Of a DNA stretch of 39,992 bases, positions 1 to 39,992 are shown in pieces. The stretch lies in NCBI GenBank assembly GCA_903946745.1, contig CAJAWW010000041.1, positions 1 to 39,992 of the forward strand, written 5' to 3'. Every line of letters starts with the position of its first letter. Positions within the stretch are counted from its first letter, which is position 1. This DNA is from an uncultured beta proteobacterium. Lineage in GTDB: Bacteria > Pseudomonadota > Gammaproteobacteria > Burkholderiales > Rhodocyclaceae. The translations under genes and the position numbers were made by a program. The notes beneath the pieces were generated by a model that saw only the letters and a list, made by a program, of their open reading frames with translations, ran no database searches and had not been told where the DNA came from.

Positions 1-989
1 CCTTCCTCGCGGTCGGTGCCCACATCGGCAAACGCGCCATGATTCCCGCCGGTGACGCCGTGAAGATCGTCGACGCCATCTCGGTGCTGCGTAGCATGGA
101 AGGCGAAGACAAACCGATGCTGGGGCGTCGCGTGATTGTCTATGGTGGTGGCAACACGGCCATTGACGTCGCCCGCACTGCCAAGCGCATGGGCGCCGAA
201 CCGATCATTGTCTATCGTCGCACCCGCGACAAAGCCCCTGCGCATGATTTTGAGATTGAAGAGGCGCTGCAAGAAGGCGTGATGATTAAGTGGCTATCCA
301 CCATCAAGCAGGCGGGTGAAAAAGAAATCACGGTCGAAAAGATGGCGCTCGACGACAAGGGTTTTCCGCAACCCACAGGCGAGTTTGAAACCCTGGAGGC
401 GGATTCGGTGGTGCTGGCACTTGGGCAGGACGTCGACCTCGGGTTGCTCAACGGCGTACCGGGGCTGGAAGTGAATGACGGCGTGGTCAAGGTTGGCAGC
501 AACATGATGACCGGCCACCCCGGCATTTTCGCGGGGGGCGACATGGTGCCGGCCGAGCGCAATGTGACGGTGGCGGTCGGCCACGGCAAGAAGGCGGCGC
601 GTCATATTGATGCGTGGTTACGCGGCGCTGTACCTCAGAATGTGCCAAAGCACGAGCTGGCAAGTTTCGAAAAGCTCAACACATGGTATTACTCCGATGC
701 ACCCAAAACAGTGCGACCGATGCTCGACATCATCCGCCGTCAATCTACCTTCGAGGAGGTGCAAGGCGGTCTGGATGAAACCAATGCGCTGTTTGAAGCA
801 CGGCGTTGCCTGTCCTGTGGCAACTGCTTTGAGTGTGATAACTGCTACGGTGTCTGCCCGGATAATTCCGTTATCAAACTCGGCCCGGGCAAACGCTTCC
901 AGTTCAATTACGACTACTGCAAGGGTTGCGGCGTTTGCGTGGCCGAATGTCCCTGCGGTGCTATCAAAATGGTGCCGGAAGAACTCTGA
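1..989 (+). CDS. NAD(P)-binding flavoprotein oxidoreductase with C-terminal 4Fe-4S ferredoxin domain (GltD/PadH-like), 5' truncated
   Basis: The reading frame is open from base 3 to the stop at 987-989 with no start inside the window, so this is the C-terminal part of a longer gene. It shows a second dinucleotide-binding motif (VIVYGGGNTAIDVART) and a flavin-binding end motif (FAGGDMVPAERNVT), as in the glutamate synthase small-subunit family. The C-terminus carries a cysteine-rich block (CLSCGNCFECDNCYGVCP) and a second C-x2-C-x2-C-x3-CP set (CKGCGVCVAECP), typical of two 4Fe-4S clusters. The family passes electrons between NAD(P)H and ferredoxin-like carriers, often for 2-oxoacid:ferredoxin oxidoreductases; the exact partner is an inference because upstream genes are cut off. 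A short gap of 28 bases leads to ccoI, so the two may share a transcript. Confidence 0.85.
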   Translation, partial: FLAVGAHIGKRAMIPAGDAVKIVDAISVLRSMEGEDKPMLGRRVIVYGGGNTAIDVARTAKRMGAEPIIVYRRTRDKAPAHDFEIEEALQEGVMIKWLSTIKQAGEKEITVEKMALDDKGFPQPTGEFETLEADSVVLALGQDVDLGLLNGVPGLEVNDGVVKVGSNMMTGHPGIFAGGDMVPAERNVTVAVGHGKKAARHIDAWLRGAVPQNVPKHELASFEKLNTWYYSDAPKTVRPMLDIIRRQSTFEEVQGGLDETNALFEARRCLSCGNCFECDNCYGVCPDNSVIKLGPGKRFQFNYDYCKGCGVCVAECPCGAIKMVPEEL

Positions 990-1017
990 ATGCTTGACCG
1001 ATCGCGGTTGATCGACA

Positions 1018-3462
1018 ATGAGCGCCAGCGAACCCTGCCCACCCTGCTACCACTGCGGCTTGCCGATTCCTGCGGCCGTGGAGTTTTCGGTCGAGATCGA
1101 TCAAGAGCCCCGCGCCATGTGCTGTGCCGGTTGTCAGGCGGTGGCGCAAGCCATTGTGAGTGGCGGTCTGGCAGAGTATTACCGTCATCGTGACGCCTTG
1201 CCCGAGTCGCCGCGCGAGGCTTTGCCAGCGGCGCTGCAGGATCTCGGCATGTTCGATCACCCGGACGTGCAAAAAAACTTTGTCCGCCGTGCTGAAGGCT
1301 CCGCCGGCGAGCATGAGCAGGAAGCGGCGCTGATCCTCGAAGGCATCACTTGCGCCGCCTGCGTCTGGCTTAACGAAGCGCATGTGCGCCGTCAGCCCGG
1401 CGTCACCCGGGTCGATATCAATTACGCCACGCGCCGTGCGCGGGTGCGCTGGGACGAACGGGTAACGCGGCTGTCGGCGATTCTCGAAGCCATTGCCGCC
1501 ATCGGCTATCGTGCGCATCCCTACGACATCGCACGTTCCGAAGCGCTGGCGCAGCAGGAACGCAAAAAGGCGTTGTGGCGCCTGTTCGTTGCCGGTTTCG
1601 GCATGATGCAGGTGATGATGTATGCGGTGCCGGTGTATCTGGCCGCTGGCGACATGACGGCGGACATCGAACAATTGATGCGCTGGTCCAGTCTGCTGCT
1701 GACCCTGCCGGTGATCCTGTATGCGGCGGCACCGTTCTTTGCCAGTGCCTGGCGCGACATCAAGTTACAGCGTGTAGGCATGGACGTGCCGGTGGCGCTG
1801 GGCGTCGGCGCGGCGTTTGTTGCCAGCCTGTGGGCGACGGTGAGCGGCAGCGGGGAGGTGTATTTCGATTCGGTAACGATGTTCGTGTTTTTTCTTCTCT
1901 CGGGTCGTTATCTGGAAATGATGGCGCGACAGAAAGCGGCGCGCAGTGTCGAAACACTGGCGCGGGCGCTACCGGCCTTCACCACACGGCTCGATGCGTG
2001 GCCGGGCCATGCAGGACAACGCATCGCGGTGGCCGAGTTACAGATTGGCGATGCGGTACAAATCAAGCCCGGTGAAACCGTGCCGGCCGACGGCCTTGTG
2101 CTGGAGGGCGAAAGTTCGATCGACGAATCCTTGCTGACCGGTGAAAGCCGGCCGGTACCCAAAGCAGTCGGCGCTACGCTGGTCGGTGGCAGTGTGAATG
2201 TCGGCAGTCCGCTGGTGATGCGGGTCGAACGGGTGGGTGAGTCGACGCGACTGGCGGCGATCCAGCGTCTGATGGAGCGCGCAGCGGCAGAAAAGCCGCG
2301 TCTGGTGGAAATGGCCGACCGCATTGCCGGCCGCTTTATTGTCGCCCTGCTGCTGCTGGCGGCAGCCACCGCCTTGCTGTGGTGGTGGCTGGAGCCGGCG
2401 CGGGCGTTATGGATATTTGTTGCGGTGCTGGTAGTGAGTTGTCCCTGCGCGCTCTCGCTGGCGACGCCGGCGGCGCTGACGGTGGCGACCGGAGCGTTGG
2501 CCGCGCGCGGGGTACTGGTTACCCGGGGACATGCCATCGAGACGCTGGCGCGTGCCGAGCATTTTATTTTCGATAAAACCGGAACCCTGACGCAAGGCCG
2601 CCTGACGCTGGCGGAAGTGATTGCGGCCGGCAGTGACACGTCACGCGCGTTGCGCGTCGCCGCAGCACTTGAGCGCGGCTCGGAGCATCCGATTGCCCGC
2701 GCGCTGAGCATGCATGCCGACGCTGAGATGGTGGTGGCGGCACTGCGGGCAAAAACCGGCGCCGGCGTTGAGGCCGAGATTGACGGGCAGCGTTGGCGGT
2801 TGGGGCGCCCGGAGTTTGTCGGCGAACTGCATGGCACCGCGCTGTCGGCGGCCATGACCGCAATAGTCGACGCTGGGGATACGGTGATTGCGTTGGGCAA
2901 TGCCGGGGGCTGGCAGGCATTTTTCCGTCTGACCGATGAAATACGCCCCGAGGCGGCGGCAATGGTGGCGCAGTTAAAGACGGCTGGCGTCAAGCTGTCT
3001 ATCTTTAGTGGTGACGATCCCGCTGCGGCGCGGCGGGTAGGGGCTATGCTGGGTATTGACGATGCACGCGGTGGCATGACGCCGGAAGACAAGCATGCGG
3101 CAGTGCAGTCGCTGCAAGCCGCAGGCACCGTGGTGGCAATGACCGGCGATGGCGTGAATGATGCGCCGGTGTTGGCGCAGGCGCAGGTTTCGATCGCCAT
3201 GGGGGGCGGTGCCGATCTGGCGCGAGGCAATGCCGATATTGTTTTGCTTGGCAATAATTTGCAGTCGTTACCGGCGGGTTTGATGTTGGCGCGGCGCTGC
3301 GTGCGTATTGTGCGGCAAAATCTGGCGTGGTCGTTTGCCTACAACTTTCTGGCCATTCCCCTGGCCATGGCCGGTTGGGTGACACCATGGATGGCCGGGA
3401 TCGGCATGTCGGCCAGTTCTCTGCTGGTGGTTCTTAACGCGTTGCGATTGCAAAAAAACTGA
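1018..3462 (+). CDS. ccoI: Copper-translocating P1B-type ATPase for cbb3 oxidase assembly
   Basis: An 814-residue heavy-metal P-type ATPase that exports Cu(I) across the inner membrane for the CuB centre of cbb3 oxidase. The N-terminus has a Cys-rich metal-binding segment (C7, C10, C13, C35, C36, C39) found in FixI/CcoI but not in general CopA pumps. A heavy-metal-associated domain follows with GITCAACVWL (C112, C115). The TGES actuator motif, the CPC transport motif (C475-P476-C477), the phosphorylated aspartate in DKTGTLT (D519), an SEHP motif and GDGVNDAP are all present. Start ATG 1018 is chosen because the N-terminal cysteine domain begins immediately after it; the Shine-Dalgarno is weak. 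Position directly ahead of ccoS and ccoNOQP supports the CcoI assignment. An antisense frame of 448 codons inside it is a composition artefact. Confidence 0.95.
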   Translation: MSASEPCPPCYHCGLPIPAAVEFSVEIDQEPRAMCCAGCQAVAQAIVSGGLAEYYRHRDALPESPREALPAALQDLGMFDHPDVQKNFVRRAEGSAGEHEQEAALILEGITCAACVWLNEAHVRRQPGVTRVDINYATRRARVRWDERVTRLSAILEAIAAIGYRAHPYDIARSEALAQQERKKALWRLFVAGFGMMQVMMYAVPVYLAAGDMTADIEQLMRWSSLLLTLPVILYAAAPFFASAWRDIKLQRVGMDVPVALGVGAAFVASLWATVSGSGEVYFDSVTMFVFFLLSGRYLEMMARQKAARSVETLARALPAFTTRLDAWPGHAGQRIAVAELQIGDAVQIKPGETVPADGLVLEGESSIDESLLTGESRPVPKAVGATLVGGSVNVGSPLVMRVERVGESTRLAAIQRLMERAAAEKPRLVEMADRIAGRFIVALLLLAAATALLWWWLEPARALWIFVAVLVVSCPCALSLATPAALTVATGALAARGVLVTRGHAIETLARAEHFIFDKTGTLTQGRLTLAEVIAAGSDTSRALRVAAALERGSEHPIARALSMHADAEMVVAALRAKTGAGVEAEIDGQRWRLGRPEFVGELHGTALSAAMTAIVDAGDTVIALGNAGGWQAFFRLTDEIRPEAAAMVAQLKTAGVKLSIFSGDDPAAARRVGAMLGIDDARGGMTPEDKHAAVQSLQAAGTVVAMTGDGVNDAPVLAQAQVSIAMGGGADLARGNADIVLLGNNLQSLPAGLMLARRCVRIVRQNLAWSFAYNFLAIPLAMAGWVTPWMAGIGMSASSLLVVLNALRLQKN

Positions 3463-3493
3463 ATGGAATCCCTGTAAAAATGGAATCCCTGTA
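3463..3493 (+). repeat. Tandem duplication of the ccoS start (17-bp period, first 14 bp identical)
   Basis: ATGGAATCCCTGTA occurs at 3463-3476 and again at 3480-3493. The first copy reads Met-Glu-Ser-Leu then TAA (3475-3477) and directly follows the ccoI stop (3460-3462). The second copy is the true ccoS start, which also encodes Met-Glu-Ser-Leu. The result is a five-codon decoy frame, stop included, between ccoI and ccoS. Confidence 0.9.
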
Positions 3494-3692
3494 CATTTTG
3501 ATCCCGTTGTCGCTTGCCGTGGTATTCCTGATCGCCGTGATTTTCTGGTGGTCGCTGCGCAGTGGGCAATATGAAGATATGGAGGGGCCGGGTTACCGGA
3601 TTTTGATGGATGACGATCATCCGCCGATTCGACCGGCCGCGCGGCCGAACCCCGTTGCGATTGACAACCGCCCTGACGATAAATCAGGCTGA
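3480..3692 (+). CDS. ccoS: cbb3-type oxidase assembly protein CcoS
   Basis: A 70-residue protein with one N-terminal membrane segment (about residues 4-26) followed by the family's SGQYEDMEGPGYRIL segment and an acidic, proline-rich cytoplasmic tail. CcoS is needed for cofactor insertion (heme b and CuB) into CcoN in the bacteria where it has been studied. It lies 17 bases after ccoI and ahead of ccoN, the usual ccoIS order. No good Shine-Dalgarno is seen; a duplicate of its own first codons precedes it, so reinitiation after ccoI is possible. The length is at the upper end of a family that is often 45-70 residues. Confidence 0.9.
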   Translation: MESLYILIPLSLAVVFLIAVIFWWSLRSGQYEDMEGPGYRILMDDDHPPIRPAARPNPVAIDNRPDDKSG

Positions 3693-3718
3693 CAAATATA
3701 GGTTTCCACCGTGTTTTT

Positions 3719-3732
3719 TTGACTTATATCAA
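3719..3732 (+). promoter_or_regulatory. FNR/ANR-type binding site upstream of ccoN
   Basis: TTGAC-TTAT-ATCAA matches the FNR consensus TTGAT-N4-ATCAA at 9 of 10 positions. Its centre is about 41 bases ahead of the start inferred from the TATCCT box at 3754-3759, the spacing of a class II FNR-activated promoter. This implies low-oxygen induction of ccoNOQP, as known for cbb3 operons in many Proteobacteria. Confidence 0.8.
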
Positions 3733-3753
3733 CTCTGATAAGCGCTCAACGTG

Positions 3754-3759
3754 TATCCT
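3754..3759 (+). promoter_or_regulatory. Candidate -10 box of the ccoN promoter
   Basis: TATCCT matches TATAAT at 4 of 6 positions and sits where a class II FNR promoter would need it. No separate -35 is required in that arrangement. The predicted transcript start is near 3766, leaving a leader of about 80 bases. A Shine-Dalgarno GAGGTG lies at 3835-3840 before the ccoN ATG. Confidence 0.5.
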
Positions 3760-3848
3760 GACGGCCTACAGTGACCTACGTCTTTGCCTTCGGTATGTTT
3801 TGAAGGCTTGTTTGAACCGTTTTTTTGATCTTGTGAGGTGAAACCATC

Positions 3849-5285
3849 ATGCAATCGCAAGCGACATACAACTACAAGGTTGTACGCCAGTTCGCTGTGA
3901 TGACCGTAATTTGGGGCATCGTAGGGATGACGGTCGGCGTATTCATCGCCGCCCAGTTGGTGTGGCCGGAACTGAATGTGGTCGAGTATCTGAGCTACGG
4001 GCGCTTGCGTCCGCTACATACCAACGCGGTCATTTTTGCTTTTGGTGGTTGCGCGTTGTTTGCCACCTCCTACTATTGCGTGCAACGCACCAGCCATGTG
4101 ACGCTGTTCGCGCCGGCGCTGGCTGCCTTCACGTTCTGGGGTTGGCAGGTGGTCATCGTATTGGCGGCACTGTCTCTGCCACTGGGTTTCACGCAAGCCA
4201 AGGAATATGCAGAGCTTGAGTGGCCGATCGATATTCTGATTACCTTGGTGTGGGTGTCCTACGCCGTGGTGTTCTTCGGCACACTGGTCAAGCGCACGGT
4301 TTCCCATATTTATGTGGCGAACTGGTTCTTCGGTGGTTTCATTCTGACCGTCGCGGTGCTGCATCTGGTCAACAGCGCAGCCATTCCGGTGTTTGCCGAG
4401 GGCATGCTGTCGCCCAAGTCCTACTCGGCCTATGCCGGCGTGCAGGACGCAATGATTCAATGGTGGTACGGTCACAACGCCGTGGGCTTTTTCCTCACCG
4501 CCGGCTTCCTGGGCATGATGTATTACTTTGTTCCCAAGCAGGCCGGCCGGCCGGTGTATTCCTACCGGCTGTCGGTGGTGCATTTCTGGGCGCTGATTTT
4601 CACCTACATGTGGGCGGGCCCGCATCACCTGCACTACACCGCGTTGCCGGACTGGACGCAGTCGGTCGGTATGGTGTTCTCGCTGATCCTGCTGGCACCC
4701 TCGTGGGGCGGCATGATTAACGGCATCATGACGCTGTCGGGTGCTTGGCACAAGCTGCGCGATGACCCGATTCTGAAGTTCATGATTACCTCGCTCTCTT
4801 TCTACGGCATGTCCACGTTTGAAGGCCCGATGATGGGGATCAAGACCGTGAATGCGCTGTCGCACTACACCGACTGGACGGTGGGTCATGTGCACTCCGG
4901 TGCGCTGGGCTGGGTGGCGATGATTTCCATCGGCTGCATTTACTACCTGCTGCCACGCTTGTTTGGCAAAGCCGAAATGGCCTCGAAGAAATTGATCGAA
5001 GTGCATTTCTGGATCGCCACCATCGGCATCGTTTTGTACATCGCTTCGATGTGGATTGCCGGCGTGATGCAGGGTCTGATGTGGCGTGCAACCAACGTCG
5101 ATGGCACGCTGACCTACTCGTTCGTTGAGTCCGTTAAGGCAACTTACCCGTTCTGGACGATTCGTTTGCTGGGTGGTGTGTTGTTCCTGTCGGGCATGTT
5201 TATCATGGCCTTCAACATGTTCAAGACCATCGCCGGCGGCAAGTCGGTGAATGCCCCGGTGCTTGCCGCAGCCGGCGCGCATTGA
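3849..5285 (+). CDS. ccoN: cbb3-type cytochrome c oxidase subunit I (heme-copper catalytic subunit)
   Basis: A 478-residue, multi-span inner-membrane protein that reduces O2 to water with high affinity and pumps protons. Metal ligands are all visible: H57 ([10 protein letters not shown]) and H349 for the low-spin heme b, H347 for heme b3 ([10 protein letters not shown]), and H209 ([10 protein letters not shown]), H259 and H260 (AGPHHLHY) for CuB. Y253 in [10 protein letters not shown] is in the right place for the cross-linked tyrosine of C-family oxidases. The start at 3849 follows GAGGTG with an 8-base spacer. It is first in ccoN-ccoO-ccoQ-ccoP and sits under an FNR-type promoter. The length is normal for the family. 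Confidence 0.98.
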
Positions 5286-5316
5286 GACCGATTGCACAGA
5301 AAAGGAGCTATGAACC

Positions 5317-5928
5317 ATGTTGACGCATGACAAAATCGAGCGCAGCGTACCGCTGCTCATCATCCTGGTCATCCTGACGATCAGCGTCGGGGGGTTGGTG
5401 GAGATCGTGCCGCTGTTCTTCCAGAAATCCACCACAACCCCGACCAACGAACTGGTCAAGCCGTATGACGCGCTCCGTCTGGCCGGCCGGGATATCTACA
5501 TCCGCGAAGGTTGCTACAACTGCCATTCGCAGATGATCCGTCCGTTCCGTGCCGAGACCGAGCGCTATGGTCACTATTCGGTTGCCGGTGAGTTCGTCTA
5601 CGACCATCCGTTCCAGTGGGGTTCCAAACGTACCGGCCCCGATCTGGCGCGTGTGGGTGGTCGTTATTCCGACCAGTGGCATCGCGTGCATCTGTTGAAT
5701 CCACGCGATGTGGTGCAGGAATCGAACATGCCGGCGTATTCTTGGCTCGATCGGCCGCTGAAGGAGCCAAACATTGGCGCCAAGATGGCTGCGTTGCGTA
5801 AGGTGGGTGTGCCTTATACCGACCAGGAGATCGCTGAGGCACCGAAGGCCGTCCAGGGCAAGACCGAACTCGACGCAATGGTCGCTTACCTGCAAGGCCT
5901 GGGTCTCGCCCTCAAGCAGACGCGCTAA
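5317..5928 (+). CDS. ccoO: cbb3-type cytochrome c oxidase subunit II (mono-heme c)
   Basis: A 203-residue membrane-anchored monoheme cytochrome c that passes electrons from CcoP to CcoN. An N-terminal transmembrane segment spans about residues 11-34. The heme c motif CYNCH is at residues 66-70, followed by the family signature [10 protein letters not shown], and M138 in SNMPAYSW is the likely sixth heme ligand. The start at 5317 is supported by AAAGGAG at 5301-5307. It follows ccoN after 31 bases and precedes ccoQ after 3 bases. Confidence 0.97.
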
Positions 5929-5931
5929 GTC

Positions 5932-6117
5932 ATGGATATCAATGATCTGCGGTCCATTGTCACGGTGCTCGCGTTTATCGCGTTTGTGGGCATCTTGTGG
6001 TGGGCCTTCTCTGATCGTCGGAAAGAGACTTATGAAGCGGCCGCCATGCTGCCGCTTGACGACGACAGTGAATTCATTCCGCAGGTCTCTCGGAATACTG
6101 AAAGGAAATCATCATGA
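5932..6117 (+). CDS. ccoQ: cbb3-type oxidase small subunit CcoQ
   Basis: A 61-residue protein with one membrane helix (about residues 9-26, ending in WWAFSDRRK) and an acidic cytoplasmic tail, the standard form of CcoQ/FixQ, which stabilises the cbb3 complex. It starts 3 bases after ccoO and its TGA overlaps the ccoP ATG in an ATGA junction (6114-6117), implying translational coupling. Confidence 0.92.
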   Translation: MDINDLRSIVTVLAFIAFVGILWWAFSDRRKETYEAAAMLPLDDDSEFIPQVSRNTERKSS

Positions 6118-7094
6118 GTGATTTTGTAAGCGGTTTCTGGAATATTTTCGTCGCCGGGACGGTTCTGGTGAGCATTGTGGCTTGTGTCGTTCTTCTGTGG
6201 GCGCAAAGCTCGGCCACGCATAATCCTGGTTCAACCACCGGCCACGTCTGGGATGAGGATTTGCAGGAGTACAGCAATCCGTTGCCAAGCTGGTGGCGCT
6301 GGCTGTACTACATCACCTGTTTTTATGGTCTGTTTTATCTGGTGATGTATCCGGGCTTTGGCAGCTTTGCCGGGCAGTTCGGCTGGACGTCGGACGGTCA
6401 GTACCAGAACGAGATGAAAAAGGCCAACGAGCAGTACGGCCCGATTTTCAAGAAGTTTCTGTCGCAGGATGTCAGTGCCGTTGCCGCCAACCCGGAAGCC
6501 AAAGAGATGGGACAGCGCCTGTTCCTGACGTATTGCGTCCAGTGTCACGGTGCCGATGGTAAGGGTTCCAAGGGATTCCCCAACCTGACTGACAAAGATT
6601 GGCTGTTTGGTGGCACGCCTGAGCAGATCAAGGAGAGCATTATCAATGGCCGCAATGCTGTGATGCCTGCCAAAGGCGTCAAGCCCGATCTCACCGGCGA
6701 CCAGATCAAAGATCTGTCCGGGTATGTGCGCTCACTGTCCGGTCTTTCTGCCGACTCGTTGCGCGTGCAGCGTGGCAAAGAACTCTTTGGTGCGGCCTGT
6801 GCGGCGTGTCATGGCGCGGAGGGCAAGGGCATGGTCGGTGTTGCGCCCAACCTGGCCGATAAGGTATGGCTTTACAGCAGTTCGGAAGAGTCCATCACCG
6901 AGACCATTACCAAGGGCCGCGAGAACCGCATGCCGGCCTTTGGCGAGTTCCTCGGCGAGGCCAAGGTTCACCTGCTGACCGCCTATGTGTATGGGCTGGG
7001 CGGTGGCGAACCGGCCGCCGCAGCACCGGCAGCAACCGTGGCACCCGCTGCCGCCGCTCAGGCAGCACCCGAACCCGCCGCCGCAAAGAAATAA
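6114..7094 (+). CDS. ccoP: cbb3-type cytochrome c oxidase subunit III (di-heme c)
   Basis: A 326-residue diheme cytochrome c that accepts electrons from soluble cytochromes and feeds CcoO. Two membrane segments lie near residues 9-31 and 63-80. Heme-binding motifs are CVQCH (141-145) and CAACH (229-233), each followed by a likely axial methionine (in VMPAKGVKPDL and RMPAFGEF). The C-terminus is an Ala/Pro-rich tail of about 28 residues ending in two lysines, beyond the conserved core; such tails vary between species. It is the last gene of ccoNOQP and is followed at once by a strong terminator. Confidence 0.97.
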   Translation: MSDFVSGFWNIFVAGTVLVSIVACVVLLWAQSSATHNPGSTTGHVWDEDLQEYSNPLPSWWRWLYYITCFYGLFYLVMYPGFGSFAGQFGWTSDGQYQNEMKKANEQYGPIFKKFLSQDVSAVAANPEAKEMGQRLFLTYCVQCHGADGKGSKGFPNLTDKDWLFGGTPEQIKESIINGRNAVMPAKGVKPDLTGDQIKDLSGYVRSLSGLSADSLRVQRGKELFGAACAACHGAEGKGMVGVAPNLADKVWLYSSSEESITETITKGRENRMPAFGEFLGEAKVHLLTAYVYGLGGGEPAAAAPAATVAPAAAAQAAPEPAAAKK

Positions 7095-7105
7095 GTTTGC
7101 ATAAC

Positions 7106-7142
7106 TTCCCCGGTATCGAGCAATCGGTACCGGGGAATTTTT
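7106..7142 (+). terminator. Rho-independent terminator of ccoNOQP
   Basis: A 14-bp stem (7106-7119 with 7124-7137, one G-U wobble) closes on a GCAA tetraloop and is followed by five T. It lies 11 bases after the ccoP stop. GCAA is a GNRA-type loop, which would make the hairpin very stable. Confidence 0.93.
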
Positions 7143-7171
7143 CAACCCTATTTATCAGCGTTTGCTTATAG

Positions 7172-8605
7172 ATGAGCATGGTTTCTCCCAATACCGGCAC
7201 CACGCCTGATCTCGCACAGGAGCCGGTCTTCATTGAAGAAAGCCTGTACGAAGTCCACAAAAAAATTCACCCGCGTGCGGTGAGCGGCATTTTTGCCACC
7301 TGGCGCTGGGCGCTGGTCTGGTTTACGCAATTGCTCTACTACGGCTTGTGCTGGCTGCCGTGGAATGACCGACAAGCGGTGTTGTTCGATCTTGTGGCGC
7401 GCAAGTTCTATATTTTCGGCCTGGTGTTCTGGCCGCAGGATGTGTTCTATCTTGCCATCCTGCTGATTATTTCGGCCTATGCGCTGTTTCTGTTCACCGC
7501 GGTCGGGGGGCGTCTATGGTGCGGTTATGCCTGTCCCCAAACGGTTTACACCGAAATATTTACCTGGCTTGAACTCAAAATAGAAGGCGACCGCAACGCC
7601 CGCATGAAGCTTGATGGCGCCTCGATGAGCGCCCGTAAGCTGGGGCTGCGCGTCGCCAAATATGGGTCGTGGGCACTGCTCTCATTGTGGACTGGCTTCA
7701 CGCTGGTGGGTTATTTCACCCCGATCAAAACACTTTGGGACGCGCTGTGGGGGTTTACGCTGGGCCCGTGGGAATTTTTCTGGATATTTTTCTACGCGGG
7801 CTTCACCTACCTGTTGGCCGGCCACATGCGCGAGCAGGTGTGCAAATACATGTGCCCCTATGCCCGGTTTCAGGGGGTGATGTTCGATCCTGATACTTTG
7901 ATTATCACCTACGACCCCGAACGCGGCGAGCCACGCGGCGCACGCAAAAAAGGCATCGATCCCAAGACAATCGCCAAGGGCGAGTGCGTTGATTGCGGTA
8001 TTTGCGTGCAGGTCTGTCCGACCGGCATTGATATTCGTCATGGACTGCAATACGAATGCATCGGCTGCGCCGCGTGCATCGACGCCTGCGATCAGGTCAT
8101 GGAAAAAATGGATTACCCCAAGGGCTTGATCCGTTATTCCACGGAACGCGCCATTGAGCAACACTGGGGCTGGAAAGAAATTATCGGCCATGTTGTTCGT
8201 CCTCGCACAGTTCTGTACAGTTCGATTCTGGTGGCGATTTGTGCTGCCTTCGTCTGGGGTATTGCCACCAAGGCAGCGTTGCGTGTCGATGTGATTGGCG
8301 ATCGCACGGTTCTTGCGCGCGAGGTGGAGGGGGGATTGATCGAAAATGTTTATCGCCTGCACGTCATGAATGTTTCTGAAACGCCCCGTCGCTATACCGT
8401 GTCGGTGATTGGCTTGCCCGGAATAGAACTCGTGGGCGAACGAGTTTTCGACGTCCCGGCGGCGGCCACCAAAGCATTTATGGTACAAGTGCGAGTGCCT
8501 GCGGAATCCGGCAAAAAGGGCTCGAACGAGATATTCTTTGACGTCAACGCCATCGCCGACACAACTATTTCAGTGCATGAGAAAGCGAGATTCATTCAGC
8601 CATGA
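7172..8605 (+). CDS. ccoG: Cytochrome c oxidase accessory protein CcoG (FixG)
   Basis: A 477-residue polytopic membrane ferredoxin-like protein linked to copper reduction and handling during cbb3 assembly. It has about five membrane segments, a conserved WCGYACP motif (117-122), MCPYARFQ (around 227-234) and two 4Fe-4S motifs (C272/C275/C278/C282 and C296/C299/C302/C306). A periplasmic Ig-like C-terminal domain follows the last membrane helix. Start ATG 7172 has an in-frame alternative at 7178; no clear Shine-Dalgarno. It lies after the ccoP terminator, so it needs read-through or its own promoter, which was not clearly seen. Its stop overlaps the ccoH start (ATGA). Confidence 0.95.
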   Translation: MSMVSPNTGTTPDLAQEPVFIEESLYEVHKKIHPRAVSGIFATWRWALVWFTQLLYYGLCWLPWNDRQAVLFDLVARKFYIFGLVFWPQDVFYLAILLIISAYALFLFTAVGGRLWCGYACPQTVYTEIFTWLELKIEGDRNARMKLDGASMSARKLGLRVAKYGSWALLSLWTGFTLVGYFTPIKTLWDALWGFTLGPWEFFWIFFYAGFTYLLAGHMREQVCKYMCPYARFQGVMFDPDTLIITYDPERGEPRGARKKGIDPKTIAKGECVDCGICVQVCPTGIDIRHGLQYECIGCAACIDACDQVMEKMDYPKGLIRYSTERAIEQHWGWKEIIGHVVRPRTVLYSSILVAICAAFVWGIATKAALRVDVIGDRTVLAREVEGGLIENVYRLHVMNVSETPRRYTVSVIGLPGIELVGERVFDVPAAATKAFMVQVRVPAESGKKGSNEIFFDVNAIADTTISVHEKARFIQP

Positions 8606-9141
8606 AACAAGATGTCATGAACGCTGTCGATGCAGGCCCCTGGTACAAGGAACCCTGGCCGTGGATACTGATGGCCGGACCGGTGATCGTCATCATCGCC
8701 GGAGTGGCTACGGCATGGATTGCCTATGCAACCAATGACGGATTGGTGACCGAGGATTATTACAAGAAGGGGCTATCGGCGAATCAGACGATTGCCCGTA
8801 GCGAACAGGCGACCCGGTATGGTCTGGTTGCGGGTCTCCGTCTTGCGGGTGATACGGTTTCCATCCGTTTGCAGGCCGACGACAAAGCTTTTGTCCTGCC
8901 GCCCACATTGGTGATGACAATTTCTCATCCAACGCGTGCCGGACTCGATCAGACCCGCACGCTGATCGGTCAGGGCCAGATATTCACCGGAACCGTCAGG
9001 CTGCCATCGGCCGGACACTGGCTGGTGCTGATCGAAGACGAGGCCAATCAGTGGCGCGTCATGGGCAATGTGGTTCTGCCGGCCAATGGCGAAACATTGA
9101 TTGGCACTCCGCCGCGCAAGGCAACCGATATTCGCCATTAA
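8602..9141 (+). CDS. ccoH: FixH/CcoH family cbb3 assembly protein
   Basis: A 179-residue protein with one N-terminal membrane helix (about 20-42) and a periplasmic beta-rich domain. The segment DGLVTEDYYKKGLSANQ is the FixH signature. FixH/CcoH associates with cbb3 subunits and is needed for a stable complex. It overlaps the ccoG stop by 4 bases (ATGA), giving the order ccoG-ccoH. Confidence 0.92.
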   Translation: MKQDVMNAVDAGPWYKEPWPWILMAGPVIVIIAGVATAWIAYATNDGLVTEDYYKKGLSANQTIARSEQATRYGLVAGLRLAGDTVSIRLQADDKAFVLPPTLVMTISHPTRAGLDQTRTLIGQGQIFTGTVRLPSAGHWLVLIEDEANQWRVMGNVVLPANGETLIGTPPRKATDIRH

Positions 9142-9203
9142 CGCCGCCTGAATGCCCCCCTTTTTTACCCAACCCAACATGGATCAGACAAGGAGATCAC
9201 AAC

Positions 9204-9344
9204 ATGGAAGCATTGAAACTTTTATTTAGCAGTGATATCGGACTACTCAGTGTGCTGACGATTGGCGGGGTGCTGGTGATCGGTATTTGCATGTTGCAGT
9301 TTTTCAAGAAACAAGCCGAGCACGACGCGCGCAACGCCAAGTAA
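9204..9344 (+). CDS. 46-residue single-span membrane protein, DUF3149-like
   Basis: A very short gene with an excellent Shine-Dalgarno (AAGGAG, 9190-9195) and ATG at 9204. The product has one strong hydrophobic helix (about residues 10-32) and a charged, cytoplasmic-looking tail (KKQAEHDARNAK). Its start, MEALKLLFSSDIGLLS, resembles the small DUF3149 family of Proteobacteria, whose function is unknown. It is the last gene in the cco run, 62 bases after ccoH. The longer open frame starting at 9051 is rejected because it reads through ccoH in another frame and lacks a ribosome site. Confidence 0.78.
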   Translation: MEALKLLFSSDIGLLSVLTIGGVLVIGICMLQFFKKQAEHDARNAK

Positions 9345-9361
9345 TTTTGGTTTCCGGTTTG

Positions 9362-9805
9362 TCAGCGATACACCAGCACCGGGATTTTTGTGTGGGTCAG
9401 CACCTTTTGCGTTTCTGATCCAAGCAGCAACCCGCTCAAGCCGCGACGGCCGTGTGACGCCATGAAGATCAGGTCGGCACCGGCCTCTTCAGCAGCCGCG
9501 ATGATGCCCTCGTAGGGCACCTCGCAAACATTGCTGATCGACGCGCAGGCAAGGCCTTCGGTGCGCGCAAGCCGCTCGCAGTCTTGCAAGATTGCGTTGG
9601 CTTGCTCGGTGGCCATTGCGTCGAACTTGTCCGGCGTGGTCGGATCGATCAGCGCGCCCTCGCCATAGAACGCTACGGGATAGTCGGGTTTGGCATAGTA
9701 GAAGGTGATCTTTGCGCCGGCCTCGCGGGCGAAGGTGATGGCTCTTGCCACGGTATCGGAAGAGAGTGCGGAGCCGTCAGTGGGTAACAGAATATGTTTG
9801 AACAC
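9362..9805 (-). CDS. Universal stress protein (UspA family)
   Basis: A 147-residue cytoplasmic UspA-fold protein. The N-terminus FKHILLPTDGSALS holds the nucleotide-pocket aspartate. The C-terminal ATP loop reads ASHG then nine residues then GS, so the usual first glycine of G-x2-G-x9-G(S/T) is alanine, while the rest is intact. GTG at 9805 is preferred because GAGGAG lies 7 bases ahead (complement of 9813-9818); an open frame extends to 9832 without such support. It faces phaC across a region with two small palindromes. UspA proteins beside cbb3 or PHA genes are often induced at low oxygen; no FNR box was found here. Confidence 0.92.
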   Translation of the reverse strand: MFKHILLPTDGSALSSDTVARAITFAREAGAKITFYYAKPDYPVAFYGEGALIDPTTPDKFDAMATEQANAILQDCERLARTEGLACASISNVCEVPYEGIIAAAEEAGADLIFMASHGRRGLSGLLLGSETQKVLTHTKIPVLVYR

Positions 9806-9838
9806 GATTAATCTCCTCAGAAAGATCCTCACAGATTA

Positions 9839-9868
9839 TCCTGTTCAGGAGTATCGTGGTAAACCACG
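9839..9868. promoter_or_regulatory. Two adjacent short palindromes in the usp/phaC divergent region
   Basis: TCCTG-TT-CAGGA (9839-9850) and CGTGGT-AA-ACCACG (9855-9868) are both perfect inverted repeats with 2-base centres. They lie between the divergent starts of the universal stress gene (9805) and phaC (9898). Operator sites are a reasonable reading; no regulator is identified. Confidence 0.4.
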
Positions 9869-9897
9869 GTCAATCGCCTGTACAGCGGAGAAGTGCC

Positions 9898-11619
9898 ATG
9901 CAAACAAAGCCATCAACCACCCCCAGTGCAACTTGGAAGGCCGTCAGCCAGATGGTCGAGCGCCATGTGGATCCGGTCGGCATGACGACGCCCTTGATGC
10001 ATGCCCAAGTGGCGTGGATGTCTCACCCGCTGGAACTTGCCGATGCGATGTCTGCATTTTCAACGCGCGTGATGGAACTACAGATGCACTCCTGGCGCCG
10101 CGCACTCGGCATGGACAGTCAGGACGTTGAAACACCGAATCCCGATGACATGCGCTTTGCCGACCCGGTGTGGACCGACTCGGCAACGTGGGACATTGTG
10201 AAGAACTGGTACCTGCTGATGACCCATCAGGTGCAAGACATGCTTTACGAAACGCCGGGGCTCACCAATCGTGACCGCCGTCGCGCGGCATTCTGGTGGC
10301 GCAAATGGCTAAATGCAGTGGCTCCAACCAACTTTCTGCTGACGAATCCGGTCGCCATGCACAAGGCGGCAGAAACAAACGGCGAAAGTTTGCGCAAGGG
10401 CTTTGATAACTTTCTGTCCGATCTACAGGCCGGCGACGTGCAGATGACGCGTCCAACCGACTTTGTTGTGGGTAAAACGCTGGCGACCACCCCCGGCAAA
10501 GTGGTATTCCGCAATCATCTGCTGGAGGTAGTGCATTACACAAACAGCCAGCCCAAGGTGTACAGCAAACCCATTGTCATTGTCACGCCCTGGATCAACA
10601 AGTTTTATATTCTTGATCTGACGGCCAAAAAGAGCCTCATCAAGTATCTGGTCGAACAGGGTTTCGATGTGTACATCACGAGCTGGAAGAACCCCACAGC
10701 CGAGATGCGTGACGTCACGTTCGACGATTATCTGACCGACGGCATTGGTCGCATTATCGAAACCGCATGCAACATATCCGGCTCGCCAAAAGTGCATGCG
10801 GTGGGCTACTGCATTGGGGGTGCGGCGCTCACGGCATATATGGCGTGGGCGAATGCGCATTATGAGAAAAAAGAGGTGCCGGTTGAATCCGTCACGTTGT
10901 TTACCACGTTGATCGACTACCACCGGCCTGGCGATATCGAGGTTTTTCTTGACGAAAAAACCATCGAGTGGCTTGAAAAGTCGATGAACAAGAAAGGCTA
11001 TCTTGATGGCAAGGAAATGGCAGCCGCGTTTCGCCTGCTTCGCTCCAACAGCCTGATCTGGCATTACGTGGTGCGTGGCTATCTGTATGGTGAAACCCCG
11101 CCGCCGTTTGATGTGCTGTTCTGGAACATGGACGCAACCCGTATGCCGGCAGCCATGCATAGTTGGTACTTGCACAACTTCTACCTTGAAAATAATCTAA
11201 TCAAAAAAGATGCCTTGCATCTGGCAGGTGAAGCGATTGATCTGGAGCGAATTACTCAGCCCATGTATGTGGTGTCGGCGCAAGACGACCACATTGCGCC
11301 CTGGCGACAGGCTTTTCGGGTGGCTAATCTGGTGGCGAGCCCATGCCGGTTTGTGCTGTCCAGTTCCGGGCATATTCTCGGCATCATCAACCCGGTGGTG
11401 AATCCTCCCAAGCGCGAGTATCACGTCGGTTCGGCCGAACGCCACGATAGTGCCGATGTCTGGCATGAGCGTTCCGTGATGCACGCCGGCTCCTGGTGGG
11501 AAGACTGGATGGCCTGGCTCAAACCGCAATCCGGCAAACTGGTCAAGGCGCCTGCGGCGGGAACAACAAACTTCCCGGTGCTGGGCGACGCCCCCGGCAC
11601 CTACGTGCTGGAATCCTGA
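9898..11619 (+). CDS. phaC: Class I poly(3-hydroxyalkanoate) synthase
   Basis: A 573-residue alpha/beta-hydrolase-type polymerase that joins 3-hydroxyacyl-CoA units into PHA granules. The PHA lipase-like box is GYCIGG with nucleophile C305; D464 (SAQDDHIAP) and H492 (SSSGHILGI) complete the triad, with the same 28-residue Asp-His spacing as in the Cupriavidus enzyme. The N-terminal domain is normal for the class. ATG 9898 is chosen over the open frame from GTG 9856 because GGAG (9887-9890) lies 7 bases ahead. No phaA, phaB or phasin gene is nearby, so it is a stand-alone synthase. Confidence 0.94.
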   Translation: MQTKPSTTPSATWKAVSQMVERHVDPVGMTTPLMHAQVAWMSHPLELADAMSAFSTRVMELQMHSWRRALGMDSQDVETPNPDDMRFADPVWTDSATWDIVKNWYLLMTHQVQDMLYETPGLTNRDRRRAAFWWRKWLNAVAPTNFLLTNPVAMHKAAETNGESLRKGFDNFLSDLQAGDVQMTRPTDFVVGKTLATTPGKVVFRNHLLEVVHYTNSQPKVYSKPIVIVTPWINKFYILDLTAKKSLIKYLVEQGFDVYITSWKNPTAEMRDVTFDDYLTDGIGRIIETACNISGSPKVHAVGYCIGGAALTAYMAWANAHYEKKEVPVESVTLFTTLIDYHRPGDIEVFLDEKTIEWLEKSMNKKGYLDGKEMAAAFRLLRSNSLIWHYVVRGYLYGETPPPFDVLFWNMDATRMPAAMHSWYLHNFYLENNLIKKDALHLAGEAIDLERITQPMYVVSAQDDHIAPWRQAFRVANLVASPCRFVLSSSGHILGIINPVVNPPKREYHVGSAERHDSADVWHERSVMHAGSWWEDWMAWLKPQSGKLVKAPAAGTTNFPVLGDAPGTYVLES

Positions 11620-11642
11620 CAATGCTTGTCGTGCCAAGACAA
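11618..11642 (+). repeat. Alternating GACAA/TTGTC inverted repeats after phaC
   Basis: GACAA (11618-11622), TTGTC (11626-11630) and GACAA (11638-11642) can form either of two mutually exclusive 5-bp hairpins. The first unit overlaps the phaC stop. There is no T run, so this is not a standard terminator. Confidence 0.4.
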
Positions 11643-11701
11643 CCGGCCACAAAGCAGGTAATCTGATCGACGTTCGACGCGAACACAAAGAGAGCGAGGG
11701 T

Positions 11702-12322
11702 ATGGACAATTTGCGCACCGCCGGTGAATCCGGCAATGAACTGCGCCGCATCGTGCGCATCAATGAAGAAATCAAGAGCGTTGTCGCGACGGCGTTCAAG
11801 ATCAATCTAATGGCGATGAACGCCATATTTCTGGCCAAGCGCGCGGGTCAGTCGGCATTGGGTTTTGGTGTCTTGTCGAACGAATTGCGGCGCTTCGCCA
11901 CCGATCTGCAACAGCAGATGAGCACCCTGCGCGAAACCACCTACGGCAGCGTGTCCACCGTCACTTCTTTGCTGAAGCAAGCGCGTACCAGTCGCATTCT
12001 CAACCGCACGCGCAAGGAAAGCGATCCGGCGGGGCGCGTGATTGTCGATCAGTTGTTGCGTCAGCGCGACCTCTCAACACTGGCTCGCAGCAAAGAGCAG
12101 CTGGCGGCGCTTAACCGTCGACTTTCGCAGATGATCGCTGACACCACGCAACTGGTCGAGTTGGGTAGCGTACTCGCCCGTTCAGCCAAGATTGAGGCCG
12201 CTTACGGCGGTGGATTTTCTGCTTCGCTGATGCAAGTATCGAGTGACTTTGAGCGCACGATCGGCGATATTCAGCACTCACTGGAAAAACTAACCAAACA
12301 TCATGGGGATTCCCGAGCATGA
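11702..12322 (+). CDS. Small soluble chemoreceptor-tip-like (degenerate MCP signalling) protein
   Basis: A 206-residue, helix-rich protein with no membrane segment, HAMP or sensor domain. Residues 31-66 align without gaps to the hairpin tip of methyl-accepting chemotaxis proteins: the trimer-contact positions equivalent to Tsr F373, R388 and V398 are kept (F32, R47, V57), but those equivalent to E385 and E391 are L44 and Q50. A second, weaker tip-like motif lies at about 158-185 (SAKIEAAYGGGF). Only about 30 residues precede the first tip, so a normal antiparallel receptor hairpin cannot form. Its stop overlaps the start of the ODP gene (ATGA, 12319-12322), implying coupled synthesis. A role as signalling partner of the ODP protein is inference. 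Confidence 0.75.
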   Translation: MDNLRTAGESGNELRRIVRINEEIKSVVATAFKINLMAMNAIFLAKRAGQSALGFGVLSNELRRFATDLQQQMSTLRETTYGSVSTVTSLLKQARTSRILNRTRKESDPAGRVIVDQLLRQRDLSTLARSKEQLAALNRRLSQMIADTTQLVELGSVLARSAKIEAAYGGGFSASLMQVSSDFERTIGDIQHSLEKLTKHHGDSRA

Positions 12323-13059
12323 AAACAGCCCGCGTTATTTTTGAAGACGGCGCCCACAAGTGGCTTGCGATTGTCCGCGATAGCACTCGCCCCGAGTTCA
12401 TCATCGATACCAACGAATATCTGGTCATCAGTGATGGCGATGCGATCCTCCTCGATCCGGGTGGTGCCGAGATATTTCCTGCGGTGTTTTCTGCGATCAG
12501 CACCAGCTTTGATCCGCGCCGTATCAACAAGATATTTTCTTCGCACCAAGACCCGGACGTCATTTCATCGCTGGCAATGTGGCTGGAGTTCAACCCTGAA
12601 ATCAAGTGCTATCTGAGCTGGATGTGGCAGGGCTTTATTCCCCATTTTGGCGGCGGCGCTGACACTTTTGTGCCGATCCCCGACAATGGCATGGATATCG
12701 TTTTGGGCAGTCAGCGCATGCAGGCCATTCCTGCACACTATCTGCATTCTTCGGGGAATTTGAATTTTTACGATCCCAAGGCAAAAATCCTTTTTTCCGG
12801 CGATGTGGGCGCTGCATTATTGCCCCCCGGCGACGATAACCTCTTTGTCGAAAACTTCGATCAACACATACGCCATGCCGAGGCGTTTCACCGTCGCTGG
12901 ATGGGCTCTGAAAAAGCCAAACGCGACTGGTGTACGCGTGTTTCCGGCCTCGATATCGAGATGATGTGCCCGCAACACGGTGCCATTTATCGCGGGGCGG
13001 ACGTCAGGCGCTTCATTGATTGGTTCTCGCGGTTGGATATCGGGGTGCTGAAAAGCTAA
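12319..13059 (+). CDS. ODP-type di-iron metallo-beta-lactamase-fold protein (putative oxygen/iron sensor)
   Basis: A 246-residue protein with the metallo-beta-lactamase fold of flavodiiron proteins but no flavodoxin domain. Candidate metal ligands are H76, D78 and D80 (SSHQDPDV), H140 or H143 (PAHYLHSSGN), D162 (LFSGDVGA) and H220 (CPQHGAIYRG). The HQDPD form, instead of HxExDH, matches the ODP (oxygen-binding di-iron protein) family, of which a Treponema denticola member was described as an oxygen/iron sensor for a cytoplasmic chemoreceptor. Here the gene is coupled to a chemoreceptor-tip-like protein, so an analogous sensing pair is likely. NO or O2 reductase activity is less likely without a flavin domain, but a separate electron donor cannot be excluded. 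Confidence 0.8.
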   Translation: MKTARVIFEDGAHKWLAIVRDSTRPEFIIDTNEYLVISDGDAILLDPGGAEIFPAVFSAISTSFDPRRINKIFSSHQDPDVISSLAMWLEFNPEIKCYLSWMWQGFIPHFGGGADTFVPIPDNGMDIVLGSQRMQAIPAHYLHSSGNLNFYDPKAKILFSGDVGAALLPPGDDNLFVENFDQHIRHAEAFHRRWMGSEKAKRDWCTRVSGLDIEMMCPQHGAIYRGADVRRFIDWFSRLDIGVLKS

Positions 13060-13062
13060 AGC

Positions 13063-13076
13063 TTGATGCGGGTCAA
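13063..13076 (+). promoter_or_regulatory. FNR/DNR-type site upstream of the hemerythrin operon
   Basis: TTGAT-GCGG-GTCAA matches the FNR-family dyad at 9 of 10 positions; the GTCAA right arm is common in sites used by NO-responsive DNR/NnrR regulators. A GACAAT box at 13099-13104 lies at class II spacing. The site follows the ODP stop by 4 bases and precedes the hemerythrin gene. Confidence 0.72.
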
Positions 13077-13098
13077 GGCTCTTTGTCGTTCTGCCGTC

Positions 13099-13104
13099 GA
13101 CAAT
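13099..13104 (+). promoter_or_regulatory. Candidate -10 box for the hemerythrin operon
   Basis: GACAAT matches TATAAT at 4 of 6 positions and is about 30 bases downstream of the FNR/DNR-type dyad centre. This predicts a transcript start near 13111 and a leader of about 23 bases. Confidence 0.4.
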
Positions 13105-13133
13105 CACCGGAATTATTTTCCCGAATTCATATC

Positions 13134-13580
13134 ATGACAATTTCCTCCTGCATGTCCAGCGATCACACTCGTTGTGACGATATTTTTGCCCGCGCCGAAG
13201 AGGCCTGCACACAGGGCGACTGGGAGCGCGGTGCGCAGCTTTTGGGTGATTTTGTCACCGCGCTTGAAGCACATTTCGCATCCGAAGAAGACGTGCTCTT
13301 TCCGGCTTTTGAGACCGCTACCGGCATGCGTTCTGGCCCGACGCAGATGATGCGCGAAGAGCATCGCCAGATGCGTGATCTGCTGGCCAACATGAACAGC
13401 GCGCTGTCACAGCGTGACAGTGCAAATTTCAGCGGGGGCGCGGACACCTTACTGGTTCTGATGCAACAGCACAATATGAAGGAAGAGAACATTCTCTACC
13501 CGATGTGCGATCAGGCGCTGGGCGCAAGCGACATGGCCTCCGTGTTGCAGCAGCGTATCGGCACCACAAATCCCGCATGA
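13134..13580 (+). CDS. Hemerythrin HHE-domain protein
   Basis: A 148-residue four-helix di-iron protein. Ligands fit the hemerythrin pattern: H11, H47 with E51 (HxxxE), H77 (REEHRQM), and H113 with E117 (QQHNMKEENILYP). Proteins of this type bind O2 or NO or act in repair of nitrosylated iron centres. ATG 13134 is taken as start; ATG 13152 is an alternative that would keep all ligands, and neither has a strong Shine-Dalgarno. It is the first gene after the FNR/DNR-type site and overlaps the DUF2249 gene by 4 bases (ATGA). Two cysteines near the N-terminus (C6, C14) are not typical of simple O2 carriers and could be redox active. Confidence 0.9.
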   Translation: MTISSCMSSDHTRCDDIFARAEEACTQGDWERGAQLLGDFVTALEAHFASEEDVLFPAFETATGMRSGPTQMMREEHRQMRDLLANMNSALSQRDSANFSGGADTLLVLMQQHNMKEENILYPMCDQALGASDMASVLQQRIGTTNPA

Positions 13581-13801
13581 GCATTCGCATCATCGATGGC
13601 CGGATGATGGAGCCGCCCGAGCCGCTGGAGCAGACGCTGGAGGCGTTGGACACTTTGGCCGACGATGACGAACTGCTGCTGCTGCTTTACTGCCAGCCGC
13701 ATCCGCTTTATCAGGCATTACGCAAAAATGGTTATGTTTGGAATGACCATGTGTGCGACGACGGCACGCGCGAAATTCGCATTCGCAAGAGCGTGCACTG
13801 A
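13577..13801 (+). CDS. DUF2249 protein
   Basis: A 74-residue protein with the DUF2249 layout: a start strand (IRIIDGR), a PPEPLEQTLEAL helix, a hydrophobic strand (LLLLLYCQPHPLY) and a C-terminal strand region. It is related to the TusA/SirA-like small fold and is commonly encoded next to hemerythrins and NO-related genes; its biochemical role is not established. Translation is coupled to the hemerythrin gene through an ATGA overlap. Confidence 0.85.
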   Translation: MSIRIIDGRMMEPPEPLEQTLEALDTLADDDELLLLLYCQPHPLYQALRKNGYVWNDHVCDDGTREIRIRKSVH

Positions 13802-13872
13802 ACGGTTTCAGCCGTCATCCGTCGCCGTTACGAAATCTGTGACATCGCGAACCTGTCGTAGTCCTTGAGCCG

Positions 13873-15189
13873 ATGCATCCGAATCTCTCTTTCGATCAGG
13901 CACCCCCTTTTTCCGTACCGTTACGTTTCTTTCTGCTAGCACCCTGGTTTGGTGTGGCGGCCGGCATTCTGTTTGCCCTGGAGGGTTCGGATGCGCTGGT
14001 TTCGCGCTGGACGAACGCAGCACTCACGCTGACCCATCTGCTCACCGCCGGCTTTATGCTGCAAGCCATGGCCGGTGCGTTGTTTCAGTTCATTCCGGTG
14101 GCCACCGGCGCTAACGTCTGGCGCCCGGGGCTGGTCGCCAGTGTGGCGCAACCGCTGCTGGTGGCAGGGCTGGTGTTGTTATGCGCCGGCTTTATACGAC
14201 ACGACTCTGCGCTGTTTCGGATTGCGGTGCCGCTCCTGGTCACCGGCGGCGGCGTCCTCGCGGCAGCATGGCTGCTGGCGCTGTGGCAGACACCGGGGAA
14301 AGGGGCAACGCTGACCGCGTTACGTTTTGCTGTGCTCGGGCTGGTGGTGACGATCGGTGTGGGGGCGGCACTGGCCGATGGGCTGGCGCGCGATCTGATC
14401 TTGCCTTATGCCACACTGACAGATATCCATATGACCTGGGGGCTGGGCGCATGGGCACTATTGCTGCTTGCCGGGGCTTCGTTTTACGTGGTGCCAATGT
14501 TCCAGCTAACCCCTCCTTACCCATTGTGGTTGACCCGCCTGTTTGCGCCCGCCGTGCTGGCGGTGACACTGCTGGGGTCTTTGCGGGTGACGCTGGATCA
14601 AAAGCCCGCCATGGAATTCACGCAGATGCTGCCAGGCGCGCTGCTGTTATTGCTGGCCGGCCTCTACGCCGTGACAACGCTCAATTTGCAAAGCCGCCGT
14701 CGACGTCGTGTGAGCGACGTCACCTTGCAATTATTTCGCTATAGCATGGGCGCCATACTGTCGGTCGTCGCGGTGGGAGGGCTGGCTTTACTGCCCATTG
14801 ATGGCAGCCAGCTTCGTCTTGCGCCACTATTCGGTGTGCTGGTACTGGCAGGGGTGTTTGTGTCGGCGATCAATGGCATGTTGTACAAAATTGTGCCCTT
14901 CATCATCTGGCTGCACCTGCAGCGTTACGGAGCCAGCCTTGCCCAAGTGAAACTGGTTCCCAATATGGGCGTGATGATTCCCAGCGGTGCCATGCTGGGG
15001 CAGGCACGCATGCACATGAGTGCGGTGGTTTTGCTGGTGCTGGCAGTTTGGTTTCCTGCGCTAAGTTTTGTGGCAGGGATGGTGTTTGCTGCATCGTGCG
15101 CCTGGCTTGGGTGGAATCTGATCGGTGCAGTACGCCGCTACGCCGGATTCAGGCGTCGCATTCTCGCCGCCTCTCTACAGATAACATAG
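13873..15189 (+). CDS. NnrS-like polytopic membrane protein (about 12 spans)
   Basis: A 438-residue, strongly hydrophobic inner-membrane protein with roughly twelve helices. Conserved-looking histidines sit in or next to helices: THLLTAGFMLQAMAGALFQF near residues 55-74, TDIHMTWGLG near 184, and FIIWLHLQRYG near 345. The pattern of helix-embedded histidines and overall size resemble NnrS, a heme- and copper-containing membrane protein tied to NO stress, but the match is by pattern only and the gene may belong to a sister family. It lies 71 bases after DUF2249 and shortly before SirB2, in a cluster plausibly induced with the hemerythrin gene. The start at 13873 has only a weak ribosome site. 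Confidence 0.65.
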   Translation: MHPNLSFDQAPPFSVPLRFFLLAPWFGVAAGILFALEGSDALVSRWTNAALTLTHLLTAGFMLQAMAGALFQFIPVATGANVWRPGLVASVAQPLLVAGLVLLCAGFIRHDSALFRIAVPLLVTGGGVLAAAWLLALWQTPGKGATLTALRFAVLGLVVTIGVGAALADGLARDLILPYATLTDIHMTWGLGAWALLLLAGASFYVVPMFQLTPPYPLWLTRLFAPAVLAVTLLGSLRVTLDQKPAMEFTQMLPGALLLLLAGLYAVTTLNLQSRRRRRVSDVTLQLFRYSMGAILSVVAVGGLALLPIDGSQLRLAPLFGVLVLAGVFVSAINGMLYKIVPFIIWLHLQRYGASLAQVKLVPNMGVMIPSGAMLGQARMHMSAVVLLVLAVWFPALSFVAGMVFAASCAWLGWNLIGAVRRYAGFRRRILAASLQIT

Positions 15190-15203
15190 GTAACGTAGGT
15201 AAC
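15182..15203 (+). repeat. 9-bp imperfect tandem repeat at the end of the NnrS-like gene
   Basis: TAACATAGG, TAACGTAGG and a partial TAAC follow one another. The stop codon TAG of the NnrS-like gene (15187-15189) lies in the first unit, and the tract fills most of the gap to the SirB2 start. Confidence 0.7.
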
Positions 15204-15216
15204 AACGCTGCACATC

Positions 15217-15609
15217 ATGCTGTATTCAGCCATCAAACTCATTCATGTGACGTGTGCGCTCATCAGCATCACCGGCTTCATTTTGCGGGGTGTGCTGATG
15301 CTGCGCGAATCTTCATTGCGGCACGCCCGCTGGCTGCGCATCGCGCCGCACATCAACGACACCCTGCTGTTGGCAGCAGCGATCACGCTGGCGCTGATGT
15401 CGGAACAATTGCCGCTACAGGTCTCGTGGGTCAGTGCCAAGGTGTTCGGGCTGATTGCTTACATCATTCTGGGATCGATGGCGCTCAAGGCGGGGCGCAC
15501 GCACACGCTTCGCCTGGCCAGCTGGCTTGCCGCCCTGATTGTATTTGCCTGGATTGTGTCGGTGGCCGTACTACGCCATCCGGCCGGATTCTTCATGCAG
15601 ATGTTTTGA
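15217..15609 (+). CDS. SirB2 family membrane protein
   Basis: A 130-residue protein with four predicted membrane helices. The N-terminal KLIHVTCALISITGFILRG and central WLRIAPHINDTLLLAAA segments fit the SirB2 family, including the histidines of both helices (IHVT and PHIND). The function is unknown; the name comes from a Salmonella locus. SirB2 genes often occur with DUF2249 and hemerythrin genes in Betaproteobacteria, as here. It begins 27 bases after the NnrS-like gene and ends 28 bases before the convergent hrpA; no clear terminator lies between. Confidence 0.82.
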   Translation: MLYSAIKLIHVTCALISITGFILRGVLMLRESSLRHARWLRIAPHINDTLLLAAAITLALMSEQLPLQVSWVSAKVFGLIAYIILGSMALKAGRTHTLRLASWLAALIVFAWIVSVAVLRHPAGFFMQMF

Positions 15610-15637
15610 GGACGTTCTGCACGCCTGAGCTCACCGC

Positions 15638-18600
15638 TCACCCTGCCTTCCCCATCTCCCACATCTTCTGCAAGCGCTTCACCGATACCGGCGAAGGCGT
15701 GCGCAGCTCCTGCGCGAACAGCGCGACGCGGAGTTCTTCCAGCAGCCAGCGGAATTCTTCGATAAAGGGGTCGGCCAGATGCCCCACCTGACCGGCCTTG
15801 TGCAGGTTGCCGCGTTCACGCACCCACGGGCGTGCCAGGCTTTGCCAGTCAGCCAGCAGGCGTGCATCGCGCACCGGGTCGGCGCGCAACTTGTCCAGTC
15901 GCAGCGTCGCGGCTTTAAGGTAACGCGGAAAGTGATTCAGGCGCTCGAACGGCGTAGCACTGATGAAGCGCTTGTGCACCAGTTCCGCCACTTGTGCGGC
16001 GATATCGGCGCAGGCTTCCGGAAAAGCCTTCTGCATGCCATGCAGCTTCTTTTGCAAGGCGGCGTGTTCGGTGAGAATGCTTGCCACCAGCCGCAAAATC
16101 TCCTGCGCCACCAGCAACACCCGGCCGCGCGCGGCTTCGTGCCGTAGGGCGAACGTCGACTTTTCATCCGGCCAGGGTGCCATCAGGCAGGTGCGCTCCA
16201 GCGTTGCGGTGACGAGCTGCTGCTTGAGTTCGGCCTCGGTGCCGGCGTCCCGGTTCATGGTCATGAACTGCAAGGCCGCATCGCGCACGCCCGGCAGTTT
16301 TTCAATGGCTTTCACCTGTGCTGTCAGTGCAATGGAAAACAATCGCAGCAAGCCGCGCTCATGCTCGCTGCGCGCTTTGTCTTCGGTATCGAAGGCAGTG
16401 AGGCGCACACTCTCACCGTCATCCACCAGCGCCGGAAACCCCACCACGGTGCGCCCGCCGATCTTCACTTCCAGCAACTCAGGCAGCGTGCCGAATGTCC
16501 AGCCGGTGAGGCCGCTCAATTCACCCGGCTCTCCTTCCGCAGTTTCGTGCTGCACTTCGGCGGCAGCGAAAGCCTGCGTCACCCGGCTGCCGTGACTGGC
16601 GCGCAATTCGGGCAGGCTGCGCGACAGGGTCAACGTGCCGCCGTGCTCGTCTTGCAGGCAGAAGTTCATAAAGAGGTGCGGGCGTAACTCTCCCGGACGG
16701 AAGGCATCGAGCGGCAATTTGAGCGCCAGTTTTTCTTCAACTGCGCGCGTCAATGCGCGCACCAGCGGTTCGTCCTGATCCTGTTCGCTGGCACAAAAAG
16801 TGTCGGCGAAGGCATCCAGCGGTTGCAGGCGGTGACGAAATTTTTGCGGCAATGTTTTCAGCAGCGCCAGCACTTTTTCGCGCAACAGGCCGGGCACCAG
16901 CCACTCGCTGCGGTTGCCCGGCATCTGGTTCAGTGCGGCCAGCGGCAAATGCAGCGTTACGCCATCGTCGGCCGCGCCGGGGTCGTGGTGATAGACCAGC
17001 TTGAAACTGTGCCCGCGATGCTCAAAACGCGGCGGAAAGGCGTCGGTGGTAATGCCGGCCGCATCGTGGCGCATCAGTTGTTCGCGGTCGAGAAACAGCA
17101 GTTTGGGCTGCGCGGCTTCTGCGTCACGCCGCCACACTTCAAAGGCTGCCAGCGTGGTGATGCCGGCCGGCACTTTGTCTTCATAGAACGCGGCGACCAG
17201 TTCGTCATCCACCAGCACATCAGGGCGGCGTGATTTGTGTTCGAGATTTTCAATCTCGCGTTTGAGTTTCTGGTTGTGTTGCAAAAAGCGCCAGCGCTTC
17301 AGCCAGTCCTCGCCCACTTCGGCCTCTACCAGCGCCGAGCGGATCAGAATCTCGCGTGAAAGTTTCGGGTCAATGGGGCCGTAATGCACGCGCCGCCGGG
17401 CATGGATCATCAGGCCATGCAGGGTCACGCGCTCCCACGCCGCCACTTGCCCCGGCCCCTTTTCCCAGTGCGGATCGTAGATGTGCGAGCGCACCAGGTG
17501 CGCGCCGACCTGCTCCAGCCATTCCGGTTCAATGCGCGCAATGCAACGCGCGAACAGGCGTGAGGTTTCCACCAGTTCGGCGGCCATGATCCAGCGCCCG
17601 GCTTTCTTCACCAGTGCCGAGCCGGGGTGAATGGTGAAGCGGATGCCGCGCGCGCCGAGGTAATTCTTGTCTTCCTCGTTGATGAGTCCGACGTTGCCCA
17701 GCAGGCCGGTCAGCAAGGCCTTGTGGATGGCCTCATAGCTGCCGGGAATCTGATTCTCTTTCCAGCCGTGTTCGTGGCACAGCGTCATCAATTGGGCATG
17801 CACGTCGCGCCACTCGCGCACGCGCAACCAGTTGATGAAATGCTGCCGGCACCACTGGCGCTGTTTGTTCGAGGATTCATGCTTCCACACCTCATCGGCC
17901 GCCGCCCAGAGTTTGAGATACGAAAGAAACTCGGATTTCTCATCCTTCCACTTTGCATGCGCCTGATCCGCCGCCGCCGCGTGTTCCTGCGGCCGGTCGC
18001 GCGGGTCTTGCGTGCCCAGCGCGGCGGCAATGACCAGCACCTCACGCAGGCAATTGTGCTCGCGGGCGGCGAGAATCATGCGGCCGATTTTCGGATCGAG
18101 CGGTAACCTGGCCAGTTCGCGGCCGGTGGGCGTGAGCGCCTTGGTGGCCTCGTTCATCGCCCCCAACTCGGCCAGCAACTGATAGCCATCGGCGATCATG
18201 CGCGGCGCCGGTGTTTCCAGAAAAGGGAAATCCTCCACATCGCCCAGATGCAAAGACTTCATGCGCAAAATGACGCCGGCCAGACTGGAGCGCAGAATTT
18301 CCGGCTCGGTATAGGGCGGCCGCTGGTTGAAATTGTCCTCGCCATAGAGGCGGAAACAAATACCGGCAGAAACCCGCCCGCAACGCCCGGCGCGCTGATT
18401 GGCGGCGGCGCGCGCGATGGGTTCGACTTGCAACTGCTCAACCTTGTTGCGATGCGAGTAACGCTTGACGCGCGCAAGGCCAGAATCGATCACATAGCGG
18501 ATGCCCGGCACGGTGAGCGATGTCTCAGCGACGTTGGTGGCGAGGATGACGCGGCGTCCGTTGTGCGGCGAGAATACCCGCGCTTGTTCGGCGGCGGTCT

Positions 18601-19402
18601 GGCGCGCGAATAGCGGCAGCACTTCAAGACCGGGAGGGTGGTTCTTTCGCAGCGCTTCCGCCGCTTCGCGGATCTCGCGTTCGCCCGGCAAAAACACCAG
18701 CACGTCGCCTGCGCCTTCGCGATGCGCCTCGCTCACGGCATCGACGATGGCGTCATTCAGGTCGGTATCCTTCTTCTCGTCGAACGGCCGATAGCGGGTC
18801 TCGATCGGATACAGACGGCCGGAAACTTCGATCACCGGCGCACGATTGAAATGTTCGCTGAAACGCTGCGCGTCCAGCGTGGCCGAGGTGACGATCACCT
18901 TCAGATCAGGGCGCTTGGGCAGCAACTGCCGCAGATAGCCGAGCATGAAGTCGATGTTCAGGCTGCGCTCATGCGCCTCGTCGATCAGGATCGTATCGTA
19001 CTGCCGCAACAGCGGATCGGTCTGCGTTTCGGCCAGCAAAATGCCGTCGGTCATCAGCTTGATGTAGCTGGTCGGCGTGGTCTTGTCGGTGAAGCGAATC
19101 TTGAAGCCAACGTGACGACCGATTTCCGACTTCAGCTCTTGTGCGATGCGCGATGCGGTAGCGCGCGCAGCAATGCGGCGTGGTTGGGTGTGGCCGATCA
19201 GTCCATTCAGCCCGCGCCCGAGTTCGAGACAAATTTTAGGTAGTTGCGTGGTCTTGCCCGAACCGGTCTCGCCACAGATCACCACCACCTGATGGTGCGC
19301 AATGACCTCGGCAATCTCGCCGCGCAGCACATTGACCGGCAGCGTTTCATCATAGGTGATGACCGGGCGCGCCGCCCGGCGGGCTTCGGGGTCGAATCTC
19401 AC
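15638..19402 (-). CDS. hrpA: ATP-dependent RNA helicase HrpA (DEAH box)
   Basis: A 1254-residue DEAH helicase. Walker A GETGSGKTT (44-52), DEAH (141-144), the VTSATLD motif, QRAGRCGRVSAG (motif VI), the HA2/OB region and a long C-terminal DUF3418 region are present in the usual order. HrpA remodels mRNA and rescues stalled ribosomes in Escherichia coli. The start is GTG 19402 with GAGG about 8 bases ahead; the protein begins almost at the helicase core and lacks the 60-75 residues found ahead of it in E. coli. The frame stays open for a few codons upstream but has no ATG. The start lies 10 bases after the crcB stop, so crcB-hrpA form an operon. Confidence 0.95.
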   Translation of the reverse strand: MRFDPEARRAARPVITYDETLPVNVLRGEIAEVIAHHQVVVICGETGSGKTTQLPKICLELGRGLNGLIGHTQPRRIAARATASRIAQELKSEIGRHVGFKIRFTDKTTPTSYIKLMTDGILLAETQTDPLLRQYDTILIDEAHERSLNIDFMLGYLRQLLPKRPDLKVIVTSATLDAQRFSEHFNRAPVIEVSGRLYPIETRYRPFDEKKDTDLNDAIVDAVSEAHREGAGDVLVFLPGEREIREAAEALRKNHPPGLEVLPLFARQTAAEQARVFSPHNGRRVILATNVAETSLTVPGIRYVIDSGLARVKRYSHRNKVEQLQVEPIARAAANQRAGRCGRVSAGICFRLYGEDNFNQRPPYTEPEILRSSLAGVILRMKSLHLGDVEDFPFLETPAPRMIADGYQLLAELGAMNEATKALTPTGRELARLPLDPKIGRMILAAREHNCLREVLVIAAALGTQDPRDRPQEHAAAADQAHAKWKDEKSEFLSYLKLWAAADEVWKHESSNKQRQWCRQHFINWLRVREWRDVHAQLMTLCHEHGWKENQIPGSYEAIHKALLTGLLGNVGLINEEDKNYLGARGIRFTIHPGSALVKKAGRWIMAAELVETSRLFARCIARIEPEWLEQVGAHLVRSHIYDPHWEKGPGQVAAWERVTLHGLMIHARRRVHYGPIDPKLSREILIRSALVEAEVGEDWLKRWRFLQHNQKLKREIENLEHKSRRPDVLVDDELVAAFYEDKVPAGITTLAAFEVWRRDAEAAQPKLLFLDREQLMRHDAAGITTDAFPPRFEHRGHSFKLVYHHDPGAADDGVTLHLPLAALNQMPGNRSEWLVPGLLREKVLALLKTLPQKFRHRLQPLDAFADTFCASEQDQDEPLVRALTRAVEEKLALKLPLDAFRPGELRPHLFMNFCLQDEHGGTLTLSRSLPELRASHGSRVTQAFAAAEVQHETAEGEPGELSGLTGWTFGTLPELLEVKIGGRTVVGFPALVDDGESVRLTAFDTEDKARSEHERGLLRLFSIALTAQVKAIEKLPGVRDAALQFMTMNRDAGTEAELKQQLVTATLERTCLMAPWPDEKSTFALRHEAARGRVLLVAQEILRLVASILTEHAALQKKLHGMQKAFPEACADIAAQVAELVHKRFISATPFERLNHFPRYLKAATLRLDKLRADPVRDARLLADWQSLARPWVRERGNLHKAGQVGHLADPFIEEFRWLLEELRVALFAQELRTPSPVSVKRLQKMWEMGKAG

Positions 19403-19412
19403 TGCACCAACC

Positions 19413-19802
19413 TCATTGAGCCAGTTTATGGATCGTAAAAATCCCCAGCCCCGTCATCACGAGCGAGCCGAACAGGTGCAGCGAGGCGGTACCGAATGCC
19501 CAGCCGTATTCGGCACGCTGGATCAGCGCCACGACTTCCGCCGAAAAGGTGGAAAAGGTGGTCAGGCCGCCCAGGAACCCGGTGATGGCGAACAGACGCA
19601 ATTCGGGCGAGAGATCGACGTTGAGATGGAACACGGTGACGGCTACGCCCACCAGATAGCCGCCAATCAGGTTGGCCACCAGCGTGCCCAATGGCAGGCC
19701 GGAAAAAGCCGGATTGAGCCATAGCCCCAAGCCCCAGCGCAGCCAGGCACCGAGCATAGCGCCGATGCCGATGACAAGAAAAGAAAACCCGTGCGAAGCC
19801 AT
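19413..19802 (-). CDS. crcB: Fluoride efflux channel CrcB/Fluc
   Basis: A 129-residue, four-helix membrane protein with the family motifs GTLVANLIGGYLVG and GFLGGLTTFSTFSAE; the latter holds the phenylalanine-box and sodium-site region of Fluc channels. It works as a dual-topology dimer exporting fluoride. ATG 19802 gives the usual family length; a 10-residue upstream extension in the same frame (to 19832) is not supported by a ribosome site. No fluoride riboswitch was recognised in the 74 bases between crcB and glnS. Confidence 0.93.
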   Translation of the reverse strand: MASHGFSFLVIGIGAMLGAWLRWGLGLWLNPAFSGLPLGTLVANLIGGYLVGVAVTVFHLNVDLSPELRLFAITGFLGGLTTFSTFSAEVVALIQRAEYGWAFGTASLHLFGSLVMTGLGIFTIHKLAQ

Positions 19803-19839
19803 GCGGCGAATTATGCCCCGATTGCGTTTCACTGGCCGG

Positions 19840-19845
19840 TAGAAT
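19840..19845 (+). promoter_or_regulatory. Candidate -10 box of the glnS promoter
   Basis: TAGAAT matches TATAAT at 5 of 6 positions, 32 bases ahead of the glnS ATG and inside the crcB/glnS divergent gap. No convincing -35 was found at 16-18 bases. Confidence 0.4.
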
Positions 19846-19876
19846 CGGTGTTTTGCATTTGTCCCGACCTGGCACT

Positions 19877-21628
19877 ATGGCCGACCACGAAAAGCCTTCC
19901 AACTTCATCCGCAACCTGATCGATGCTGACCTCGCTGCCGGGCGCTTTGCGCAGCGATACAGGCCAAAAGTCGACGCTCAATCTACGGTATCTACGGTAG
20001 ATGCAGCAAAAATCCGCACCCGCTTCCCGCCCGAACCCAACGGCTACCTGCACTTTGGTCATGCCAAGTCGATCTGTCTCAATTTTGGTCTGGCAAAGGA
20101 TTACGGCGGCGCTTGCCACTTGCGCTTTGACGACACCAACCCTGAAAAAGAAGAACAGGAATACGTTGACGCCATCACCCGTGATGTGAAATGGCTGGGC
20201 TGGGACTGGCGCTTTGGCGACGAGATCAACCAGTATTTCGCCTCCGATTATTTCGCTTCAATGTACGCTTTTGCCGAAAAACTGATCGAAGCCGGCCATG
20301 CCTACGTCGATTCGCAATCCGCCGAGGAAATGCGCGCCACTCGCGGCACGCTCACCGAGGCCGGCAAAAACTCGCCCTACCGCAACCGCAACCCGGCCGA
20401 AAATCTCGACCTGTTCCGCGCGATGCGCGCCGGCGAATTTGCCGATGGCACACACATTGTGCGCGCCAAAATCGACATGGCCTCAGGCAACATCAACCTG
20501 CGCGACCCGGCGATCTACCGCATCAAGCACGCCACGCACCACAACACCGGCGACACCTGGTGCATCTACCCGATGTACACCTTCGCCCACCCCATCGAGG
20601 ATGCGCTGGAGAACATCACCCATTCAATCTGCACGCTCGAGTTCGAGGATCAGCGCCCCTTCTACGACTGGCTGCTGAACACGCTGGCCGAGCTTGGCTG
20701 CATTGCCCAGCCGGTGCCGCGCCAGATCGAATTTTCTCGCCTCAACTTGACCTACGTCGTGCTCTCCAAGCGCAAGCTGATCCAGTTGGTCGATGAAAAG
20801 CATGTCGACGGCTGGGACGATCCGCGCTTGCCCACACTGATCGGGGCACGCCGACGTGGCTTCACCCCTGAAGGTTTTCGCCGTTTCGCCGAGATGATCG
20901 GCGTCACCAAATCGGATTCGCTGATCGACTTCAGCGTGCTGGAAGAATGCCAGCGCGAACACCTTAACGAAACCGCGCTGCGGCGCATTGCCGTGCTCGA
21001 CCCGGTGCGTCTTGTGATCGACAACTACCCGGCCGGGCAGGAAGAAGAATGCCTCGCGCCCAACCATCCGCAACAGCCGGAACTGGGCAAGCGACCGGTG
21101 CCGTTTTCGGGTGAATTGTGGATCGAACGCGAAGATTTTTCCGAAGCGCCGCCCAAGGGTTACTTCCGCCTGTTTCCCGGCAACCGGGTGCGGTTGCGCT
21201 ACGGCTTTGTGATCGAGTGCACGGGCTGCGAGAAAGATGCCGCCGGCAATGTTGTCGCCGTGCATTGCAATTATTTCGCCGACTCAAAATCCGGCACGCC
21301 GGGCTCGGACACCTACAAGGTGAAAGGCAACATTCATTGGGTTTCAGCACGGCATGCGGTTGCCGCCCAGGTGCGCCTTTACGACCGCTTATTCTCAGCC
21401 GAAGCCCCCGGCGCGGACGGGGGCGATTTTCTCGCCGACATCAACCCCGATTCAAAACAGATCATCATGGCGCAGCTTGAACCGGCACTGAAAGAAGCGC
21501 GTGCAGAAGACCGTTTTCAGTTTGAACGCCACGGTTACTTCGTTGCCGATCGCGTCGATTCGCAACCGGGCACGCCGGTATTCAACCGTGCGGTGACGCT
21601 CAAGGACTCCTGGGTAAAAGTGAAATAA
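19877..21628 (+). CDS. glnS: Glutaminyl-tRNA synthetase
   Basis: A 583-residue class Ic synthetase that charges tRNA-Gln. The HIGH-type motif is in PPEPNGYLHFGHAKS, the substrate-side FDDTNPEKE follows, and the KMSKS-type loop is VLSKRKL. The C-terminal beta-barrel anticodon domain is complete. It is about 30 residues longer than the E. coli enzyme. ATG 19877 is preferred to the TTG 8 codons upstream. Between the N-terminal helix and the catalytic core a 9-bp tandem duplication (19982-19999) adds a repeated Ser-Thr-Val. Presence of GlnRS is in line with Beta/Gammaproteobacteria. Confidence 0.97.
   Translation: MADHEKPSNFIRNLIDADLAAGRFAQRYRPKVDAQSTVSTVDAAKIRTRFPPEPNGYLHFGHAKSICLNFGLAKDYGGACHLRFDDTNPEKEEQEYVDAITRDVKWLGWDWRFGDEINQYFASDYFASMYAFAEKLIEAGHAYVDSQSAEEMRATRGTLTEAGKNSPYRNRNPAENLDLFRAMRAGEFADGTHIVRAKIDMASGNINLRDPAIYRIKHATHHNTGDTWCIYPMYTFAHPIEDALENITHSICTLEFEDQRPFYDWLLNTLAELGCIAQPVPRQIEFSRLNLTYVVLSKRKLIQLVDEKHVDGWDDPRLPTLIGARRRGFTPEGFRRFAEMIGVTKSDSLIDFSVLEECQREHLNETALRRIAVLDPVRLVIDNYPAGQEEECLAPNHPQQPELGKRPVPFSGELWIEREDFSEAPPKGYFRLFPGNRVRLRYGFVIECTGCEKDAAGNVVAVHCNYFADSKSGTPGSDTYKVKGNIHWVSARHAVAAQVRLYDRLFSAEAPGADGGDFLADINPDSKQIIMAQLEPALKEARAEDRFQFERHGYFVADRVDSQPGTPVFNRAVTLKDSWVKVK
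19982..19999 (+). repeat. Perfect 9-bp tandem duplication inside glnS
   Basis: TCTACGGTA occurs twice in a row and in frame, giving STV-STV. The end of the tract also forms the small dyad ATCTAC-G-GTAGAT. Confidence 0.85.
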
Positions 21629-21639
21629 AGGAAAAGCAA

Positions 21640-22782
21640 ATGGTACCTGTCACGCGCTCCAAGAAACCAAGCATCGTCAAAAATCGCCCAGTATCCGTGC
21701 CCACGCCGGTGCCCACGCCGGCGGCAAAACCCCGGCGACGCGCAAGCCGTTCCGCCAAGGCAGGCGACATCGGACCGACAGCATCGGCAGCGGGGATCGA
21801 AACCTTTGCCGTATCGAAAGCTGTAGACGCCGCACAGCAGGCGCGCCTGGCGGCGATGCGCGACATCATCTCAGGTGTGCCGGCCGGCGAGGCCGCCACG
21901 CTGCTTAAAAACCTGCTGCGGCAACAGAAAAGCACGCTTGAGCCCGGCACGCATCCGGACGATGAACTCACACCCAACTGGCGCGAGGGGGGCTATCCCT
22001 ACCAAAACCTGATGTCACGCCGCCGCTACGAATTGCAAAAATATCGTCTGCAGGTGGAATTGCTGAAATTGCAGGCCTGGGTGAAAGAAACCGGACAAAA
22101 AGTGGTGATCCTGTTTGAGGGGCGTGACGCCGCTGGTAAGGGAGGTGCCATCAAGCGTTTTATGGAACACTTGAATCCACGCGGCGCACGCGTGGTGGCC
22201 TTGGAAAAACCCTCGGAGATCGAACGCGGTCAATGGTATTTCCAGCGCTATGTGCAGCACCTGCCGACCGCCGGAGAAATTGTTCTGTTCGACCGCTCCT
22301 GGTACAACCGCGCCGGGGTTGAACGCGTGATGGGTTTTTGCACCGATGCCGAATACGTCGAATTCATGCGTCAGGCACCCGAGTTCGAGCGCATGATGGT
22401 CAGGAACGGCATTCATGTCGTCAAATTCTGGTTCTCCGTCAGTCGCGAGGAGCAGCGCCGGCGCTTCAAAGAGCGCAAAGTGCACCCGCTCAAGCAGTGG
22501 AAACTGTCGCCCATCGACCTAGCCTCGCTCGATAAATGGGAGGATTACACCAAGGCCAAAGAGGCGATGTTTTTCTACACCGATACCGCCGACGCACCCT
22601 GGACGGTGATCAAGTCTGACTGCAAGAAACGCGCACGACTCAACGCCATGCGCTACATCCTGCACCGGCTGCCCTATGCCAACAAGGAAACCGAACGTAT
22701 CGGCTCGCTCGATTCGCTGATCGTTGGTCGCGCCAATGTGGTGTATGAGCGTGGCGAGAAACAGGGCGTGCCCATACTGTAA
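21640..22782 (+). CDS. ppk2: Polyphosphate kinase 2 family protein with N-terminal extension
   Basis: A 380-residue protein whose residues from about 115 on form the PPK2 P-loop kinase: Walker A FEGRDAAGKGG (around 159-169), DRSWYNRAGVERVMGF as Walker B and lid region (218-233), and KERKVHPLKQWKLSPID. PPK2 moves phosphate between polyphosphate and nucleoside diphosphates or monophosphates; the subclass is not certain from sequence reading. The first 115 residues are rich in Arg, Lys, Pro and Ala and include a repeated VPTP from a 12-bp tandem duplication. Start ATG 21640 has AAGGA with a 7-base spacer. It follows glnS by 11 bases, so the two are probably cotranscribed. Confidence 0.92.
   Translation: MVPVTRSKKPSIVKNRPVSVPTPVPTPAAKPRRRASRSAKAGDIGPTASAAGIETFAVSKAVDAAQQARLAAMRDIISGVPAGEAATLLKNLLRQQKSTLEPGTHPDDELTPNWREGGYPYQNLMSRRRYELQKYRLQVELLKLQAWVKETGQKVVILFEGRDAAGKGGAIKRFMEHLNPRGARVVALEKPSEIERGQWYFQRYVQHLPTAGEIVLFDRSWYNRAGVERVMGFCTDAEYVEFMRQAPEFERMMVRNGIHVVKFWFSVSREEQRRRFKERKVHPLKQWKLSPIDLASLDKWEDYTKAKEAMFFYTDTADAPWTVIKSDCKKRARLNAMRYILHRLPYANKETERIGSLDSLIVGRANVVYERGEKQGVPIL
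21697..21720 (+). repeat. Perfect 12-bp tandem duplication in ppk2
   Basis: GTGCCCACGCCG occurs twice, in frame, encoding VPTP-VPTP in the basic N-terminal extension. Confidence 0.85.
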
Positions 22783-22832
22783 AAAACGACATGCGGTTGG
22801 CCGGCGCTTGCCATTGCTCTGCGACTGCCGTA

Positions 22833-22863
22833 TTTTCTGGATATCCCCTCTGAAACCAGAAAA
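22833..22863 (+). repeat. 8-bp inverted repeat abutting a start codon
   Basis: TTTTCTGG (22833-22840) and CCAGAAAA (22856-22863) are perfect complements around a 15-base loop. The ATG of the HPt/HD-GYP gene begins at the next base (22864). The hairpin covers the place where a Shine-Dalgarno would be, and none is visible. Confidence 0.7.
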
Positions 22864-23958
22864 ATGAACACATCCATCGACCGCTATAACCAGATCGCCG
22901 ACCGTGAGTTGCTGCTGGAATTTCGCGATAGCCTGACAGATCAGGCCGCCGCACTGGAGCGACAGGTGGCCAACCTGCGCCGCGATTCCAATGACCGCGA
23001 CTCCATCGCAGCGCTGTTCCGCGCCCTGCACACCATCAAGGGCGATGCGGCAATCTGTCGCTTTGAGCTTGGCGTGCGCATTGCACATCCGATTGAGGGG
23101 TTGCTGGTGCAGATGCGTGAAGGTACTCTGCATTTTTCACCCCTGCTCGCCGAAGCCGTTTTGCTGGCGCTGGATCGACTGGAACTTGCCGTTGAAGTGC
23201 TGCTGGCGGGGCGCTCGATGGATTCTCTGCGTATTGGCGCACTGTTGGATGGACTTGATCGTCTTGGCAACAGCGCGGGTAGCGCGGCGATCGACAACAG
23301 CGCCGTGTCGCTGATCGAAGCGGTGACCGGATTCCGTCCGGCCGCCGCGCCAGCCAAGGTCACACCCAAAGAAGCCAGCCGCGGCCATGATCGTTCCGCT
23401 GATCTGCGCTTCTTCAAAAGTCTCGCTTTGCTGTTTGAAAACCGCTCCCCCTTGTACAAGGGACGCAGTGGCCGGCTGCTGCGTCTTGCCCTTGACACCA
23501 ATGCGCGTGGCGGAAAACCTGCTGATCCGGTTCAGCTCGAAGCCGCAGTTTATTTGCACGACGTCGGCATGATGTTTCTGCCAGAACCGCTGTGGTTGAA
23601 GGCGGGCGAACTCAGCGATGACGAGCGCACGCGATTGCGTGAGCATCCGAAATACGGTGCCGGACTGGTCGAGCGGATGGAAGGCTGGCAGGAGGCTGCC
23701 ACAATTATTGCGCAGCATCACGAAATGGCCGATGGCGGTGGATATCCTGCCGGTCTGAAAGAAAACCAGATCGTCCCCGGCGCGATGATTCTGGCCATCG
23801 CCGACGCCTTCGAGGCGGTCACGCTCAAACATAACGAACGCGGCGAAGGCCGCTCGCTGGTGCGGGCGATTGCCGAAGTCAATGCCAGCGACAAGCAGTT
23901 TTCAACACACTGGATTGGTCACTTCAATCAGGTCATCCGTGGCGTGGTGGAAGGCTGA
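22864..23958 (+). CDS. HPt domain fused to a degenerate HD-GYP-type domain
   Basis: A 364-residue soluble protein. Residues about 10-120 look like a histidine phosphotransfer domain with H56 in LHTIKGDA. Residues about 180-360 resemble an HD-GYP cyclic-di-GMP phosphodiesterase: H232-D233 (LHDVGMM), H261, H285-H286, G293-Y294-P295 and D314 (IADAFEAVT). Two expected residues differ: the first His of the domain (usually GHSxR) is R201 in KGRSGRL, and the Lys of HDIGK is Met. Activity as a phosphodiesterase is therefore doubtful. It may act as a binding module gated by phosphotransfer. It precedes fbp, separated by a tandem repeat and a -10 box. Confidence 0.75.
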   Translation: MNTSIDRYNQIADRELLLEFRDSLTDQAAALERQVANLRRDSNDRDSIAALFRALHTIKGDAAICRFELGVRIAHPIEGLLVQMREGTLHFSPLLAEAVLLALDRLELAVEVLLAGRSMDSLRIGALLDGLDRLGNSAGSAAIDNSAVSLIEAVTGFRPAAAPAKVTPKEASRGHDRSADLRFFKSLALLFENRSPLYKGRSGRLLRLALDTNARGGKPADPVQLEAAVYLHDVGMMFLPEPLWLKAGELSDDERTRLREHPKYGAGLVERMEGWQEAATIIAQHHEMADGGGYPAGLKENQIVPGAMILAIADAFEAVTLKHNERGEGRSLVRAIAEVNASDKQFSTHWIGHFNQVIRGVVEG

Positions 23959-23985
23959 GTTCAGGCTGAGTTCGGCCTGAGTTCG
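23953..23985 (+). repeat. Three 11-bp tandem units at the end of the HPt/HD-GYP gene
   Basis: GGCTGAGTTCA, GGCTGAGTTCG and GCCTGAGTTCG follow each other, and a further partial unit starts at 23986. The stop TGA (23956-23958) lies in the first unit. The tract ends 11 bases before the TATAAT box. Confidence 0.85.
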
Positions 23986-23996
23986 GCCTGTCTGGC

Positions 23997-24002
23997 TATA
24001 AT
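23997..24002 (+). promoter_or_regulatory. Candidate -10 box of the fbp promoter
   Basis: A perfect TATAAT, 28 bases ahead of the fbp ATG. The -35 region would fall in the 11-bp repeats and is poor, so an activator may be needed. Confidence 0.5.
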
Positions 24003-24030
24003 CGACGACCTTAATCACGCACTGCAGATC

Positions 24031-25044
24031 ATGCGAAAAATCAGCCTCTCCCGCTTTCTGATCGAAGAGCAACGCGAGAAAAATGTCATTTCTTCCGAAC
24101 TTCGGCTGTTGATCGAAGTCGTCGCCCGCGCCTGCAAGGGAATCTCGATCGCCATCGGCAAAGGCGGTCTGGCCGGCGTCCTGGGCTCCGCCGGCAGCGA
24201 CAACATCCAGGGCGAGGTGCAGAAAAAACTTGATGTAATCTCCAACGAGATTTTGCTTGAAGCCAACGAATGGGGCGGCCACCTCGCCGCCATGGCGTCC
24301 GAAGAAATGGAACTGCCGCACCCGATCCCGAACCGCTACCCGAAAGGCGAATACCTGCTGCTGTTCGATCCGCTTGATGGCTCGTCGAATATCGACGTGA
24401 ACGTTTCGGTCGGCACCATTTTTTCGGTACTGCAATGTCCTGAAGGCGTCACACCGGATGAACAGGCCTTCCTGCAACCCGGTGTCCGGCAATTGTGCGC
24501 CGGCTATGCCGTCTATGGGCCGACGACCCTGCTGGTCCTGACACTGGGGGACGGCGTCAATGTATTCACGCTTGACCGCGAACTCGGTAGCTTCGTGCTG
24601 ACGCAAGAGAACGTCCGCATCCCCGAAGACACGCGCGAATTTGCCATCAACGCCTCCAACGCACGCTACTGGGAAGCACCGGTCAAGCGGTATGTGGACG
24701 AAATGCTGGCCGGTAAAGATGGCCCGCGCGGGCAGGATTTCAACATGCGCTGGGTCGCCTCGATGGTCGCCGACGTGCATCGCATTCTCAGCCGCGGAGG
24801 AATCTTCATGTATCCGATTGACAGCAAGACCGTCGCTCAAGGTGGAAAACTGCGTCTGATGTACGAAGCCAACCCGATGGCCTTCATCGTCGAGCAAGCG
24901 GGCGGTGCCGCCACCAACGGCCACGAGCGGATTCTGGACATACAACCGCAGCGTCTGCATCAACGCGTCCCCGTCATTCTCGGTTCAAAAAACGAGGTAG
25001 CGCGCGTGACCGCCTTCCACACCAACACCGCGAGTGCCAGCTGA
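24031..25044 (+). CDS. fbp: Fructose-1,6-bisphosphatase class I
   Basis: A 337-residue metal-dependent phosphatase that converts fructose 1,6-bisphosphate to fructose 6-phosphate in gluconeogenesis or the Calvin cycle. Class I motifs are clear: SEEMELP (metal-binding), [11 protein letters not shown], and [15 protein letters not shown] near the end. The length is normal. The TGA overlaps the next ATG (TGATG at 25042-25046), so the response regulator is translationally coupled to it. Confidence 0.97.
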
Positions 25045-26660
25045 TGGATCTCTCAGGAAAATCCGGCCTGCTGATCGACGACATTCCCGAAATGCGCACC
25101 ACCGTGCGCATCCAGCTCGCCGATGCAGGGCTTGAACGTTGCGATGCCGCACGCAACATCAAAGAGGCCATCGACCGCCTGACGGCCAATCGCTACGATC
25201 TCATCATTTGCGACTACAACCTCGGCCAGGGTGCCGACGGTCAGCAGTTGCTCGAACTGGTGCGCCGGCAGCAACTGCTGCCCATGTCGACGGTCTTTCT
25301 GATGATTACCGGCGAAACCGGTTACGAACAGGTATCCACGGCCGCAGAGTACGCCCCCGACGACTACCTGCTGAAACCTTTTACTTCCGAAACCTTGCGC
25401 ACCCGTCTGAGTCGGATTCTTGACAAGAAAGAAGCCCTCAAGCGTCTCTATCAGCACATGGGTGAAAAGGGCGATCGCAGCAAGGCGCTGGCGATGTGCG
25501 ATATTTTGATCGAAGAAAAATCCCGCTACGCGCTCGACATCTTGCGAATCAAGGGCGATCTGTTGCTGGCACAAAAGAACCCCCTTGCTGCGCTGGCACT
25601 TTACGAGAGCGTTCTGGCGCAACGCGCCACGCCGTGGGCTGAGGTCGGGCGCGCCCGCGCCTTGGCGGCCGATGGCCAGACAGACGCTGCGAAGGAACAC
25701 CTAGCCCGCGCGCTGACTGCCTATCCAAACTATTTGGCAGCCTACGATTCGCTGTCCAAAATTCTTGAAAAAACCGACAAAGTCGCGGCTCAGCAACTGG
25801 TCGAACAAGCACTCAAGGTTGCCCCGTCAACACAGCGCCAGCGGCAACTGGGTTCTCTGGCGCTAGAAAATAAAGATTTCACACGCGCCGAAGAAGCCTT
25901 CCGCCGAACCGTCGAGAAAGACCGCACCGGTTTCTTCAAGAGCCATGACGACTACGCCGGGCTGGCCAAAAGTTACGTTGAGCAGGGAAAGACCAAAGAA
26001 GCACTGGCCACAGTCAGCGACATGAGCCAGCACTTTCGCAAATCTCCCGAGCTCACCGCACGTCAGGCCGCCGTCGAAAGTGTGGTGCATATCCGTTCCG
26101 GAAACACCGCCGCCGCCGCCGCCGCACTGGAGCGCGCGCTGGCTGTCAGCAAACAGGGCGGGCTTGATCCCACCACCGCACTCGAAGTCGCGCAGGCCTG
26201 CTTCGCCGCCGGAAAAACCGACGAAGCCAAGAACATCATCAAGGCCGTGGCGGAAGACCACCACGAAAGCGAAGAAGTCATCGCCCAGGCGCGTTCCGTA
26301 TTTGCCGCTGCCGGCATGCAGGCAGAAGGCGATCTGTTCCTTGAAGCCACGCGCAAGCAAATGATCAAGCTCAACAACGACGCCGTCGCCATGGCCAAGG
26401 CGGGCGATCTCGATACCGCCATTTCCATGCTTGAGGAAGCGGCGAATCGCCTCACCAACAACTGTCAGGTGGCCGTCAATGCGGCACTGGCCATTTTGAT
26501 GCAAGTGCAAAAACACGGACCAACGCCCGAGCGTTTTGCCCGCGCCCAAGGCTACATCCTACAGGCTCGTCGCGCCAATCCCGAGCATCCTCGCCTCGCC
26601 GAAGTCACCGGCTTCTATCGAAAACTAGCGCCAGCCGGAACACCCATCATCGAGGGCTAA
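25044..26660 (+). CDS. Response regulator with TPR-repeat C-terminal region
   Basis: A 538-residue cytoplasmic protein. Residues 5-125 form a receiver domain: acidic pair D12-D13, phospho-acceptor D57 (IICDYNLG), Thr in MITGETG and Lys in LLKPFTSE. The rest is a long run of tetratricopeptide-like helical pairs with no DNA-binding or enzymatic domain, so output is likely through protein contacts. It is coupled to fbp by a 1-base overlap and followed after 3 bases by a small histidine kinase, its probable partner. Similar receiver-TPR proteins occur in Pseudomonas and Betaproteobacteria, mostly without a known role. Confidence 0.88.
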   Translation: MDLSGKSGLLIDDIPEMRTTVRIQLADAGLERCDAARNIKEAIDRLTANRYDLIICDYNLGQGADGQQLLELVRRQQLLPMSTVFLMITGETGYEQVSTAAEYAPDDYLLKPFTSETLRTRLSRILDKKEALKRLYQHMGEKGDRSKALAMCDILIEEKSRYALDILRIKGDLLLAQKNPLAALALYESVLAQRATPWAEVGRARALAADGQTDAAKEHLARALTAYPNYLAAYDSLSKILEKTDKVAAQQLVEQALKVAPSTQRQRQLGSLALENKDFTRAEEAFRRTVEKDRTGFFKSHDDYAGLAKSYVEQGKTKEALATVSDMSQHFRKSPELTARQAAVESVVHIRSGNTAAAAAALERALAVSKQGGLDPTTALEVAQACFAAGKTDEAKNIIKAVAEDHHESEEVIAQARSVFAAAGMQAEGDLFLEATRKQMIKLNNDAVAMAKAGDLDTAISMLEEAANRLTNNCQVAVNAALAILMQVQKHGPTPERFARAQGYILQARRANPEHPRLAEVTGFYRKLAPAGTPIIEG

Positions 26661-26663
26661 ACC

Positions 26664-27299
26664 ATGGAAACACTCGTCGCCGCCGCCATTCACGACGCCA
26701 AAAACGGCCTCAACGCCCTCAATACCTGGCTTGGCGAAGCCCATCAGCAGGCACCCTCGCCCGCACTCGATGCCGCCATGGAAGTCTCAACGCGCATTAG
26801 CGCGCAACTGGTCGAACTGCTGGCCATGTATCGTGCCGACGAAGGTTCACTGCGCCTCGCGATCGAAGATCATCACTTGATGGATTTTTGCTCCGAAACC
26901 GTTGCCGAGGTAATTCCTCCGGCCGGCACCTCCAGCCGCGTAACGCTTGCGCTTGACCCCGACCACAGCCCGGAAGTATGGGCTTTTGACGCCTATCAGG
27001 TGAAACTGGTGTTGCAGGACGCACTGCGCAACGCGCTGCGTCACGCCCGCACCAGTGTGGTGCTGGACGTCACCGGCGAACCCGGCGGCGGCGTGCGTTT
27101 TTGCGTCAGCGATGACGGATCAGGATTCCCCGCCCCCGTGCTGGAAGGCGCTTTGAGCACCATGAACAGCCACAGCAGCGGCCTCGGCTTGCGCTTTGCC
27201 CGCGTCATCGCTGCCCACCACGCCACACCGGACGGCCGCCATGGCCGACTGGAACTAAGCAATCAGAACGGCGCGTGTTTTGCGTTGGTTTTACCCTGA
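26664..27299 (+). CDS. Small soluble histidine kinase
   Basis: A 211-residue kinase with no membrane segment and no input domain. H10 lies in an H-box (IHDAKNGLNAL), which is followed by a dimerisation helix pair and a HATPase_c domain: N box DALRNALRHA, G1 SDDGSGFP, G2 SSGLGLRFAR. It starts 3 bases after the response regulator with GAGGG at 26652-26656 as ribosome site. Because the phospho-His is at the extreme N-terminus, signal input must come from another protein, perhaps the TPR region. The 59 bases between it and the convergent aldolase gene hold no clear terminator. Confidence 0.88.
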   Translation: METLVAAAIHDAKNGLNALNTWLGEAHQQAPSPALDAAMEVSTRISAQLVELLAMYRADEGSLRLAIEDHHLMDFCSETVAEVIPPAGTSSRVTLALDPDHSPEVWAFDAYQVKLVLQDALRNALRHARTSVVLDVTGEPGGGVRFCVSDDGSGFPAPVLEGALSTMNSHSSGLGLRFARVIAAHHATPDGRHGRLELSNQNGACFALVLP

Positions 27300-27358
27300 T
27301 GCACCAAAACCCTCTGTGGTTATCTGAGCTTTACGAGTTGTAAGGTTCTTCGCAGCGC

Positions 27359-28009
27359 CTACTGCTGCCCGTAGCCAGCAAATTTGGCGATGACGCGTTC
27401 CATCTCTGCGGCGGGCAGCAATTTTGCCTCGCCCAGTTGCAGCACCCGCCAATACTGTTCGCACAGCGTTTCGAGTTCCACTGCCAGCGCCAGCGCGTGA
27501 TCGCAGTCTCGGCCAAACACCACCATGCCGTGATGCGCCATCAGGCAGGCGCAGCGGCTGTCGAGTGCGCGCAGCATGGCGTCCGAGAGTTCCTGCGTGC
27601 CAAACGTGGCATAGTCGGCGCAGCGCACATCGATGCCGCCAAAGCGCGCCACCATGTAGTGAAACGCCGGTACTGCCTGCTGCTGGCAGGCCAGCGCGGT
27701 GGCGAAGGGCGAATGCGTATGCACCACCGCACCCGCCTCGGGGTGCGCGGCATAGATGTCATGGTGAAACCGCCACTCCGACGAGGGTTTGCGACTGCCC
27801 GTTGGCGTACCACCAGCGTCGACTTTTACCATGTCCGCCGCGGCGCACGCTGCGTAATCCATGCCGGTCGGGGTAATTAAGAAGCTTGATGGATCATCTA
27901 TGCACCGCGCACTAACATTGCCGGCGCTGCCGCGATTGATGCCACAAGAATTCATGGCGCGCGCCGTGGCCAGTACGCGGTGCGCAAGTTCGTACCCGGT
28001 GTCGTTCAT
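27359..28009 (-). CDS. Class II aldolase, FucA-like; candidate 5-methylthioribulose-1-phosphate aldolase
   Basis: A 216-residue zinc-dependent class II aldolase. Against E. coli L-fuculose-1-phosphate aldolase (E73, H92, H94, Y113, H155) it has E78 (SSEW), H97 and H99 (VHTHS), Y118 (FHYMV) and H160 (HHGM) at the same spacings, and the C-terminal tyrosine (Y213) is also present. This set fits an aldolase better than the MtnB dehydratase. Next to mtnA it is best read as the aldolase of the DHAP shunt, which would split 5-methylthioribulose-1-phosphate into DHAP and methylthioacetaldehyde; that substrate is an inference. ATG 28009 is chosen because it overlaps the mtnA stop (ATGA); a GTG four codons upstream is less likely. 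Confidence 0.85.
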   Translation of the reverse strand: MNDTGYELAHRVLATARAMNSCGINRGSAGNVSARCIDDPSSFLITPTGMDYAACAAADMVKVDAGGTPTGSRKPSSEWRFHHDIYAAHPEAGAVVHTHSPFATALACQQQAVPAFHYMVARFGGIDVRCADYATFGTQELSDAMLRALDSRCACLMAHHGMVVFGRDCDHALALAVELETLCEQYWRVLQLGEAKLLPAAEMERVIAKFAGYGQQ

Positions 28010-29091
28010 GTCGGCTGCCACGCCTGCAACTGATCGGCCATCGCCACGCCACGCTCGGAAATAATGCCCGAAATCAAGGCCGCCGGCGTTACGTCAAATG
28101 CCGGGTTGGCAACCGCAATATCGCCGGCACCGAGCTCCTCGGCGGCACGCTCCTCAATGGGAATACTTGCCCCCGAAGGGCAGGCAAAATCGATAGTCGA
28201 CAGCGGTGCGGCGACGTAAAACGGCACGCCATGCGCCTGCGCGGCGAGCGCCTTGAGATAAGTACCCACCTTGTTCGCGGTGTCACCATTGGCGGCGATA
28301 CGGTCGGCACCCACGATGACCAGATCGACCTTACCCTGCATCAGCAGCAAACCGGCCGCATTGTCGGCGATCAGCGTGTGCGGCACGCCGGCTTCACGCA
28401 GTTCCCACGCAGTAAGCAAGCCCTGATTGCGCGGCCGGGTTTCCGACACCCACACATGCACCGGCAAGCCGGCCGCATGTGCGGCATACACCGGCGACAG
28501 CGCAGTGCCGTGATCCACCGTGGCCAGTCGTCCGGCATTGCAGTGGGTCATGATCTCGATGCGCGCTCTATCGGACTGAACTGTGCGCTGACACGCTTTG
28601 AGCAGTGGCAGACCGTGGCCGCCGATGGCAGCATTGGCGGCGATATCCTCGGCGGCAATCGCCCGGGCTTCGCTCCAGGCCGCTGCGCACCGTGTCCCCG
28701 GCGTCGACTTTTGCAGTACGCGGCGCATACGCTGCAACGCCCAATGCAGATTAACAGCCGTCGGGCGCGTGGCGGCCAGCGTGGCAATCACATGATTGAG
28801 TCGCCTGTTGTCTGTGGCGTCGGCAATGCCGGCAGATTCAGCCAGACCGAGCGCCACGCCGTAGGCCGCCGTGGCACCGATCAACGGGGCGCCGCGCACC
28901 TGCATGACGCTGATGGCGTGGGCAACATCTTCCAGTGTGAGCAGCCGCACCATCACCGCCTCACGCGGCAAACGCGTCTGGTCAAGCACGAGGACAGACG
29001 AGCCATCCTCGACCAGCGTTGGATATTGGCGGGGACTCAGCTTAGTTTCCCGTGACAGTGTTTGTATTTCTTCCCACTCCCGCACGGGCAA
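28006..29091 (-). CDS. mtnA: S-methyl-5-thioribose-1-phosphate isomerase
   Basis: An isomerase of about 345-361 residues that converts methylthioribose-1-phosphate to methylthioribulose-1-phosphate. The family motifs are [14 protein letters not shown], the catalytic cysteine in THCNAG, and the catalytic aspartate in [18 protein letters not shown]. The start is unclear: the frame has no ATG ahead of the conserved core, and the only common starts are TTG 29091 and GTG 29085, both inside the secA 3' end. A CTG at 29040-29042, immediately after the last secA sense codon, is another option. It is followed by the aldolase with an ATGA overlap. The other genes of full methionine salvage (mtnC, mtnD) are absent from the window. 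Confidence 0.92.
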
Positions 29092-31769
29092 ACATCGTTG
29101 CGGCCTACTTTGGGCAGGGCACGCTCAACCGGTTGCGCTGCTTTCACGGGTGTGGCGAGCGCTTCTTCGTAGTCCGAATGATGATACTGAACGTTCTCCA
29201 GCGGCGCAGGAAGCTCAACTTCTTCAAGCTGTTCCTCGCTGCGGATTTCGACCGTCATCAATAGCTTGGTGACTTCGCTGCGTACGATCTGCAACAAGCC
29301 TTCAAATAGCTCAAAGGCTTCGCGCTTGTATTCCTGCTTGGGATTCTTTTGCGCATAGCCGCGCAGATGAATGCCCTGACGCAGATGGTCGAGTGCCGAA
29401 AGATGTTCGCGCCAATGCGTATCCAGACTCTGCAACATGACGTTGCGCTCGAACCCGGCCCAGGCGGCGGCATCAACGTTACTGACCTTTTCTTTGTAAG
29501 CCGCATCGGCCGCATCGAGCAGGCGCTTGAGAATGTCGTCATCGCCCAGTTGTGGCTCGGCCTTGAGCCATTCCGCCACCGGCAGTTTGAGCTGCAACTC
29601 GCCGGCCAGCGCCGACTCCAGCCCCGGGATATCCCATTGTTCCTCGACACTTTCGGCCGGGACAAAATTACGGAACGTGTCATGCACCAAGCCCTGGCAC
29701 ATGGCGATCACGGTCTCGCTAATGTCGCTGCTGTCGAGCAGTTCGTTGCGTTGCTGGTAGATGACCTTGCGCTGATCGTTGGCGACGTCATCGTATTCAA
29801 GCAATTGCTTGCGAATATCAAAGTTGCGCTGCTCGACCTTGCGCTGTGCTGACTCTAGCGAGCGGCTGACCAGCGGATGCTCGATGGCCTCACCTTCGGG
29901 CATTTTGAGCCGAACCATGATGCTGTTCAGCCGATCACCGGCAAAAATCTTCAATAAAGGATCATCCAGCGCAAGATAGAAACGCGAAGAACCTGCATCC
30001 CCCTGACGTCCGGAACGGCCACGCAACTGGTTGTCGATACGCCGCGATTCATGACGCTCGGAGCCAATGATGTGCAGGCCGCCAGCGCTCAGCACCTGGT
30101 CGTGCACCGGCTGCCATTCAGTCTTCAAGGCCGCGATTTTGGCATCGCGCTCGGCTGGCGACAGGGATTCATCCTCGCGCACAGCCTCAACAGGTTTTTC
30201 GATATTGCCACCCAGCACGATATCCGTGCCGCGACCCGCCATGTTGGTGGCGATGGTAATCATGCCGGGGCGACCGGCCTGCGCGACAATCTCGGCCTCA
30301 CGCGCGTGCTGCTTGGCATTCAACACTTGATGCGGCAATTTTTCCTGCTGCAACAAATCGGAAAGTAATTCCGAATTTTCGATCGAGGTGGTGCCCACCA
30401 GCACTGGTTGCCCGCGTTCGTGACACGCGCGGATGTCGGCAATGATGGCGGTATGTTTTTCCGCCGCAGTGCGGTAGATCTGGTCGTTTTCGTCCTTGCG
30501 CACCATCGGCCGGTTGGTCGGGATCACCACCGTTTCAAGGTTGTAGATCTGGTGGAATTCGTAGGCTTCGGTATCCGCCGTGCCGGTCATGCCGGCAAGT
30601 TTGCCGTACATGCGGAAATAATTCTGGAAGGTGATCGATGCCAGTGTTTGATTTTCGGCCTGAATCGTCACGCCTTCTTTGGCCTCAACCGCCTGATGTA
30701 GACCATCCGACCAGCGCCGACCCGCCATCAGACGACCGGTAAATTCGTCGACGATCACCACCTCTGCACCGCTTTCACCTTGTTGCACCACATACTGCTG
30801 ATCGCGGTAATACAGGTTATGGGCGCGCAGTGCGGCATACAGGTGATGCATCAACTGTATGTTGGCCGGTTCGTACAAACTGCGGCCTTCGGGCAGCATG
30901 CCCAGTCGTTCCAGCACCTGCTCGGCTTTTTCGTGGCCTTCTTCGGTCAGCAGTACCTGATGCGATTTGAGATCCACCGTGTAGTCACCGGTATCTTGCT
31001 CATTTTCGCTCTTGGCCGCCTCACCGCGCGTCAGTAGCGGCGGCACGGCATTCATGCGCAAATAAAGTTCGGTGTGATCTTCGGCCTGACCGGAAATAAT
31101 CAGTGGCGTGCGCGCCTCGTCGATCAGAATTGAATCGACCTCATCGACAATCGCGTAGTTGAGGCGACGCTGTACCCGTTCGTCGGCCGCGTAGACCATG
31201 TTGTCACGCAGGTAATCAAAGCCAAACTCATTGTTGGTGCCGTAGGTGATGTCAGCCGCGTAGGCTGCCTGTTTTTCGTCGTGCGGCATTTGCGACAGAT
31301 TGACGCCCACACTGAGACCCAGAAACTGATAAAGGCGTCCCATCCAAGCCGCATCACGACTCGCCAGATAATCATTGACGGTCACCAGATGTACGCCCTT
31401 GCCGGGAATCGCATTCAGATACACCGCAAGCGTGGCTGTCAGCGTCTTGCCTTCGCCGGTACGCATTTCGGCAATTTTGCCGTCGTGAAGCACCATGCCG
31501 CCGATCATCTGGGTATCAAAATGACGCATGCCGAGCACACGCCGGCTACCCTCGCGAACCACCGCAAAGGCCTCGGGCAGCAGCGCATCGAGGGTTTCGC
31601 CATTGGCGTGACGAGTGCGGAACTCTTCCGTCTTGGCGCGCAAGGCCTCGTCCGACAAGGCCTGAATGGTTGTTTCCAGCGCATTGATGCGCGTGACAGC
31701 CTGGGAATACTGCTTAATCAGGCGGTCATTGCGGCTGCCGAATATTTTCTTGAGAAAACCGGAGATCAT
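29037..31769 (-). CDS. secA: Preprotein translocase ATPase SecA
   Basis: A 910-residue motor ATPase that drives proteins through SecYEG. Walker A MRTGEGKT (102-109), [15 protein letters not shown] and the [12 protein letters not shown]-type motif ([11 protein letters not shown] here) are present, and the zinc finger at the C-terminus is C894, C896, C905, H906. ATG 31769 ([10 protein letters not shown]) is the family start; the frame runs five codons further to a GTG with no support. Upstream is an M23 peptidase rather than secM. A small hairpin (31778-31794) sits just ahead of the start codon, and the Shine-Dalgarno is weak. Confidence 0.98.
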
Positions 31770-31777
31770 GGGGTGCT

Positions 31778-31794
31778 CGGCCACGAAACGGCCG
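31778..31794 (-). repeat. Small hairpin directly upstream of secA
   Basis: CGGCC (31778-31782) pairs with GGCCG (31790-31794) around a 7-base loop, 8 bases before the secA ATG in the transcribed direction. It could limit access to the ribosome site. Confidence 0.4.
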
Positions 31795-31816
31795 GAAAAT
31801 GCGAAGCCGCGATTTT

Positions 31817-31836
31817 AGCACTCGCCGTTCAGTGCT
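31817..31836 (-). repeat. 6-bp inverted repeat over the M23 peptidase stop codon
   Basis: AGCACT (31817-31822) and AGTGCT (31831-31836) are perfect complements with an 8-base loop. On the minus strand the stem is followed by A rather than T, so it is not a standard terminator. It may protect or process the M23-secA mRNA. Confidence 0.45.
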
Positions 31837-32779
31837 GACGTTTCGATTTACCAGCTTGCGCCATCCGCAGAAAGCGATCGGGGTTTTGCGGTAGTCCGTG
31901 AACGCGCACCTCAAAATGCAGATGCGGACCCGTGGAGCGCCCCGTGCTGCCTACCTCGGCAATCCGCTGATTGCGTTTCACCAGTTGCCCGGCCTTGACC
32001 AGAATGCGCGACGCATGGGCATAGCGGGTTGTCAGATCCTTGCCGTGATCGATTTCGATCAAATTACCGTACTGCGGATGGCGCTCAGCGGTGATGACCA
32101 CACCGGCAGCGGCCGCGTTGATCGCAGTTCCGGTCTCGGCCACGAAATCGACGCCTTCATGCATCGCGCGTGCGCCGGTGAATGGATCAACGCGCCAACC
32201 ATAGTTCGACGCATTCCATTGCGCATTGACCGGCAGACTGGTCGGCAAGCGGCTGTTCTTGATGCGATCTTCAAGCAACTGCGATTCAATCAGGGAAAGC
32301 GCATCTGATTTCGCCTCAACCTGATTTGCCAAGGCATCTACGGCACGCTGGAGTTCGTTGGACGACATCGCAGAGGGATTGATAAGTGGGCCACCCCGGC
32401 CGTCCTGATGAGGCACGCGGGATTCGAGCGTCTTCAGATCCGGGGATTTGACGCCAGCGAAACCGGCAAGGCGCTCACCGAGTGTATCGAGACGCATCAA
32501 CTGCGCTTGCATCTCGCCTAGTTTGACCGCCATGGCATTGAGGTTTTCGCGCACAAAGTCTTTCGAGCGTTGCGATTCCTCGGCATTGACCGCGCGCACC
32601 AGATCTTGCAGGAAGGGCAAGCGGATTTCCGCAGCGTGGCGGACGGTGACATAAGAAAACAACGAAGACAGCGTAATTACAGTAGCAAACAGGGCGGCAC
32701 TTGCGATGAATAGATGACGCCAGGTGAGCGTGATCGATCTTGCAGTTGCCAGCCGGTCGGAGACGAGAATAATATGCAT
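31829..32779 (-). CDS. M23 family metallopeptidase (LytM domain), membrane anchored
   Basis: A 316-residue protein with an N-terminal membrane helix (about 22-45), a coiled-coil-like region (about 65-175) and a C-terminal peptidase M23 domain. Zinc and catalytic residues are H207, D211 (MHEGVDF), H255 (RYAHAS), H286 and H288 (GPHLHFE), so it is probably an active peptidoglycan endopeptidase. The start at 32779 is set by a purine-rich site (AAGGGAAGAG) just ahead; a long open frame further upstream overlaps dciA and is rejected. The gene lies between lpxC/ftsZ and secA, the common betaproteobacterial position. Confidence 0.93.
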   Translation of the reverse strand: MHIILVSDRLATARSITLTWRHLFIASAALFATVITLSSLFSYVTVRHAAEIRLPFLQDLVRAVNAEESQRSKDFVRENLNAMAVKLGEMQAQLMRLDTLGERLAGFAGVKSPDLKTLESRVPHQDGRGGPLINPSAMSSNELQRAVDALANQVEAKSDALSLIESQLLEDRIKNSRLPTSLPVNAQWNASNYGWRVDPFTGARAMHEGVDFVAETGTAINAAAAGVVITAERHPQYGNLIEIDHGKDLTTRYAHASRILVKAGQLVKRNQRIAEVGSTGRSTGPHLHFEVRVHGLPQNPDRFLRMAQAGKSKRQH

Positions 32780-32805
32780 CTCTTCCCTTCCTAAGGTTCG
32801 TTGAA

Positions 32806-33243
32806 ATGACGGCGCACAGTCTCCAGGAGTTATTGAAGTCCGGTGACAGTATGGCGCGGCTTGCTGCCCACGCCCAACGCCTCTTGCAATTCCAGCAGGT
32901 GCTGGAAGCCACACTGCCCGAGACTCTGCGGCCTCATGCACGGGTAGCCAACTTCCGGTTGGGTACAATTTTTATCCACGCCACCAACAGCGCGGTCGCG
33001 GCCAAGATCCGACAATTCGGACCCACCTTGGCACGCAAATTATCAACACAATCAATGCAGATTACAGAAATCCAGGTAAAGGTGCAAGCCCTGAACTCTC
33101 TGCGCCCCCAGCCTCCTCATGTGCGCCCAGCTCTGCCTGGCGCGCAGCAAAAGCAAGGGCTCGCTTCGCTAGAGGAGAGTCTGCCGCCGGATTCAGCCTT
33201 GAAATCGGCGTTGCAGCAATTGCTGCGCACCGTCAAAGAGTAG
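32806..33243 (+). CDS. DUF721 (DciA-like) protein
   Basis: A 145-residue protein with the DUF721 domain in its N-terminal two thirds (LLQFQQVLEATLPETLRPHARVANF then a hydrophobic strand GTIFIHATNSAVAAKI). DciA proteins load the replicative helicase in bacteria lacking DnaC; whether this short protein does so is not shown. It is the only plus-strand gene in the 27-40 kb region. Its ATG is 26 bases from the divergent M23 start, so the promoters of both genes must overlap the opposite coding sequence. AAGG at 32793-32796 serves as ribosome site. Confidence 0.8.
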   Translation: MTAHSLQELLKSGDSMARLAAHAQRLLQFQQVLEATLPETLRPHARVANFRLGTIFIHATNSAVAAKIRQFGPTLARKLSTQSMQITEIQVKVQALNSLRPQPPHVRPALPGAQQKQGLASLEESLPPDSALKSALQQLLRTVKE

Positions 33244-33251
33244 CGCACGAG

Positions 33252-33275
33252 GGGGGTAAAAAGCAGATGACCCCC
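33252..33275 (+). repeat. GGGGGT/ACCCCC hairpin after the DUF721 gene
   Basis: GGGGGT (33252-33257) pairs with ACCCCC (33270-33275) around a 12-base loop, with CAC/GTG able to extend it through a bulge. There is no T run directly after it. It lies between the convergent DUF721 and lpxC genes. Confidence 0.45.
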
Positions 33276-33280
33276 GTGTT

Positions 33281-33302
33281 CCCCGTGGTTAAACCGGGTT
33301 TT
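33281..33302 (+). terminator. Weak candidate terminator of the DUF721 gene
   Basis: A bulged 5-bp stem (CCC..GG with CC-GGG) is followed by TTTT. It is well placed after the DUF721 gene but weak on its own. Confidence 0.3.
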
Positions 33303-33308
33303 AAGAAT

Positions 33309-34223
33309 TCAGGCGAGTTGCGGGTAGAGCCGGGCCACCGCTTCCGGCGCATCGGCTACGTGGTCGAAACTGACCATTTCCCACGCCGACTGGTCGGCCA
33401 GCAGGGCGCGCAGTAGTCGATTATTCAGTGCATGGCCGGATTTATGGGCGGCAAAGGCGGCCAGCAAGGGGTGCCCTATGAGGTACAGGTCGCCGACAGC
33501 GTCAAGGATCTTGTGCTTGACGAATTCGTCGGCATAGCGCAGCCCATCGCTGTTGAGTACGCGGTATTCGTCCATCACGATGGCGTTTTCAAGGCTGCCG
33601 CCCAATGCCAGACCCTGTTCGCGCAGGGTTTCGACATCGTGCATGAAGCCAAAGGTGCGCGCCCGCGCCACTTCACGCACATACGACTGATCGGCGAAGT
33701 CAATGCGCGCGCGGGAGTCCGTCTGATCGACGGCCGGATGATTGAAAGCAATCGAGAATTCCAGACTAAAGCCGTCATAGGGTGACAACCGCGCCCACTT
33801 GTCGCCCTCGTTGACTTCAACCACTTTCGTCACGCGGATAAATTTCTTCGCAACGCTCTGTTCCTCGATACCGGCCGATTGCAACAGAAATACGAAAGGC
33901 GCGGCCGAGCCGTCCATGATCGGCAATTCTGCCGCATCAACATCAACATGGATGTTGTCGATGCCGAGGCCGGCCAGCGCCGACATCAGATGTTCAACGG
34001 TCGCCACCTTGACGCCGTCCTTTTCCAGACAGGAGGCCAGGCGGGTATCACCGACGCCGAACGGGTCAGCCTTAAGATCAACCGGCGGACTGATATCGAT
34101 GCGATGGAACACAATCCCGGTATTCGGTTGTGCCGGGCGCAGCGAAATCGTCACCTTGGCGCCGGAATGCAGACCGACGCCGGTGGCTTTAACAATGGAT
34201 TTGAGCGTGCGCTGACGAAGCAT
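33309..34223 (-). CDS. lpxC: UDP-3-O-acyl-N-acetylglucosamine deacetylase
   Basis: A 304-residue zinc amidase that makes the committed step of lipid A synthesis. Zinc ligands are H78 (VEHLMSAL), H237 and D241 ([12 protein letters not shown]), and the catalytic histidine is H264 (SGHALNN). Start ATG 34223 gives the normal [10 protein letters not shown]-terminus, but there is no Shine-Dalgarno: a T-rich run directly precedes it. The gene follows ftsZ after an 86-base gap that holds an 18-bp perfect hairpin. Confidence 0.97.
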
Positions 34224-34240
34224 GAAAAAATTCTAACATG

Positions 34241-34283
34241 CGCGATCAGGCAGACGGGGGAGGCTCCCGTCTGCCTGATCGCG
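34241..34283 (-). repeat. 18-bp perfect inverted repeat between ftsZ and lpxC
   Basis: Bases 34241-34258 and 34266-34283 are exact complements with a 7-base loop. Read in the direction of transcription, the stem is followed 11 bases later by six T and then the lpxC ATG. It could act as an ftsZ terminator, an attenuator, an RNase site or a stabilising 3' end; the T run is further away than in a standard terminator. Confidence 0.85.
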
Positions 34284-34309
34284 TTGGAAAAACGACCAGT
34301 CCGATTCTT

Positions 34310-35500
34310 TCAGTCTGACTGACGACGCAAAAATGCCGGAATGTCGTAGGTGTCGACACCCGATTTGGCCATCGCTTCAGCCTGAGAGTTGCGCGGTGTG
34401 CTGCGCGCGCTGCTCATGACGGTCGTCAAGTCGAAATGCTGTTGCGACACCGTCTCGTACACTGGCTGATTGTCAGTACCCGTGCGCAGACCAACGGTTT
34501 CAACCACCACCATTTTTGGCTTTTCCACGCGCTTGACGGCACCGCCCAGACCGGTCGCCACCACGGTGACGCGCAGGCGGTCTTCCATTGATTCATCGAA
34601 CACTGCGCCGCAAATCACCGTGGCTTCCGCCGCCGTGTATTGCTTGATGGTCTTCATGACTTCTTTGTACTCACGCAGGCCCAGCGTGCTGCTGGCCGTG
34701 ATATTGACCAGCACGCCGCGCGCGCCGGAAAGCTCAATGCCTTCCAGCAGGGGGCTCAGTACCGCTTCCTCGGCTGCGATACGGGCACGGTCAACACCGG
34801 CCGCCGTGGCAGAACCCATCATGGCTTTACCCATTTCGTTCATCACGGTTTTGACGTCTTCAAAGTCGACGTTCACCAAGCCGGTGACATTGATGATCTC
34901 AGCAATGCCGCCTACCGCGTTACGCAACACGTTGTCGGCTGCCTTGAAAGCATCCAGCATGCCAACATCTTCGCCCAGCACTTCTTCAAGCTTCTCGTTG
35001 AGAATGACGATCAGCGAATCAACATGCTGCGCCATTTCGGCAATACCTTCTTCCGCCGTGCGCTTGCGCTTGCCCTCATGCTCAAAGGGCTTGGTCACCA
35101 CTGCAACGGTCAGAATGCCGAGTTCGCGCGAAACTTCGGCAACGACCGGGCCAGCACCCGTGCCCGTGCCACCGCCCATGCCGGCGGTGATGAACACCAT
35201 GTGTGCGCCTTGCAGCGCTTCGGCGATGCGTTCGCGATCCGCCTTCGCCAGTTCCTTGGCTTTTTCCGGCTTGCCACCCGCGCCCAGTCCCGGCCCTAAC
35301 TGAAGCTTGATCGGTGCGCTGCTTTTCTTCAGCGCCTGCGCATCGGTATTGCAGCAGATAAATTCAACGCCACCCACACCTTCGCGGATCATGTGTTCGA
35401 CGGCATTGCCGCCGGCACCGCCCACGCCCACCACTTTAATCACGGTTCCGCTGGGTTCCTCGTGCGGCTCCGGGGTTACGACTTCCTCGAGTTGAAACAT
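34310..35500 (-). CDS. ftsZ: Cell division GTPase FtsZ
   Basis: A 396-residue tubulin homologue that forms the division ring. The tubulin signature GMGGGTGTGAG (around 107-117), the T7-loop region and the C-terminal FtsA/ZipA-binding peptide DTYDIPAFLRRQ are present. The start at 35500 is set by a very strong AAGGAGG with a 5-base spacer; an in-frame extension of 7 codons upstream is rejected. It is 56 bases after ftsA. Confidence 0.98.
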   Translation of the reverse strand: MFQLEEVVTPEPHEEPSGTVIKVVGVGGAGGNAVEHMIREGVGGVEFICCNTDAQALKKSSAPIKLQLGPGLGAGGKPEKAKELAKADRERIAEALQGAHMVFITAGMGGGTGTGAGPVVAEVSRELGILTVAVVTKPFEHEGKRKRTAEEGIAEMAQHVDSLIVILNEKLEEVLGEDVGMLDAFKAADNVLRNAVGGIAEIINVTGLVNVDFEDVKTVMNEMGKAMMGSATAAGVDRARIAAEEAVLSPLLEGIELSGARGVLVNITASSTLGLREYKEVMKTIKQYTAAEATVICGAVFDESMEDRLRVTVVATGLGGAVKRVEKPKMVVVETVGLRTGTDNQPVYETVSQQHFDLTTVMSSARSTPRNSQAEAMAKSGVDTYDIPAFLRRQSD

Positions 35501-35556
35501 GTTTGCCTCCTTAAATAACAACTGCCATTGCGAAAATTGAAACCGTCAAAAATCCA

Positions 35557-36789
35557 TCAAAAATTCTTACCAAACCACGCCTTCATGCGCGACAAAATCT
35601 GGGCAAAGCTCTTGGGGTGCTGCGCCTTCATGCCGCGTTGCCGCTGTGCCACGCCTTCCAATAACAAGCCCATGGCCGTGGAATAGCGTGGATTGCGCAC
35701 AAAATCACGCAGATTGCCGTCGTAATGCGGCATCGCCATCTTCACGGTGTTGTGGAATATTTCTTCCCCAAGCTGGGTCATGCCCGGCATCTGCGCCGAA
35801 CCACCGGTCAACACGATGCCCGCTCGTAGCAAGCGTTCATAGCCACTGCGATGCAGTTCTTCCTGCACCTTCTGAAAAATCTCTTCAACGCGCGGCTGAA
35901 TGAATCCGGCCAGCGTCTGTCGTGAAAGCTGAGTCGCCGAGCGATCACCAACCCCCGGCACCTCGATCATTTCCTCTTGTTCGACCAGTTGCTGCAAGGC
36001 GACGCCGTAACGCATCTTGATTTCCTCGGCATCCTGCGTCGAGGTGCGCAGCGCAATCGCGATGTCATTGGTCATCTGGTCGCCGGCAATCGGGATCACC
36101 GCGGTATGACGGATCGCGCCCTGCACGAATACCGCCACATCGGTGGTGCCGCCACCAATATCCACCAGACAGACGCCTACATCCTTTTCGTCCTCGGTCA
36201 GCACGGCATAGCCCGAGGCCAGCGGCTGCAACACCAGATCTTCCACTTCCAGACCACACCGATGCACGCACTTGACAATGTTCTGCACTGCGGTCACGGC
36301 GCCGGTCACAAGATGCACCTTGACGTCCAGACGCCGTGCATCCATGCCGATAGGCTCCCTGACGCCATCCTGACCATCGACGATGAATTCCTGCACCAGC
36401 GAATGCAATATCTGATCATCGGCCGAAATCGGCGTCGCGCGCGCCGCCTCGATGGCATTTTCGACATCGAACTGCGTGACTTCCTTGTCCTTCACCACCA
36501 CCATGCCGGACGAATCCTTGCTCTTGATGTGGCTGCCGGCAATTCCGGTATAGACCTCGCGCACCTTGCAGCCGGCCATCATCTCGACTTCGGCAATCGC
36601 CTTGGAGATGGAGTTCACGGTGGCTTCGATGTTAATCACCATGCCGCGCTTGAGGCCGGTCGACTCCTGCGTGCCCAACCCGAGAATACCCAGCTTGCCC
36701 TCGGCATCAAGCTCGCCCACGATGGCGACGATCTTCGACGTCCCAATATCGAGACCGACGATCAGATCACGTTTTTGTTCCTTGCTCAT
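35557..36789 (-). CDS. ftsA: Cell division protein FtsA
   Basis: A 410-residue actin-like ATPase that tethers FtsZ to the membrane. The phosphate loops GLDIGTSKI and VDIGGGTTDVAVF, the 1C domain (around 85-165), and the C-terminal amphipathic membrane helix (about SRMKAWFGKNF) are visible. The ATG shares one base with the ftsQ stop (TGATG), so translation is coupled. Confidence 0.97.
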   Translation of the reverse strand: MSKEQKRDLIVGLDIGTSKIVAIVGELDAEGKLGILGLGTQESTGLKRGMVINIEATVNSISKAIAEVEMMAGCKVREVYTGIAGSHIKSKDSSGMVVVKDKEVTQFDVENAIEAARATPISADDQILHSLVQEFIVDGQDGVREPIGMDARRLDVKVHLVTGAVTAVQNIVKCVHRCGLEVEDLVLQPLASGYAVLTEDEKDVGVCLVDIGGGTTDVAVFVQGAIRHTAVIPIAGDQMTNDIAIALRTSTQDAEEIKMRYGVALQQLVEQEEMIEVPGVGDRSATQLSRQTLAGFIQPRVEEIFQKVQEELHRSGYERLLRAGIVLTGGSAQMPGMTQLGEEIFHNTVKMAMPHYDGNLRDFVRNPRYSTAMGLLLEGVAQRQRGMKAQHPKSFAQILSRMKAWFGKNF

Positions 36790-37601
36790 CAGCTTTTGCT
36801 CGCCCTGAGGGCGAATCCATTGGGGTAACGCATATCGACCACGCCGACCGTCTGCAGGCGCGCCCGCGATGCGGCGTAGTGCGTTGTGAATCGGCTCAGA
36901 CGCTCAATCAGCGGATGTTTGGGCTGGTCGCGCCCCAGTTCCAGCAACACGCCGTCGTCCAGTTTTAGTTGCCAGGCTTCGCGCGCGGACAAACGCGTCG
37001 CCACCGGGGTGCGGCCGATCTGCGCCAGTGCCACGACAAATTCCTGATGGCGCGCCAGAATTCTCGGTGCAGAGCCTTCCGGGCCTGAAAATACCGGCAA
37101 CGGCAGCGGCGTTGAACCGGCGAAGACTTCGCCGCGCGTGTTGACCAGTCGCGGCTCGCCATCCAGCGGCGTCCAGCGTGCCGAGGCGTGATGTTCCTCG
37201 ATGCGCAGTTCAATGCCATCCGGCCAGACCCGGCGCACATCGGCGCGACGCACCCAGGGCAGCCGTTCGAATGCTGCCTGCGCGTTCTCGAGATTAATGG
37301 TGAAAAAATTGCCATTGACCGCAGCGCGTGCCGTGTATTCGATCTGCGCCCGTGATACTTGCGCAAGCGGCGTGGCAACCACAACCTGTCGCAGCGGGAA
37401 AAATGGCAGGCGTTGTAACGCCATCGCCGCCGCCCAGATCAGCATCACGCCGCCCATCAGCAACAGCATATCGGCGGCCAGATTCATCAGCGCCGGTCGA
37501 TTCCAGAAATCTTCACCATCGCCCGGGCTGACACGTTGATTGCCCTTGCCGCTGCCACTCACCCTTGGCGCGGCTTGTTTATTCAAGGCGTGTTTAGCCA
37601 C
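36789..37601 (-). CDS. ftsQ: Cell division protein FtsQ
   Basis: A 270-residue bitopic membrane protein. A basic cytoplasmic tail of about 38 residues is followed by a membrane helix (about 40-62), the POTRA domain (about 67-140; [19 protein letters not shown]) and the FtsQ beta domain. The start is GTG 37601, overlapping the ddl stop by 8 bases, with GGGAGG 6 bases ahead. It recruits FtsB and FtsL. Confidence 0.95.
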
Positions 37602-38502
37602 AGCGCGCCTCCCCCAGCAGTTTCACTACCAGCGTTCCGAAACTGATGCCAGCCGCGCGCGCGGCCATCGGCACCAGCGAATGATCGGTCATGCCGGGCG
37701 AGGTATTGGCTTCCAGACAATAGAGCGTGCCGTCGGCGTCCTGCATCATGTCCATCCGCCCCCAGCCGCAACCACCAAGCACCGCAAAGGCGCGCAATGC
37801 GGTTTCACGCATGCGTGTTTCGCTCGCTGAATCCAGCCCGCAGGGAATGCGGTACTGGGTGTCATCGCGCAGATACTTGGCTTCGTAATCGTAGAACTCG
37901 GTCGCCGGCACAATGCGGATCACCGGCAAGGCCTGACCGGCCAGAATGCCGACGGTGAATTCACCACCGCCCAAAAACCGCTCGGCAATCACGCTGGGGT
38001 CGTAACGTGCGGCAAGTTCAAACGCGGCCTTCAATTCGCCAGCCTGTTTAACCTTGGTGATGCCAATACTGGAACCCTCGTTGGCTGGCTTGACGAACAG
38101 GGGCAAGCCGAGCTGCGCCTCCACGGCGGTAAAGTCGCTTTGCGGATTGAGCACGACAAAATCCGGCACCGGCAACCCTGCGGCCTGCCACACCAGTTTG
38201 GAGCGCCACTTGTCCATCGCCAAGGCCGAGGCCAGCACGCCGCTGCCGGTATAGGGAATTTCGAGCAGATCAAGCGCACCCTGCAAGGTGCCATCTTCGC
38301 CGCCGCGGCCATGCATGGCAATGAACACGCGATCAAAGCCCTCGGCATGCAAGGCTTCCAGCGGTTTGTCGCGCGGATCGAAGGCATGGGCGTCGACCTC
38401 GGCCGCTCGCAAGGCGGCCAGCACGGCGGCTCCGCTCTTCAGCGAAACCTCGCGCTCGGCCGACTTGCCGCCCATCATCACCGCTACCTTGCCAAAATCC
38501 AT
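37594..38502 (-). CDS. ddl: D-alanine--D-alanine ligase
   Basis: A 302-residue ATP-grasp ligase of the DdlB size class. Key segments are [25 protein letters not shown], the ATP-grasp lysine region [18 protein letters not shown] and the metal-binding EANTSPGMT. It makes the D-Ala-D-Ala dipeptide for peptidoglycan precursors. The start shares one base with the murB stop (TGATG). Confidence 0.97.
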
Positions 38503-39461
38503 CAGCTCTCCGCCCCGTTGGGGGTCGCCTTCCGCATCAATTGTTCCCGCTTCACGGTCATCTGTTCCTGTGTCTCAACGCCGACGATGCGCACCTCCTG
38601 CACCAGCCGGATTGCAAACTTTTCATCGACTGTTGTCCTAATTTGGCCGATTAGCATTTCTATCTCACTCGCGCGTGCCGCACCCCCTCGATTAACGATG
38701 AAATTTGCATGCTTTTCGGAAACCTGTGCGCCCCCGATCTGTGTGCCTTTCAATCCAGCGGCCTCGATCAGACGTGCGGCATAGTCACCCGGCGGGTTGC
38801 GAAACACCGAGCCGGCATTGGGCAGTTGCAACGGCTGGGTCGCGATGCGACGCTCCAGCAGCGCACGAATACGCCCGCGCGCAGCCTCGGTCGAGCCGGC
38901 GGGAAAGCGAAACCACGCAGCGGCAAACACTTCATCAGTGACCGCTTTCAACCCGGCGTGGCGATAGGCAATGGAAAATTCATCCGGGCTGCGGGTCACG
39001 AACTCACCCTGACGATTCAGCATCAGCACACGCTCGACATAATTCCACGTCTCGCCACCGTGACAGCCAGCATTCATCGCCAGCGCGCCGCCCACGGTGC
39101 CGGGCACGCCGGCAAGAAACTCGGCCTCGGCGCGTGCGTGGTTCGCAGCAAAACGCGCAAGCTTGGGTGAGGCAACGCCAGCTTCGGCATAGATGGAGCC
39201 GTCCGGTTCGAGCCGAAGCTCAGCCAGCGCGCCATGGGTAAAAATTGCGGTGCCGTCGAAACCGCCGTCACGCACCAGCAGATTGCTGCCCAGCCCGACC
39301 ATCAATACCGGTTCGTCGGTGCGCAGGGCGCGCAAAAATGTGGCCAGATCGGCAAGGTCAGCCGGCTGATAGCCGCGCGCCACGGCACCCCCGGCACGCC
39401 ATGAAACATGCCGCGCCATGGGTGCATCCTGTTGCAGCGTTCCGCGCCAGCTTTTAGCCAT
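38502..39461 (-). CDS. murB: UDP-N-acetylenolpyruvoylglucosamine reductase
   Basis: A 319-residue FAD enzyme that reduces UDP-GlcNAc-enolpyruvate to UDP-MurNAc. FAD-binding segments [13 protein letters not shown] and [15 protein letters not shown] are present, and the proton-donor serine lies in [11 protein letters not shown], as in the shorter (type II) enzymes; [10 protein letters not shown] holds the C-terminal glutamate. It starts 8 bases after the murC stop. A C-terminal extension past the core reads [14 protein letters not shown]. Confidence 0.96.
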
Positions 39462-39469
39462 ACCAGGTT

Positions 39470-39992
39470 TCAGCCATGCGTCATCTTGTTCACGACCTGC
39501 GCCGGTACCGCACCGATTGATCCGGCACCCATGGTGATGACCACGTCGCCCTCGCGTGCGCTGTCCAAAATGGTCTGCGGCATGTCGGCAATGCTCTCGA
39601 CAAAAACCGGTTCAACCTTGCCGGCCACGCGCACGGCACGCACCAGCGTGCGGCCATCGGCGGCAACGATGGGCGCTTCGCCCGCGGCATACACCTCGGC
39701 CAGCAGCAGCGCATCCACGCCAGAGAGCACCTTGACGAAATCCTCGAAGCAATCACGGGTGCGTGTGTAACGATGCGGCTGAAACGCCAGTACCAGCCGC
39801 CGCCCCGGGAAGGCACCGCGCGCCGCCGCCAAGGTGGCCGCCATTTCCACAGGATGATGACCGTAATCATCCACCAGCGTGAACTGGCCGCCCGTGCTGC
39901 AAGCGACTTCACCATAGCGCTGAAAGCGCCGGCCGACGCCATGAAACTCGGCCAGCGCCTTGATGATCGCCGCATCGCTCACGCCCACCTCG
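39470..39992 (-). CDS. murC: UDP-N-acetylmuramate--L-alanine ligase, C-terminal part (cut by the window edge)
   Basis: The last 174 or so residues of MurC, open to the right-hand edge. The Mur ligase C-terminal domain is recognisable by [29 protein letters not shown], and [13 protein letters not shown] near the end. The enzyme adds L-alanine to UDP-MurNAc. The GTG at 39988 is an internal valine, not the start, since the frame continues upstream with a glutamate codon. Confidence 0.95.

Follow-up and report, generated by a model that had tools for sequence, protein, structure and literature searches.

A reduced chemoreceptor-tip protein paired with an oxygen-binding di-iron protein in Rhodocyclales: a candidate oxygen input to chemosensory arrays

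In a 39,992-nt stretch of DNA from an uncultured member of the Rhodocyclaceae (hereafter the window), a short gene encoding what resembles the tip of a chemoreceptor (MCP) overlaps a gene for an MBL-fold protein. What can a receptor reduced to its tip do, and what does its neighbour sense? An earlier note, made from the letters alone, likened the two genes to the ODP/soluble-receptor couple of Treponema and proposed that the partner, too short to be a normal receptor, might act on a target other than CheA. We examined both proteins, their conservation and their genomic settings.

The tip and ODP genes and their neighbourhood

Two open reading frames of 206 and 246 aa were called on the + strand (Table 1). 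The arrangement first read from the sequence, an MCP-hairpin-tip protein overlapping an MBL-fold protein by ATGA, was confirmed, and translational coupling of the two genes through this overlap is likely. Orthologues of the tip gene were present in 18 of 200 genomes of the order (139–276 bits), and a coordinate comparison placed an ODP gene directly 3′ of the tip orthologue in all 18; the same 200 genomes held 65 ODP matches above 200 bits. A broader set of 399 genomes from the phylum had tip orthologues in this order alone, with ordinary MCPs scoring at most 62 bits. Named genomes contributed 80 tip loci, mostly from Rhodocyclales (genera Zoogloea, Azospira, Azonexus, Sulfuritalea, Propionivibrio and Ca. 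Nitricoxidireducens), and ODP was the next gene on the same strand in 79 of them. Across these 79 orthologous loci the gap between the genes ranged from −4 to +27 nt and was −4 nt in 25. The adjacency of tip and ODP is far beyond chance. The two genes are conserved neighbours in relatives, as the earlier note's reading required, and its betaproteobacterial host group was also upheld. Conservation of the tip protein in 98 sequences rules out a chance match or a pseudogene. The sole tip gene of the 80 without an adjacent ODP (L120:1988-2473), on a short MAG contig, is shortened (162 aa) and has a hemerythrin gene directly 3′, perhaps the result of a deletion or a MAG error.

Table 1. Features of the tip–ODP locus and its flanks (window coordinates)
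Feature	Coordinates	Strand	Basis
PHB synthase phaC, conserved upstream neighbour	9898..11619	+	PF07167; 52/80 loci
Tip protein gene, receptor-like, putative single-chain double tip	11702..12322	+	ORF; MCPsignal 20-94; AlphaFold
Tip motif 1, residues 32-66, FKINLMAMNAIFLAKRAGQSALGFGVLSNELRRFA, MCP hairpin tip	11795..11899	+	hhalign; invariant residues
Tip motif 2, residues 153-184, ELGSVLARSAKIEAAYGGGFSASLMQVSSDFE, second hairpin resembling an MCP tip, diverged	12158..12253	+	hhalign, register, invariant residues
ATGA overlap, tip stop / ODP start	12319..12322	+	sequence
ODP gene, 246-aa oxygen-binding di-iron protein of MBL fold	12319..13059	+	PF19583; 6qrq/6qnm; ligands
FNR/DNR-type box TTGATGCGGGTCAA, 3′ of ODP and 5′ of hemerythrin gene	13063..13076	+	box conserved in related loci
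Hemerythrin HHE protein, conserved neighbour outside pair	13134..13580	+	PF01814; 46/80 loci
DUF2249/COG4309 protein, conserved neighbour	13577..13801	+	PF10006; 43/80 loci

The product of the second gene is an ODP. It matched PF19583 over the whole profile (positions 1–194 of 194; E = 3.2e-75; 252.7 bits against a cut-off of 27.2), so the family membership on which the earlier reading depended was found, and its nearest solved structures, 6qrq (E = 2e-67) and 6qnm (E = 5e-61), are both ODPs. Six di-iron ligands were located (H76, D78, D80, H143, D162 and H220; H-x-D-x-D, H, D, H), at positions that align with solved ODPs and with a flavodiiron protein. Of these, HQDPD, D162 and H220 had already been named correctly, while H143 had been overlooked. 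All six are kept in every ODP aligned, whether tip-coupled (24/24) or not (11/11). In a tree limited to 35 ODPs (a simple motif filter missed 10 of 30 fetched ODPs), the tip-coupled proteins formed one clade (24/24, support 0.86). A characterised ODP binds iron and oxygen and functions as a sensor (PMC6978683, PMC7666581); the ligand here is probably O2, possibly Fe or NO. Other ODPs of the same order, about 40% identical, lie directly 3′ of full-length MCP genes whose products have canonical tips and hydrophobic segments (L031, L032, L040 and L042), so the order harbours couples of both types.

An FNR/DNR-type box follows ODP in 47 of the 80 named loci (about 1.7 expected) and lies upstream of tip in 1/80, which makes the hemerythrin and DUF2249 genes probably a separate unit from the pair; both are absent from Zoogloea loci. 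The box in the window belongs with the downstream hemerythrin gene and probably marks the end of the pair's own unit; on the same grounds, FNR/DNR control of the tip–ODP pair was dropped. The cluster of hemerythrin, DUF2249, membrane protein and SirB2 genes probably represents a low-oxygen or NO regulon unit. The 438-aa hydrophobic product of 13873-15189, probably a membrane protein, is found beside hemerythrin and DUF2249 in 44/80 loci; it has no Pfam or NCBIfam match and is a candidate for an uncharacterised NO- or oxygen-related family. Elsewhere in the window, a second exact FNR-type box (3719-3732) lies 5′ of cbb3 oxidase genes (COX1 and FixO, 3849-5928), and an unusual signalling neighbourhood at 22864-27299 encodes an HD_5 protein with an Hpt domain, FBPase, a response-regulator–TPR protein and a small HATPase protein.

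The tip protein and its two tip-like motifs

The window tip protein matched MCPsignal through residues 20–94 (E = 1e-7; 32.4 bits, slightly short of the Pfam cut-off of 34.6), and all 18 orthologues scanned matched this profile (E up to 0.1, best 5e-11). A profile of the family matched solved MCPs with E = 1.7e-11. The MCPsignal match covers profile positions 35–112 of 172 only, which bears out the view of the partner as a reduced receptor. About 45 residues precede the tip, and the 206-aa protein has no sensor domain, HAMP or methylation helices; it thus lacks the combination of methylation helices and full kinase-control module that marks an MCP.

Two blocks stand out as conserved in the family alignment of 98 sequences. 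The first, block 1, corresponds to the MCP tip (hhalign against MCPs of its own genome, E = 6.6e-19), with N40, A41, G54, F55, E61 and R63 invariant in 98/98 proteins. In Tsr numbering, which we assigned to both motifs, motif 1 keeps N381, R388, G395, F396, V398, E402 and R404 and loses E385, E391 and G393. The half 1 tip of a divergent member (L078) reads GEKSRGF compared with GQSALGF in the window clade. GExxRGF-like half 1 tips persist in some divergent members, and this contrast suggests a progressive loss of classical tip residues across the family.

The first tip was therefore as the earlier note had it; a second tip-like motif in the C-terminal half had been overlooked. Block 2, G..LARSAKIEAAYGG....L.QVS..F, is tip-like and aligned with MCP tips at E = 1.7e-4, compared with 8.7e-3 for the best of 200 column permutations and 0.05 for the reversed profile. 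A larger but redundant alignment gave E = 1.4e-3, which beat 150 permutations and a hemerythrin decoy. With an ungapped tip matrix, the best motif 2 match fell at the same position in 16/18 members. A162, I164 and E165 are invariant in 98/98 proteins, and the motif keeps I384, E385 and A386 while losing R388, E391, F396 and E402. Direct comparison of half 1 with half 2 gave no significant alignment, so a claim of duplication rests on the likeness of each half to MCP tips. Taken together, these profile comparisons give moderate support to homology of the second tip.

Structure models were confident for the window protein (AlphaFold; pLDDT 91.9, pTM 0.81) and for a second member 26% identical to it (pLDDT 90.9, pTM 0.83). 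In the model of the divergent member, helices span residues 14–52, 58–111, 114–166 and 170–201, limits that place turns at both tip motifs. By DSSP, the window model instead has an unbroken helix from residue 2 to 106, with no break at tip 1. The top Foldseek matches of the models were designed single-chain four-helix bundles (TM ∼0.6, rmsd ∼5 Å), with which one straight 105-residue helix is hard to reconcile. Computation thus supports a second tip and a single-chain bundle: the models would put both tips at one end of an up-down-up-down bundle, as in a receptor dimer. The tip protein looks like a single-chain pseudo-dimer of the receptor tip, with a different set of canonical contact residues retained in each half.

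Chemosensory operons and a proposed mechanism

Four relatives carry the pair within chemosensory operons. In G014 the order is cheA-mcp-cheW-tip-ODP-cheR-cheD-cheB, as confirmed by Pfam; it is in this operon that the divergent L078 tip is encoded. G196 has the same Pfam-confirmed order with a STAS gene in front, and tblastn found the same che gene set in G079 and G071, with cheW and MCP genes differently ordered in G071. In the G079 operon, a PAS-GGDEF-EAL gene lies between ODP and cheR (L177:9902-12427) and hints at a c-di-GMP link. Outside these operons, the pair stands apart from che genes in 14/18 order genomes, in the window, where it lies alone between phaC and the hemerythrin gene, and in the examined flanks of 80/80 named loci.

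CheA and CheW are present in 18/18 pair genomes. Together with the four che operons, this leaves the proposal that the partner signals to something other than CheA without support. Its supposed shortness for a receptor does not hold either, because 3g67, a solved soluble MCP among its closest relatives, has 213 residues. CheA of the operon type occurs in 13/18 pair genomes compared with 40/182 others (Fisher P = 2.7e-5, a value inflated by shared ancestry). The window genome has one on contig C116, 58% identical to G014 CheA and beside STAS and MCP genes; C59 carries another relative. Operon-type CheA is absent from three complete pair genomes (G004, G013 and G054), so another CheA must serve there. 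As the pair sits inside che operons of relatives, it probably feeds oxygen information into chemosensory machinery.

We consider it probable that the pair serves a chemosensory array as an input module for oxygen (possibly for iron or NO), in which the single-chain tip passes the signal to CheA/CheW. For the ligand, the ODP–tip contact, array insertion, the direction of effect and the roles of the two halves, we infer the following. O2 bound at the di-iron site would change the state of ODP, and the 206-aa tip protein would serve it as a dedicated receptor of which just the kinase-contacting tip is left. Through its two tandem hairpins, the single chain would form a four-helix bundle matching the end of a receptor dimer. 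Half 1 would offer the retained C-helix surface G395-F396-V398-E402-R404, which in receptors faces CheW/CheA P5, and half 2 would offer the I384-E385 position of the trimer contact. With ODP docked on it, the mini-receptor would enter, or sit beside, trimers of dimers and so modulate the CheA/CheW complex. The most likely target is the STAS-CheA system that is operonic with the pair in relatives.

Such a covalent pseudo-dimer could specialise its two halves. Tentatively, and with rather less conviction than the input role itself, we suggest a natural single-chain pseudo-dimer that splits the work, with the outward CheW/CheA surface on one tip and the inward trimer contact on the other. This would be an asymmetric, adaptation-free plug linking a di-iron O2 sensor to an F7-type CheA array, at the position that the haem-PAS sensor Aer2 holds in other bacteria.

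Some of the structural evidence would also fit an ordinary short soluble receptor that homodimerises through its first tip and still signals to CheA, the C-terminal half being a mere return helix. The best solved matches of the family profile include 3g67, 3ur1 and 4jpb, which are short, soluble and without a sensor domain, and which we take to be the Tm14-type soluble chemoreceptor. The modest resemblance of half 2 to MCP tips and the unbroken helix 2–106 of the window model point the same way. However, 3g67 aligns at chain residues 65–199 to profile positions 4–141, which puts its tip mid-chain, whereas that of the tip family is near residue 50 of 206. The invariant I-E-A motif of half 2 in MCP register and the second model, which has a pair of turns at the same end and fits a compact four-helix form, also argue against a simple return helix, and we regard a Tm14-like receptor as unlikely.

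A role outside chemotaxis, with the tip fold reused as a scaffold and O2/NO status passed on to PHB metabolism or to the hemerythrin–DUF2249 NO-stress genes, is less probable again. It would account for the loss of classical tip residues and for the conservation of phaC, hhe and DUF2249 in roughly one half to two thirds of loci, and DUF2249/COG4309 has been linked to NO reductase regulons (PMC1274295). Yet in Zoogloea-type loci the pair persists although phaC and hhe are absent, the FNR/DNR box belongs to hhe instead of the pair, and neither the che operons of four relatives nor the universal CheA and CheW of pair genomes would be expected. Least probable is that ODP is an enzyme, a flavodiiron-like consumer of O2 or NO that the tip protein only positions at the array. 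ODP does share the MBL di-iron fold and aligned metal ligands with flavodiiron proteins (Thermotoga flavoprotein, rubredoxin:oxygen oxidoreductase), but it lacks the flavodoxin domain needed for turnover: a Pfam scan of the 246-aa protein found ODP/Lactamase_B matches only, with neither flavodoxin nor rubredoxin. Its best flavodiiron-type match (flavorubredoxin) reached 20.7 bits compared with 252.7 for PF19583, and the characterised ODP is a sensor.

Relation to known systems

The kinship to the Treponema couple suggested by the earlier note is supported. In Treponema denticola, ODP (TDE2498) has a cognate sensorless receptor, TDE2496, able to modulate CheA activity (PMC7666581), and operons that join ODP genes to MCP and other signalling genes have been described before (PMC7319448). 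Compared with the Treponema couple, and with Thermotoga ODP, the partner here has ∼200 aa and two tip-like motifs per chain. Several classical tip residues are missing from it, as is a methylation region, and some relatives carry its gene within a che operon, in the interval from cheW to cheR. Campylobacter CheO was ruled out as a relative, being reported without a known sensory domain (PMC9665402).

Tm14 has one central tip and homodimerises, whereas the tip family has its first tip near the N-terminus, followed by a second tip-like hairpin. Two signalling units per chain, as proposed here, are found in engineered single-chain Tsr dimers, which signal, and in natural soluble single-chain MCP domains, such as those of Rhodospirillum centenum, whose function is described as unknown (PMC4692393). 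In contrast to these proteins, the tip protein retains the tip region only, its two units appear to have diverged complementarily, and its gene is in an operon with a defined O2/Fe sensor. In this family, a putative minimal receptor tip in one chain comes with a sensor partner that is defined, as is, in some relatives, the kinase system. Its covalently fixed, diverged halves would be a natural experiment on inner versus outer trimer-of-dimers tip residues, and the tip protein is a very small candidate for reconstituting oxygen control of CheA. The pair occurs in cultured bacteria (Zoogloea, Azospira and Azonexus).

Aer2 is a haem-PAS oxygen sensor. F7 clusters with Aer2 comprise genes for an anti-sigma-factor antagonist, cheY, cheA, cheW, an O2-sensing cytosolic receptor, cheR, cheD and cheB; at stage 1, aer2 is flanked by cheW on one side and cheR-cheD-cheB on the other, and ancestral F7 systems are described as being of unclear function (PMC7184735). 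Pfam and gene order showed an F7-like arrangement, with STAS upstream and cheD flanked by cheR and cheB, in G014 and G196, and tblastn showed it in G079 and G071. The tip–ODP pair holds the aer2 position, a likeness in gene order. Here, a di-iron ODP and a mini-receptor replace haem-PAS Aer2, and the operons have an extra transmembrane MCP between cheA and cheW. We found no description of a tip-only single-chain receptor dedicated to ODP in F7-like operons in the literature examined, the PNAS 2019 ODP paper and Wuichet and Zhulin 2010 aside. ODP–receptor couples, single-chain MCP domains and F7 clusters are each already known; what appears new here is their combination.
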